NCBI GenBank assembly: GCA_014871385.1
Contig: CM026430.1
Span: forward strand, 5,500,630 to 5,564,629
Origin: Ceratodon purpureus
Taxonomy: Eukaryota > Streptophyta > Bryopsida > Pseudoditrichales > Ditrichaceae
Reading direction: 5' to 3'
DNA length: 64,000 nt
Made by a program: the position numbers and the translations under genes. Below, piece by piece: positions 1-64,000 of the stretch. A model generated the notes under the pieces. The model made no database searches. It was not told where the DNA came from and worked only from the letters and a program-made list of their open reading frames with translations. The stretch's first letter is position 1. Every line of letters starts with the position of its first letter.

Positions 1-690
1 CAAATTTTCAAGTAATGCATACCTGTCATATATCGACCTCGCCCTCTCAATCTCATTATACCGAAGCTCGAACTTAATGTACGCAGCCCAGCCATGATGA
101 TCGGGCTCCCAATTCATCCACCTCTCAAAAATCTGCCTCGCTCCAGCTATATTTCCTAACATCTCCTCCATATGAATATACTTGTACCAGAGCTGATCGA
201 TTCGAGAAGCAGAGACACAGCCCGGTCCCACACATTCCTGGCATGATTGATAAACTTGTTCTTCATTTCCATCTCGCTGTACTTCAACCACAGCGTGGAA
301 TTCGTGTAATCCACCTCGATGGCGCGCTCCCAAATCGACCTCGCGGGGGAAGTCCCGCTGGCTCTCCTCCCATTGCGCATACTTCACCCACACACTCGTG
401 TTCCATCGCACCCTCCGAATTAGGTCTTCGTACTCCTTGCGCTTCCGCAAACGATACTCCGCGAGCTCCTCCTGGTCAGTGATCTTCTGCTTCGGCGGCC
501 GGATCTCCGCCTCCTGTCGCTCCCGCGCCTCCCTTAATATCTGCTCCGCAGTAATCTGCACCGGCGCAGGCGTCTTGTTCTTCACGCGCGTCGGTCGCGG
601 CAGCTTCACCTCCGTCTCCTTCCGCGTCAGAAACCCCAGCGCGGGTCCCCCTCCTTGTTATTCACCGGCTCATTATACTCCGTGAGCTCC
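1..690 (-). pseudogene. CRN: Crooked-neck-like (CLF/CRNKL1) splicing factor, 5' part, with frame breaks
   Basis: The minus strand encodes the conserved N-terminus of the HAT-repeat spliceosome protein crooked neck/Clf1. Recognisable stretches are [57 protein letters not shown] and [19 protein letters not shown]. In the family this protein scaffolds the NineTeen complex. The likely start is the ATG near 690. The exon ends at 23 with a good donor (ACAG then GTATGC), so the gene would continue outside the window. The frame breaks three times against the family: near 644 (one base missing), near 340 (two bases) and near 207 (one base). The large genes elsewhere in the window read cleanly, so a decaying copy is more likely than sequencing error, although the retained intron donor argues against a processed retrocopy. 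Plus-strand AAACCCTAA teloboxes near 742 and 813 sit upstream of the start, as in many plant housekeeping promoters. Confidence 0.7.
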
Positions 691-899
691 ATCTCGAAAC
701 CCCGCACGAAAACAACCCAAACCCCAAGCGCACCAAACCCTAACGAAAACCCTCGGAAAACAAAAACAGGGAGATCAATCACATATCGAAGAGAACTTGG
801 CCTTGCGAGAGCGCCAAACCCTAATCTCCCGCCCAATCGCTTTGCATCAGCGACAATGAAGTTGAATGAACTATCTGTTGGTCTTGTCCTTAAAAAAAG

Positions 900-3800
900 T
901 TTCTTTTAAATTGTACTTTTTTTTAATTTAAATTTCTTTACTTTTTCTTTATTTTGTCTTTATTTTTATATTAAATTAAACAAAATTATATTAAGTGAAA
1001 ATTTCTTTTTTGAGCTTTACTTTGAATTTGATTTTTAAAATTACTTGTATTTTTGTAAATGTCATGTCTTTTTAATTGTTGTTAATATATAAATTTACGT
1101 CTTTTCATCTCCATGCAAATTGATCTCTGCTAAGGTAGATGGTGCTTAAACCGTGCACTTAAGGGATTTGAACAGCTTGAATCAAGCTAAATAATTGTAA
1201 AAATTTCACATACTTGCAAGAAAAAGACAATTTTCTTTAGGCAGTGTTCACATGAGTATATCAAACCACCTCAATTAATGAAAAATCTTCAAAGTGAATC
1301 AACAAAAATCCCCCATAGACATGCCCTAATTCTACTATGGCAGTCAAGACTCATGTGAGAACTGGCCATCGTGGTATACACATTCATTCAACCACTTTGT
1401 TTCCTACATGCAACTGTGATCTATCCAAATCCACCCTTTGTTTCCTACATGCACTGCAAGTGTATTCAAATTGTGAACACTACTAGGTTGGTTTCTAAGT
1501 CTTGCAGTGCATGGTTTTTTATGCTCAGACCACATGCACGGATTAAGGAGACACACGGATTTAGCACCGTCTACCTTATATCCGGCTAGTGCTTTTATAT
1601 TCCTATCATTATTTAAATTATCCAATTTCTTTTCTTAGTTTTTCTTTTATTTTGGTTTTTAAGCATCTATAAATTTTTAATACTCATTATGATCTCAAAA
1701 CTATAGAAATTTACAATTCTACGTTTTTCCTTAGACATCACTTAGACAATGTAATGTTTTGGACATATAGATGTTTTTTGGTGTTTCTATTTGGAAGAAA
1801 AAATTGTGAAAACATACATTCCAATGACAATAAATAGAGAAGGCTTGCATAAAATTCATGTCCGAAAGTAATTTCAAAAAACAAAGATTTCAATTCATAG
1901 TTGCATCAAAGAAAGACAAATAAATTTTATTTGAAGTTTATTTACAATTATACACAAGTCTTTCAAACTTCTTATGAGTGTATATGAAGACATCAACAAT
2001 ATTCAATCAAATTGTTGTTATGGCATAAAAACATGTTTTATACGGCTAATGTAAAGTTGCCACCAAAGATATTACGAAAAACTTGAAGAATGTGACACAA
2101 AGTAGAGCATGTATCAAAAGAACAAAGTTCATTAATCTATGCCAAGAAACATGTATACAATAACATATCACAATTTTATTGCCTTGTTGATTTTGTTGGT
2201 TTAAATATAATAAATTTTAATTATTGAAATAGCACATGGTTGAAAATTGATGTAGTTTTCCACATGTGCAAAAATCTTATGTGCAATATGTGCAAATATT
2301 AACATTTATTTATCCTATAAAGCTTTGGTAGCATATGTGCAAATATTAACATTTTTTATTCATTGAAATTAACAAATAAAATTATATAAAAATTATAAAT
2401 TTTAAATTTTTAAAATAACGTTATTTTTTATTGAAAATTAAAAATTTCATTGTCATATAAAAATATTTCAAATAAATTTAAGAAAATAAATAATAATTGG
2501 AGTATATTTTTAAATTACAATCTTTTTATAGGTGCAACTAGTGATACTTATAATAATAAAGTAGTTTAGAACTAACTATATTGTTTTTCTTGGTCAATAT
2601 ATAATATTTTCAGGAAAACAAATCACATGAAATATCATGTTTTCATTAAAAAGTAGAAATTTCATTCATATATTATAAAATGGCTATCATAAAATGGCTA
2701 ATCTTAGACTAGCTCGTCACTTTGGTTTTTTATTTATTTTGAATTCAAAATTCAAAAAATTAAACTATTCTTTAAAGTACAAACAAAAAATAATTTGTAA
2801 TTGCTAATTTTGACATTTTTGACTCATTTAAGGACCTTATTGAATCAATTTAATAAGGGTGGTACTAAACTAAGGATAATCCTAATTAAAAATCAATTTC
2901 AATCTGTGCTTATAACAATAAGTTTTAGCTAGTGTTACAAAATTGGCAATCTTCTCTCCACACGTTGCAGCTGACATGGCATCAAGAATGCACAATACAT
3001 ACAAGAACACAATAAATGGTCAAAAAGTGGAACGTTGCAGCTGACATGGCATCAAGAATGCACAATACATATAAGAACACAATAAATGGTCAAAAGTTGA
3101 TTAAGTAAGGTTGATGAGATCTAATGAAGTAGTTATATATGAATGAATATGAGTTATTGACAGTGCATTTAATGCTTAAGCGGGCAAGTAACTTTCTTGA
3201 GTCTAGACTATATCAACAAATCATCTAATTTTTTGGTTTTCATAGAATTGGAGGTTTGACAACATTTTGATTCTACTATTTTAATAAAATTTCTTTTAAA
3301 GGAAAAATGTGATGCATAGAAATACATAAAAATATACATTTGCATGTAATATGATGGAGAAGGAAGATTTTTTGGATACATTAATATTTATAATGTTAAG
3401 TCTTGCTACGTTGTTTCTCTTATTAATTCATTGTGTATCTAACTAGATTTCAAAAAACTCAAATCTTTCATTTCAAAGTATTAAATGCATTGGATAAAGA
3501 TATGTGCAACAATCTTTTTTTAGAAAATTATTTTTATAAAAAATGATTTTTTACAGTCTTGCAATAGTTTTTTAATATCCAAGTACAATTAAAAAATTGA
3601 AGTTTTTAATCTAAAAGATTTGTTGTCGACGATAGGCCAACACACAATTTAGTCACATCAAAGCAATATCAAATAAATAAAAACATAACAACATTAAATA
3701 AACCTCATTAAATGTCTGACATGTGAGTGTTAGCAATGGAGATTTCATCTAATACCCCTCTTTGAGCAAGAAGGAGATCTTAGAAACACAAAACACATGG

Positions 3801-3950
3801 AGTAGAAGCGATTTGAATAGCATTCATGTGTGCCACCACTAGAAATAATCATGTTCGACACTGCCTCAAACCAATATCCTTTGAAGGCTGATGTCTCCAC
3901 ATCCACAGTAGTGCTCAAAATGAAAGACACTGCCTTCAAGACACTGTTGC
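900..3950. other. AT-rich intergenic DNA
   Basis: Long A/T-rich tract with no ORF that looks protein-like and no RNA gene that I recognise. The only structure I could support is a short tandem duplication, listed separately. Confidence 0.7.
2962..3101. repeat. Tandem duplication, 2 x 70 bp
   Basis: A 70-bp unit that begins ACGTTGCAGCTGACATGGCA is repeated head to tail, starting at 2962 and 3032. The copies differ at only a few positions, so the duplication is recent. No function is apparent. Confidence 0.85.
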
Positions 3951-4560
3951 TGCAAACAAGAAACGAGGCAAGGTGACCCGAAGAAAGTTGACTGGCTTGA
4001 GTACAAGCGATCCACTGCAAGGTGTTTCCTTCAGTATGCTTCCTCAATAATCCCGGGATTTGTCCGCCACCAACATACTGCTCGTTGGCAAGATAGCAGG
4101 TTCAAGAGCAATTTACAGAAATTGCAGCCAGGGGAAGTTCTCACTCATTGACTTTGCCGAGAACTACTCTTTTAAAGGTCAAGATGAGATCCAGTCAATG
4201 CATTGGTATAATTTTAAGATAAAAATTCTTATACATTTCATGTACACCTTGAAGGTAGACTACAACCCATGTAATCCGAAGTCAAAGCGGGTGAAAACAG
4301 ATTATTTTCACTACGTATCAGATGACTCAAAGCACAAATCTTTGTTTGTCCAACACTGCCTAAATCTCCACTGGATGGTGGGGAAAAACATCAAAAAGGT
4401 ACAACGTGTGGTCAGATGGATGTGGGGCCTAGTTCAAGTGGGCTACCGCATGTGAAAAGAGCAGCTACGCCCGCACAATAGGAAGCTTCATGGAGCAGGT
4501 GACGTGGTGAACTATCTAAAGTCTTCCATGAATCGGTTTGTGGAAATTGAACATGATCTT
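3950..4560 (+). pseudogene. Eroded transposase (DFAENYS/SDGCGAQFK type)
   Basis: In pieces across frames, the plus strand gives motifs of a widespread eukaryotic transposon protein family: ARWQDSRFKSNLQKLQPGEV, then LIDFAENYSFKGQDEIQSMHW, then YVSDDSKHKSLFVQHCL, then VWSDGCGA followed by a stop and FK, then HGAGDVVNYLKSS. The acidic residues in DFAEN and SDG are probably the RNase H-fold catalytic positions of the family. The frame shifts near 4143 (between GEVLT and LIDFAEN). A TAG stands where the family usually has glutamine in GAQFK, near 4430. The reading frame changes again before HGAGDV. It is a dead fragment. No terminal repeats could be paired with it. Confidence 0.65.
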
Positions 4561-4599
4561 TTAGCAAGCTTTATTACTTACAGCTTCTTAGGTAGTTTG

Positions 4600-6841
4600 C
4601 TTTTCTAATAAACTTGCTAGTTTCTTTCGTTAGCAAATTTACTCATCATCATCAAGACTTAGGTAATTTATTTAATGTTTTTTTGTGCGATTTACCTAAT
4701 GATTCTTCAATATGAACTATATATTGTTGCTTTATTGATGTTGCTCTAATGTGCTTCACTTAATCTTTAAAGGTCTTTGACACCAAATTGTGGATGCGAC
4801 ACTTATGGACATGCTAATATAAGATTCAAAAATTTAAGTATTTCATGAGATTTTTACCATGCATATAATTTACCCATATCTTTCCAAATATTTTTTTTGC
4901 CCCGCTCCTTTTCTAGGCTGGAAATTTCTTCACCCTATTTGGTGTAGAGGTTGCAATGGAGGCATTATTCCTTACACTTTTGAGATCTTGCAGGTCAATA
5001 TCTATCGCTAGAAGCCACAAAATATCCATTCCTCTAGGCATGTTTTAGTCGCTACGTCTCTCAATTACTAGTGTATAAAGATGATCATGATTTTGGCAAG
5101 CTCTTTAAGATCAATTTTCAGCACTCTTTCAACGACATGGTCAAGAAGCATGAGACCAGCCGCCTAATTAAAGAAGAGGCTACTTGTTTCTCCAAACGTT
5201 TCTTTTCACAAACCTAATCACAATGGTACAACTCTCACACTCTTGAACCCTTTTCTTTAACCTTTCATTAGAACCTTTTTCCTTTGACATTTTTATGACC
5301 TTATCCAACTTTGTTTTGATGTCTTGAAGCATTGTTCAATTTGTTAAAGAAATTGAAGTTTTTGTGCAAAATATGTATATGAATTTTGCAAGATTTGTTC
5401 TAAAATTGGGCAAGCCACAACTACTTACAACATCGCATTTACCAGTCAAATAATCAATTTTGTAGTGGGTTAGCAATTTCAAAATAATGGGTTTATTTTT
5501 TTAACATTCGTGCGTATTTATGAAAGTTAGCAATTACAAAATATTTTCATCCAAAATATTTTCATCCATAAGAAAGTTCAACTTTTACAATATTCATCCT
5601 TGTCCATAATTTAGACATGCTTCAATGCAGCCGCCCAAAAAACACTGTAATAATAAATGTAGATTTTTGTAACTGTTCAAGTTTGATTTTTTGGACATTT
5701 GTAAAGGAAAATCTCAAAAACATATACATTGTCTTGCAATTGAAAGCAACTAGGTGGAAAAACGTCCGGAAATGGCTGTGTACAGGAGGTCTACCTGAAG
5801 GAATTGTTAATCAATGAATCGCGGAAGGCGTTAGCGTCAGCTGAGGTGCTGGAAGTCTATGCGTATGTGGCGAGGCCAGTTGTTGACGGCCGTGCAGAGG
5901 AACTTAGAAGCTCGGCTACTTTAAGTCTTAGCAAATTACGGTGGAGAGGATGTCTTAGTGCAATATGCAACCAATTTGAGAGGATATGGTGCTCACAATA
6001 TTATCATTCTAAGAAAGAATTTAGGGCTATTGGTGGAGGAGCGAAACAAAAATTATTGTTGGTGGATTTTCATAAAGATGGGAGATGAATAAAGTTGATT
6101 AAGTTGGGGTGTTGCTGAAAGTGTTGCTGAAACTAGTCTCTGCAACGACTAGAGCAGTTCCGCTCTAGTGTACCTAAAGCATGCGAATTAGCATCTTGCA
6201 ATTTGTGTTGCATTGATGTGGTTTATTTAATAATGTGATCTATCTAATATTTCTCTAATGTGCTTTATTTAATGTTGTTCCATAAAGTGTATCCTATCAT
6301 TTATGTTGTCTTGTGTAATTAAATTTAATGTTGATTTAATGTGATTAAATCATTGGCGCCTTTGCGACCACTACATAATCATTATGTTTGCAATTATAAA
6401 TCTATATAATAAAAAAATCAAATCTAAACATCACTTTCTCAAGGTATTATTGCAAGTACATAATCATTTTTTAAGTAATTAAGATTTTTAATGGAAAAAT
6501 ATAAATTTATACATCCATTCCACTATGGCATTTTTGTAATAATAAAGAACCAATAACCTCGAAGTCAATCACATTATAATAGCAATTTTAAAATTTTAAT
6601 CTTTCACGGTTCATTAAATATAAAGAATATTCTATAATAAACATGAATTCACAATCAAGTGTATATATCATGAAAATTCTAGAAAAAGTTATGAAATTAT
6701 TTTAATGTGCCAAAGTAATTCCATATTAATCATATTGTTTTTACATCCAAATTTTATATTTTATTAAAAAAAATGAAAAAGAAATATACATTTTATTATT
6801 TAAGATTCTCAAATATTTCTAAAGAAGTTATGAAGGTAACA
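4600..6841. other. AT-rich intergenic DNA, left flank of the large element
   Basis: No recognisable gene. A 94-codon ORF at 5804-6088 has no family I know, and its surroundings show no coding character. I do not call it a gene. Confidence 0.6.
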
Positions 6842-6885
6842 TAAGGGATATTTAGGTAATTCTGGACAAAAAAAAGTCCAGAATT
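6842..6885. repeat. Left terminal inverted repeat plus adjoining hairpin
   Basis: The 30-bp terminal repeat runs 6842-6871. Overlapping its inner end is a perfect 10-bp inverted repeat, AATTCTGGAC at 6858-6867 and GTCCAGAATT at 6876-6885, around eight A residues. The right end has the same 10-mer type as a direct repeat instead: GTCCATAATT at 22666 and 22685. Confidence 0.8.
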
Positions 6886-7429
6886 CAAAAATGACCAATG
6901 CGAACTCAGCGGACCGCCGATGGATGGAGACCACAGATGAACAGTGTCATTGTACATGAATACCACAGAATATGGAATGCAAAACTAGACATCGAGATGT
7001 GCATGGGCGGAATTTGCCAGTGATGGATATATGAACCCGAAGATTGCGACATATAATGCAGAATAAGAGTTACAATGAATACTTTAAAGAATATCATGTT
7101 GATTCAAGTAATGAAATGTACAATACAGAGTCGGCGACCCGCCGATAATAGAACCAGTAAACTAACTAGTCCCGTAGCACTTTGAGTCCTGAAGTCCTAC
7201 AACATTAAGTCTACACCCAGCACTATGTACCAAGTTCACGTAAATCCTATCACATTATAACCTACTCTGAAAACTATTTCCCTGAAAGCATAGCCGTAAG
7301 GTCAATGAGTAAATCATATATTTGAAGGCCGCACAAACGGGTCGACCAAGTCGGCGGGCAGCCGATGGAAGGTGTTCTGTTGGTCAGGAGGAGGGAAGAA
7401 GTGCAAATTGGAGGCGAAAAAGTCCGCCT

Positions 7430-8160
7430 AACTCAGTCCCAGCAAACTTCAGTCCAGTCCACTCGTGCACGTCCAAACTTTCTCGCAGCTTCAATTGCCC
7501 AGTGCACTTGCCCCGGCCTACACGCCTGCGCCATATACTCCGGTACAGATCCGAACTTGTGCAAGGGATAAACCAGAGGAAGGATATCTGTAGCAATGTT
7601 AGGTATAACGCCGTCATCGTTCGGAAAGTTTAGATGACCCTGAAAAGGCCAAGGAATGTAGCACATACAATTTGGTGTCCTCCTCAATGACCTCGGGTCA
7701 ACATCCACAAATAGCACCTGATCTAGTTTGCAGACGTTTCTAGACTATACCTTGGAGCAAACTTGACCTAACGTCTTATAACTCCAGGGGAAATTCTCCC
7801 GGTCGATAAGGTCACTTCTGCTATACACGAAGGACAACCTCTCCATTACACCGGCCGGCAGAATATGTGTGAGTAAAGGCTTCAGTTCTCCCAAGGGCAT
7901 CTTCGACCACAGACCAACATGGAAATGCAAGAAAAGCATGTCGAAAAGCTTCTTCAACCTGGGCGCTTTACTACATTCCGATGCGTATCCCATGCAAAAG
8001 AGCCTCTATCCCTGGGATCCACATAGCAGAGAAGGCCATTGACGCATAGGACAATACATTTCTTGACATGATGAGGGGGACCGTGAAAGGCATTTGAAAT
8101 AAAACGAGGAACCCTGAAGAATATGAAAATGCAATCAGTGAAGGAAATCAAAGAACAAGG
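7430..8160 (-). pseudogene. FCP1-like HAD phosphatase, copy 3 (degenerate)
   Basis: Minus-strand pieces give the order of an FCP1/NLI-interacting-factor HAD domain: HHVKKCIVLCVNGLLCYV (motif I position), RLKKLFDMLFLHFHVGLWSK (RPG...FxVxxWS segment), then VLFVDVDPRSLRRTPN and YIPWPF (motif IV region). The family nucleophile aspartate is a cysteine here (VLCVNG for VLDLNG), so catalysis is not expected. The frame shifts by one base near 7960, between KRPG and LKKLFDM, and breaks again near 7740. The copy lies between the palindromes at 7350 and 8418. It could instead be an intron-containing diverged paralogue, but the missing base inside a conserved motif favours a pseudogene. Confidence 0.6.
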
Positions 8161-8439
8161 ACGAAGTATATGAAAGAAATGGACTACATTCAAAGTCCGT
8201 CGATGCATTGAAGAAACCTCAAAGTAAATGTGCAGCAAGTGAAATGTCATGCAATGCATCTACAAAAAGAAGTACCCGAATTGCAAGCACTGGAAAACAA
8301 TTGTGTGGTGGCAGGGAAGTTCAGAAAGGGAACAGTCTTAGCGTATTAAACTAAAGAGTGCAGAGTATCATATGTGATTTCAAAAACTAGTGGCGCCGAT
8401 GAGTAGGCTCTAAATCAGTCGGCTGCCGCCGACGATGGA

Positions 8440-9508
8440 ACTAACCAGGGGCCTCCGGAGGACAAGGTAAATTCACAAACCAAGATCCAGGATCACCACG
8501 GACGTCAAAACCCGCATGCATGAGAAGGAATAACCTCCCTATACTTCTGTATTCGCGAGATTCTGGAAAAAGACGTGGCTTCCTCCCCACGCTAGAATTC
8601 CTCCTACAATACTCCTGGAGACATCCATCCAGACTGCTTAAGTCCTGCAAAGGAATGGAGTAAACTACCCTAGTTAAAATAGGGATTGGGGGTGGGCTGA
8701 GGTTCTTTGCACTCTGCAGAGTCCCAGAAAAAAGAATTAGGATGGACAACGCTAAATGGATGATTAAGTACATTCCTATAAGGGCGGTCGTCTACCAGTA
8801 GGGTATTCTGGACAGTGGCACCTGATCGAGCCAGTAAGCCTAGTGTCGCAGAAAAGTCTATCCAGACGCTTCAACAAGTACTCCCGTTTCCCATGCGGAT
8901 TAGTCCTTGTTGAGATATCACACCAGAATCCTGGAAGGCGTCTGTAATTGCTCCTGAGCAAGGGAATGAATGGCTAACAGCTTCTGGAAAGTGACGATCG
9001 AGATTCTTTTCAGAAACCGTGGACCAAAAGACTACCTCGAAATTCGCCGTGCAGAACTCTAGAATGAAAGAAGTCCTGGTCTAGCCCGGATATGAATTTT
9101 TGTCTTCAGGTCATCACCGATATACCCGTGGTGCTCTGCGATGAGCAACCCCTTAATGTCAAGGACAAGGTAGTATCGTTGGAGAGTGTACCTCAATATT
9201 ACGCGCAATAATATCAGTGCTGACACTGACGGAATCATCGCGCGGGGAACCGGTGCGCGGGGATCGCGACGTTGGTCTCGACGAACGAGGTGGAAGCCAT
9301 CGCACACCGGCCAGAGCTATGTGCAAGCAGACAGCGTCGGCGGCCCGCCGACTGGATAGTCGTACTCGTCCTCCCCATCACTTTCATTCTCGGCTTCCGC
9401 TCCCGGAGACTCTTCTCTGAGAGCATCACCATCAGGAGATGTTGGGTACTCCTCCAAGAGCATACTAAGAAGGGAAGGTCCCTGGTGCACTTTAATTTCA
9501 AGCGTCAT
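8440..9508 (-). pseudogene. FCP1-like HAD phosphatase, copy 2
   Basis: The likely old start is at 9508 (MTLEIKVHQGP), followed by an acidic stretch (AENESDGEDEYDY) into which a palindrome at 9336 is fused in frame (VGGPPT). The HAD parts follow: YYLVLDIKGLLIAEH, IRARPGLLSF, then after a one-base shift near 9060 LEFCTANFEVVFWSTVSEKN, then NTLLVDDRPYRNVLNHPF (motif IV with the VDD metal ligands). In the family this domain removes phosphate from the RNA polymerase II C-terminal domain or related substrates. The shift and a stop after PNPYFN near 8665 suggest it is broken. Confidence 0.65.
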
Positions 9509-9779
9509 CCTCCAGTGACTCCTGAAAAATGAAGGACAAATTCCAAGAAAATTCCGGTGATCAATCGCATGCTCACAATTCATACTTGCTCTAGTGTACA
9601 AATGGAGACACAATAAGACACCCACGACAGAATACACAGTCTCGACACTGAGTTCCGTTCTCATATATTTAAAAGGAGGAAAACTTTATTTACTGTAAAA
9701 GTCTAAATACATGAAGATCCCATCGGCTGTCAGCCGACTGAATCATGTGCATGCTCTCTAAAACAGTTTCCTACATCTA

Positions 9780-10420
9780 CTATGTTCTCTTTCGTTTAGG
9801 GCAATCTATGTGTGGAGAGAAGAGACTATAAGCTTCATCCCCCGGAAAAAGACGACGCTGACCGAATTCGGAATGTTTCTGGCAGTACTCGGGCACGGGG
9901 AGTTTGGATTCTTTCAAACTGGTAAGCCAAGGAATCAATTCTCCAAGCAGATAATTCCTCTTACTTTCCGACTCCTTCGACTCGAAGGTATATGGTGTAG
10001 GGTGCACAGCGTTCCAAGGAGTGTTTGCCACATTCTTATAAGGGGAATCATCAACCAAGAGAGTGTTAATTGAAGACGCCCCCGTCCCCTTCAGCCCGTC
10101 ATCGAGGTCAAAGAGGGTCTGGAGTCTCTTCAATAAAACTCCCTACTAGCCTTATGTACGCAAGTCTCGCAGAAACTCTGGTCGAACTTGTAGCGCACTT
10201 CGGCATCTAGACGAGGACAGCGCTGCTGCAAACGCTTTCCACAGAATCTGAAACCTCTTTTCCTGAACGCAGCTCCAGAAGACCACCTCGAAATTGTCCA
10301 GGCAGAACTCTAGGAACCTCTCTAAACCCGGTCTAAGCTTAGTATTCCACCTAGTACCCTGCTTCGTCTAGACTAATAGCAGGCCGTTAATATCCAGAAC
10401 AAGAAAGTACTTCAGCACTG
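9780..10420 (-). pseudogene. FCP1-like HAD phosphatase, copy 1
   Basis: The minus strand reads LKYFLVLDINGLLLV, an in-frame TAG, then LRPGLERFLEFCLDNFEVVF and WSCVQEKRFQILWKAF, a TAA near 10150, then in another frame NTLLVDDSPYKNVANTPWNA and HPTPYTF. These are HAD motifs I, II and IV in the right order. The second motif-I acid is asparagine (DxN), as in many plant HAD-like members. The copy lies between the palindromes at 9722 and 10602, directly downstream of the ParB-methylase gene and on the same strand. Two stops and a frame change make it a pseudogene. Confidence 0.65.
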
Positions 10421-10772
10421 GATCGTGTACCTGAGTACCCAGCCTGTTCCGGGGCTATGTGAAGTGGATTCAGAGGTGGAGGTCCCTGCTCCAGAACTGC
10501 ACTGGGTCTATCTTCGTGAAGTTTTCCATGGACTTCCTTGTCCGCGGACTCTGGAGTGACAGAAAACGAAGCAGAGGACAAACGTGACGGTTAGGATGAC
10601 GGTCGGCGGACAGCCGACTTGCAAGCAAAAAAAGGGAAAGCGTACAACTTGGCATTTACCGAAAATTTATTCATACTTGGCAGTACAAACATCTAACACA
10701 ATCCTAGAGCCCGATCACTACACTAAATTATCAATGCAGGCATTTAAAAGATGGACTGGGCCACCGCCTGAT

Positions 10773-13700
10773 TCACTGACCTCCACCTTTGTGCTTCTTC
10801 GGCCTAGGCTCCCGTTTGGATGGCCGCACAGGTGACAGAACGTCCTGTGGAGCGTCCACATTTTTGGGACTCATGTGCTCTTCCCCAGATGTGCCCTTCT
10901 TGGAGGAAGTCTTCTTCGAAGCAGCCTTCCGTTTGCCCTTCCCAGAGGACTCCTCCCCTTCCTGAACCCCTGAGGAATCACGGGATAAGTTACCCACAAG
11001 AGAGGAATCCTGCGCAGTACCATCGGTCTTACTTCTCTTCATTGATCGTGTATACACCAGAGGGTTCTCATCCGGGCCAATCATCCGAGTTGCGCCCTTC
11101 ACACCTTGCGTGACGAATGCGATTGACTTCCCTGTCAACTTGGTCTTGGCAGAGGGGTTAGATGAGGTTTGCTCGTCTGCCGTCGGCTGCCCGCCGACGG
11201 CAGCAGGAGGAACATGCCCTTCAATGCTCACTGCAGGCTCCTGGGTTGGCTTCTGGACACGGCGAACCACTTCATCGTCAGGCCTCGATGCTAGAGGAAC
11301 CTGCATCTTCTTTGGACGCCCCGCCTGGTCTAAATCACGTTCTGGCTCGGCGGGAGGAGTCCCCTGCTCTTGAAATGTAGGAGAAATAATACCGAAGCTC
11401 AGGGAGTCAGTTCCGGTCTCCCGTAGAACTTGCGACAGCGGTGGGTTCACGTAACGAGGATTCGATTCTTCCAGTGGTAATTCGTCGGGTTCTGGTTCAT
11501 AGTCTAATTCCTCCGTGTCTTGCTCCTCTACCTCTGCATCTCCACTTGGAATGCGAGCCTCAGCTTGGTCGTCCTCGTTTCTTGGCTGTTCCTCAGCATC
11601 TCCAGCTTCATCTTCAACGTCTGGGTCGGGTACATCTGGTGGCTCCTCGTCGACATCGTCGTCGGAGTCCAGAAAACTCTGTGAGCGAACCCCCGCAGTC
11701 TTCCCCGAACCCATACATCCACCCTTCCCGACCAAATGGGCCTCCTCCGCATTCACACCCAAGTCGGCAGCCGTGAGAGAGCCAGTCCTGCCTCTAGCAG
11801 AGGCGGGGACAGACGGCCCGGCCCCAGACTGCGTGGTCTGAACTGGAGCTTGGACGGGCACGTTATAGACGCCAGGAATGAACGTCATATTCCGAACCCG
11901 ACAGTGCGCTTCGTATCTCTCTTCCTCGGTACGCACGATCTCAATTACAGTCAAATGGTTTTTCTGCAGCAGAACAAGACGAAACGGTTAAGGACATCTT
12001 CTGCCCAAGAAACACGAAGGATTCAATCAGCGTCGGCTGCCAGCCGACGATCAGTGAGCAAACAGCGAAGGCACCAGAAGAGACTGCAGTAACTTACCAG
12101 AGCGAGGGCCGTGACGTTCCCCCCTCCCCAGCAATTGATCACCCGAACGTCCTCAATCTGCATCGCTTTCTCCAGAAGAGATTGGAGGAAAGAGAAACTA
12201 GCGTGGCAGTGACCATTTGACCAATCCTCCCCAAGATGATCTTCTCCTTCGTCCACATAGGGAGGAAGCGGACGTTTCAAACCAGTGAAGTCTGAGAAGG
12301 TATTCCATGCATCCCCGGGCGTTGTTCTTGGATACATAACGGACACATGAACCTTGGGTCTAGAGTCAATGAGAGAACTCCTTTGAAACCCGGCGGAACT
12401 ATCAGGGAAGTAGTGCATAGTATGAACCGTCCACGAATTACTCGTCAGCCTTGACACGCCTTGAAGAGTGTGATTACACTCAGCATCGAGTAGCCACAAG
12501 GATGGGGTGACAAGCTTATTCACCTTAATTGTATCTACCTCCCCATCCAGAATGACCTCCTCCTCCACCTCACGGTGAATCCTGTCAGCGACAGTTATAA
12601 CGTGTTGTTGTCGCATGTTAGGCATCTCCTTTCCCGCTGGATCGTAGCCAAAGACCACGAACATCTCATACTGCGCCTTGTTGAAGGAGAATGCTCCGCG
12701 AACGTCAAGAGCTGTGCACACTTCACCCAGGTCCTCTGCAATCCGAACATCGAACTGTACAGAAGACTGCGAAGACTGGTCCACATCCGACTTACAGTAT
12801 TTTTGCACAATGTCTTTGAAGAATTCTGGAGTTGGCCCTTGCAACGGCGTGAGCGGATGATTCCGTCCCTTAAGCCACTCCTTCCCCTCAGGACTATCTT
12901 CCAAGTCAGCCCGAATATTACTAACCATTGTATCATTGAACCCCTTCTCGACTTCAAGGGAATTCCAGTCATCCATGGTCCACTCAATCTGCTTCCCAGT
13001 CCCTGGTTTCCTCAGTGCAAAGCCCCTGTAAATACACATGAGCTCGTTCCGGACAATATACTCGAATTTCACACGCTTACACCAATTCTCCACTGATGTT
13101 CCATCCCGTTGAACCACCTCTTTCCCAGTGACCTTGACGTACACTTTAAGGTCCAGAATTTCCTTGGCCAGCCTCTTGCATTCGTGGTCCCGAAGACCGA
13201 TCACGTACTGCATGTCGTTGAATGTTATGTCCCGGCGGGCTGGCTTTGGGGGAAATCTTGGTTTCAGACCGTCCTCCCCGATGATCCTCCCCTCCTCCCA
13301 GGCGTCGAACACCAGTTGCCACTCGTTGTATGTTTCATCAGAAACGAAGACTAAGGGCAGCTTCAAGGTTTGGGACGTAGGGGTCTTTCCGAGAATCGGA
13401 CTGAGGTACTCCTTGCAGAACTCCTGCAAGGAAGAAAAAAATGACATTGATAAAAAAATCCCACTTCGGCAATACGGAGAACCACTTGAGCGTCGGCTGT
13501 CCGCCGACGACTTTCAACTACTTCGAAACAACAGGAAAAGAGGAAGATGTGAATTACCTTCCATGCGCTGTAGTCATCTTTCTTGTCGATCCTCCCCCGC
13601 TCGATCCATTTGGCGCGCATCTTCGCCAGCTGGGACCTGAAACTTACTTCGGCGACTTTATCCTTCACCTCGATGTTTAATGCGTTAGAGACCTTTATGA

Positions 13701-15561
13701 GGGTATCCTTGTCATCAGAATATACAGGAATGATATCGTGGTTAAGGTAATACTGCCGCATAGGCGAGTCCAGTGGTTCCTTCTCTCCCAGTTCTCGACA
13801 AGCCTCAAACGTGTGCTGGCCCCCAATTATGTACCAGTGGATGCCCTCATCTTCATACCAAGGTACCTCCTTCTGTGTGCCGTCATCCTGTCTAAGTGAA
13901 TACTTGATATTTAGGCCCATCCAAGGTCGAAGAAGTCCTTCCAAGCCTTTAAGCTTAACAATCTCGCCCGTCACTAGATCCTTTACTCTGGGGTCACCAC
14001 TCATAGGAAGGCAGTACAGCTCGGGCTTCTTCCGGATTGCTCCAAGTCCTTTGTAGAAAAGACTTATCTGATCCTGCCTCTTCCTGAATATCGCTCTGTA
14101 CTTGAATTCGTCGGGAGCTATGTGTATCCTGTAATATGGAATCTGACAAGGAAGGGCACGTTGCCCGTTGGGGAAGCAGTGCCCAAGTCCCTCCTCCAAC
14201 GTCTGGTACATGGCAAGGACGTCGGTGTCCTTTGTTTTGGAAGTGAGATTGTTTGCGAGCATGAGAGCTTCCGCCACGGTCTGCTTCTTCTCTTCCTTCT
14301 TCCCACCTTTCTTCTTCGCACCCTCGCCCTCAGCAGCCGCTGCCTTTCCCTTCTTCCTTCTCGATGACTCCCCTGTCGTCTGTGTCTCTCCGGTCTCGGG
14401 GGTGACTGTACCAGTGCCCGCTTCTACAGCAGACTTGCGGCCGCCTCTTTTCTTTGCTGCAGGCTTAACCAAGTTCTTCGTCCTCTCTACCATCACTTTG
14501 TCCCCGAGCGTATCAATCACGTCGAGTATCTGTTCAACAGCTATGTTCTCACCCCTGCCCCAAGTAGCCGCATCCTGTACTTCTTTAGAGCACAAGTCGT
14601 CCATGCACTTCTCAACCGGAATTTCAACCGCGAAGCAGTCCACTGGTTGACCCTCCGCGACAGGAACCGATGCAAACACCAAGAACACGTTGTCGTCATC
14701 GTCGCATTCCCTGGAACCAATAATCTCAAATCTTGGTCCACCTGCCATTTGCTTCTGACCTATTTTGGTCACGAAGCCCAGCGACATGGGAGTGTCACGC
14801 CAGGTGATGCCCCACTCCGTTATCTTCGAATCAGCGAGGAATGTCACCCTCGGTTTCAAGCCCCGTGCGAGTATTTCTACTTTAGGATCAACAACCTTGT
14901 CACAGAGCCAACGTAACCCATTCGGTTTTGCGGTGGAGTCGACCTTCGCCCTGCAAAATTAGAATCACAAGATTAGACCATCAGATTTTCACTCCATCGG
15001 CGGACAGCCGACGGGGGGAATAACCCATGTGAGAAAATAGAAAAATGAAGGACTCAGAAAGGGGTGGCGTCGGCGGTCAGCCGACGGAGGAACAACCCCA
15101 TGCGCCAGAACACAAAACATGAAGGGCAAAAGAAGGGGTCACGGCGTCGGCGGACAGCCGACGGGAGGGACAAACTCATGCAAGAAAACAGAAACACGAA
15201 GGACAAAAGCAGGGGTGGCGTCGGCGGACAGCCGACGGGAGGAACAAACTAATGCGAAAAGCAGAAACATGAAGGACAAAAGAAGGGGTGGCGTCGGCGG
15301 ACAGCCGACGGGAGGGACAAACCCAGGCGAGAAATTGAAAACTTGAAGGACTCAAGAAGGGGTGGCGTCGGCGGACAGCCGACGGGAGGGACAAACCCAG
15401 GCAAGAAATTGAAAACTTGAAGGACTCAAGAAGGGGAGCGTCGGCGGACAGCCGACGGGAGGGACAAACCCAGGCGAGAAATTGAAAACTTGAAAAACTC
15501 AAGAAGGGGAGCGTCGGCGGACAGCCGACTGGACAACTTACCCACTCTCGGAGGCTGCCAT
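10773..15561 (-). CDS. ParB-like / DNA-methyltransferase-like fusion protein of the element
   Basis: Model: exons 15542-15561, 13558-14950, 12098-13423 and 10773-11963, all GT-AG, 1309 codons without a break. Exon 1 supplies only MAASES plus part of a codon. Residues about 125-200 are low-complexity and basic (AAKKRGGRK, KKKGGKKEEKK). Near residues 375-470 a ParB/Srx-like fold is suggested by GIHWYIIGGQHTFEACREL followed by IIPVYSDDKDTLIKVSNALN, matching the ParB GxHR and NxxR regions. At 902-925, VINCWGGGNVTALAL joins across intron 3 to KNHLTVIEIVRTEEERYEAH, which resembles motif I of N4/N6 adenine methylases (FxGxGTT...xGIE). I cannot find the catalytic (D/N/S)PP(Y/W) motif, so activity is doubtful. 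The tail is acidic, then basic (KPKKHKGGG). ParB-methylase fusions are known in bacterial and phage genomes. The eukaryotic setting is the odd part. Fold assignments are my inference from short motifs. Confidence 0.72.
14951..15541 (-). repeat. Tandem palindrome array inside intron 1 of the ParB-methylase gene
   Basis: Eight palindromes start at 14996, 15068, 15145, 15219, 15292, 15366, 15439 and 15512, a period of 72-77 bp. Nearly all read CGTCGGCGGACAGCCGACG. The spacers are related to one another (GGAGGGACAAACCCAGGC, AAATTGAAAACTTGAAGGA), so this is a tandem repeat, not an array with unrelated spacers. The intron runs from the donor at 15541 (GTAAGT) to the acceptor at 14951. Confidence 0.9.
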
Positions 15562-16570
15562 GTCGTCGGCGGATGGCCTTTCACCGTCGGCGGATGATCC
15601 ACGAACAGCAGCCGACGCGCGCAGGCGAAGGAGCCGACGCCCTCAACCCTAGCAGCCGACGCAGAAAAACCTAGCAGCCGACGCGACCTCTGCGGAGCGC
15701 TGAGAAGAGGACAAAAGAGAGCTGAGAAAGAGAAGGCTGGAAATGAGGAGGAAATGTCGGGGGTGGCGGGTGTATACCCTGCAGACCCCCACCTCCCGAG
15801 ACTGAATCGTCACGCCCGATGGGTCATGACGTATGGCTATGTACATACCATCCATGCATGGATGGTCATCCCTAACATCCGTCCCATCACGCCACGTAGG
15901 ATGATGATGGGACGTCTTTAGACTTTTTTTCAATCCGTCACCTAGTCATGATGGCCTGCGCATGTGATATGACAGCTGCTCCAATCGCCACGTTCAAATT
16001 CGTAATAATGAACCAACATTGTTCTGTGACGGCGGGGGCATCTCGCCGCCATGATGGGATCTTGATCTGTCCAAGGCGCGCAAAATTGAATTCGATTCTG
16101 GCGCCAATTTGTACTCCTGGGAATTCATAACTAACCCCCCGTCAGATGCGCATACTTCATTCTATTTCTGTCATTGCACTTTCGATTCCCTCTGAGAGTG
16201 CTCCTGACGCACACGTTTCCTGAGAGGACCGTTTTTATTCCCGCATGTGCTTAACTGTCCCGCACCTTCTGTTGCCGTTTCTGTTCTCTTCGTCTATCGT
16301 TTCTAATTGGACGGTTGAGAGGAGTCTCTGATTGGACAGGTCAGGGACATCATACTGCTTCTCGACTCAGGTCCCCTGCAATTTCTGTCGGCGGACGTGT
16401 CCGTCATCGTCGGCGGATGCTATTTCTGTGCACACTCCGAGTCGTAGGATCCGCGTCGGCTGCCCGCCGAGTCGTCTTCGTTGTCGGCGGATACATTTTA
16501 CTCCGTCGGCGGGGACACTTCCCGTCGACCCTGTCGGCTGTCCGCCGACGAGGTCTTCATCTCTTATCCA
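15562..16570. promoter_or_regulatory. Divergent promoter region with phased palindrome half-sites
   Basis: This region separates the two divergent genes. On the left, AGCCGACGC half-sites start at 15610, 15632, 15654 and 15676, exactly 22 bp apart, and GTCGGCGGA half-sites start at 15565 and 15586. On the right, GTCGGCGGA starts at 16387 and 16409, again 22 bp apart, with others at 16493 and 16505, and fuller palindromes at 16455 and 16533. A 22-bp spacing is about two helical turns, so sites would face the same side of the DNA. No convincing TATA box was found. Promoter function is inferred from gene layout. Confidence 0.6.
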
Positions 16571-19500
16571 ATGGAAGTAGAGCCGATCCAGACGTTTCTA
16601 AGGAATGGCCGATCAGGGCGGTGGAAGGTTAAAAAGGGCGTTGTCGTGGCCCTTACTCATTCTGGGCTCTATTATGCAGGCAGGGCAGTGATCCAACGTG
16701 TTGTAGAATTTGATCCTATAGTGGTGGTGGTAAAAGTGATTGAGGTTTCAGACAGCATGGAAATGAATATACCATTTCCGGATGAGGGTGCGAAGTCCTT
16801 GAGCAACTGCTTAGGACAAATGATATTGTGGGAGGCGGCTGACCTCAGGCCTTTCGGAGAGGTGGAAGACGATGACATCAAGGCCGTCGGCTGCCCGCCG
16901 ACGGATGTTGAAGACGATGTCAAGCCCGTTCAAGAATTCCTGGACCTCGCAGAGCAGATGGAAGTTGCGCTCCTCGAGGAATCCGGAGGCTCAAAGCGTT
17001 GTGTTGCCGCTGGAGTCATTATGGAGTGCTCTCCTAAAGGAACGTGGGAGGGGTTCTTGATTCCTCACAGCTTCTTTCTAATAGTGAGAGTGTCGTCCGT
17101 CAATCCAGAATTCTCTGAAACACCTGCTTTCTGCGAGTTACCGGATGTGTTAACGATCGGGTGTGCTGTGGGGCGATTGGTACTTTGGAGTGGATACAAG
17201 GTCTGTCCACTTGTGAACGGCGCGTTGGCTGGCACATGTCCCGTCGGCTGCCCGCCGACGGAGCCTCACTTGGGGAACGAAGATGAAGAAATTGATGAAA
17301 GCAACTCCGCTCCGTCTGAGCAGGATCTGGGGACTAGGTCTCCAATGAATATCAGCAGTGACGACGATGTGTCTAATCAAGGGGAATCCGACGTAGAAAC
17401 AGATGATCATTGTTGGGGTCCGGATTCCGGGACCTCGGGTATTCCTTCCACTCCAGATGCTTCTTATCCTGACCGCCACCTCTGGAGAAATCGGTATGTC
17501 GAACTTCTTAATGATGATCTATCAGTCCGTGGTAGAGCAATGATTCAAGTATGTTTACCGGACGAGGCATGTGATGATGAAGTCCTAGGGGATACAGAGG
17601 TTGGGGTTCTCTTCGTCTCTGAAGACGATCATCTGCAGATGACAACTCTCAGATGGCGTCTGACTCACGCTCGGTTAGAAGGGGGTCACCTCCTCTCTGA
17701 TATAATTACTTACTGCTCCGAGAATTTAGCAGACGCCGACGCGGACGATGGTCTGGATGGTGTCCCGAAGAATGCCTATCGATCGGTGCGGAGGAAAGTC
17801 CGCGAAAAAGATGACGTCTCTTCCACTAAGCTTCGTCGAATGGTTGTCCCTGCTGAATGCCGCTTAGTGAGCTCAAAGCGCTGTTGCAAGGACCGATGTT
17901 GCCAGACTTTTAGATGGGAAGATACTGTGAGTATTCGGCGTAAATTTTACGCAACAACATTCCAGTCGAGGCGAGAGATGTCCTTCGCTGTGCAAGGGCA
18001 CTTACATACTGTACCCGGCAAGCGGAAGCTCTATGTTACTCTTGCGAACGTTGACGTATGTGAAGTGGCGTGGTATATCATTCACGGAGTATCGAAATCC
18101 GCGTACTACAGCTACAAGGCTGCGGCCCGAAGTGGTCGTGTCAGTGGGAGTCACGGAAATTCCGGTGTACATCGCCCCCAGATTCACACAATCCAGGCCC
18201 GCGCGACGTTGACCACTATCGTTAATGAGAATGCCGACCAAATGCCCAATGAGTTTCGGATGATTGGCAAGAAGAGAGTGGCCGCGCTCAAAGTACTCCC
18301 GTCTGCGATGAACTGGAACCACATGCGCGAAATGGCCAACGCCGTAAGTTCCTCCTCATCTTCTTTCACTTTGGATAGTTTACTGAATTGTAGTGATTAC
18401 TATCGTCGGCTGCCCGCCGACTGGATGACGAACTTCCCAACTGATCGACCTCACTGTGTGCTATTCAGGTCAATGAGTAGTGCAACGCGAAGCTGATTTC
18501 GCAGTCCTCCGTTAGTCGCATGAGGAAGGAGTACTTCCGCAACGTTGAGGTCAAGGCCGTAGGAAGTAATTTCTCCAAGTGCACTGAGTGTGACTTCCTC
18601 GTTGAACTCATTGCCAAGTATCCTAGAGGGTCGGACGAGTGGCAGAGCTTGACAGAGGATAGGACCAGGCATTTGAACTATCAGCGAGCTTGTCGCAACA
18701 TTTATTACGGATGGACAACCCAATCTATACAGAGTCCTACTGAGTTCCTATGCATCATACATGATAAGATGGACACATCGAAAACAGCGATCCCCCGCAT
18801 GCAACGTATCACGAAGGCTACGGCAGGGCTTGGTCAAATTCCGATTTCCTGTACTGGAATGCTGACTCACGGTCACGGAGATGGCGCCTACGCACACTAT
18901 GCAACTGCCCTGTGGCCAGGAGACCCAAATTTCACAATCTCCTCGTTGTGCAGGGTATTCCGTGCCTTGGAGAGACTACCTGTCCGGGAGTCAAAAGCAC
19001 TCTTCGAGGCACCGCCACAGAATGAATTCTTTGCAGCGCTAATGCATGGATCGTCACGTTGCATCCCCTCAATTCCACCTTCTAGAGATGAGCCACTCAC
19101 TCCACCTCTGCCTGGTAGGCCTGCTGTTCCTTTGCCGAAGAAGTTGTATCTGCAGCTTGACAATTCTGCGAAGGACAACAAGAACCGGTTTCTCCTAGCA
19201 TTCTGCTCGTTGCTGACGGCGAGGCGAATATTCAAGGAAGTTACAGTTGGTTTCCTGATTGTGGGACACACACATGAGGACATCGACGCCCACTTCAGTC
19301 ACCTATCGAAACTCATTAAGCGAAAGAACACATACTGCCTTGCAGACCTTATGAAGGCATTCATGGATTCTCAGAAGACAGTTGCCTTTATTCCAGAGGT
19401 TGTTCAGGAAGTGGCAGACTTCAAAAGTTATGTTGCTGATTTTCATCACGACGGAGGTAATGCGATAGAAGGTCACAGTGAAATGCATCTTTTTAAGTTC

Positions 19501-20481
19501 TATGTGGTGGAGGATGGGGAGGATGCGGGGTGGCCCGTAATGAGGTACAAGAAGCGTGCAACTGATCCGTCATGGCTTCCACCTGGCAAACCCGTGAAAA
19601 TGTGGAGGGCAGACAAAGAGGGTAAACCACGTTTGCCCGTCGGTGATCCCAAACCGGTTCCTCATAAGCACTTATGGGGTAGTGTTGAAGTCGATGAGGG
19701 CAAGAAGAACGCGGATAAAGAGGTGGCAAGGGCAGCGGAGTGTTCAGAGAAGAGAAATTTCATTAAAAGTGGATTATCTAAGTACATTGAGTACTGGAGA
19801 ACTGGCATGGCTCGGGATAAGAAATACGCACAAGACATGTTACCATATGTACTGTATTGGGAACGAATTTTAAAGGAGGTCAACGAGCCACTGCCCCCCA
19901 ATTCCGCCACCTTACAGGAAGGATTCTGGCCTATCTCAGACTGGAAGCGGGACCACGTCACCACATTCGATGCACAGGACGAATATATACCGGATCCGGA
20001 TATACGTCCCGGTGACGAGGATGAGGTGGAGCCTTATCCTTTCTGTGGTCCGAAAAACTCTAGGCCGAAGTCTGTGTTTAACCCATATCGTGACGTTTTA
20101 CGTGGCGATTGGGTTTTCTGTCGTCCGTGTAAGGAAGACCACCTACCCATTTGGATGGGTAGGGCGATAGAGCCTGTTATTACAGAGCCTGGTCCTAATT
20201 ACGGTAAGTTCAAGGTTGAATGGTGGACTCCGATGAAGGGCAAGAAGGAAGGTAAGAAGAAGGTTGCGAGAGAGTGCTGGACAAGACGGTGGGAAAGGGA
20301 GTTGACTCTTGCGGAGTGGGTGGAGTGTAAATCCGTTGTATACACTCATAGGACCAAGAAAACTACGCATGAGGGGCCCCCAAAGTCCCATCTAATACCC
20401 GAAGATGTTGTGATTGCTGCCATGGCAAACTTCGAATCGCATGGAATCTCGATGAACTGGAATGACGAGGAGGAAGACTAG
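16571..20481 (+). CDS. DUF7869-type transposase with N-terminal DUF8039-like domains
   Basis: Model: exons 16571-18343 and 18505-20481 (GT-AG, phase 0), 1249 aa. I chose ATG 16571 (MEVEPIQTFL, context CCAATGG) over 16481, because the extra 30 codons are palindrome-rich leader DNA. Residues about 15-95 (KKGVVVAL...IPFPDEGAKSLSNCLGQMIL) and 135-215 (CVAAGVIMEC...LTIGCAVGRLVLW) look like two DUF8039-like modules, known from plant transposon proteins. A cysteine cluster (KRCCKDRCCQTF) lies near 435-445 and VCEVAWYIIHGVSKSAYYSY near 495. Exon 2 has CTECDFL, then IIHDKMD (about 677-681), LYLQLDNSAKDNKNRF (about 806-821) and FLIVGHTHEDIDAHFS (about 841-856), the signature of this family. The three acidic positions are likely an RNase H-type catalytic triad (inference). 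Palindromes fall in frame at 16885 and 17242 (each giving VGCPPT), in the intron, and across the stop codon. Confidence 0.8.
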
Positions 20482-21131
20482 TCGGCTGCCCGCCGACGAT
20501 TGTGATCTTAGCTCTAGAAGATGTAGGTAGTGATGGTTTCCTCTGTAAACGTTATAGTTGAATATTGTAAACACTGTGATTCCCTCGAATAAGAATTGTA
20601 TTCTACCATTGACCCAATACTAGTCATGTATTACACTTTGTCTTCTATTTGTTGTTCTGATACCTTACTTTTCCTTCTTCGGTGGTCGTCGGCTGTCCGC
20701 CGATGCCTCTAACCATGTTAGATAAGCATCATGATCGGTGACTTTGTGAGGCTGGTCTATATTGTAGGGCCTGTGATTTTTACGGTGGACACTGTTACTC
20801 TAGTCGGCTGCCCGCCGACGCTTTCCACAACATTGGTAGAACCACTATGCGCTTTGAGAAACTGGGAAAAAATATTTATCCATTTCATTATATTCTTATC
20901 GGAGTACAACGGTAGTGTTCCGCCCTTTACATGTTACTTTGTATTGTGTATACATCAGAGATGCCACTACTCCTAAAGCCTCAGTAACAAATACTAACCA
21001 TGAATTCTACAACTATCCGAGTGTGTGAAGCAGCTCTATTGAAAACGAGCTGGACAGTTCTAACACACAGTAATTCACCCTAAAGCCAAAAAACCAAAAA
21101 GCTGCAGATGGTCGCCAACGCCATGAAGCGA
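20482..21131. other. 3' flank of the transposase gene with two more palindromes
   Basis: The region downstream of the transposase stop has palindromes at 20687 and 20803, in addition to the one that starts on the last base of the stop codon. No ORF of note. A polyadenylation region is likely here, but I see no decisive signal. Confidence 0.5.
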
Positions 21132-21653
21132 TCAGTCCTTCGCAGTAGACTTGGCTCGGACAGCACTACACCCAGTATCGACGGATGGATGCACGGATCC
21201 AAACGACGAATACGTGGACTGCGGGCTTGCGTTCCCTCCGCACCACTGATCTTGGCCAGAGCACCGACTTCCAGCACCCTCCAAGTTGTCGTATGCTTCG
21301 CCAACAATGCGGAGCCACCCTGCCGTTGACATGGTCTGCGTTGACACCTCCCCTGTGTGGCTGAAGTGAATGCTGCCAACACTCTCGGACTCCTCAGACT
21401 CCTCGGACTCCTCGAATGTCATCGGGAAGGCGATGCCGGAAGCGTCAGCGATCTCCATCAACTCTATGGTGTGAGCAATACTCCAAAACCACACCGCACC
21501 TGGCTGCAGAAGGCGTGTGATGTACTTGAAACGTGGAATGGCGGTGTTGCGAGAACGGGCGACCACCGCCCTATACCATGGCCGGAGCTCCTCGAGGTCA
21601 GCCGGTGACTCCTGATAACCTAGTGGTCTCACATTGCTACCACGCCTCACCAT
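21132..21653 (-). CDS. Unrecognised 173-aa ORF in the right arm of the element
   Basis: Intronless minus-strand ORF starting MVRRGSNVRPLGYQES. It has an acidic repeat EESEESEESES near residues 81-91 and no motif I recognise. It converges on the transposase gene. Length and low stop frequency are the only support, as no palindrome or splice structure helps. It could be a fragment of a longer decayed gene. No function is proposed. Confidence 0.35.
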   Translation of the reverse strand: MVRRGSNVRPLGYQESPADLEELRPWYRAVVARSRNTAIPRFKYITRLLQPGAVWFWSIAHTIELMEIADASGIAFPMTFEESEESEESESVGSIHFSHTGEVSTQTMSTAGWLRIVGEAYDNLEGAGSRCSGQDQWCGGNASPQSTYSSFGSVHPSVDTGCSAVRAKSTAKD

Positions 21654-21667
21654 AACGACAAAATATT

Positions 21668-21735
21668 GGACAATATGCGACTAACTTCTACAGTATGCGA
21701 CCTGCTTCTACAGTATGCGACCTTCTTCTACAGTG
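21668..21735. repeat. Short tandem repeat, about 3 x 20 bp
   Basis: Units of the form TATGCGACCTGCTTCTACAG occur three times in a row and end in a half palindrome (GGACAGCCGAC). Confidence 0.75.
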
Positions 21736-21830
21736 GACAGCCGACGAGTTCGTCTAGTAAACTGGTAAACGTTCTAGTAATCCACTTCTCTAGGGTTTTC
21801 TGGACGACTAATTGCCAACGTCGACCTAGT

Positions 21831-22130
21831 CTAGTAGCCCCTACTCCCCTACTCGGCTGGTAGCCGACTAGGACTAGCCTACTCATCATTTGCATTATTA
21901 GGACTAGGACTTATTTACTCATCATTAGGACTAGTAGCCCCTACTCTCCTACTCGGCTGGTAGCCGACTAGGACTAGCTTACTCATCATTTGCATCATTA
22001 GGACTAGGACTTATTTACTCATCATTAGGACTAGTAGCCCCTACTCTCCTACTCGGCTGATAGCCGACTAGGACTAGGTTACTCATCATTTTTATCACGA
22101 GGACTAGGACTTATTTCCTCATCATCTTTA
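21831..22130. repeat. Tandem repeat, 3 x 100 bp, each with a palindrome
   Basis: Units begin CTAGTAGCCCCTACTC at 21831, 21931 and 22031, a period of exactly 100 bp. Each contains a variant palindrome (TCGGCTGGTAGCCGA or TCGGCTGATAGCCGA) about 20 bp in. Near identity between copies indicates recent amplification. Confidence 0.88.
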
Positions 22131-22420
22131 TATGTATTTCAGATTCCAGAGGTCGTTTCAGTGAGGAAGAGGTTGGCTCTCCTAGTCGGCGGCCAGCCGA
22201 CTACAAAGGACTTCCATTTGTTGTGACCGTGAATACTGTTCATTCTAAACGACGACTCCGGAGTCCTCACAGACGGACACCCCAATGTGAGATTCCTGGC
22301 AGTCGTGTCCACTCAGCGGGTCGCCGACGATCTTCCCTTCACCCGCTTCACTTCACAGATCCACATTTTGCAGAGCAAGTATTTCCTTTTATTAGAACAG
22401 ATAGATTTCTAAGGATAGGG

Positions 22421-22468
22421 TTTCTAGGGTTTAGGGTTTCTAGGGTTTAGGGTTTCTAGGGTTTAGGG
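22421..22468. repeat. Telomere-like repeat, 3 x 16 bp
   Basis: Three perfect copies of TTTCTAGGGTTTAGGG, preceded by GGATAGGG. This is Arabidopsis-type telomeric sequence in a 16-bp higher-order unit, 213 bp inside the right terminal repeat. It is interstitial, not a chromosome end. Confidence 0.85.
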
Positions 22469-22680
22469 TTCTCAGTCAGCCACTCGCCGAGAGATTCGGC
22501 CATGACTGTGGGACTGGGATGTCCTCTATTCAACATTATAATAAATTCACTCAAATGATTTTATCCCTTGTAAACGGAATGCATTTTTTCATAAATATTT
22601 GACATCTTTGTCTTTAAATTTGAGGGATAACACATGAATTGGACGTCTACTGATGATGCAAAGTAGTCCATAATTGAGCG

Positions 22681-22710
22681 TTTTGTCCATAATTACTTAA
22701 ATACCCCTTA
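22681..22710. repeat. Right terminal inverted repeat
   Basis: The reverse complement begins TAAGGGGTATTTAAGTAATT and agrees with the left end at 27 of 30 positions. The 10-mer GTCCATAATT occurs twice here, 19 bp apart, as subterminal direct repeats that could serve as transposase sites. Confidence 0.8.
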
Positions 22711-25444
22711 GTCAATTTTAGCAATTTTTGCACAAAAATACCAAGACTCTTTTGGAGTTAAGCTCATCTTGAAAATTAAAATGCTTTTTCAGGTATTGAA
22801 TAACAGAAAACTAGAAAAACATTTCACAAAATAAAAAAATTGGAATCTTTTATGATACAAAAGAATTATTTGTAAAATCATCTTAATCTTAAAATGTGGA
22901 TTTGTAATCCAAGATGCTTGTATTGAGATATATGCTCTAATCAAATGATTCAGTTGTTAAAATTAATCGCTTGCCGAAGCAATATTTCAGCAAATTTGGT
23001 GAACCCAAATATATGGACCCCAGTTCTCTAGAACCACTAAAGCCCTAAAACTCATCTGCAGGAAATTTGTGAAATGGCAAAAAACACACAGGATATAAGC
23101 TGAGTTCAATCTCTAACAAGGCTGTTTGAGGTGACAGAAGAATTTGTGAGCATTAAACATGTTGTAACAGCATAGGATGAGATGAGCTCACTCGACAGAA
23201 CTCTCACAGGCATTTTGATTATACAGGTTTATCTTAACAGCTGCATCAGTTGCTCTCGGCATGATGTGATTTCATCTTGTGAGTAAAAATATTTTTAAAA
23301 ATAAATTTTAAAAACAGTTTATTGCAGACAACTTAGTTCTACTTCGTGTTGATAAAGATGGTCATTCTGATTCAGGTTCAGAAGATGGTATTCTCGTGAA
23401 GAGCTTCGAACAAAATCTTTTCACATCACTTTGCATATGAATATGTTGCATTGTATGCAATCGGGAGCGGAAACAGTACCGGTTTAGTAGACGGATATGA
23501 CCTTCAATTGCTACTGATCGACAGCAAAACCCCATCTCATGTGTCTGCTAAGTTCCGATTAAAATAATCTTCGACGTCTAAGCTTCAAATTCAGAGGAAA
23601 AGGGCGATGATGAGACTGAACTCGGTAGCCGTTGAGAGGATCCCGTAGCTAGCGAGCAGTTGCAAACTCGGAATAATTTGAAACCAGCAGAGGCTAACTA
23701 CTTGCAGAGACGATCAAAACCTGAAAACAACAGTCTAGGAGTGAAGAAGGACTGCAAGGACAGGGAGCTGCAATTAGATCCTCCTATGCGCTGCGCCGTG
23801 CACTGCTAGGCTGAATCATGTGCAGGAGTTCAGGCTCCAGTGCATGTCTCCTCCGTCTCCCAACGGTTGCCTGTCGATGATCACCCCGTCTTTCACCCAC
23901 GTGAGAGTTTGAACTCTTCCCCATACTCTGCCATCAAGGTCAGTGAGGAGTCTGCTTCTATCCGTCATATCCTCCCCAGAATGCCATCCTTGCCTCTCCT
24001 TCCCTTGCATGTTTCTTACACTGATCATGAATCTGCCGGCACCTGAACTGCAGCTGGGTTCCTGTCAAATTTACCCTGTTGACCACAGATTTGACATTGC
24101 GAAGATCATTTCATCATTGGATTGATACTGATCAAGGTACCAGATTTGTAATATGTAATGGTGCTTGAAACAATGTGAGTATTTTCATTTGCAGTTTTGC
24201 TATACAAAGATGGTGACAATGGAATGAGTCAGTGAAAGACTGAGGCCCAGAATCCGAAGCTGGCCGGAGGATGGGCCAGATTGTCGAACGTTTTTAGAGT
24301 TTCTTCAACCTCCAATTTGGTTTAGAGTTCAGGCCAAAGTTGGAAGTTTGGATAAGGGGAAACCTTCTCCCAAATTCCCAATTGCATCACTAAGGCCCAA
24401 ACATTTTGGCACCAAAACAGTGCCACATAGGATACCACATAGGATAAATTGAAGTTCCGGTTGGGCCCTAGATTAAAGCCTTTGAGCCATATTTGAAAAT
24501 ATTGAGCAATCCTATGGTGAAGAGTTTGGCCGGCCCTTGATCTGGCCCAAGTAGAAACTGGCCCTGAGTAACTTGCATATTTATTTTGGTATCAATTGGT
24601 CTAGATATGTAAAGTGATATGTTGGCAGTGATGAGTCTGTTTTGAATCCAGCATTGGTTGTGAGATTTTAATTTATGGGGAGTTAATTTCTGGACTTGTG
24701 TGAGAGATCATTCATCTCCTGTATGTACGTAGAATGTGTGGATTTATGGAGGAGACAATATGTGTAGATCACCCACACATACAGTAACAGTATAGTATTG
24801 GATTATGTGAAAGCAGTGGTTACAAGTCTCGGCTGTCTCTTTATTGCAGTCACACTTGCATCATGTACTAGTGAGTGGGGTACTCAATGCCCTACTAGAG
24901 GATGATTTTTTATCTCAAAGGCTGAAATAAAATAAAGGGAAATACAGTGAGGAGGAGGACAGTGTGTGTGGCAGGTCACTCGTTGCTACAAATAGATTAG
25001 GATTAATTTGTGACACACACACAAAAAATTTACGCAATAGAACTACTATTTGAACACTTTCTAGATATTGTCAAATTTGTGCAATTAGAAAAAGATCAGA
25101 ATCCAGACTTAGGGGGTTCGTTCACCCTTGAAAGAATGTAATTTTTTTGGAAATTGTAAGGTTCATCTCGTAAAAATTTAATTTTTCCAGAAAAGATCAC
25201 TAAGAATATTTGTAGGGGAATATAAAAACAGAAAAAATATCACATAAAATAATTTCTCGTATCATCATTTTTCCGTCCTTAAAAAATTTCCATTTTTTTC
25301 ATTTTTTTTCCTAGTATTATTTATGAATGAACCTACTATCAATGTAAAACAACTAGAAAGGACGATTGTTAAACCTTTTGTGCACCAATATTTAGAAGTA
25401 GCAAGAGGCACTATGAAATGAAAACGGCTCTTGGTTTTTGATGC
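22711..25444. other. Intergenic DNA
   Basis: No gene recognised. Short ORFs around 23816-24125 lack family resemblance and overlap on both strands, as expected by chance. Confidence 0.55.
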
Positions 25445-25452
25445 ACTTACAT

Positions 25453-27178
25453 CAGGGTTTTCAAAATAGACGTCCGACCCGGCTCCGAACGTCCCCCGTC
25501 CCAGACGTGGCGTCCCCGACGCTCCAGAATTACATCGAGGAAAAAAAATTCGACCGCGGGTGGATAAAAAAAATTCCGACCGTCCGATCGGCCGATCCCG
25601 CCACGCCGCACGCGGCCACATCTTCGCCGTCGTATCGCGGGAACGGCAGCGGAGACGGCCGCGGGGTCGCCGGCGACGGCCGCCCTTCGATCCGACGGCC
25701 ACGATGCAACCGTTTTGGGCCATCGCGGGCCGTCGGATGTGGGCGGCCGTCGTCGGCCGTCTCCGCAGCCGACCGCGGGGACGGCCACGGGGTCGGCCCG
25801 TCCGCGGCCGCTCCGATCCGACAACCACGATCGGGCCGCGACGGCCGCATCGTGGCCGCCCGATTCCGGCGGCCGTCGAGGGCCGTTGGATTGGGCAGCC
25901 GTCCGCGCGGACGGCCGCGAAATAAATAAAAAAAAACCCCCGAATCTTAAAATGTTCATAACTTCTTCAAAACTTATCCAAATCGGGCTTTAATAACCAA
26001 AATTAAAGCCAAAAACATACAAAGTTGTCATATTAATGTAAGAGAAATCCATGTCGAGTTCTCCTTTAATTTTATTACCTAACGAAATAATGTCTTCAAA
26101 TAAAAGTATATTATTTTTTATTTGCTTTTCATTACCTTTTAAGTTGTACCCCCCATTGTATACCTCCCTCTTCTGTAGGCCCATGGGCCATAATTTCATT
26201 TCCAAAACAAATGTATTCTTCCTTCTAGACATTAAGATTATGTTTGTAAACCATAGTAGAGCACCAACAATTGAACGACATAAATATCTCCTTCTAAAGT
26301 ATACCCCAACATCAAGGCGGATCTTACAATCCCGATTACAAGATCTTTAGGACATTTTCCATGATTTCAGGGATATGTCTGAAATTTCTAATTCGGTAAT
26401 GATTTTGTTTTTAGAGTATCTATAAATAGAATTATTTTTGTCAAGGTTGGACGAAGGGAGGAGGGGAGGGGAGGCCGTCTCTAGAGAAAACCCAAGAGAA
26501 GAGGGAAGGCCTTGCGAGACCCCGCCTCCACGCGGACAGGGGCCGTCTCCGCAGCCGTCTCTACGGCCGTCAGCGGGGTCGGCCCTCCCGTCTCCGCCGA
26601 CAGCCGACCCCTCAACTCCTCGAAATCTTCAAATTCCCGTAACTTCTTCAAAACTTGTCCAAATTGGACTTATGAGATGTTTTTTGGCATCTACAAGAAA
26701 CGTAGATGCCAAAACACACCTCATAAGCCTAATTTGGATAAGTTTTGAAGAAGTTATGAACATTTTAAGATTCGGAGGTTTTTTTTTTTAAATTTCGCGG
26801 CCGTCTCCGCGGACGGCACTCGTCGGCCGCAGGATCGGACGGCCGACGACGGCCGCCCACATTTGACTACTCGCGATGGCCCAAAACGGCTCCATCGTGG
26901 CCGTCAGATCGAAGGGCGGCCGTCGCCAGCAACCCCGCGGCCGTCGCCGCGATCCGTCGGTCGAGATGGAGCCGCGTGGCGGGAGTGGCTCATCGGACGA
27001 GCGAAAAATGTTTCCCCCCCCCCCCCCCCCCCCCCCCCCCTTGAATCTGGTTTCACCCTGGGGTGAAACCTATGAGAGTGAATTTTTGTTTTCTAAGTCA
27101 CAGGACATCCTGAGGCGCTGGCGGACGTCCGCAAACGTTCTGACGTCCCGAGTGTCCCGTACGTCCATGACAACCCTG
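25453..27178. mobile_element. Non-autonomous hAT-type foldback element
   Basis: The left end reads CAGGGTTTTCA and the right end, reverse complemented, CAGGGTTGTCA. Both are followed by GACGT within a few bases. The element is flanked by perfect 8-bp direct repeats, ACTTACAT at 25445-25452 and 27179-27186. CAGGG termini with an 8-bp duplication are typical of hAT elements. The arms of about 450 bp (25453 to about 25985, and about 26735 to 27178) are long imperfect inverted repeats of very GC-rich, GACGGCCGC-type sequence around an AT-rich centre. No transposase is encoded. The ORFs in the arms are by-products of GC richness. A run of 27 C lies at 27014-27040, and a perfect 10-bp inverted repeat (GGTTTCACCC) at 27049-27070. 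Confidence 0.85.
26640..26756. repeat. Long hairpin, 55-bp arms with 7-nt loop, nested in the hAT element
   Basis: Arms 26640-26694 and 26702-26756 pair at 50 of 55 positions around AAGAAAC. The outer part of the arms (ACTTCTTCAAAACTT) also occurs at the inner edge of the left foldback arm near 25960. The shape resembles a small-RNA foldback or a nested miniature element. Confidence 0.8.
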
Positions 27179-27186
27179 ACTTACAT

Positions 27187-30100
27187 GTAGTTTTAATATC
27201 CATTTCCTATCAATTACTAAATTTCTAGCTTTTAGACCTATCACAATTCACAAAAAAAATTTAACATAATACTAAATAATTTGAATAATTTTAGTGCATA
27301 TTCCCTATAATTCCCGAACCTATTTTTTCCTTTTTTATCCTTTCCCCTTTACGTCAACTATGCAATTTAACCAGCGGAAACCCTCTGAAAATAGCAGTTT
27401 CTGGTGCTCTTACCATAGATAAAAATTGGTTTCACTTCATTTAACCAAAGAATTAGAATCTCGGCTTAATAATGGTTATGTCTGGGGTAAATGAGAAAGC
27501 AAGGGGCAGAGAATTCTGTCCATTCTGCAAAGTGGACAGACTCCGAGCTTGGTAACTTGTAAGTTGGTACGGAACTTGACTTTGTATGTCGGATGGATGA
27601 TAATGATGCTCTAATCAATGAACCTCAGGGCCAGTACTGCTTTGCACTCATGTGGGCAGAACCGTCTGGTACCTGAAATCTTTTATCTGCCCGTCTCCAA
27701 AACAATTTGAATTCTGGGTCACTCATTGGATAGTGGAAGTCGACCAACTTTGATCAATTTGAATACCCTCACTAAAGTTGTTTCTCAACCCGAGTTTTAG
27801 AAACCAAAAATGAGGTTGAAATTGAGCAATTATGTTAAACCGGGGTACAGGTATATAAAGTGTGCACCATTTGTAATCCTAATCTTGTGAGGGCTCTTGA
27901 CTTTTCTCAAAGCTCTCTTTCAAGCACAGTAGTAGTCAAGTTCTTTTGACCTCCAAATACAGCAATTCCAAGGGAACCTCGGTAATGAGTGGGGATAGGC
28001 TATGGATTTCTGGTTTAAATCATCAAATGGTTGATTAAATAGGCATAGATTTTTTGTTTTGTTATTTCAAATATAATAACATACTTTGATGATGACATTG
28101 ACTTGGTAATTATAAATTTACTTTAATAAGCAACAATTTTTATTTGTGGTTTATACAAGATTTTTGTATTACTAACTACTAAAGTGTGTTCAGCACTTAT
28201 TGATCTCTTGCACTATATTTGGTCTACCGTCTTTGAGGTTTGTTGTTTTGTCTTGTAGATCTACAAGTTTTAATATTATCTTTATTGTTGCAACAAAAAA
28301 ACTGAAATTAAAGATCAAAAATTAAATTTTATGAATGAAGTCATCACAAATTCTTTGGTTTTTGTTGTGTATGTTTTATAGACATTATTAACTAAATCAA
28401 TCATCTTAGTTATATTACCTTTGAAAAGCAAATAAGCATTGCCACTATTCAAATTAGTAATTGCATAAATTCTACAAACATGCATATCTATCCCATACTT
28501 CATTCAACATTTTATGTTTTTTTCCTCGTAAATTACAATTATAGTACCTTCTAAATTGTCTTAGGAGGTGTTCTTTTTTTTATTTATATCTTATAATTAT
28601 AAATCTACATTAATTTTTTCATTACACTCTCAGATCCATTCGAGAGCTTGGATTTAAAGCCATTAAAAACAATGTGAAAATTCTTCCAAATACACAATCA
28701 ACATCAAATACAAAATAATTTTTTTAATATTTTATAGGAGATTGGTCTCCAAATTTACTTGTACAATTTTTCATTTTCTTCCAAAGCCTAGCACAATTGA
28801 AGATTTTGTAAAACACAATCCAAAGAAATGTCAATTATATGCTATAAAAATTAAATATATATAAACAATCTTGTATAGTCAAAAAAATTGTCATAAATAT
28901 CATTGATTCAAGTTTTCTAACAAAATTATAATTTCAATTGATCATTTTTTTTTAGTTGTTTTTAAACTCTAGTTTTTCATTTTTCTTCTCATTATCATCT
29001 AATTTGTCAATTTGATAGCTTTACTAAAACAAATTTGAAACTTGTTCGTTATCAATAAAAATATTAGTGTATTTTAAAAAGTTTTTTCAAAACCTATTCA
29101 TATTCAAATAATGGTCAAAGAATGATTATTTATATATTTACAAAAGAACCTTTATAATAGATGTACCTAAGGTGGTATTATTGTATATCAATATCATTAT
29201 TCTACAAATCCTTCCACATTTACAATTAATAAACAAGTCTTTATACTATCACAACAATTTAAACATCATATCAAAGTATTAATTTGCGGAATTTGTTATA
29301 TTTTATGACAATGTTATTATTGTGGTAGAACAATCATGATTTTGTTATAATTATTATTCCTTAAATTTTAATGAAACAATGATATGGAATAATAAACATT
29401 GTTCCATAACATTGTTCCATTATTATTTCACAACATTTACTCATGACATTGTGGAAAAACAATCGTTTCAAATATTGAGATGATGAGATCTATTAAAATA
29501 ACGGCACATCAGTGCCTAGAAATGGAGTAAAGATATCTTATGAGTCATTATTCATAATCACATTCAATGTCTCATTAGGCATCAGGAATATAAACTAATC
29601 TCTTACCAAGTACCCTATGTGAGAAACAGTTTTTAAATTTCATGATACCACAATATATCAAAATTCTGCATGCTTCGAAGGGTCAGAATGACCTAATTCC
29701 ATTGAGTCAATGACCTAGCACTTCATAACTTATGCTCGCTTCATTCATTCCCTCCTGACGCATATTACAAGAAAATAAGTTCCGAAGAAATAGAGCAACT
29801 GAGTTACAGTTGACCTGGATTTAAAAACTGAAGGAAGTTTTCAATATTTGTATTAATTTGGATGCGGCCCCAATTAGAACGGTAGTAGAATGAACCTTCA
29901 CTGACAGAAGTAAAGAGAGCCCATAATAAGCTAATGAACTATCCACTCTTTAAACCTTTTACCTTTTTCATTAGAAAGTTGCTTTACTTAGAACTAACCT
30001 AGATATCCCTTCTACAATACAAAGAATGTGCAAACTGTAGCCCATGACACAGAGACTAGTGTCAAGCAAAGGCCCACCTCAAATCCAGGAATTTTTGAAA

Positions 30101-32877
30101 CTCAATTGAACAATCAAAGGTTCAGGAGATGGCTCAAAACTCGAAAAACCACCCCATGTTTGCTTTTTCCTATCTTGGTAATGCAAGAATGTGACCATGC
30201 ATGCAAATAACTCAAAAAACCATGCATGTTTGCTTTTCTATAGTTGAGAATGCTAGCAAGCATGCAAATAAGCCTGCTACTGGAGTCTCTCATAGCTTTA
30301 ATCACCGAGGAACAGAACCCAAAAACACAAGGGTCCACAACTTACCAGTACAAGACATGAAGAATGATGGCCATGCATCAAAGCAGATCAAGCCCCTGCC
30401 TTCAAAGAGGACGTCCTTTCAAACTCCTTTGGGAGGGAAAACAAAACCATTCATAATATGAAAGAATAAAGCCCTTGAATTAGGGCACCTGTCTTGGAAC
30501 CAGTGCCCAAAAGCATTCACTAAACTCAACTTCAACACCTCAACCCAAGACCTGGACCCTTTTGGATTTGGGATTAAAGCCACAAAGTCCACAATTTATT
30601 CATTATGTAAAACAAAGTTTGGATGTAATTTTGTTTTTTTCTTTAATGAATATAACATTTTCATCTATTTATTCTAGGATTCATCCATTTTCCCTTACCC
30701 CAATGAAACCTAGGCGTCAAAATTTAAACACACCAAAATGATGACAAAAGCATAAGAATCAAGATGGATAGAGCTTATGCACCTAGAGACAAGTAGCCCA
30801 AAAATTAAAAGTGCTGACTACTAGAAAAAAAGGTTACCACACTCAAATAAATAACGATCTACAATAATCCTACATTTTAAGAACGCATTATCTTTAACTG
30901 TCATAGATGGTGTTGCAGAAGCCAAAATGCTCGTCGGTTTTCTCATAACAAGCCCAGCGTTAGTTTCCGTCACGTTACCCGGGTAACACTGCCGTGAAAT
31001 CGAATTAATACCGCCTCAATACCCTGATACAAGTGTCCAATACCTAGACGAAACCTCTGATACCCGTGTCCAATACCCACGCGATACTGCGGAGATCGTC
31101 TAGACAAAGAAGACGGAATGTCTAGGTTCTTGCGCAGCGCGATTGTGTGTGTCTGCAGAGGTCTGGACACGATGGCAGTGTCGCCGGCTGCAGCTGGGCT
31201 CTGGACTATGGAGTGTCGTCTCTCGTAGCTCTGGAGTCTGCCCATGCTCCTCCCTCCGCCCGAGTTTGTAACCGTTGGTCTGCCACTTTTCTCAACGGTA
31301 GACTGTCCTTCAGCTGAGCTGAGACTGAGCTACCTGAGTGAGCTCACCTCCCCTGATCGATCCATCAGTCTGCTCAAGCGTCCCCATCTATCGCACTTGA
31401 CTAAATAAGTTATTCATGTTCAGCCTGGTGTTTCGGATTTCCACCAGAATCTTTTCCCTCAATCTATGGCTCAGTTGCAGCTCTATTTTTAAGCTCCTCT
31501 TGTGCGACGCATTGATTGAGAAGCGTGACTTTGGATACCTGCGCGTCGATTGAGGTAGGACGTGGTTGGGAGTCGGGACTTGGAAGTTTTTGGTCTGGAG
31601 TTAATGGTTGATTGATTGTCAATTGAGGTTGGAGCCATGGGTGTTCAGTTGGCGCTTCAATGGCGTAGCTCGGAGGTGCAGTTTATTGTTTTTGCTGCAT
31701 CTCCGAGCTCGGTTTCAGTTCTCTGGTACGTCAGTTGGGTTCGTGTTTGGGTGTGGGGTTGTTGGTTGAGGCGGGTTGAGTTTCGATCGCAGTGGGGACT
31801 CTGAATGAGGTTTTGGAGTTAGCAATTGGCGAGGGCGATGGGATGTAGAGTCTCGTATTGGCAGTTGCAGATTTGAAGTTGAAGTCTCGTATTGGGGAGC
31901 TCGTGGAAAGTTGAAGATTTTATCAGAATTTGATGTTTAGGATGTGCAGGCCGTTTGATCGGAACTGTTTCGCGGTTGAGTGGCAGCTAGCTCCACGTTG
32001 AGGGTAGTGTTGGTATGGAGTGTGCGTTTAGCTCTGGGGTTTTGGTCGCTCTGTAGTTCCCAAGCGTTAGGTTTCAGGTCACTGATGGACAGTTTCAGTG
32101 GAGCTCGGAAGCCACGCTCAGGTGCTGTCAATTTGAAATCCAAGTGGTTTTGAAATTTTCCGTTTGAACCTTCAATGGCGACGGTGATCTTCCGCGAGGT
32201 CTATGAAATTGTCTTCTGCTCCCGTGCGAAGCTGTTATGATGATCTGGGGCGAGTAACAACTCAGTATTCCTTGGCGTGTTTTTCGAATTTTTTGTGTTC
32301 AGCATTGCGAGATTCGAGTTTTAAAGTTCATCAATGTACTGAGGAAGCAAGGCGTTGGTTCCAATATCTTCATTGGTATCTCCTGCGCAAGTTTCCTCGA
32401 GCCGCATTGAACCTCGTGCGATAGGTGTATTTTTGTGTTCTGTAGGTCGACTCTATGAGCTGCATTGCTCATTCTCTGGCATTATTTCGGGAAGTAGTCG
32501 ACGCTGGAGTAGGTCTTGTTCCAAACTTCCGTGCGCGCAATGTTCATAGTCAGCAGTTTTTACGACGAGGTCTTCTGCAGTGTATTCTGAACCTCTTGTG
32601 ATAGTGGTTACGGTATCGCTCTGCTGACAACGTTAACAGTCTTGCAACTTTGCAGCTGGTCGAATGCGGGAGAGAACTTATAAATGCGATTATCACCTCT
32701 TATGACAGCACTGCAGCCATTTGAAGTTAAAGTTATCAAGAGGCGATTGCAGACTGATGGGTTCCGCGACTTGCGAATGCCAATCAGCTCAACAGTGGAA
32801 GAGTAGCGATGGAGTGTTCACTGTAATGCCGTGACTGAAACAGAAGCAGGGGAAAGCCCTGAAGTTGGGAAGTCAAC
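27187..32877. other. AT-rich intergenic DNA grading into the kinesin upstream region
   Basis: 27.2-30.0 kb is strongly AT-rich with nothing recognised. A short ORF at 30201-30461 (ending FQTPLGGKTKPFII) is the only protein-like stretch, and I could not assign it. From about 31.0 kb base composition shifts toward that of the following gene, and about 1.5 kb before the kinesin ATG probably holds its promoter and 5' UTR. Confidence 0.5.
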
Positions 32878-35800
32878 ATGGTCAATGGTGCAGCAAAGGT
32901 GCGCTCCTTCGTTCAATCAAAGGAGGAAGCGCCAATGAAGGCGAAGGAGGCGAAACACAATACCTCTCCTGCTCGCCCTCCCCTCTCCGCCTTCTCTGCG
33001 TCAGCACGAAACAATCTGATTCCTGGGAACACCTCACCCACTCACCCATCTTCAAACTCCCAGGCAAAGTTCGATAGACGTAGCTCGCAGGTTAAGATTA
33101 GGGGAGGTCTTCCAGGGCAATTTTCATATCCGCATTTAGAGAATGCTGACTCCAAATTTGGATCCTCCTCAAGTAATTCGAGTAGCCCTGAAAGGTTTAG
33201 CACCCCTTCCGGAACCCCAGTGAAGGGAAAGCCAAAGAGAAGTAGTAGCAGGCAACTGTCTTTGGGTTCAGCCGATCTCGATAATGTGCAGGGACAGAAC
33301 TCAACAGGTATGGCCATTATTTCGAACATCGTCTCTCCGTTCTGTTTCTGAAATTTGTCGTCAGAGCTGCAGTAATTTTCACGAGAAGGGCATATACTCT
33401 TATTGTGTCAATAGTGTTATATCGCCAACATTTCTCGTCATACGGATTGCATCAAAAGTGACAGATTTTCAATCTCAAGAGTTGGTATTGGCCAAACATC
33501 TTCGCTTAAGAAGCTTATGCGCACTGACTACACTTTGACACAGCAGGTGTTTATGAAGAACGCGTTTCTCGTACTTCATCAAATCCCAGCAGTGATGAAG
33601 AAGCCGCCACTACCGACTACTCAGATCCCTCTTCGACGTCCGGAAGCGAAGCTGAAAATGGGGGCCTTTCAAGACAGTCTTCTGCAAGACAGGAAGGGCT
33701 CAGAAGGATGTCGCTTGGTCCGAAGATTGAAGCCGCCGTCACCAGGTTTAATACACCTTGCAAGCCTCTTGTACCTCTGGCAGGGCGAATCGGAACGCCT
33801 TGTGCAAGTCCCGGCAGTCTACGTGCTGGAGTGCAAAGAGCACTTGCGCTTCAGCAGCCGGAGCTGAAGGACTATAATCAAGCTCAATCTCAGTTCGACC
33901 TTGAAGAGGATATGTCCTTTTGGGACGATCACAGTGTGCAGGTGGAAACCTAGTTTCTCTAAATGACACTTCGAATATTCGTGATGTTCACAATTTGAGT
34001 TCGTTATTTACTTACTGTTGGGTCGAATTCTCTACGATAAGCGCTATTTTGATTTGAAAGTTTTTCTAATGGTTTTGCTCATGGTCTCGTCTTACAGGTT
34101 GTGATACGGACCAGACCGATAAGTGCTAAGGAGTCTGCAAGGCAGGACTTCAACAGATGCCTGAGGCAAGATGGTCCCCATGCCATTACATGGCTGGGCC
34201 AACCCGAAACACGCTTCACCTTCGATCATGTTGCCGGAGAAAACATTTCTCAGGTCAGGATTTCTATCCAGTTCAACGTTATTTGGCCAAGCATTCTTAA
34301 TTGTTCTCCATCGATGATGGCAAACATGCTGATAGGGTTATCCCTGATTTTTGCAGGAGAAGCTGTTCAAAGTGGTTGGATTGCCCATCGTAGAGAATTG
34401 CATGGCTGGGTACAATAGCTGTATGTTTGCGTATGGCCAGGTGAATACTTATAACCACCAGACTCCTGTTTATCTTTATACTTAAGACAGGAATTCAACC
34501 GAACTTCTCTTCAGGCAGTATATTTAAGCGGCTAATTAGCGCTCCCGATCTAATTCGCTGTCCTCTGGGGGGTATTATGATGAGTCCTGCGCTGAGATGA
34601 GAGCGATCATACCAAGAGCCCACATGTACTCCATGTCTGCTAGAATTCTCTTGTAAGTTTCCGCTTGGTGCATCAGTTTGTAAATTGAAGTGGGTTGATG
34701 TGTGCGTGTATAACAGACTGGAAGTGGGAAAACACACACAATGCTTGGAGACATCACTAGTCTTCGCGATCGACCAAGTGATAGTCGAGGAATGACACCA
34801 CGCATTTTTGAATATCTGTTTTCAAAGATTCAGCAGGTACTGAAATTTGCACATCAGTTTTAGTGGTTTTAAGATCTTGGCCTTTCTTGCACAAAGGATA
34901 ATGAGCTGGGTTTCTATTCCTGTGGTTGAGAAGGTAGAGTGTGCATCAATTTTTTTTTAATGCAATCTGGGAACTGATTGAACCGATTGGTATAAATTCA
35001 GGAAGAACAAGATCGACAACTGGAACAGTTACGATTTGTTTGCAAGTGCTCCTTTCTGGAGATTTACAATGAGCAAATCACAGATCTCTTGGAGCCCTCC
35101 TCTTCAAACCTTCAAGTACGTGTGATTCTTCAGTAACTAACTCTGATACACTAGATTGAGTTTGTTGAAACTCTTTCTCAACGTTTACACACTCTCACAT
35201 CCCATCATCATGATTTTTATGGAAGATTTACTCGTACAATATATTATCTGTTGTAGACGATTACGAGCATGATCTTTGTAGCTTACCCTGTGTACAATAC
35301 CCTTTTTAACATGCAATTTGCCGTAGGAACGTGAAATTCACGCCCCTTGCTGATAATGCGAACATTCTATGCCCTGAATGGTTGACAGATGCGTGAAGAC
35401 TCGAAGAAGGGCATTTACGTGGAGAACCTCACTGAAATAGTCGTCAGTAGCGTCCAGGATGTGGTCTTGCTGCTTCTGAAGGGAGCTGCTAGCAGGAAGG
35501 TCGCTTCTACTAACATGAACCGAGAAAGTAGTCGCTCGCACAGTGTGTTCACATGCAGCATAGAGAGCAAGGTATGCTGAGCATAAGTTTTCTTAATCTC
35601 ACATCATTGTATCCATCAAATGCACACTGGAGAAAGCTTTCAGGTTCTACTTCGCTGATGTCTTTTCCTGGAGCTTCATTGACTGATATGGCCACCATGT
35701 GTATTCAGTGGGAGACCAATGCTTTAAGCAATATGCGCTTCGGACGATTAAATCTGGTGGATCTTGCAGGATCAGAAAGGTATGACGTGATCATACTTGA

Positions 35801-38800
35801 TGGCATCTTCGTTTCCTAAAGCTCTTCATGTATGTACTTGAAAGTAATTGTATAAGTGATGTGGTGACTTTCTTGTAACACTCGTGGGATGGAATTGCAG
35901 ACAGAAATCCTCGAGAGCGGAAGGGGATCGTCTCAAGGAAGCTGCCAGCATCAACAAGTCACTTTCCACTCTTGGGTCAGTTTATTACATCCGATAAAAG
36001 TTTCCGTTCCTCTTTCACTATCAGATAGTTACAGATGCACAAATGTACCGAATGTGGTGTTTACTAATAAGGTCTAGTGGTGGCACTGAACAGGTTGGTG
36101 ATTATGGCGTTGGTAGACATCGCAAATGGAAAGCCTCGTCATGTGCCATATCGAGACTCGAAGCTCACCTTCCTTCTGCAGGTGGTTACACGTTCCAGAG
36201 TTGTTGCCACAAGTCTTGGTTAGCTTCACTTGAGCGTTGGAATCGGTTTTGCTCTACAGATGTATTTCGCTCCCTTAATCTCTGAAGGCTTCGATTCTGA
36301 TTTGCTTGCAGGACTCTCTCGGAGGCAACTCAAAAACTGCCATTATCGCAACAATTAGTCCTTCAAGCTGGTACATTATCAACCGCTCCACTTTACAGTT
36401 CATTCCTGATACAATAGCTTGATTAAATAGTGAAGTACTCAAGATTTAAAATGCCGGGTGTCACAATTTCTCACTGGTTTTCCACAATTTTTTTCTGGCA
36501 GCTGTTCGATGGAGACTCTAAGCACACTCAAATTTGCACAACGCGCCAAATTCATCCAGAACAATGTGAGTTTACAATTTCCAGGCTTTTTAAAGTGCGT
36601 TCTAATCCTGTCGTTTGAAGAGTTCGATAAGGATTTGGGAATAACATTTCGTTATTGTGTGTGCAGGCTGTTGTCAATGAAGATGCATCTGGTGACGTAC
36701 TAGCATTGCAACGTGAGATTCAGCAATTGAAGGCAAGTTCAAACCATTCCTATTACCGTACATTTTTTGCGATTAGGATAACTAATCTCATTTAATTCTC
36801 TCATCACAGTATGGATGTTGGGATGATATTGTGGAACAGGAAGAAGTGAGCAGATTGCGATGCCAGAGTATTTCAAGCATTCGGCGGGAATGCCGACGAG
36901 ATAGCAATGAGTTTTTCCGGTTGTCAATGACTGGTAGGGACCTATTTGATGCGGCAGAGAAGGAACGCACAAATGAAGATGTGGAGCTGAAATCAGCGGA
37001 GTTGCTTGAGAAGGTATGAGAAGATTTCCAGATGTAATTGAACATGTGATTTCAAATTTTGTCACCATATCACTTAATTGTCAAATCATGTATTCTTTCC
37101 GCTGAACAAATTGATCCCAACACTAAAGTGTCAAAGTATTTTCCTCTAATCGCTCTGTCATGTAGATCAAGGCTCTAGAACTGGTTCTGGCTGGAGCTTT
37201 AAGGCGTGAGCAGGAGGCGGATAACGCGACAAAACATCTTTCTGCTGAATTTGAGAAAGCCAACAAACTGGTATTTTACATCTGTGAATTTGGATTCTCT
37301 TTAGATTCTCACTAGGAATGCGTTCTGTCTCGCGTTATGGTCCTTAGAGTCGAACATGTGACCTGACAATGTCTGTCATTCTTGCAGATTGAGGATCGAG
37401 AAATTGAAGTGAAAAATTGCAAGAATCTTTTGAATCTTCATACTGATGAATCACTACGGCCCCACTCATCTGAAGATAATCTATCTTCCGCGGATTCCGA
37501 GCACCATGTGATTTTCGCTGAGAAACTGGAAATTGCTGGAAGTCTTGAGTACAATTCTACAGTCAGAAAATTAGAAATGGAGAACCTTCGACTTGCCGAG
37601 CAATTGCGGAGGTATTATATTCCTGGAAATAATTTTGGCTTTGCTCTGAAAACATTTGCTTAGTACTTCAAATTTTATCCAACTTGCAAGGCTGTTGCGG
37701 ATGCTTGGCTCTACTATAATCTGAGTTTTCTTCTCGCAGTTATCAAATGTTCATTGATGCTGGGGAGAAAGAAATTATGGCGGCAGAAATGCAAGGGCTA
37801 CGAGACCAGGTATGATTTAAAGAACAAACGACAAGCTAAGACAGAAGGAACTTGACGCTCACTCTTTGACATCCTCAGGGGCAGCTTGTAATATGGTTTG
37901 AAAATTGCATGTGAAAGATGAAGGTTTCGTTGATGATCTAAAATATCAGTTATCACTAGGTTCTTCGCAACATGGTTTACTTCGAATCTTTACAAAGCTG
38001 TTTTGACCTATGATGTCGAATTGTGTGTAGGTCCTGGAGCTTCTTGATGGGAAAATTGCTGTAGAACAAGGCTCACTGTCGACGACAATTGTCCAGGTTT
38101 TTATTAAATCCCTGAAGTAAATAAACTCTACGTGAATCTTGTGATATAGTGATAGTCTTTAACACTTGTTACTGTAAAATCCAGGATGAAAGTCACCTTA
38201 AGGAGCTGGAAACATGCCGCAACGATTTGACCAAGTGTTTAGAGGCCAGTTCACAGTTGCAGAGGTAAGCCACAGCATGTTCTGCACGAGCTTAGGTCAT
38301 TTAATGTCCAGTGTCCACTGTATCTCAGGCTCAGAGAAACGCTACTAGAGCTGGCTGATTATGTAGCAAATGCTAACAGTTGTTTCAGCACTTAAGTCGA
38401 TGCAGAGTTTTATAAGTTTCTGAATTACATAAGCGTCTGCAATATATTTACGACGGCACTCTTCGTGTTGTGCAGGCAAGTGGACGAGTTACATTCGCTA
38501 GTGAACCAGTTGACTGCCCAATGTGCGGACAAAGAGAAAGAATTGGACCTAATGAAGGTATTTCTCCTACTCTATATTGATTGATGTATTTGAATTGCAC
38601 CTGTTTGCTTCTGAATCTATATAAATTGTCATTAAGTCTGAGCTTCTTTGAAATGTCTAAGGATGCTTGACAATGTCCTACACTATGGACCAAATAGTAC
38701 AGAGTACAGTAAGCATTGTATAGAGCGAATAAGCATTGGCTTGCGACTGTGAAGGAATCGACGGCGAAGTATGCGAACATGGCAAAATTGAAGGAAGAAG

Positions 38801-41800
38801 AGCTTCATACCCTGCAGACTGGGTGGGAGACTGCCACCGCGAAGTTGTTCCGAAACCTTGTAGAAGGCGAACGCGCTCTCATTGAGGTGGGACAAGAGAT
38901 GGACGAAATTTTGGGCGAGGACTGGCAGCCGAAATTGATTCAGGATAATGCTGTTCGCTGGTCCATGGAGTCTGTTAAGTCACTGAAGGAAGTGGATGTT
39001 GAACATGATTACTTCAAGGGCAGGGACTCATGTAATTCGGATGATATGTTCGGTGAGAAGAGAATGTCGAGGAGGAAGAGAAGTTCTGGTGTAGCTCTAA
39101 GAGCTTCAATCATGAGTGAGGAGAAACTGAAGTTAGAGGCTACTGTCGCCCGCCTTGAACAAGAGCTGGAGGAGCACAAACAACAAGCTCTGAAGGTGAA
39201 CCAAATTCAGGACGAGTTGGACAGAGTTGAAAGGGAAAAGAGTGCACTGAAGGAGGAGGTGGAAGAGTTGGTTAAGAACTCCATGAATACTCCAGATATC
39301 CTTGAAGTGAATGCAGACCTCAAGGTTGAGGTGCAACAACTCCGTGTTCAGTTGCATGAACAGAATGAGGCAGCAGAATCCTTGCGAGCTCAAATATCTG
39401 CTTTGGATAGAAGTCTAGCAGATTTAGAAAAGGTGAAATTAGATCAAGCGGAGGTCCTGGCAATGAAATCTCAGGAAGCATCTGGAATCCAAGAAGAAAA
39501 CCTTAAGCTCTTGCATAAACTCGACACTCTTTCTCAGGAATTGAAAGATGTGATGGTAAACGCTGAGAAAACGCAGGCAGCTCTTACGGACATGGCACAG
39601 ATCAACGACGAGCTGACCGAGAAGAATGCCCTTCTGAAGCTTCAAGGTGACAAGGACTCAGCCCAGCAAACCTGTCTCAACTCTAAGATCTCAGACCATG
39701 AGGTTACTCTAAAAGCGCAGCAGGAGGAGATATCAGAATTGGAAACAGAGATAGAACGACTGGAACTTTCACTTCACCAGGCGGAATGCCGGCAGCAGGA
39801 GCTTGAAACTACAATTAAGGCAGACAAAGAATCTATCGTTGTCTTAGAGGAAGCGAAGAAGAAACTTGACAGTGAAGTGACACTGATAAGTCAGAAGTTG
39901 GCACATACTGATACGGTGCAGGAGGAGCTCCGCGCAACAGTTAGTTCTCTCCACGTTGAACTTGAGAAGAAGATCAGAAGGATAGAAGAGTTGGACCTGC
40001 AAGCAATTTCGAAGACCGATGCTTATGTCGAAGAGCTCAGTTTAAGCGCTGCCAGTCTAAAATCTTGCGAGGTTCGCATAGGCGAGCTTGAGGCATCCGT
40101 TGCAGAAAAAAGCGAAAATCTGCTTAAGTTGGAAGAGGCATTACTAAGCGCCACAGGAACTTGTGATGTCGTGAAAATTGAGAGGGATGAAGCACGAGCT
40201 CATTGTGATGATTTGCAAGCCGAAATGACCTTGAGTAGCAGAAAAATCCTAGACCTACTAGAGAACGTAGATCTAAAATCTCTGGAGCTTCAAATTCTTT
40301 CTGATCTGATGCAAGTCATCACAACAGAAATGAACACCCATATTGTACACTTTCAGAGCACTTCTCAGACGTTGTCACAGGAACTGGAACATGAGCGTGG
40401 TGCTCTTGGAGCCTTACAACATCAGCTCCTCTCTCTTACCACCACTCTTGAGCAGAACCAACTTGACTTGGTGGATGCCAAAAGAAGGGAAAACAATCTT
40501 CTAACAGAGATTCTACGCTTGAAAGAAGAGCTTTTGAAAAGCGAGTGTAATGTGGACGTCACACGCCAAACCGAATCATGCCTTGAAGAAGAGCTGTTTG
40601 CTTTGTCTGAGATCGTGAAGAGCGTAAACATTGAGAAAGACGGTCTCAAGGAGGAGCTGGCTGCCTTACAAGCACTGCGGCTGGAGCAGCAGAGTACAAT
40701 AGACTTCAATCAAATGGTGAGCTCTCATTGTGCTATCTTTTTATCTCCAGTTTGTGAGAATTTGCACATGAGTGATCGTTTCCAGTCTATTCATTTGTGA
40801 AGTCTGTAACGTCTTCAGAGTCGAAGAAGAGCTCTTGAATTGGGTATTCTATCGCTCGTTTTAAGTAGATTAATATCTTATTCTCTCTGCTTGTCTTGTT
40901 CATGTTTTTCTTTGGTCTTTGGTCTTGCATTGTATCATACTGCAATGGTTGTATCGGTTCGAGGTATAAGTATGCAGAAGGCTTACTCACGTGGTTCGTG
41001 ACAGAAAATTGAAACTGATTCTCAAACGATCACCCTTTTGAACGAGACCGTGGAAGACCTACAAACTCAACTTCAGCGGAAAGAGGATCTTTTAGAAGGG
41101 CTTGAATTCGATTTAAGCATGCTCCAAGAGCATGCCGCTGAAGATACTGATTTCAAACAAGAGCTTCTCAAAGCAAACGCAAGAATCCTTGAGCTTCAGG
41201 TATAGTCAGTCAAGCTACTCCGTTGTGTATTTCAAGATATCATTTCTTTGATTAGCATCAGCGTAGAATTTCGGAATCTTATGTGATTTATGCATGAACA
41301 GGAGGCGGTTCAGACCAGGTCTGAGGAGCTGAAGGTACTAGGCTCAGCTAAGAAGGATGTGGACGAGCAGCTTGCACTCAAGACTGCAGCATTGACGCTT
41401 GTGGAGGAACGATTGCTGAAATCAGAAACAGAAGTTACTCTTGCCAGCACAGAGAGCCAGAGATGGAATTCTAAGCTTTCGCGAATGCAATCCAGTACGA
41501 GTTTATTGGAAGCCGAACTTGCTGAGAAAAATGAGGTCCTGAGCTCTCAGGAACAAGAGCTGATTGTTGCAAGGGATGTTTCAGCTCGCTTGACCATGGA
41601 ATGCAGTCACAAGAATGACGCACTTCTGTCACTACAGGGTGAAATGCGAAATGTCGCGGCTGAAAGGGATGCCTTGAAATCGCAGTGTTCGATTTTGGTA
41701 GAAAAAGTGGACAGTTTACAAGAAAATATCACTGCATCAGTTGCTGAAGTGGAGGTTTTGCATGGAGAGCTTTTGGTATCGAAGATGACGGAGTGTTGCT

Positions 41801-44800
41801 TGCAAGAACTGAAATCAGATTTGGAGACCAAAGCTTCGTACTTAGAGGCACAGAAAGCTGCCCATGACGCGGAGCTTGCCCATACTAACGAAAATATGAA
41901 GGACTTGTCCTTCAAACTTTTGAGAACAAGCGATACAGTTGACCGATTGAACCAGGAATTGGCCAGTTTGGTATCGGACATTGCCGAGCTAGAAACGGAG
42001 AGGGCCTCATTGAATTCTCAGCTTGCTCAGAGAAGTGAGTCTGAGAGCTCGCTGCAAGACCGAATTTTAGCCGTATCAGAGAGTACTAGCCAGTCCCTAG
42101 CAGAACAAGACAAGATGAAACGCCAAATCGATGACTTCCAGTTCCTGAACTGCAGGTTGGAGAGGGACTTGGCTCTGAAGATTGACGCAGTGATTTCACT
42201 AGAAATCGAAGTAATGGCTGCAAGGACCCAGATAGCGCAATCCATGGAGCAAAATGCTGAACTGCAAGCTAGTACTTCGGCTTTCGAGGAGAAGTACTCT
42301 GTTTTGGAGAGGGAGGTTGTTCTCAAAAATGATTCTGTCAGCTCAATGGCTGCTGAGTTGTCAGCGGCGCAAGCTGTGACCAACTCCATGGCTCGAGATT
42401 TGGATGGTATGAAAGAGAGGATTGCCACCATCATCTCAGAGAAAGACAACTTGGAGAAAATTATTTTGCAGAAAGACGAAGCACTAGCCTCCATGGACGT
42501 CGAATTGGCGTCAGTGAAAGAGTCAGTGGTTTATCTGGAGTCACTCAAATCAAAGCTTTCCGAGTTAGAACTTCAGAAGGTCAAGGATGGAGAGGAGCTC
42601 CAAACTGCCAGAAGGACTGAAATAGTGTTGCAGGATGAGATCCAGGCTTTGACGAATAAGCTTGCAAGCAGCCAAGAATCGTATGATGCTTTGAAGGTAG
42701 AACTTGCGGAAAACATTACAGCTTTGAGCTCGTTACAGGACGAGCTCAGCATGGCATCAGGGTCCTCCAGTGAAAATCACGATGAAATGAAGCTTATGAA
42801 AGCAGGGATCGGAGCGTTGCTGAAAGAACGAGATTCTCTGACGGCCGAAGTTGGCCACAAATCAGCAACGATCAGTTCTTTGGAGGCTGAATTGGTTGAG
42901 GCACAAGAATCTGCAGAATCGCCAAGAGATTGTATCTCTGCTTTGGAGGCAAAGGTCGTAGCATTACAAGCAGAGAGGGACAGTCTTGATACTCAGATCA
43001 CAGATCTAGAGCTTGTTGTAATCTCGAATCTCAGGGTTGAGTTGACTGAAGCTCAAGAGACTCTGAAGTTCATCGACAAAGAAATGTCCGAAGCCAGAAG
43101 GGTTGCAGATTGTGTTTCTGACGAAAACTCTGCTCTTCAAGCTCAGATTGTGGGTCTTGAGGCGGTGAAAGGTACCTTGGAGGTAGAGGTTTCGTGCAAA
43201 ACCGCCCTGATCTTGTCACTGGAGGCAGAATTAGCAGCTGCAGGATCAACTTCTATGGGTTTGAGGGAAGAACTCAACTCCTTTGAAGCTCAAGTTCTGG
43301 AGCTACAGACCTTGAACGCTGCTTTAGAAACAGAAGTTGCCAAGAAGAGGACATCCATTAGCCTGCGGGAGAGTGAATTATTGTCCACCAATTTGATCAC
43401 AAGCTCCAAGGTGCGGGAGAATGAGCTTAGGACGCAGATTAACACTTGGCAGCAGAAATGCTCTGCTATGGAAGTTCAATTAGATAAGGCCAGTGAAGAA
43501 ATGGACATAATGAAAGGACAAATTGGTCAGCAAGAATTGCAGTTGAGCTCGTTGGAGGAACTTTTAGCTCGAGAAGCTGAAGCACTTCAGCACATGGTTA
43601 ACAGCGCCGTCCATGCCACACAAGAATGTGATACTTTGAGATCAGAAGTAGAATGCTTGAAGGATATAATTTGTACAAAAAATACTGAATTAAAGGAACA
43701 AGAGAATGCCATAATGAGACTTGAGAATCGCATGTCTTCGTTATGCAACGAGTCCGATGAAGTCAAGGCGTTGAAGGATGAGAGGGATCAGGCGCTTGTA
43801 GAAGTTCAGACCTTGCATGGTGAGCTCAGGGCAGCCCAAGCACTTGTGGCCACCCACAAATCCTCTGTTCTAGAGGCTCAAAAGGTAAGCTGTCAAGGAT
43901 TTACCAATCAATTACAGGAAAGTAGTGCCTACACTAGGTTTAATAATTCCTGTTGTTTAAAATTTGGTATTTCGTGCATTTTGATGATCAACTGGATACT
44001 TCTTCAATGTCAGACGCTGGATATAAACTCTAATAATATACTGTGATGCAGTTTGCGGAAGTTAATATTCTACGCGCTAGTGGGAAAGAAGAAGAAGCGA
44101 GGACACTGAAGGCAACGGTTTCAACTCTGAAGAGTCAGAACAATGAGTTGGAGAAACAGGTATACCTTAAGATTAACTATGACAGTTCACAGCTAAGCTT
44201 CACGTGTGCACATCCTACCTTTTGCATGAATTTGTTTTGATAACTGACGGGATAAATGAATTTCAGCTGGAGGTCTCGAAGCATGAAGCTGAGAAACTAC
44301 GGCAGTCATGTGACGAATTCGAAATGGAGCTCCAGGGAATGAAGAATCGCATGACTATGTTACAAGCTGTACATAGCACCGGGTCACGGAACTTCAAGGG
44401 ATTCCAAGCTGCACAAGCTGCAAGTCTCGATCTACAAAAGTAAGCACCACATTATTAATGCATTTCTCTAAGTTGAGCTCATTACATATTCGCTCACATC
44501 AAATATTTCTAGATCAATTGAAGTTATTTTATTGTACATGCGAAGAAATTGTAGATCATTGACACTCAATTCATGTTTTTATATTTTTGACAGGAGGCTT
44601 GAAGATAAAGAGTCCGAGGTTTCTCAGATGTATAAACGAATGACCGTGCTTCACAGTCAGAATGAAGCTCAAGCAAGTCGGTTAGAAGAGATGGAAACTG
44701 AACTTGCACACGTGCACCAGGAGCTCGACGAGCTGCAGTCTCAATGTGAAGGCAAAGATGCACAGGTTCGTGACATTTTAGGCTAGAATTCTATCCCTTT

Positions 44801-46108
44801 TCTCCAGAACATTCTGAAGCTAGTAGAGCTATACTTTAGTGGATTTTAATTGATTTATGTATTTTCCCCTGAATCTAGCAATTAGCATTACGTAAGTGGT
44901 GCTTACAGGCGACAAAGCTCGCAATTTTCCATTGCATTTTAACTCATGGGAAGCCATTATCTTTTTGGATCCTCATGTGATCATTTGTCATGTATTACAG
45001 TTGACCGCATTGAACGGACAGCTCAAAGAAGCTGAGATTCTTACTCAAGATGTGATGCGAGACCTTCACAATGTCAAATTGGATATCAGCAACTACGCGG
45101 TAAGTAAATCTTCTCGACACACACCTGCTTCAATTCGTGAAGCTCATTGTATTGAGATTTTAAGTTCTAGCAATCCTTTTGATACTCCTCAAGCTAGTTT
45201 ATCATTTTATCACACCAACTTGTCTCAAGGGCTTCACTCATTTTAAATTGAACTCGTCATAATGAAGAACACATTTAGACAGGTATCTATCTGAATGAAG
45301 CGAATCATATTTAGTGATGCCATTGACAAATGCTTCTGCTGAAGCTCACAACGTTGGAAATTGTGATGCAGTCTCTTGTAAGCCAACAGCAGCTAGAACT
45401 GATTGCTGAAAGAGCTCGACACACGGATGAGGCACGAGAAAAGGATGAAGAGCTCTCCAATTTACAAACGCAGCTAAATCAAGAACGACAGAAGTGAGTT
45501 TTGTTAGCAAATTTCCTATCATGCTTCGCTTACTTTCTCCCTCCACTCAATCGCAATACTCTGTGCTCTCGTTCCCGATACCCCATCTTTCAGAAAGTTT
45601 TCAAAGTCACAAACTTCCCAGTAGTCATTGGAAAAAATCTGCCACGTCCGGGTCTCTGATATACATGCCTTGTTTGTGTTGAATTGCAGTTGGATGGTGG
45701 AAATGAATCACAAGCAGGCAGAGATTGTTGTTGCCCGTGTTTTATCAGAGAAGATGAGGTTAAAGAACAAGACCCTCGCTGCCGAATACAAAAGACTAAA
45801 GGTACACTTCTCTTTCACTGCCTCTCTTGCAAGGGAGTATGCTATCAGTGATTCTTTCGTCACTTGATCTGCTTGTTTGTTTCAGAAAAAATAAGAACTC
45901 TGAGTGTCTCCTTGTGCAGGCTGACTACGGTGGAAAGAAGAAGAAGCTCAAGTTCCTGGAGCAACAGCTCACCCAGATTACGACGGAGACTCGTAGATTC
46001 TCCATGGGTACCGAGAGTGAGGCAGACTTCGACGAAGTGCAACAATTCCAGGCCCTCCTTGCTCAGGCCAACGATCATGAACGTGCACAGAGAAAGACGC
46101 AATCTTAA
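32878..46108 (+). CDS. POK: Phragmoplast-orienting kinesin (kinesin-12, POK type)
   Basis: Thirty exons give an unbroken 2823-aa model, near POK2 in length. Boundaries: 32878-33307, 33547-33941, 34098-34253, 34357-34440, 34717-34836, 35002-35115, 35389-35571, 35709-35779, 35901-35975, 36094-36181, 36312-36370, 36502-36565, 36667-36732, 36810-37013, 37166-37270, 37388-37611, 37740-37809, 38031-38096, 38185-38264, 38476-38557, about 38734-40716, 41005-41199, 41302-43884, 44052-44159, 44267-44439, 44594-44765, 45001-45099, 45372-45493, 45690-45801, 45920-46108. The N-terminus is serine-rich and disordered. The motor begins VVIRTRPIS, with the P-loop [11 protein letters not shown], switch [11 protein letters not shown], switch [11 protein letters not shown] and DSLGGNSKT. 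Two giant exons (661 and 861 codons) are coiled coil with repeats such as [14 protein letters not shown]. In land plants POK kinesins keep the cortical division site and guide the phragmoplast. The intron after 36732 uses a GC donor. The acceptor of exon 21 is uncertain. Confidence 0.95.
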
Positions 46109-46933
46109 GAATCTCTTCAAACGTCACAGTATTCACCGAATTTTTTCTTCTGTATGATCCTGAGGGAGCGAACAAGGTCTGACCACATCGTCTCCGATCG
46201 ACAACATAATTCTTAAGGTAATACATGCAATATGCAACCTATTCTTGTCTGTATCAGTTTGATACTCCCATACAACTAGAGATTTTGCCGTTTGTTGCGA
46301 GCTGTTTTCACTTCTAATCTCCTTGTTCACAACGTTTGCAGGCATTCGTACAGGCAGCAGAAGATGGAAGAAGTTATCATACACATTTGTACATTACTTT
46401 GTTCTGGTTATTTATCCCGATCTGTGAGTATCTGGCTCACGAAACATTTTCTTAGAAGACTGTAAAATTATTTGTACTCCAGCGAGAGCCTGATTAGCTT
46501 CTTTCTTGTCACTCTTGTAATCTTGATGACTGAACAAGTTACCGGTATGCACTGAACTGTATTTTAATTGAAGCCTGACGCCGATTTAAATTTGTGTCAT
46601 GATGTGATCTAGTGGAACGTTTTCTCTTCCAAATTCCAGTTTAGAACCTCAGAATTCTAAGATTTTCGCTGATGTTATTGATACGCTATTGGTTATGAGT
46701 TACTGATACTCGTCCAATGAAGGGTTTCATGAGGGTACAGTGACGATATGTGATGTGGTACACAAGATATGAGTACAACAATTACTAACTTCTTCACGAT
46801 CTTCTCGTCGAGAAATTCCCTACCCAACGAAATGTATATATTCTTGATGTTCGCTGAAATGGACAACCTCCTCTTGTTTCCCTTTTCTGGTTTGACAGTA
46901 TTTGTGCAGCTAGAGGTGAATGAAGATTTGGTT

Positions 46934-48780
46934 TTATGACCAATTGCCGTTCCTTTCCTTCATGTCGTAGTACTGTTCCAGCTCGTCACAAATTCTATCT
47001 CTGCCAGGCTTCTTAAAGGTAGCAAAGATATCATTGCCTCTCAATTCTTGGGCTTTCGCACACCTGAGTGTTTGCGGCTTCAATTCCACTTTGGAGCAGG
47101 GATCATATTTCAGAAAGACCGCGTTGTGACCATCAAGAGCTTGCAACTTCGTTTTGTGAACCTGACGTGCATTTCCAATGGTGTCCACTTTTGAACCGTC
47201 ATAAACAACTTCACAACGCTCCTGCAACCCATAGCAGATGGACGGGATTCATGAGCAGACAATGGTTACAATTCTAGCACCTGTACTGTATATTATCGAA
47301 CACTATAAGTCGAACACCTGTACTGTATATTATCGAACACTATAAGTCGAACACCTGTACTGTATATTATCGAACACCATGTATAAATCTTGAAATGGTG
47401 ATGATCTCCATATATGTAAGGTGGAAATTACCGGGATTGGAGTGCCAGGCGGAGAGTGGAAAGGCGGGGTGCCGAACAGGTTGGTGTTGCCAGCAAGTTC
47501 TCTGGCTTTCATGTCGGATACTACAGGTTTGGGATATGAGTCCGTGTCGAGATCCATACTTCCATATAGCATCTTCTGCTTTGCCCACGCAGACCTCGAT
47601 TTCGGCTGCGCTCGGTCGATGCACAGTGGGCCTCCAAACCTAAAATGGCTCAAAAGCTTCTCTGGCTGCACCATTTAACTCGGTTGAGAACCAATATTTT
47701 CACATCAAAAAATATACAATCGGCACCACAATGCTTCCAGCTCACAAATTGAGCTATTGCAAGAGGTTGCATTGCATGAAACGACGTATTTATTGCTCCT
47801 CACACCCTTCTATAACAGTTGGATATTCATTCGAATGCAGGGATTGGTACAAAACACCACATTAAACCAAGCTGGCAGTACCTGCTGGCCTTGATTCTTA
47901 CTCTTAAATTTTGGTAACTTTTACTGTAAGCAGTGTACTTATTTCATCAGCAAGAGAAACAGTTTGATGCATTTGGATCGAGGAGCGTACGTTTCGGTGA
48001 ATCTTGTCTGGCGGGAGGCGCACCTCATGAGGTTCATAAGGGAGCATAGGCGGCGGTGGAGGATAATTGTACGGATTTGAGAAAGCCTCAAAGATATTGT
48101 GACCCTGGAGCTCACTGGCTTTGGAACTCGACGACGGCCTCTGTAGACCCACAAATTCTCCTGCCCCAAAGTCATGTCAGTCCTCAGTTTCAATGTCAAG
48201 CATTACTTGGCACATCTTGCTAATGTTTTGCTGCAACTTCTCTCATCCTGAAAATGCACTCACTGACCTCAGCATAACAGTATCTCTGCCATCCAGAATT
48301 CCCAGGACGTAGAAGGGAGATGTTACCGGAGGACAACAGCCAGTTATATCAGACCCAAGGCCACCACAGTCCTCCTTCATAGGATAAGGCCCTTCAAATA
48401 TATGATTGCCCGACAACTCTCTTATCTTGTGTTCCGAGCCTGGCCTCCTGCAACATCCAAAAATAAATAAAAATAGTCATGTGAAGGAACGAAAATTTCC
48501 CTACGAAATCTTCTCAAGTTTGAAATCACAGAATTGAATAGCCCGCCTGTCAACTTGGTAAGTTAACAACTCTTTTTGAACACACATAGCATGTCAAGAT
48601 GAATAATATATCCATCGAGGAATAGAAGATACAATTCTCCTGTCACATTTGCACGCATTCCAGAAGATCACAAGAAGTAGAGCTGAGAGGTCGATTTCCA
48701 TACTTTTTCAAAAGAGCAAGAGCTTCTTTGTCAGACATAGATTCACCAAATTCGAAATGTGTGCCTCCTCCTATAGGCTG
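46934..48780 (-). CDS. DUF4057 family protein
   Basis: Minus-strand exons: about 48650-48780 (start not located), about 48327-48447, 47991 to about 48145-48160, 47432-47665 and 46934-47221 (stop TAA). The gene repeats a short motif once per exon: KALALLKKYGNRPLSS, then IRELSGNHIFEGP, ASELQGHNIFEAF, ARELAGNTNLFGTPP and AQELRGNDIFATF. Repeated xELxGxNIF segments and the KKYGNRPLSS element are typical of the plant-specific DUF4057 family, whose function is not established. The first exon and its ATG were not found. The protein may begin in an upstream exon between 48.8 and 49.6 kb. A 37-bp tandem repeat occupies the last intron. The gene lies tail to tail with the kinesin gene and is divergent from ARC5. 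Confidence 0.75.
47279..47380. repeat. Tandem repeat, period 37 bp, nearly three copies
   Basis: Units ACCTGTACTGTATATTATCG plus 17 bases start at 47279, 47316 and 47353. They lie in the last intron of the DUF4057 gene and are nearly identical. Confidence 0.85.
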
Positions 48781-48849
48781 CAGGGCAAGATAATTCCAAT
48801 TAGCAACAGAAGCTAATTCCAAATTCAACAGAGCATCTTATCGTGTACC

Positions 48850-50990
48850 ATGGCTCAAGCAAAGCATCTCAAACCGCAATCAGGTTCAATATCAACATTC
48901 TACCTGGGTTTTGCGGATTGTTTTCAGTTTTGGCCGTCGCTGATACCTCGGACCCACTTCACAGGCAAGCACATGCCCTTTCTCGCCATGCATCTCCGGT
49001 GAAACAACGTCATTGTGCTCATAACAATGCTGGTCCTCCATCCTACCACAGATTTCCTAAATCGCTAAAAAAATCCGCTTCAAGAAAACAGATCCTACTC
49101 CCTTCTCAACAACATCCCCGATTCACAAACCATCCCACACGAATCCATCATCCTCCTGACCCTGCAACAAAATCCCGGCTTCAAAAACCAATCCCACTTC
49201 GCCCACCAATCACTCCAACTTCACATCGTCATAAACCATTTCATCAACCAGAAACATGAAGAAAACTACGATCAGGAAACCCTACTGCTGGCCAACGACA
49301 CCTTCAACCCATCCCATGTCATCCCACGCAACGCTGTTCACATTCTCCCAAACCCCCGCAACGGTACTCAAAACCCAACCCATTAATCTCTCTCACACAC
49401 ACCATCACTAACATCACCACTAAACTATTCACCCCTAACCCTCCCAAACCCTGGAACACAAAACCCAACGCCCTGGCACTCTCCAAAACGCTCAACTCCA
49501 TCAATCCCACAACACAAGCAACTCCACCATCCTCATCACCATACAACAAACAACCCTCTCATGTAACTGAAACGTAACTTGCAGAGTTTGTTGCCAACAT
49601 GATAAGAATATCACCAATGCAACAAACCACATTCAATCGCCATCATGAATAGCATTCTGTTACAGAGCAAAGCCAGGCACGAATCCAGCAGCTGACATCA
49701 TATGACATTAAGAGCATCAAGGTCAGTAATAGAATGAGCTTGTCACTTCGAGACTTGAGTTATCTCTGCATTCGGTTTGCCGGAATGTCATCGTGCAGTA
49801 GATTTGCATGTGGAGAGCTTCGGTGGAGATGGGTTTGATCTACAACACCGGAAGATTGTTGCTCAGATGTGCGGCTGAGACGGAGAGCTTTGTTGTGTAG
49901 CATATGTGAAGGCCGAGTGAAGCGCTCGTCTCCGATTCGGAGGGATTGGCTGGGCGTGAAGTGCACCCATGTGGGGTGGTTTAGGTTTTCAAGCGATCGG
50001 AGTCGGTCAATGAGGAGTTTGATTCCCAGCTTCAGGTTTATGTGGAGAGCTCATGTGTGGGTTTCTCGGATGCATTGAGCTTGCTGGGTTGAGGTGAAGG
50101 TGGGTTTCGCGGTCCTGGTTGCGGATGACGAGGGCCCACTCACTCTTGTGATGAATCTGGCATCTTTGCTGGTTTCCTCGGAGCTCTGGTTTGGGTTTTG
50201 TGTTGGTTTGGGTTTTAGGACATTTGAGCAATCTGCTGGCGAGGTTTTGTTCATGTTGTTCGTGTTGTTGTTGGTGAAGTTAATCTTCCTCTTTCGCTGC
50301 ATTACCTTACTCGTACCCCTTATTTTTCAGCTCTCCTTTCTTCGACTCCCATTTCCCGCTTCTTTCTGTGCCTTCGATGTGGGCTATGTTGGCTCAGGTT
50401 TCGATCCAAATCTCAATTTCTCACTCTCTTTGCAGGACAATGTTTGTGACTTTTTCCTCTCTCTTGGATTACAAGCCTTGCTCTTCCTTGGACTGTAGAG
50501 TTTTGCTCGCGTTAGCGTGATCAGTGGTCTTTGGATTGTAGTTTTTTTCGTGTCGAGGTTTTATTCACCTCCTCTTCTCATTTCACATTCTTTTAGTTTG
50601 GTTATAGGCCCTTCGGAAGTGATATTTATGTATCTTAGTTCTCTGTGTCATTTAGAGTTAGCTCTTCATAATGTTGGTAATTTGTCTTGAGTATTTGGAA
50701 TCATAAGGTTAAGCCTTTGTCTTTTGTAAGCTTGTCTGTGACACTAGCCGGGTTTTTGTCTGTGTAATTGCTGGAGTGTCTTTGGCTGTTGGTTCAATTG
50801 CAAGGATATGTTCTGTTCCGGTACCATTTCGAATGATAAGAAACTTTCTCAAGCTCATTCAGATTTTTTGGCGATGCTGGGGTTATGGTATCCGTAGTAG
50901 CAGAAGGGTTTAACCATCAGTGTCTAAATCATGGATTCGATGTCAGCAGGGACGGGGCTCACTTGACCTATGCATTTCCGGGAATTCGAG
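48850..50990. promoter_or_regulatory. Divergent intergenic region between DUF4057 and ARC5 genes
   Basis: A C/A-rich, low-complexity stretch (about 49050-49560, with CCCTAACCCT-type motifs) lies near the DUF4057 side. A G/T-rich stretch from about 49900 to 50880 precedes the ARC5 ATG and is probably its promoter and 5' leader. ORFs here are compositional. Specific sites could not be assigned. Confidence 0.45.
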
Positions 50991-53900
50991 ATGGACGCCC
51001 CAGTAGGTGGCGACATGCCGCAGACTCCTCCAAAAGAGACAAGAGCCGGTGTGGCAGAGAGATGGATCACCTCTCAAGCCAGCACGACTGCAGGCGTTTC
51101 CCACAGCAGCTCTGCCAAATCCTCCTCCGTGGAGAACTCACCCAAGACGCAGTCTTCGTCGTGGGCAAACAAAATCCCACCGCCTGCGTCATTGGATCCA
51201 CCAGGACAAGCACAGCCTTCTGGTGCCCCGGGATCTCCTTACTATTTCCCCTCTGTTGCAGAGTCCTCATCCATGGGATCCTTGTCCAACTTTGCAGGTC
51301 CCTACCTGCCGTCTGTTGCGTCGGATCTTTACGCCGGGTCCATATCCCCAAGTCAGTTTTCGATCATCTTATTCCTTTACCAATGTTTGCAGTTCCTTTC
51401 TTCAGTGAGAGTTTTTATCAATGTCAACCTGTAATATTATGGTCCAAAATCCACAATTTCGGTATAACTTGTAAACTCTCTGGTTCAAAGTGCTTGGAAA
51501 TGTTGAAGAGCTTCGTTCATTAAGTTTCCATCATGAAAGTGTTTGTGTGACTGTTAATCGTTATTTGTGAACACTGTGAATGTCAAGTAGTGGGCTAAAT
51601 ACTCCTATTTTCTCAAATTTATACACACAATCTGAATGTGATTAGAATTTTTTAGCTTTGTTTTTCAACAGGTGTTTTTTTTGTTTTGCAGGTTTTGGCT
51701 CTGGATTTGGTATATACAATTCGTCTCCGAATACAGTCCCCTTGTCGCGGATATTGTCATCTGAATACAATTTTCAAGTGCCAAGCCATACTGGGCAAAG
51801 TTTACCCCAGAAGCCTACCAAATCTAAAATTCCTGGGAATGTGGGTCTCCCGAACGGCCTGAGCAGGAATCACCAATCCTATCGCGGAGAGTCTAAAGAT
51901 GGTTTTAAGGACTCCATGCATGATATGTTTGCAGAGAATGTTTACCCTTCTAGTGGCAACGAAAAGCTGTATGAGGCTTACAACGACTTGCACAGTTTGG
52001 CTCAAGATTTTCACAAGCCATTTGACGCTCCAGCGATTGTTGTTGTTGGACATCAAACTGATGGTAGGATACTCGAGCCTGAAAGTGTCATAGTTTTTTT
52101 GCACATTGCTGAGGAACATTAGAGGGTCAGATGCTAATTTAGTTGTTTTTCTAATTCCATTTCTACTGTGGAGAGAATCAAGACTTCATTGGACGACTTT
52201 TACTTCTACGTATTCCTCTATCTAATTTGTAGACGCTGGATTTGGCAGGCAAGAGTGCCTTAGTGGAAGCTCTGATGGGTTTCCAATTCAACCACGTTGG
52301 TGGAGGGACGAAGACTCGCCGTCCCATCACCTTGCACATGAAGTACAATGCAATGTGCGCTGAGCCTCGGTGCTACTTGATCACTGAAGACCGACCACCG
52401 CGGGAGGAGGAGAAGAGTCTGGAAGAGCTGCAGGTGAGAGACAATTTGACAATTGTACTTTAGTGTAACTTTTATCTAGCAATCCAGTGAAAATATATAT
52501 ATTCTCTTTTAAGCACGGAATTCAAAATATCAAATTGATTCAGTTTTGGGGTTTTCCAGGCGTACATTGAAGCAGAGAATTTGCGGCTTGAGCGTGAAGT
52601 CTGCCAATTCTGGGAAAAAGAAATTATACTCAAGATTGAGTATAAGTTTTGCCCAAATTTGACCATCATTGACACTCCCGGCCTTATCTCAGCAGCCCCA
52701 GGCCGAAAGAATCAATCCCTTCAGGTTATTTCAAACACTTGAATGTGCACCTTGTGTTTTATATAGCTTTTAAACAGGACTTCTGTCGCTTATATTTGTT
52801 CTTTTTATGCACCAAATGAACTTAGAATCTTCCTTCGGCAGATTGTCACTAGTCCTGATTAATTGATTTGCTGGAACAGTCACAAGCACGGTCCGTGGAG
52901 GTACTGGTGCGCACAAAGATGCAGCACAAGGAATTCATTATACTGTGTCTTGAAGATTCAAGTGATTGGAGCAATGCCACGACACGGAGCATCGTTATGC
53001 AGGTACGCAGCTTACGTTCCTTGTGAAGATTTTTTTCCAGATTTCAGGTCCATATGTATTACGATGGTCATCATGACATTCTCACATAGTGACTCTCAGG
53101 GCTTAAAGTGGACGAAGTTCAGACTGCATTGACCAATCAAAGCTCCTCTAGTATTATTCATTGGTTTAGACTGGAGTGGGAAGTGAATGGCTTGATTCAG
53201 GATATGATTCTGTGCTCATGAATAAAGCCATGTTCTAGTGTGGTGGATTGGCATTCGTTAATGGATAGTTATTGCTGTTTTGATCTGCAGATTGACCCAG
53301 ATCTCTCTCGAACTGTCGTTGTCTCAACAAAGCTAGATACTCGGATTCCACAGTTTGCATGTCGTGCAGATGTGGAGCTTTTCTTGCGACCTTCTCAGCG
53401 GTTGCTGGAAGGAAATATTTTGAGTGGATCCCCTTTCTTTACTTCTGTTCCCTCAGGACGAGTAGGTGTTACTCGTGATTCTGTGCACCGCTCGAATGAC
53501 CATTTCCGCGAGGTAATTTTTTATGTAGATATTTTGATGATGAGCATTACTTCACATCATGGCAATTTTTCTTCTGAAGTCTCAATTTTTCTAAATGTCT
53601 TTTTCTAGTCCGAAGATGTGCTTATTTTTATTGCACCACAATATGGTCCAGGCAATAGCTCTACGAGAGGCACAAGACATTGCTCTGTTGGAAGAAAAGT
53701 TAGACCGCCAATTGACTAAGGAAGAGCTGGCTCATGTTGGAGTTAGCCGATTGAGGTTATTCCTTGAGCAGTTACTTCAGCGCCAGTAAGTGCATGTTTT
53801 TGTGGATTGGCAGAGCCGAATCACTTGTGATTATATCCTTGTATAAATTGAGTTCATTTTGTCTTCCTAACTGCGTAAATTGGAGGTGTTCTCAAAGTTT

Positions 53901-56900
53901 AGTTAAAACGACCAAGGTATCTGTGTAGCTCATCGCGCGTGGGCTGTACTATATGAGTGAAGGTACATGGACAGCGTGCCTACTATCGTTCCACTCCTGG
54001 ATAGGGAGTACCGGACCGCATCACTTAAACTGCATCAAACTGTACAAGAGCTCGGGTACCATTACTTTCACATCACCTCTGATGTGCTGCTTTCCTTTAT
54101 ATCCTCTTTCTTGAAGCAAGATCCTTGGAGGGTCTGTACTATCCATGTTCTCTTATGGTGTTTAAGAGTTTATTTTGGATGTACTTCTGTGAGATGCTTG
54201 GAAAATTCTGCAACCAGATTAGCATAATCACATGTATTGTACTCGATCCAAGAATCGACCAATCGCATACTGGCTACAATATGGTTTACGCATTTTCTGT
54301 TAAGACTTCCTTTGTCTGCTAGAGCTCTTTTCAAAATTTCGGCCTTACTTAGATAAGTTTCCCTATTGTTTGGCTTTGCAGCAATCTTGACGCTGCGAAA
54401 CTTAAAGAGAGAGGACGTATTTTCCGGGATTCTTTCCTCTCCAAGGTCTCTCCTCTTCGCACCTGAATTCTAGTTCTTGTCAAAATATGCACTTGTACTA
54501 TTGTTTTGAGCATGTGTGTGTGGAGCTGGCCTTACATCCTCTATATGGGCTTTTCCTGTGAATTTTAAGATTGCCGTGGAGCTTGTTGACTTAACGACGA
54601 ATATTAAATGTAGAATAAATTCTATTTAATGTTGCACTGAATAAATCCAGGGTAAACATCTGTAGAATTAATGCTCTTCAACTGCTCGGACGCTATTACT
54701 CCTAATGAGAAGAGTTGTATGAGTATCTTCTTATGTAAAGTGAATTGATCGAATCAAGGCTTGGTCACCTGGTACGTTTGTCCTGATGATATATTTTTGT
54801 TTTTTTTTTTTCCAGTTGTCTCTGTTGCTTCGGGGAACAGTTGTTGCTCCAGTTGACAAGTTTGGTAAGTGTGGTCTAGTCTAAGTCTTTTTGCTCTTCG
54901 TGTCTTCTTAATAGAGGTGATTCGGTTTGGAATGACGATTTATAGAGTTATGCATACCCAAGTGGATCGAATGGTTCTTTCTATTTCTATTTGCTGTGTG
55001 AAGATTGGAATGCTATCATCTTATATTTTTGTTGCTAAGGATCTTGAATATTATGATGTCAGTATCATTGGTAGATATGACCTGCTCGATTTAAAGACAT
55101 CGCATTCATTTTTTGTGATGTACACGGTTTGACTGCTCCAAAATGTGAGATCTACAGGAGAGACTCTCCAAGATGAGCGTGTTCATGGAGGAGCATTTGT
55201 AGCTATGGATGGCGTGCAAATGCCATACAAGCACATGCCGGTAATATTCCTCACCTCTGTGTACCTAGGGGTTTATTACTAAGTGCATTTTGTGAAACAT
55301 TTACAGCTGTGCAGTTTGTTTCTGTTATTCCTCTTAATCTTCCGTAGATCGTAGCACATGCGCTATTTGGACTGATAAACATCTCACAAAATTGGCAATC
55401 TTCGTTTTGAATCAGAATGCCAACATGCGGCTTTACGGAGGGGCACAATATCACCGTGCCATGGCAGAGTTTCGGTTTGTTGTTGGAAATTGTAAGTGCC
55501 CTGTAATAAGTCGTGAAGAGATCGTAAATGCATGTGGAGTCGAAGATATCCATGATGGTACCAATTACTTCAGGTATGTCCTTGTGAAAGTGTTAGTGCC
55601 AGAGAAATATTAGTCATGTGTTCTCTAATATGGTACTTCAATAGAAATGAGGCTATCAATGCTGCAACTTGAACTTGACCGTAGTGTCTTTTATTGCTTC
55701 ATTAAAATTATTCACTTAAAATGAGTGATTGGGGATGGCTGGATGACTTCACTGTTTAAAATTCTGAGATGGAGATGGGCGTTGTATCAGGACAGCATGT
55801 GTGATAGCAGTTGCAAAAGCAAGGGATGTTTTTGAACCGTTTCTGCATCAAGTAAGCTTTCTTATCTGCCGGCTCTCTCACCTAGCACATATCAGTCGAC
55901 TCTTGCTCACATTTAACAGTGAGAGTGTGATAAACTCTATTAACTCTTTAAGGTCTAACTGTGCAAAAAGTTGACGATGAACTATTTATGTAGTAAGATC
56001 TTCGTCATCCGGGCTTTGATTGATTCATTTTGTTTTTTTCACGAGTCACTAGAACTACATTGTGTTCTGCTTGAAATCCTACGGTTGATCACCATGAAAG
56101 TCTGCCAAATTTCTCCCCAATGCCAGAAATTGATTAGTCTTCATTCTAAGTCATTTCAGCTTCCTCAAGCCCTCTGAGCTTTAAGGGTTAAGTCCTTGAC
56201 CTTAGACAAAGTCCTGTGAGGGATCGAGGTTTCCTTTTTTCAAACTAGCAAATCTGCATGCAAACTAGCTCCTTATTCAAACTAGTTTCGAGATTTAAGT
56301 AACGTGTCGTCTTCTTTAAGGCTGTGTTCAAGAGCAGACGAACTGATTATTTGCATGTGTTTGACTTAGTTGGGAACGAGGCTCTCGCACATCATTCGAA
56401 GACTTTTGCCAATCGCATTCTTCCTCCTCCAGGTTAGTCTTATGCTCATTTCAGGGGTGCATTGCCCTCACTAATAACTCCCATTCGTTTAATGAATGTC
56501 TATTAGAAGTAGTTTAGGTAGAATCACTTTTTAATTTCTTAATTTTTTTTATTTCCTTTTTTGGTTTCAAGTACTTTTTTCTTGAAGTTAGTTTTCCTTG
56601 GAGGTCAGTGATCCTCAGCTTAAGAGTTCACACTTAAGTATCGTAGAGCCCAAATTAAGTATCAGATTGTAGAAGCTTGTTTTTCCTTGACGCTCAATTG
56701 TTTTGCATGACAGAAAGATCGAGAGTACTTGAGTGGCCATGATATGTTTTTGAAGCACGTCGCCACTGCATTTCATGTCTTTGTGGACAATACTGAACGG
56801 AATTGCCGAGAAAAGTAAGCAGCATGTCACAAATTTCTATGAACAATACTATTGTTGATGTTTAGTTTTAGGTTTGTCTTGATAGAAATTGTATCCAGCA

Positions 56901-58411
56901 AATTGTTTTAATTGCACTTATTTCCTTTGCTGTCTTTTCTTTTGTTGATCGTTTCTGAATGTGGCAGGTGCATGGAGGATCTAATGAGCACCACGCGGTA
57001 TGTCACTTGGTCTCTGCACAGTAAGGTAATCTTTGTGATGTGCCTTCCTCTCCCGAACCATGTTGAAGGCTTGTCCGTAATTTCTTATCTTTGCCAAGGT
57101 TTGGATAAGTTATAGAAGCATTGGCTTCATAATTTTGTTGATTAATACACAACTAGTCTATCAGACTTACAGTACTCAGACCTGTTGCGATAGTCAATGT
57201 GTGATGTTGGTCACTTTTAGTATCAATATGTTAGTATTCAATGTGGTTCGTAATATTTTACAGAACCAGTCTGGGCTACGACAATACCTGAGCTCGCTCA
57301 GCTCAACAAATGATGTGCTCAGTTCAACGATTCCAGCGATAGTCCCAGCAGCTGCTCCTCCAGTGGTTGGTGATGGACCGGCAGCAACAACTGGAAACAG
57401 TAACAAACAAGATAACAAGACCCGGCTGGAGAGGGGAGAGTCTCTGAGCAGCGGCCAGACTCCACAGGCTCGGCTCGTTGACCTGTTGGAGAGCACACTA
57501 TGGAACCGTCGTCTTGCGCCCACATCTGAAGAGATTGTTAATGCCCTGGTGTCTCAAATTTTCGAGGGAATCCGCGATCATTGTGTTGCTTCTGCTGAAA
57601 TGAAAGTAGGTTCTGAACTCAAGCTTCACTATATGGGTGTACTTTAATTAATAAGTTCACTGTGTTTGTTTCTTTTATACATGTTTTCCTTTACTTTTGC
57701 TTATTTAGCCAACTAGTTTTGTATCATAATGGTACCCTAGGCTTTCGCTGTCTTAAAAATGAATGATTATCCGGATTTCATTTTTCAGAGCTGTCTCAAG
57801 AGTTCAGGTTGAACATCGTCAGTGTAAGAGAAGAGGGATTGTGTATGTAAGCATATTGAAGGAGGCTTCATACAAAAAAATCTTCGTTGAACGCTTTGAT
57901 GACTATCACTTTTTCATTTACAAGTTCTGATAACGTGATTCATGTGGAATGACTTTCTTGTGCTGCACAGTTCAATTGCTTTTTCTTGATGCCCGTGGTA
58001 GACACCTTCCCGTCATTGCTACGAGAAGACCTCGAAACTGCCTTCGAGCAAGATATCGACCACGTTTTTGACGTAGCACAAGTTCGACGCTCCCTGTATC
58101 AACAGAAGGTGGATTTGGAGCTTGAGCTCCGCCGGGTATGTTGATTCCTTCTTCTCAGTCTTACCTGCCCATTGCCGATAATTTTTCTCGTTGATTCAGT
58201 TAGGGATTTACTACTCAAATTAGAGTGGACTTCGTTGTCTATTTTGGATCCAATCTAAGACTGTTCTCAACTCACAATGGCCTCTAATGTTTAACAGGTT
58301 GAGAGGCTTCAAGAAAAATTTGCTGGAATCCATCACTACCTAAATTCATCCCAAACAGCAACAGCGAAGGATATCTCTGAAGGGTTTTCCGGTGTGAAAC
58401 TTCAAGATTAG
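50991..58411 (+). CDS. ARC5: Chloroplast-division dynamin ARC5/DRP5B
   Basis: Nineteen GT-AG exons give a continuous 970-aa model: 50991-51351, 51692-52063, 52249-52433, 52560-52724, 52880-53002, 53291-53512, 53652-53785, 53963-54055, 54382-54445, 54816-54864, 55158-55240, 55416-55573, 55791-55851, 56370-56432, 56714-56814, 56968-57025, 57264-57605, 57971-58135, 58298-58411. GTPase motifs are GHQTDGKSALVEALMG (G1), RRPIT (G2 region), DTPG (G3) and STKLD (G4). Strong family segments follow: MRLYGGAQYHRAMAEFRF, EEIVNACGVEDIHDGTNY, STTRYVTWSLH and STLWNRRLAPTSEEIVNAL. In plants this dynamin assembles on the cytosolic face of the dividing chloroplast (and peroxisome) and drives constriction. The N-terminus carries about 200 residues, rich in Ser/Pro, before the conserved YEAYNDLHSLAQ start. 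Arabidopsis has only a short leader there. ATG 50970 is an alternative start in frame. Confidence 0.95.
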
Positions 58412-59530
58412 CAGCTGATCATCATATTTGATTCCCTGCCAAGTCTTCTTGCACATGTACTTATATTTGTGAGGTCTTAGCCAATGAAAATCTTTTTCAC
58501 AGTTCAGCCTTTTGCTCCAGATTATCTCCAACTGTATGTAATAGATTGTAAGGGTGCTGCTCATCAGTGAATGAGATCGCTTGTTCTTGCAAGCCCTCGA
58601 AGTTGTTGCAACCAATCTTGACAGAATTCTTTTCAATTACTGAACTCCACTTACTCCCCCCTTTCATTAGAGATCTGTCATTCAAAATCTTTCAGTGAAC
58701 GAGAGAAGCATACTGCTGTAGGATGAGTGATTGTCAGAAAATTCCTATGTTCTTAACCGAAGCTAACACATGTAAATTATGTAATTGTCAAGAAATTGTG
58801 TTTCATTTATTTCAATCCTGTTGTCTGTGAAAGTTGCCTCTGAAGCATCCTCTCTCTATTGTCTCTTGCTGGACTGTTTCATTAAACTCATCCATGATCA
58901 CCCGGTGTAGCCAAGTGGGGTGCCAATGAATAATGGAGCCCGGTTGAATTGTATTCAAACTTCATCTCTTGTGATTGTATACGTGTATTTTTTAAGAACC
59001 CATTTGGTTTTCAAACAAGTTGCATGCCAAAACATCTAAGGTATTGAGTATTTAAATACATGTAATAAAATGAAAAGTGTTGCAATAGAATCATGTATGT
59101 TCGGTCCTTTTAGAAAATAGTTTTGCATGAACTGATTTATTTGGGTTCAACCCCTAACAAGTGATGAATCAAAGGTGTAAGATTGACAAGGTGATTTTAT
59201 CTATGCAATTCAGTGCTATCATGATTCGTTTGAAACTTCTCCTTGACACGAAAATGATACTTCAAAAAAATAAAAAATCACGATTTTGGATGAAGGTGTT
59301 AAAAATATCTTTGAAGAATGTAAAGTTATAATGGTATAAATTTTTAATCAAAGGTAAATATAACATCATATACAATTAAAGTATTGATGCATACAAATCA
59401 TGTTTTTTAGATGTTTATCTAATCAAGGAAGCTCATGTCCTACTCTTGCTACAGTAAGAAGTGATTGTATTTTGCGTCTGTAGGAAAGGTGTTGATGTTT
59501 ACTTGAAGAATTGAAACTATCTTGAATCAC
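58412..59530. other. ARC5 3' flank and AT-rich intergenic DNA
   Basis: The region downstream of the ARC5 stop has nothing recognised apart from presumed 3' UTR sequence. Confidence 0.5.
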
Positions 59531-60025
59531 TTATGTATCACCTTCTAGTGGTGAATATGGCCCAAGTGGCCTCCTTGATGGTAAATTTGAAATCAAATCT
59601 ACCATTGTTATCGAAGTATTCGACTCGTTTTCTAATTCCTTGACTACTTGCTTTACAACCCTTATAGATGGTCGAGATTTTGGATTTGGCAAACAACAAA
59701 TCATGCTTATATGTAAAAGATTCATAATCTTCTTTCCTTCTTCAAATTCTAGCAATTACTCACTCAATGGCATTGATGATGTAAAACTAGCGCAAAGCTC
59801 AAGAGATTCATTTGAACCATGTCTATAACATCAATTTCTTGTAGGCATTAAATTGCCATTAGCGTTTTTTGAATGGTATAAATCTTGAGTAGGTAGATTG
59901 TAGTCAACGACACTCAAGATATTGTTTGCCTCATATGCACGCCATACACTTTGTAACAAAAATATATCTTCGTCTACACCGTCAGCAATATAAGCTTGTT
60001 TGCACGGATAGCGAGTGGCTTCCAA
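59531..60025 (-). pseudogene. Receptor-like kinase C-terminal fragment (lectin-RLK type)
   Basis: The minus strand gives DEDIFLLQSVWRAYEANNIL with SVVDYNLP (kinase subdomain X region), then, after a frame change, EGKKIMNLLHISMICCLPNP with KSRPSIRVVKQV (subdomain XI, the conserved arginine in SRPS). These resemble the end of L-type lectin receptor kinases. The kinase core, membrane segment and ectodomain are absent, and the piece ends against a transposase relic on the other strand. It is a decayed 3' remnant. Confidence 0.65.
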
Positions 60026-60029
60026 AAGA

Positions 60030-60591
60030 GAATGGTGGTATCAAGTTGTAGACTGAGTTAAGTGACGGCAGGCCAAGCTTGCCTTTAGAGGCTCCAGATG
60101 CTTTACCAGCGCAAAGCATGAAGAATAAAGAGGAAATCATTAGGGGTATTGGAGGATTCATCAACCATTGGGATACTATGGCAAATGAAGATTTGTCGAG
60201 GGAGTATCGAAGAAGGAATGAAGGCATATCACGATATTGGAAGGGGGTGCATCAAGCCCTATCTCAAGATATCATTTTGCCTTCAGTTTTAAGGGATGGA
60301 TTCTGGCCACGATCTTGGTTCTCTCCAGCTCTAGAGGACAAATACCTTGATGACGGCACGATGCGGGATGCATTTGCTAGAGATGAGCCATTCATTGGGC
60401 GGCATCGTGATCGGCCAAATCCTTCGTTCCGAGTGGCTCGGGATGTATACGAGGGATATTTTCTTAGTGTACGGCCTGCTGTTGACGATTCGCGACCGTT
60501 TTGGGTAGCAAGGGCTATGTCAAACCTATTTGATGACCCTGTTAATCATCCAAATTGTATTAAAGTCCAATACTGGAAACCGTTGTATTGA
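60030..60591 (+). pseudogene. DUF7869-type transposase, C-terminal remnant
   Basis: The frame contains one early stop (GIKL then TAG near 60050), then reads open to the stop at 60591. The order RYWKGVHQAL, VLRDGFWPRSWF, RVARDVYEGYFLSVRP, FWVARAMSNL and VQYWKPLY parallels the C-terminus of the transposase at 16571-20481 (YWERILKEV, LQEGFWPISDW, DVLRGDWVFCRP, IWMGRAIEP, VEWWTPMKG). The catalytic part is missing. No GTCGGC palindromes accompany it, so it comes from a different lineage of the same family. Confidence 0.7.
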
Positions 60592-60965
60592 CAAGTTAGC
60601 ATGTGAGGATAGGTAGATACATCTACCACTACTATTATGATGTTTTATATAGTTAATAGTGCTGTCATTTAGCTTGATGTGAGCTAAATACTTAGATATT
60701 GTCCTAGTATCGACAAGGTAGCATGTGAGGATAGGTAGATACTGCTGCCACTATTGTTGTGAGGTTTTATAAAATTAATGTGTCCATGTATTTGGCTTGA
60801 TGTGAGCTGAATACTTAGGTTGTGTTAACCGTATCAACAAGTTAGCATATGAGGATAGGGAGATACAGTATACTGCTGCCACTACTGTTGTGAGGTTTTA
60901 TAAAATTTAATGTGTCCATCTATTTGGCTTGGTGTGAGCTAAATACTCAGATGGTGTATTAGTAC
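60591..60965. repeat. Tandem repeat, three copies of about 122-124 bp
   Basis: Units begin ACAAGTTAGCATGTGAGGAT (with variants) at 60591, 60713 and 60837, immediately after the stop of the transposase remnant. They end with GCTTGATGTGAGCTAAATAC-type sequence. They may be the subterminal repeats of that element. A fourth, weaker partial unit may follow near 60985. Confidence 0.8.
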
Positions 60966-63900
60966 CGTCACGGTTTTGTGTGGTGTGGGGATAGATAGAT
61001 AGTACTGCGGTATTTATAGTTTAGCAGGATAAAATCCAACATGGTGTGATCATTACGCATACCAGAATATGGTGTATTAAGGTAAAATTACTTTTGTGTA
61101 CTATGTTCCCTCCAAGCGTTCAAGTTTGGTCCTATAAGTCTCCATTGTCTTTGTCAGAAAATTACTTTTCACATATACTTTGCTGATATCAATCTATTCA
61201 GCTATAACATAATTTGAAGAATATTTGAGGTGGTAATTACACTGACTTGGTTCACTTTTAACTAAACCATGGATCTTCATAGATAATCACATGTATCATA
61301 ATCATAGTATATGGGACTTCGTAATTCAGTGATCAAAAAAGTATTGATGTTCAATTATATGTTGGGCAATAATTGCTCATTCCGTCAAATTTCTATACAT
61401 ATTTAGTCCCAATATAAGGAAAGTCCCATTATAATTGACACAACTAATGGTCTAAATTTAGTAAAAAAGTAATTTAGGACTGGCAAAAGTCCCAAATTAA
61501 TGAATATGGTGTTATTATTATAGATTTTCAAATCAAAACAAACAAAGAAAATTCATATCAAATATGGATTATATCAAATAATTACTAAATATTTACCATA
61601 GATGTATATGACCACCAAAAACCTTATACTGGTTACCGTGCTAAAAAATTATGTTTTAATCCAAAAATATGATGAAAAAACCTAAAACCGTGGAAAGTCA
61701 AGAAATAGACACGGTTACACCCCTTCATCTTATACCAGCTATAAATCACTCAATTTTAGATATTTTTCAAATTTTCAAATTGGACTAGAAAGTAGATTTG
61801 TAAAGCTACATTTCATTAGTTTACCTCAAATGCAAAAAATATCATCCCGATAGTCAAAATTGCATTTCAGCTATCTGTTTTAAGGAATTTTTAAATACAC
61901 ACACGGTATTGATGTTTTGGACTTTAGGGAGGCACCAAAATTCATGAAATCATCATTTTGAGGATTCGTTAACAAGGTTAGATAGATCTCCATAACTTTT
62001 CGACATGAAAAAAAAATGGATGAAATTTTTTTATTCGGATGACAGTTATGGAACTTGGAGATATGAGATTGACCAGTTTTTGGTTGTATAGGCGTTTAGG
62101 GGTTAAGAATGGAAACTATGCTGAAAGCACTTCCAAGTTGTATTAGGTTGGCCCATGCCGGGGTCAAGCACAACAGTTCCAGTGGTGGAGTCATCCTTGC
62201 ATGTGTGCGTGCACAGTTTGTATTATACAATAGACTAGGTCGTGGCGTGCATGACATGCGTGTGGGTCTGAATTATATAATAGACTATTGGAAATTTTTG
62301 TAAGCAGGTATGGATATGATTGGAAGAGGGATGAAGCTGAAATTTAAAGAACTTGCTGCAGACGCATATGGCGGTCTCCTCCCGTATCGCATGTGGCAGA
62401 ACTATGGCGGTCTTGTCCCCTATGCTCTGTAAACTTGCATAGGTTTGTAACTCAGCTTCATTCAATCAATCATACAAGGTTGTGGAGAGCTTTTCTTTTG
62501 AATAGCATTACCTTATTCCATTTCATTTTTTTCTGAAGGAGTTTTTAAGCGTGGCTTATTCAGGATGGTTTCAAACCGAAGAGGTACTTTCCTGTTCCAA
62601 AACGAGGCTGTGGATCGCTCTCATCTTGCTGAGTTCCACCAAATTGAAGGTGCTTGAATTCTTTTCATGTCCAAAATCAGTCATGGTTTTTGTTAGGAAG
62701 GTGCATGTTTGAGGTGGTTTAATGATTTTAGATGTTTGCAGTTATGAGACAATGTTGTTACACCTTTATAGTAGTAATCTCGAGTAACAAATAACTTCTG
62801 TCTAGAGTGCACTAGGCTGGCTTGTGACAGAGTGCAGCACGACAGCGGCTTGAGTGCGTGCACGGTCTGAGTAAAGTAATAGATGGCTTGTGTTGGAGTA
62901 CGTTTGGCATAACAGTTCCGCAGCGGAACAGTGCTTGCATGAGTGCTTGCATGTGTGTTTGTATGGGTTGTGATTGGTAGCAACCTCAACGTTTTTGATT
63001 TCTATTTGAGCCACTCCAAAAACTGAGGAATCATGTGCGACACAACAAACAAAATAAAGTGGTCCTTTCCACATTTTCAATGCGTCAAAAGCAACAACTT
63101 CATTATCAAAAAGCAAGGAGTTTGCTACCAGTGAGAGGCCTCACGCTTGGAGATCTGATTGGTGTTTTGAATGAGATCTTTGCTCGCCTTGGTATGTTCC
63201 TCATCACTGTGAGGTTGGAGTGGTTTGTAATGTTTATTGTGCCCGTTGTGCTTTTCTTCTAGATTCATCCTTCTTTTTAGTATTATGTGCAGTATCTTGT
63301 TACGTGAATCCATTCATCAACCCCTGAAGGACCAAGAGGCCCAAATCAGGCCTTGTGTTCTTTTAGTACTTTTGAGTGGGTCACACAGGGACTTTGTTTT
63401 GTTGAGTTTGATTGGCACATGCAATGTTTTTTCATTGATGAAAAACTTTCCCCGTCTGAAATACATTTTCCTGAATATGGTCGTTTACAAATCACGAAAC
63501 CTCAGTCATTTAGCAGTTAAAATTGTAATCTGGTTGGTTACTGCAGGGATTAAAAAGTTGTGATTCAAGCCAGTTTATAGTCCATACACCAAGCCAAGCA
63601 CATTGGACATATTCAGGTGAGAATAGTCTTGTCTCAGGAGCTTCTCTGTTTTCTCACCTCAACCGAGCTTTGAACCCAAATTCTTTCTAATTGAGCCTAT
63701 GGATCAACGGGACTTTCAATCTAATCTACATCGACAATCACTAACTGTTGTATATTATCATTGAGTTCGATCGTATGTAGAATATGACTTCCAGCTGTCG
63801 ATTTGAGATTGTGATTTATTAGAAGTGAAGTGATCAAATTAATCGATTGAGGATGCATGTCAGTCAGTGCATGATGCATCAAGGGACCTTCATTGCATGT

Positions 63901-64000
63901 TGGATTACAGCAGCAACTAAACTACGATTATGGTTTGGTGATTGAATATCAATAGTACATGCAGTATTTGTTTACTATATATGTCAGTAAAGAGTGCCCA
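60966..64000. other. AT-rich intergenic DNA
   Basis: No gene, RNA or mobile element that I can support. Small ORFs at 62109-62303, 62693-63116 and 63237-63563 overlap on opposite strands without family resemblance. Confidence 0.55.

Follow-up and report, generated by a model that had tools for sequence, protein, structure and literature searches.

Family-specific palindromes of DUF7869 DNA transposons in a moss genome as candidate self-recognition sites

In the bacterial ParB/parS system the sites are palindromic and ParB carries the motif GERR, while REP palindromes reach high copy number across bacterial genomes and are tied to the transposase-related protein TnpA-REP. CACTA (En/Spm) elements, which have CACTA ends and 3-bp target duplications, carry many subterminal TNPA sites, a short element-specific motif that is bound by an element protein. 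Sequence-specific self-recognition by a transposon is, from a limited search of the literature, best known from VANDAL elements.

The anti-silencing proteins of the VANDAL elements of Arabidopsis are called VANC, according to two reports (PMC5735166, PMC10398659). In the first of these, VANC target motifs lie in introns and in intergenic and terminal non-coding DNA, form tandem repeats and are family specific, and the VANDAL transposase is better conserved than the motif reader (PMC5735166). The transposon described here, from a window of 64,000 bp (the whole stretch of DNA that was analyzed) in a 362-Mb moss genome, presumably that of Ceratodon purpureus, resembles that account in having a short, family-specific motif in non-coding slots, often in tandem and differing between related families, and a second protein that evolves faster than the accompanying transposase. 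The differences are that the VANC motif is given there as an oriented 8- to 9-mer, whereas the moss families have palindromes of 17 to 25 bp; that VANDAL elements have a Mutator-type transposase, whereas this element has a DUF7869 gene and belongs to an unrelated transposon group; and that the host is a moss rather than Arabidopsis, with anti-silencing there a putative function. No Pfam match to the VANC-type domains DUF1985 or DUF287 was found in the element ORFs tested.

The family A element and its genes

The transposon in the window, which we assign to family A, is 15,869 bp long and has inverted ends (Table 1). The first-pass annotation had placed it at 6906..22329, between two end repeats; it was correct that an element surrounds the palindromes, but the true limits are 6842-22710, and the supposed end repeats are degenerate sites slightly interior to the real ends. 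Two further copies (96 to 98.6% identity) have alignment limits no more than 1 base from these positions, and a third (98.4 to 98.7%) has the same right limit, while its left flank is also common to the window copy. The ends begin AAGGG, and three other copies have 4-bp target duplications (TTAT, ATAA, and ACAT, read by eye from their flanks), both of which differ from CACTA elements; the window copy is without a target duplication. The inverted ends shared between copies and the target duplications of the other copies mark the family A element as a mobile one.

The presumed transposase gene matches DUF7869 (PF25273) at 150.7 bits, against a curated cut-off of 26, which is the sole significant Pfam match among the ORFs tested. 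As regards a possible DDE or RNase H-type catalytic fold, its protein has conserved D, N, and H residues, and the window copy has an in-frame TAG at 18478-18480. We found no mention of DUF7869 in the literature searched. For the ParB-like gene, relatives were found for exons 2 and 3; with the whole spliced protein as the query, there was no relative among 7,986 candidates scored. No viral relative was confirmed in three protein scans of IMG/VR, no match to solved structures was found, PHROGs gave weak and scattered matches only, and the 67 scored matches of query P0005 included none outside family A.

Table 1. Positions in the window of the family A element, its genes and its palindromic sites
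Feature	Position	Strand	Details
Whole transposon, family A	6842..22710	.	Alignment limits of other copies
Left terminal inverted repeat	6842..6871	+	30 nt, 90% complementary to right end
Inner hairpin CTGGAC-N8-GTCCAG, at left end	6862-6881		
Degenerate site near left end, CTCAGCGGACCGCCGAT	6905..6921	+	Read from sequence
Palindrome	7130..7146	.	One mismatch
Palindrome	7350..7366	.	One mismatch
Palindrome	9336..9352	.	Exact
Palindrome	9722..9738	.	One mismatch
Palindrome	10602..10618	.	Exact
ParB-like/methyltransferase-like gene	10773..15561	-	1309 aa, no internal stop, hand-set splice model
ParB-like gene exons	15561-15542, 14950-13558, 13423-12098, 11963-10773	-	
Palindrome in ParB-like gene exon 4 (VGGQPT)	11182..11198	.	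Exact
Palindrome in ParB-like gene intron 3	12032..12048	.	Exact
Palindrome in ParB-like gene intron 2	13492..13508	.	Exact
8-palindrome array in ParB-like gene intron 1	14996..15529	.	Spacing 73-77 bp
Six unpaired half-sites at ParB-like gene start	15565..15682	.	
Four unpaired half-sites at DUF7869 gene start	16387..16510	.	
Palindrome upstream of DUF7869 gene	16455..16471	.	One mismatch
Palindrome upstream of DUF7869 gene	16533..16549	.	Exact
DUF7869 (PF25273) gene, presumed transposase	16571..20481	+	Exons 16571-18343, 18469-20481
Palindrome in DUF7869 exon 1 (VGCPPT)	16886..16902	.	Exact
Palindrome in DUF7869 exon 1 (VGCPPT)	17243..17259	.	Exact
Palindrome in DUF7869 intron	18405..18421	.	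Exact
Palindrome covering last base of DUF7869 stop codon	20481..20497	.	Exact
Palindrome 3' of DUF7869 gene	20688..20704	.	One mismatch
Palindrome 3' of DUF7869 gene	20803..20819	.	Exact
173-aa ORF	21132..21653	-	Relatives in families B and C
3-palindrome array, spacing 100 bp	21852..22068	.	One mismatch each
Palindrome near right end	22185..22201	.	Exact
Degenerate site near right end, CTCAGCGGGTCGCCGAC	22312..22328	+	Two mismatches
Right terminal inverted repeat	22681..22710	-	Complementarity with left end and copy limits

Confinement and conservation of the palindromes

The palindrome GTCGGC-N5-GCCGAC is present in the family A element at 19 exact sites and at 28 sites with at most one mismatch, all within 7130-22201, and the other 48 kb of the window contains none at this threshold, in agreement with an earlier estimate of about 25 copies confined to the element. 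Even when two mismatches were allowed, shuffled sequences had a mean of 0.61 sites and a maximum of 4, and the two-mismatch matches outside the element (3625 and 26592) are at chance level. When spacings of 0 to 19 were scanned, TCGGC..GCCGA pairs numbered 28 at a spacing of 5 and no more than 2 at any other. The center is KGNCM in 24 of the 28 sites, so that most sites consist of one GTCGGCTG half and one GTCGGCGG half and are hence directional. Between the divergent genes (15562-16570) there are 13 half-site hexamers, compared with 0.74 expected, 10 of which are outside full sites.

Genome-wide, exact family A sites number 2,858, versus 3 for a reversed-pattern control, and, of the first 50 places listed, three element-sized clusters account for 49, which runs counter to the proposed refuting condition that the palindrome be equally common outside such elements; the other place is solitary. 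A pattern scan for viral relatives, which serves as a baseline, returned 54 stretches with one site each, two of them from the same contig. The solitary site and the expansion of arrays by tandem duplication are what might be seen if the palindromes were selfish repeats that spread by themselves. However, the rest of the window is empty, the places listed are clustered, and equivalent slots hold different sequences in different families, and we consider this explanation highly improbable. REP palindromes, which are likewise tied to a transposase-related protein, are found genome-wide in bacteria, whereas the moss palindromes cluster in the element.

The palindromes are also kept between element copies, a point that had been proposed as a check, and their arms are conserved about as strongly as coding DNA. 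Across 29 copies, which are closely related so that substitutions are not independent events, 8 sites in the right-hand 5.3 kb were compared: 12 of 2,418 arm bases differ (0.5%), versus 807 of 43,837 bases elsewhere in the non-coding DNA (1.8%) and 402 of 96,251 in coding DNA. In three whole copies, the values are 3/924 for the arms versus 645/45,646. The number of palindromes in the intron 1 array varies between copies. Three sites are wholly inside family A coding exons, all in one reading frame, and peptide constraint may apply to these three; as an explanation for all sites it was rejected, since most are in introns, gene flanks, or regions free of gene models.

Each of the four family A introns contains at least one site, as would be expected if the palindromes acted in transcripts as RNA hairpins, e.g., in splicing. 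However, sites are present outside gene models too, and among the 70 arm pairs with changes in families A to C, pairing is retained in 26 and lost in 43, leaving a single change compensated on both sides (compensatory changes in A, B, and C, 0, 0, and 1; broken pairs, 6, 23, and 14), which fits a DNA-reading protein better than an RNA hairpin. For want of covariation, RNA hairpins were set aside as scarcely credible.

Palindromes of six DUF7869 families

Five further DUF7869 families (B to F) in the same genome, of which one copy each was examined, have their own repeated palindromes. Families D to F were retrieved with a DUF7869 protein as the query, and the presence of this gene in all six families is therefore by construction. 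Exact sites genome-wide number 403 for the B motif and 609 for the C motif, with 0 and 0 for their controls. When up to two mismatches are allowed, matches on A, B, and C DNA number 29, 0, and 0 for the A motif; 0, 30, and 0 for the B motif; and 0, 0, and 35 for the C motif. This family specificity is not absolute: at 3 mismatches the A motif has one match in family B and the E motif has 8 in F, the E and F palindromes having common outer arms. Families A, B, and C have sites in equivalent slots, namely intron 2 and the 5' region of the ParB-like gene, the DUF7869 intron, and the DUF7869 3' flank. The 97 sites of these families include 4 in conserved exons (3 of 28 in A; 1 of 30 in B, inside DUF7869 exon 2; and 0 of 39 in C).

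Families D, E, and F have arrays of further palindromes immediately upstream of the DUF7869 gene; E has an additional degenerate 3' array of 7, and D has, in the DNA examined, a 5' array only, which is equally compatible with plain subterminal transposase sites. This subterminal-like placement favors the view that the sites serve solely for transposase binding in excision and insertion, as in CACTA elements, the scatter in the larger families having come about incidentally as elements grew and sites were tandemly duplicated. Like CACTA elements, the moss elements do repeat a short motif of their own many times, and here too an element protein would bind it. Unlike the CACTA sites, however, those of family A are spread throughout the element, in all four introns and as far as ~8 kb from an end, and those of B and C are distributed alike. 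In addition, A and C differ in their interior palindromes even though the left end of A has a similar counterpart at one end of C; no such counterpart turned up in the D to F DNA examined, nor were the ends of B, D, E, and F located. We therefore regard transposase binding as the sole role as unlikely, though deserving serious consideration.

Putative self-recognition and its candidate readers

Judging from the sequence comparisons, the palindromes probably serve a DUF7869 DNA transposon as sites of self-recognition, specific to the family and read by an element-encoded protein. We infer that such a protein, as a dimer, would bind the palindrome anywhere in the non-coding DNA of the element, whether in an intron, in the promoter region that the genes share, beside a gene, or close to an end, and, with a different palindrome in each family, would mark chiefly its own kin. 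Its main effect would be that the non-coding DNA of the element itself stays active or escapes silencing, as with VANC on VANDAL elements, and the protein might additionally help to hold the ends together during transposition. As a rough apportionment, anti-silencing or activation receives the most weight, just short of even chances, a transposition complex comes second, and some other function is the least probable of the three.

As the reader, the DUF7869 protein, with an N-terminal part that is variable between families, is slightly likelier, because arrays are present where no ParB-like gene was found. The second candidate, in families A to C, is the ParB-like protein, whose gene diverges fastest (21 to 28% identity, versus 48 to 62% for the DUF7869 catalytic exon), a pattern that would be that of a coevolving reader. 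The first-pass annotation, whose reading of the palindrome as a protein-binding site is in keeping with the clustering and with the conservation of the arms, had named the ParB-like protein as the natural candidate binder, and this part lacks support in the form given. Neither Pfam nor NCBIfam found a ParB domain in the protein, and hhalign against seven phage ParB-type proteins gave a probability of 0.45% and an E value of 0.13 (reversed control, 0.07%), despite which the alignment joins GGQH of the moss protein to GERR at the expected motif. No ParB-like match was detectable in the D, E, and F DNA examined (covering 6.5 kb of upstream DNA in all three and, for D and E only, 2 kb of downstream DNA, with 1.6 kb of N in E), the best E value being 0.056, whereas in the same test the family B ParB-like gene finds its counterpart in C at 2e-41. 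Because the arrays of D to F are unaccompanied by a detectable ParB-like gene in this DNA, it is doubtful that the ParB-like protein is the palindrome reader. The same results count against parS-like sites, on which the ParB-like protein would spread or pair element copies. The similar length of the palindromes in the two systems, the divergence of the ParB-like gene, and the palindromes in its introns, 8 in the first and 1 in each of the other two, would agree with such a role, but on balance we find it improbable.

If self-recognition by these elements is true, they would constitute a second, unrelated self-recognizing group, one whose copies are numerous and nearly identical and for which a single small plant genome offers six repeated motifs. 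A broader reading, which we advance tentatively as something short of probable, is that a large bryophyte DNA transposon group independently evolved a VANC-like system, with a private palindrome in the non-coding slots of each family and a fast-evolving reader of its own that removes or blocks silencing, in which new families arise by co-change of reader and palindrome. Both the co-change of a DNA-binding protein with dozens of scattered sites and the escape of moss transposons from methylation via self-recognition would then become testable. The palindromes provide a simple key for assigning DUF7869 elements to families. The 173-aa ORF of family A has relatives in B (90% over 173 aa) and in C (78% over 107 aa).

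The palindrome and the element that carries it

The window scan confirms that the palindrome GTCGGC-N5-GCCGAC, of which about 25 copies had been noticed in the first-pass annotation, clusters in a single element, and extends the count to 19 exact copies and 28 with at most one mismatch, every one of them inside the element. The shuffled-sequence expectation is 0.61 even with two mismatches permitted. The spacing between the fixed arms is 5 in 28 cases and the centre is KGNCM in 24 of 28 sites, so that most sites are a GTCGGCTG half joined to a GTCGGCGG half.

The element belongs to family A of the DUF7869 (PF25273) DNA transposons. Its termini are a 30-bp inverted repeat that is 90% complementary. 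A third copy ends at 22710 and has the same left flank as the window copy over nearly 2 kb, up to the edge of the fetched DNA. This copy and the two other aligned copies lie within 4-bp duplications (TTAT, ATAA, and ACAT, read by eye), which assumes that the element runs from AAGGG to CCCTT. Because the window copy is flanked by ACAT and AGTC and shares the third copy's left flank, it looks rearranged. The best 68 of 1,298 candidates, scored by DUF7869 frame, are 98 to 100% identical, which suggests that family A probably moved recently. This frame is 666 residues in the window copy, where a TAG interrupts it, and in one other copy, and 675 to 678 in the other 66. Contig C6, the largest, is home to many copies of family A and of a second family, B; among the matches listed, B copies with stop codons are mostly on C6. 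This pattern would fit a non-recombining sex chromosome.

Divergent from the DUF7869 gene (the presumed transposase), four exons encode a 1309-aa protein (GGQH protein) with a GGQH motif at the position of ParB's GERR and a degenerate methyltransferase-like motif, both read by eye. Among protein matches, the nearest with a named source comes from Ceratodon purpureus (94%, covering 55% of the query), and another Ceratodon relative bears a U-chromosome locus tag. All four introns contain a site, with eight in intron 1. The ParB-like (GGQH) gene has no A palindrome in its second and third exons, and the sole site in DUF7869 exon 2 overlaps the stop codon. Half-site hexamers between the divergent genes number 13 (0.74 expected), 10 of them outside full sites.

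Features of the window, with positions in the 64,000-nt stretch
Feature	Position	Observation
Left flank	4858-6841	Matches copy at C1:5.72-5.73 Mb, right flanks differ; duplicated or recombined copy
Family A element	6842-22710	Ends are alignment limits of two other same-genome copies, to within one base
Sites wholly within coding exons	11182, 16886, 17243	Share one frame, read VG[CG][PQ]PT
GGQH gene exon 3	12098-13423	Ends in degenerate methyltransferase-like motif, NCWGGGNV; equivalent is NGGAHF in B, IGGGPS in C (by eye)
173-aa ORF	21132-21653	Reversed relative to DUF7869 gene in B and C
Telomere-like repeats	22416-22470	TAGGGTTTCTAGGGTT units within right end of element
Second DUF7869 fragment	59986-60960	57% to P0051, then tandem repeat of about 122-132 bp
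E-family-like palindrome in the tandem unit	60669, 60792, 60924	2-4 mismatches

Distribution and conservation of the sites

The genome-wide count proposed in the first-pass annotation gave 2,858 exact sites versus 3 for the reversed pattern. Of the distinct places on the list, the first 50, which are all from contig C1, were inspected individually. Three clusters account for 49 of them; the remaining one stands alone, and the DNA fetched around it has no match to the window of >100 bp. Copies were also aligned, as had been suggested. Among three whole copies, arms differ at 3/924 bases, centres at 5/385, and the remainder at 645/45,646. In the right-hand 5.3 kb (8 sites), compared in 29 copies that are related, so that the differences counted are non-independent events, arms differ at 12/2,418 and centres at 10/1,007 versus 807/43,837 in other non-coding and 402/96,251 in coding DNA; at CpG bases the values are 4/1,267 in sites versus 99/3,832 in other non-coding DNA. 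Among 70 changed arm pairs in families A, B, and C there is 1 two-sided compensatory change.

In 165 relatives from protein searches, the translated palindrome occurs 7 times in frame 1 (0.025 expected; 4 from Ceratodon, 2 from Physcomitrium, and 1 without named source), 7 times in frame 3 (0.69 expected), and 3 times in frame 2 (0.74 expected), the last being inside the shuffle range.

Palindromes of the related families

A diverged query found two further families in this genome, B and C, with DUF7869 exons about 49% and 48% identical to that of A. B carries CATCGGGRGATCYCCCGATG at 30 sites in 18 kb (≤3 mismatches) and C carries GATCGTAGGATCCTACGATC at 39 sites (≤4 mismatches). Genome-wide, CATCGGG-N6-CCCGATG (B) occurs exactly 403 times and the C motif 609 times, with 0 for each control. 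The three motifs have no cross-matches at two mismatches; at three, the A motif has one match in B. Gene order is that of A, with the GGQH protein and its methyltransferase-like exon on one strand and the DUF7869 gene on the opposite strand; in the C copy a TGA interrupts the GGQH exon. The intron-2 gap holds 1, 3, and 4 sites in A, B, and C, and the DUF7869 intron 1, 1, and 4, where the slots of B and C are bounded by homology limits rather than splice sites. Sites also lie upstream of the GGQH exon and on the 3' side in all three, and conserved exons hold 3/28, 1/30, and 0/39.

Families B to F were each examined in one copy. Arrays upstream of the DUF7869 gene contain 10 sites in D, 30 in E (both ≤4 mismatches), and 8 in F; E has a further 7 degenerate sites downstream. 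The E motif has eight matches in F at three mismatches because E and F have common outer arms. Neither end of B was located; one end of one C copy is similar to the left end of A, and based on this end the palindromes of the interior resemble a second code.

Candidate readers of the palindromes

One motif per family, equivalent non-coding places, retention amid drift, and the rarity of compensatory change match the behaviour of sites bound by a family-specific protein that the element itself encodes, here a putative one. The first-pass interpretation is partly supported, in that the sites cluster in the element and are conserved; the ParB-like binder that it proposed is doubtful, since no gene for it was detected in D to F. 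The search took in 6.5 kb upstream in all three families plus, for D and E, 2 kb downstream (in E including 1.6 kb of N; F upstream only) and gave a best match of E-value 0.056, and as a control the same ParB-like queries detected B's gene in C at 2e-41. The presence of the DUF7869 gene in B to F is by construction, because all were located through it. Because D to F have no detected GGQH gene, reading of the palindromes may fall to the DUF7869 protein; we keep both proteins as candidates and slightly prefer the DUF7869 protein. A reader of either kind might act in anti-silencing or in transposition.

The nearest known case to the putative motif-reader systems of these moss families is VANDAL/VANC. 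According to PMC5735166, related VANDAL families differ in their short motifs, which lie in introns and in other non-coding DNA, both intergenic and terminal, and conservation is higher for the transposase than for the reader. A similar contrast exists here among A, B, and C: the DUF7869 catalytic exon is 48 to 62% identical and the GGQH protein 21 to 28%, with the DUF7869 first exon at 37 to 46% over its main aligned part.

In contrast to the DUF7869 proteins of B and C, which are about 48 to 49% identical to that of A, the 173-aa ORF shows 90% identity over 173 aa in B and 78% over 107 aa in C, which could reflect either exchange or strong constraint. A stretch resembling it (EELRPW) lies upstream in F.
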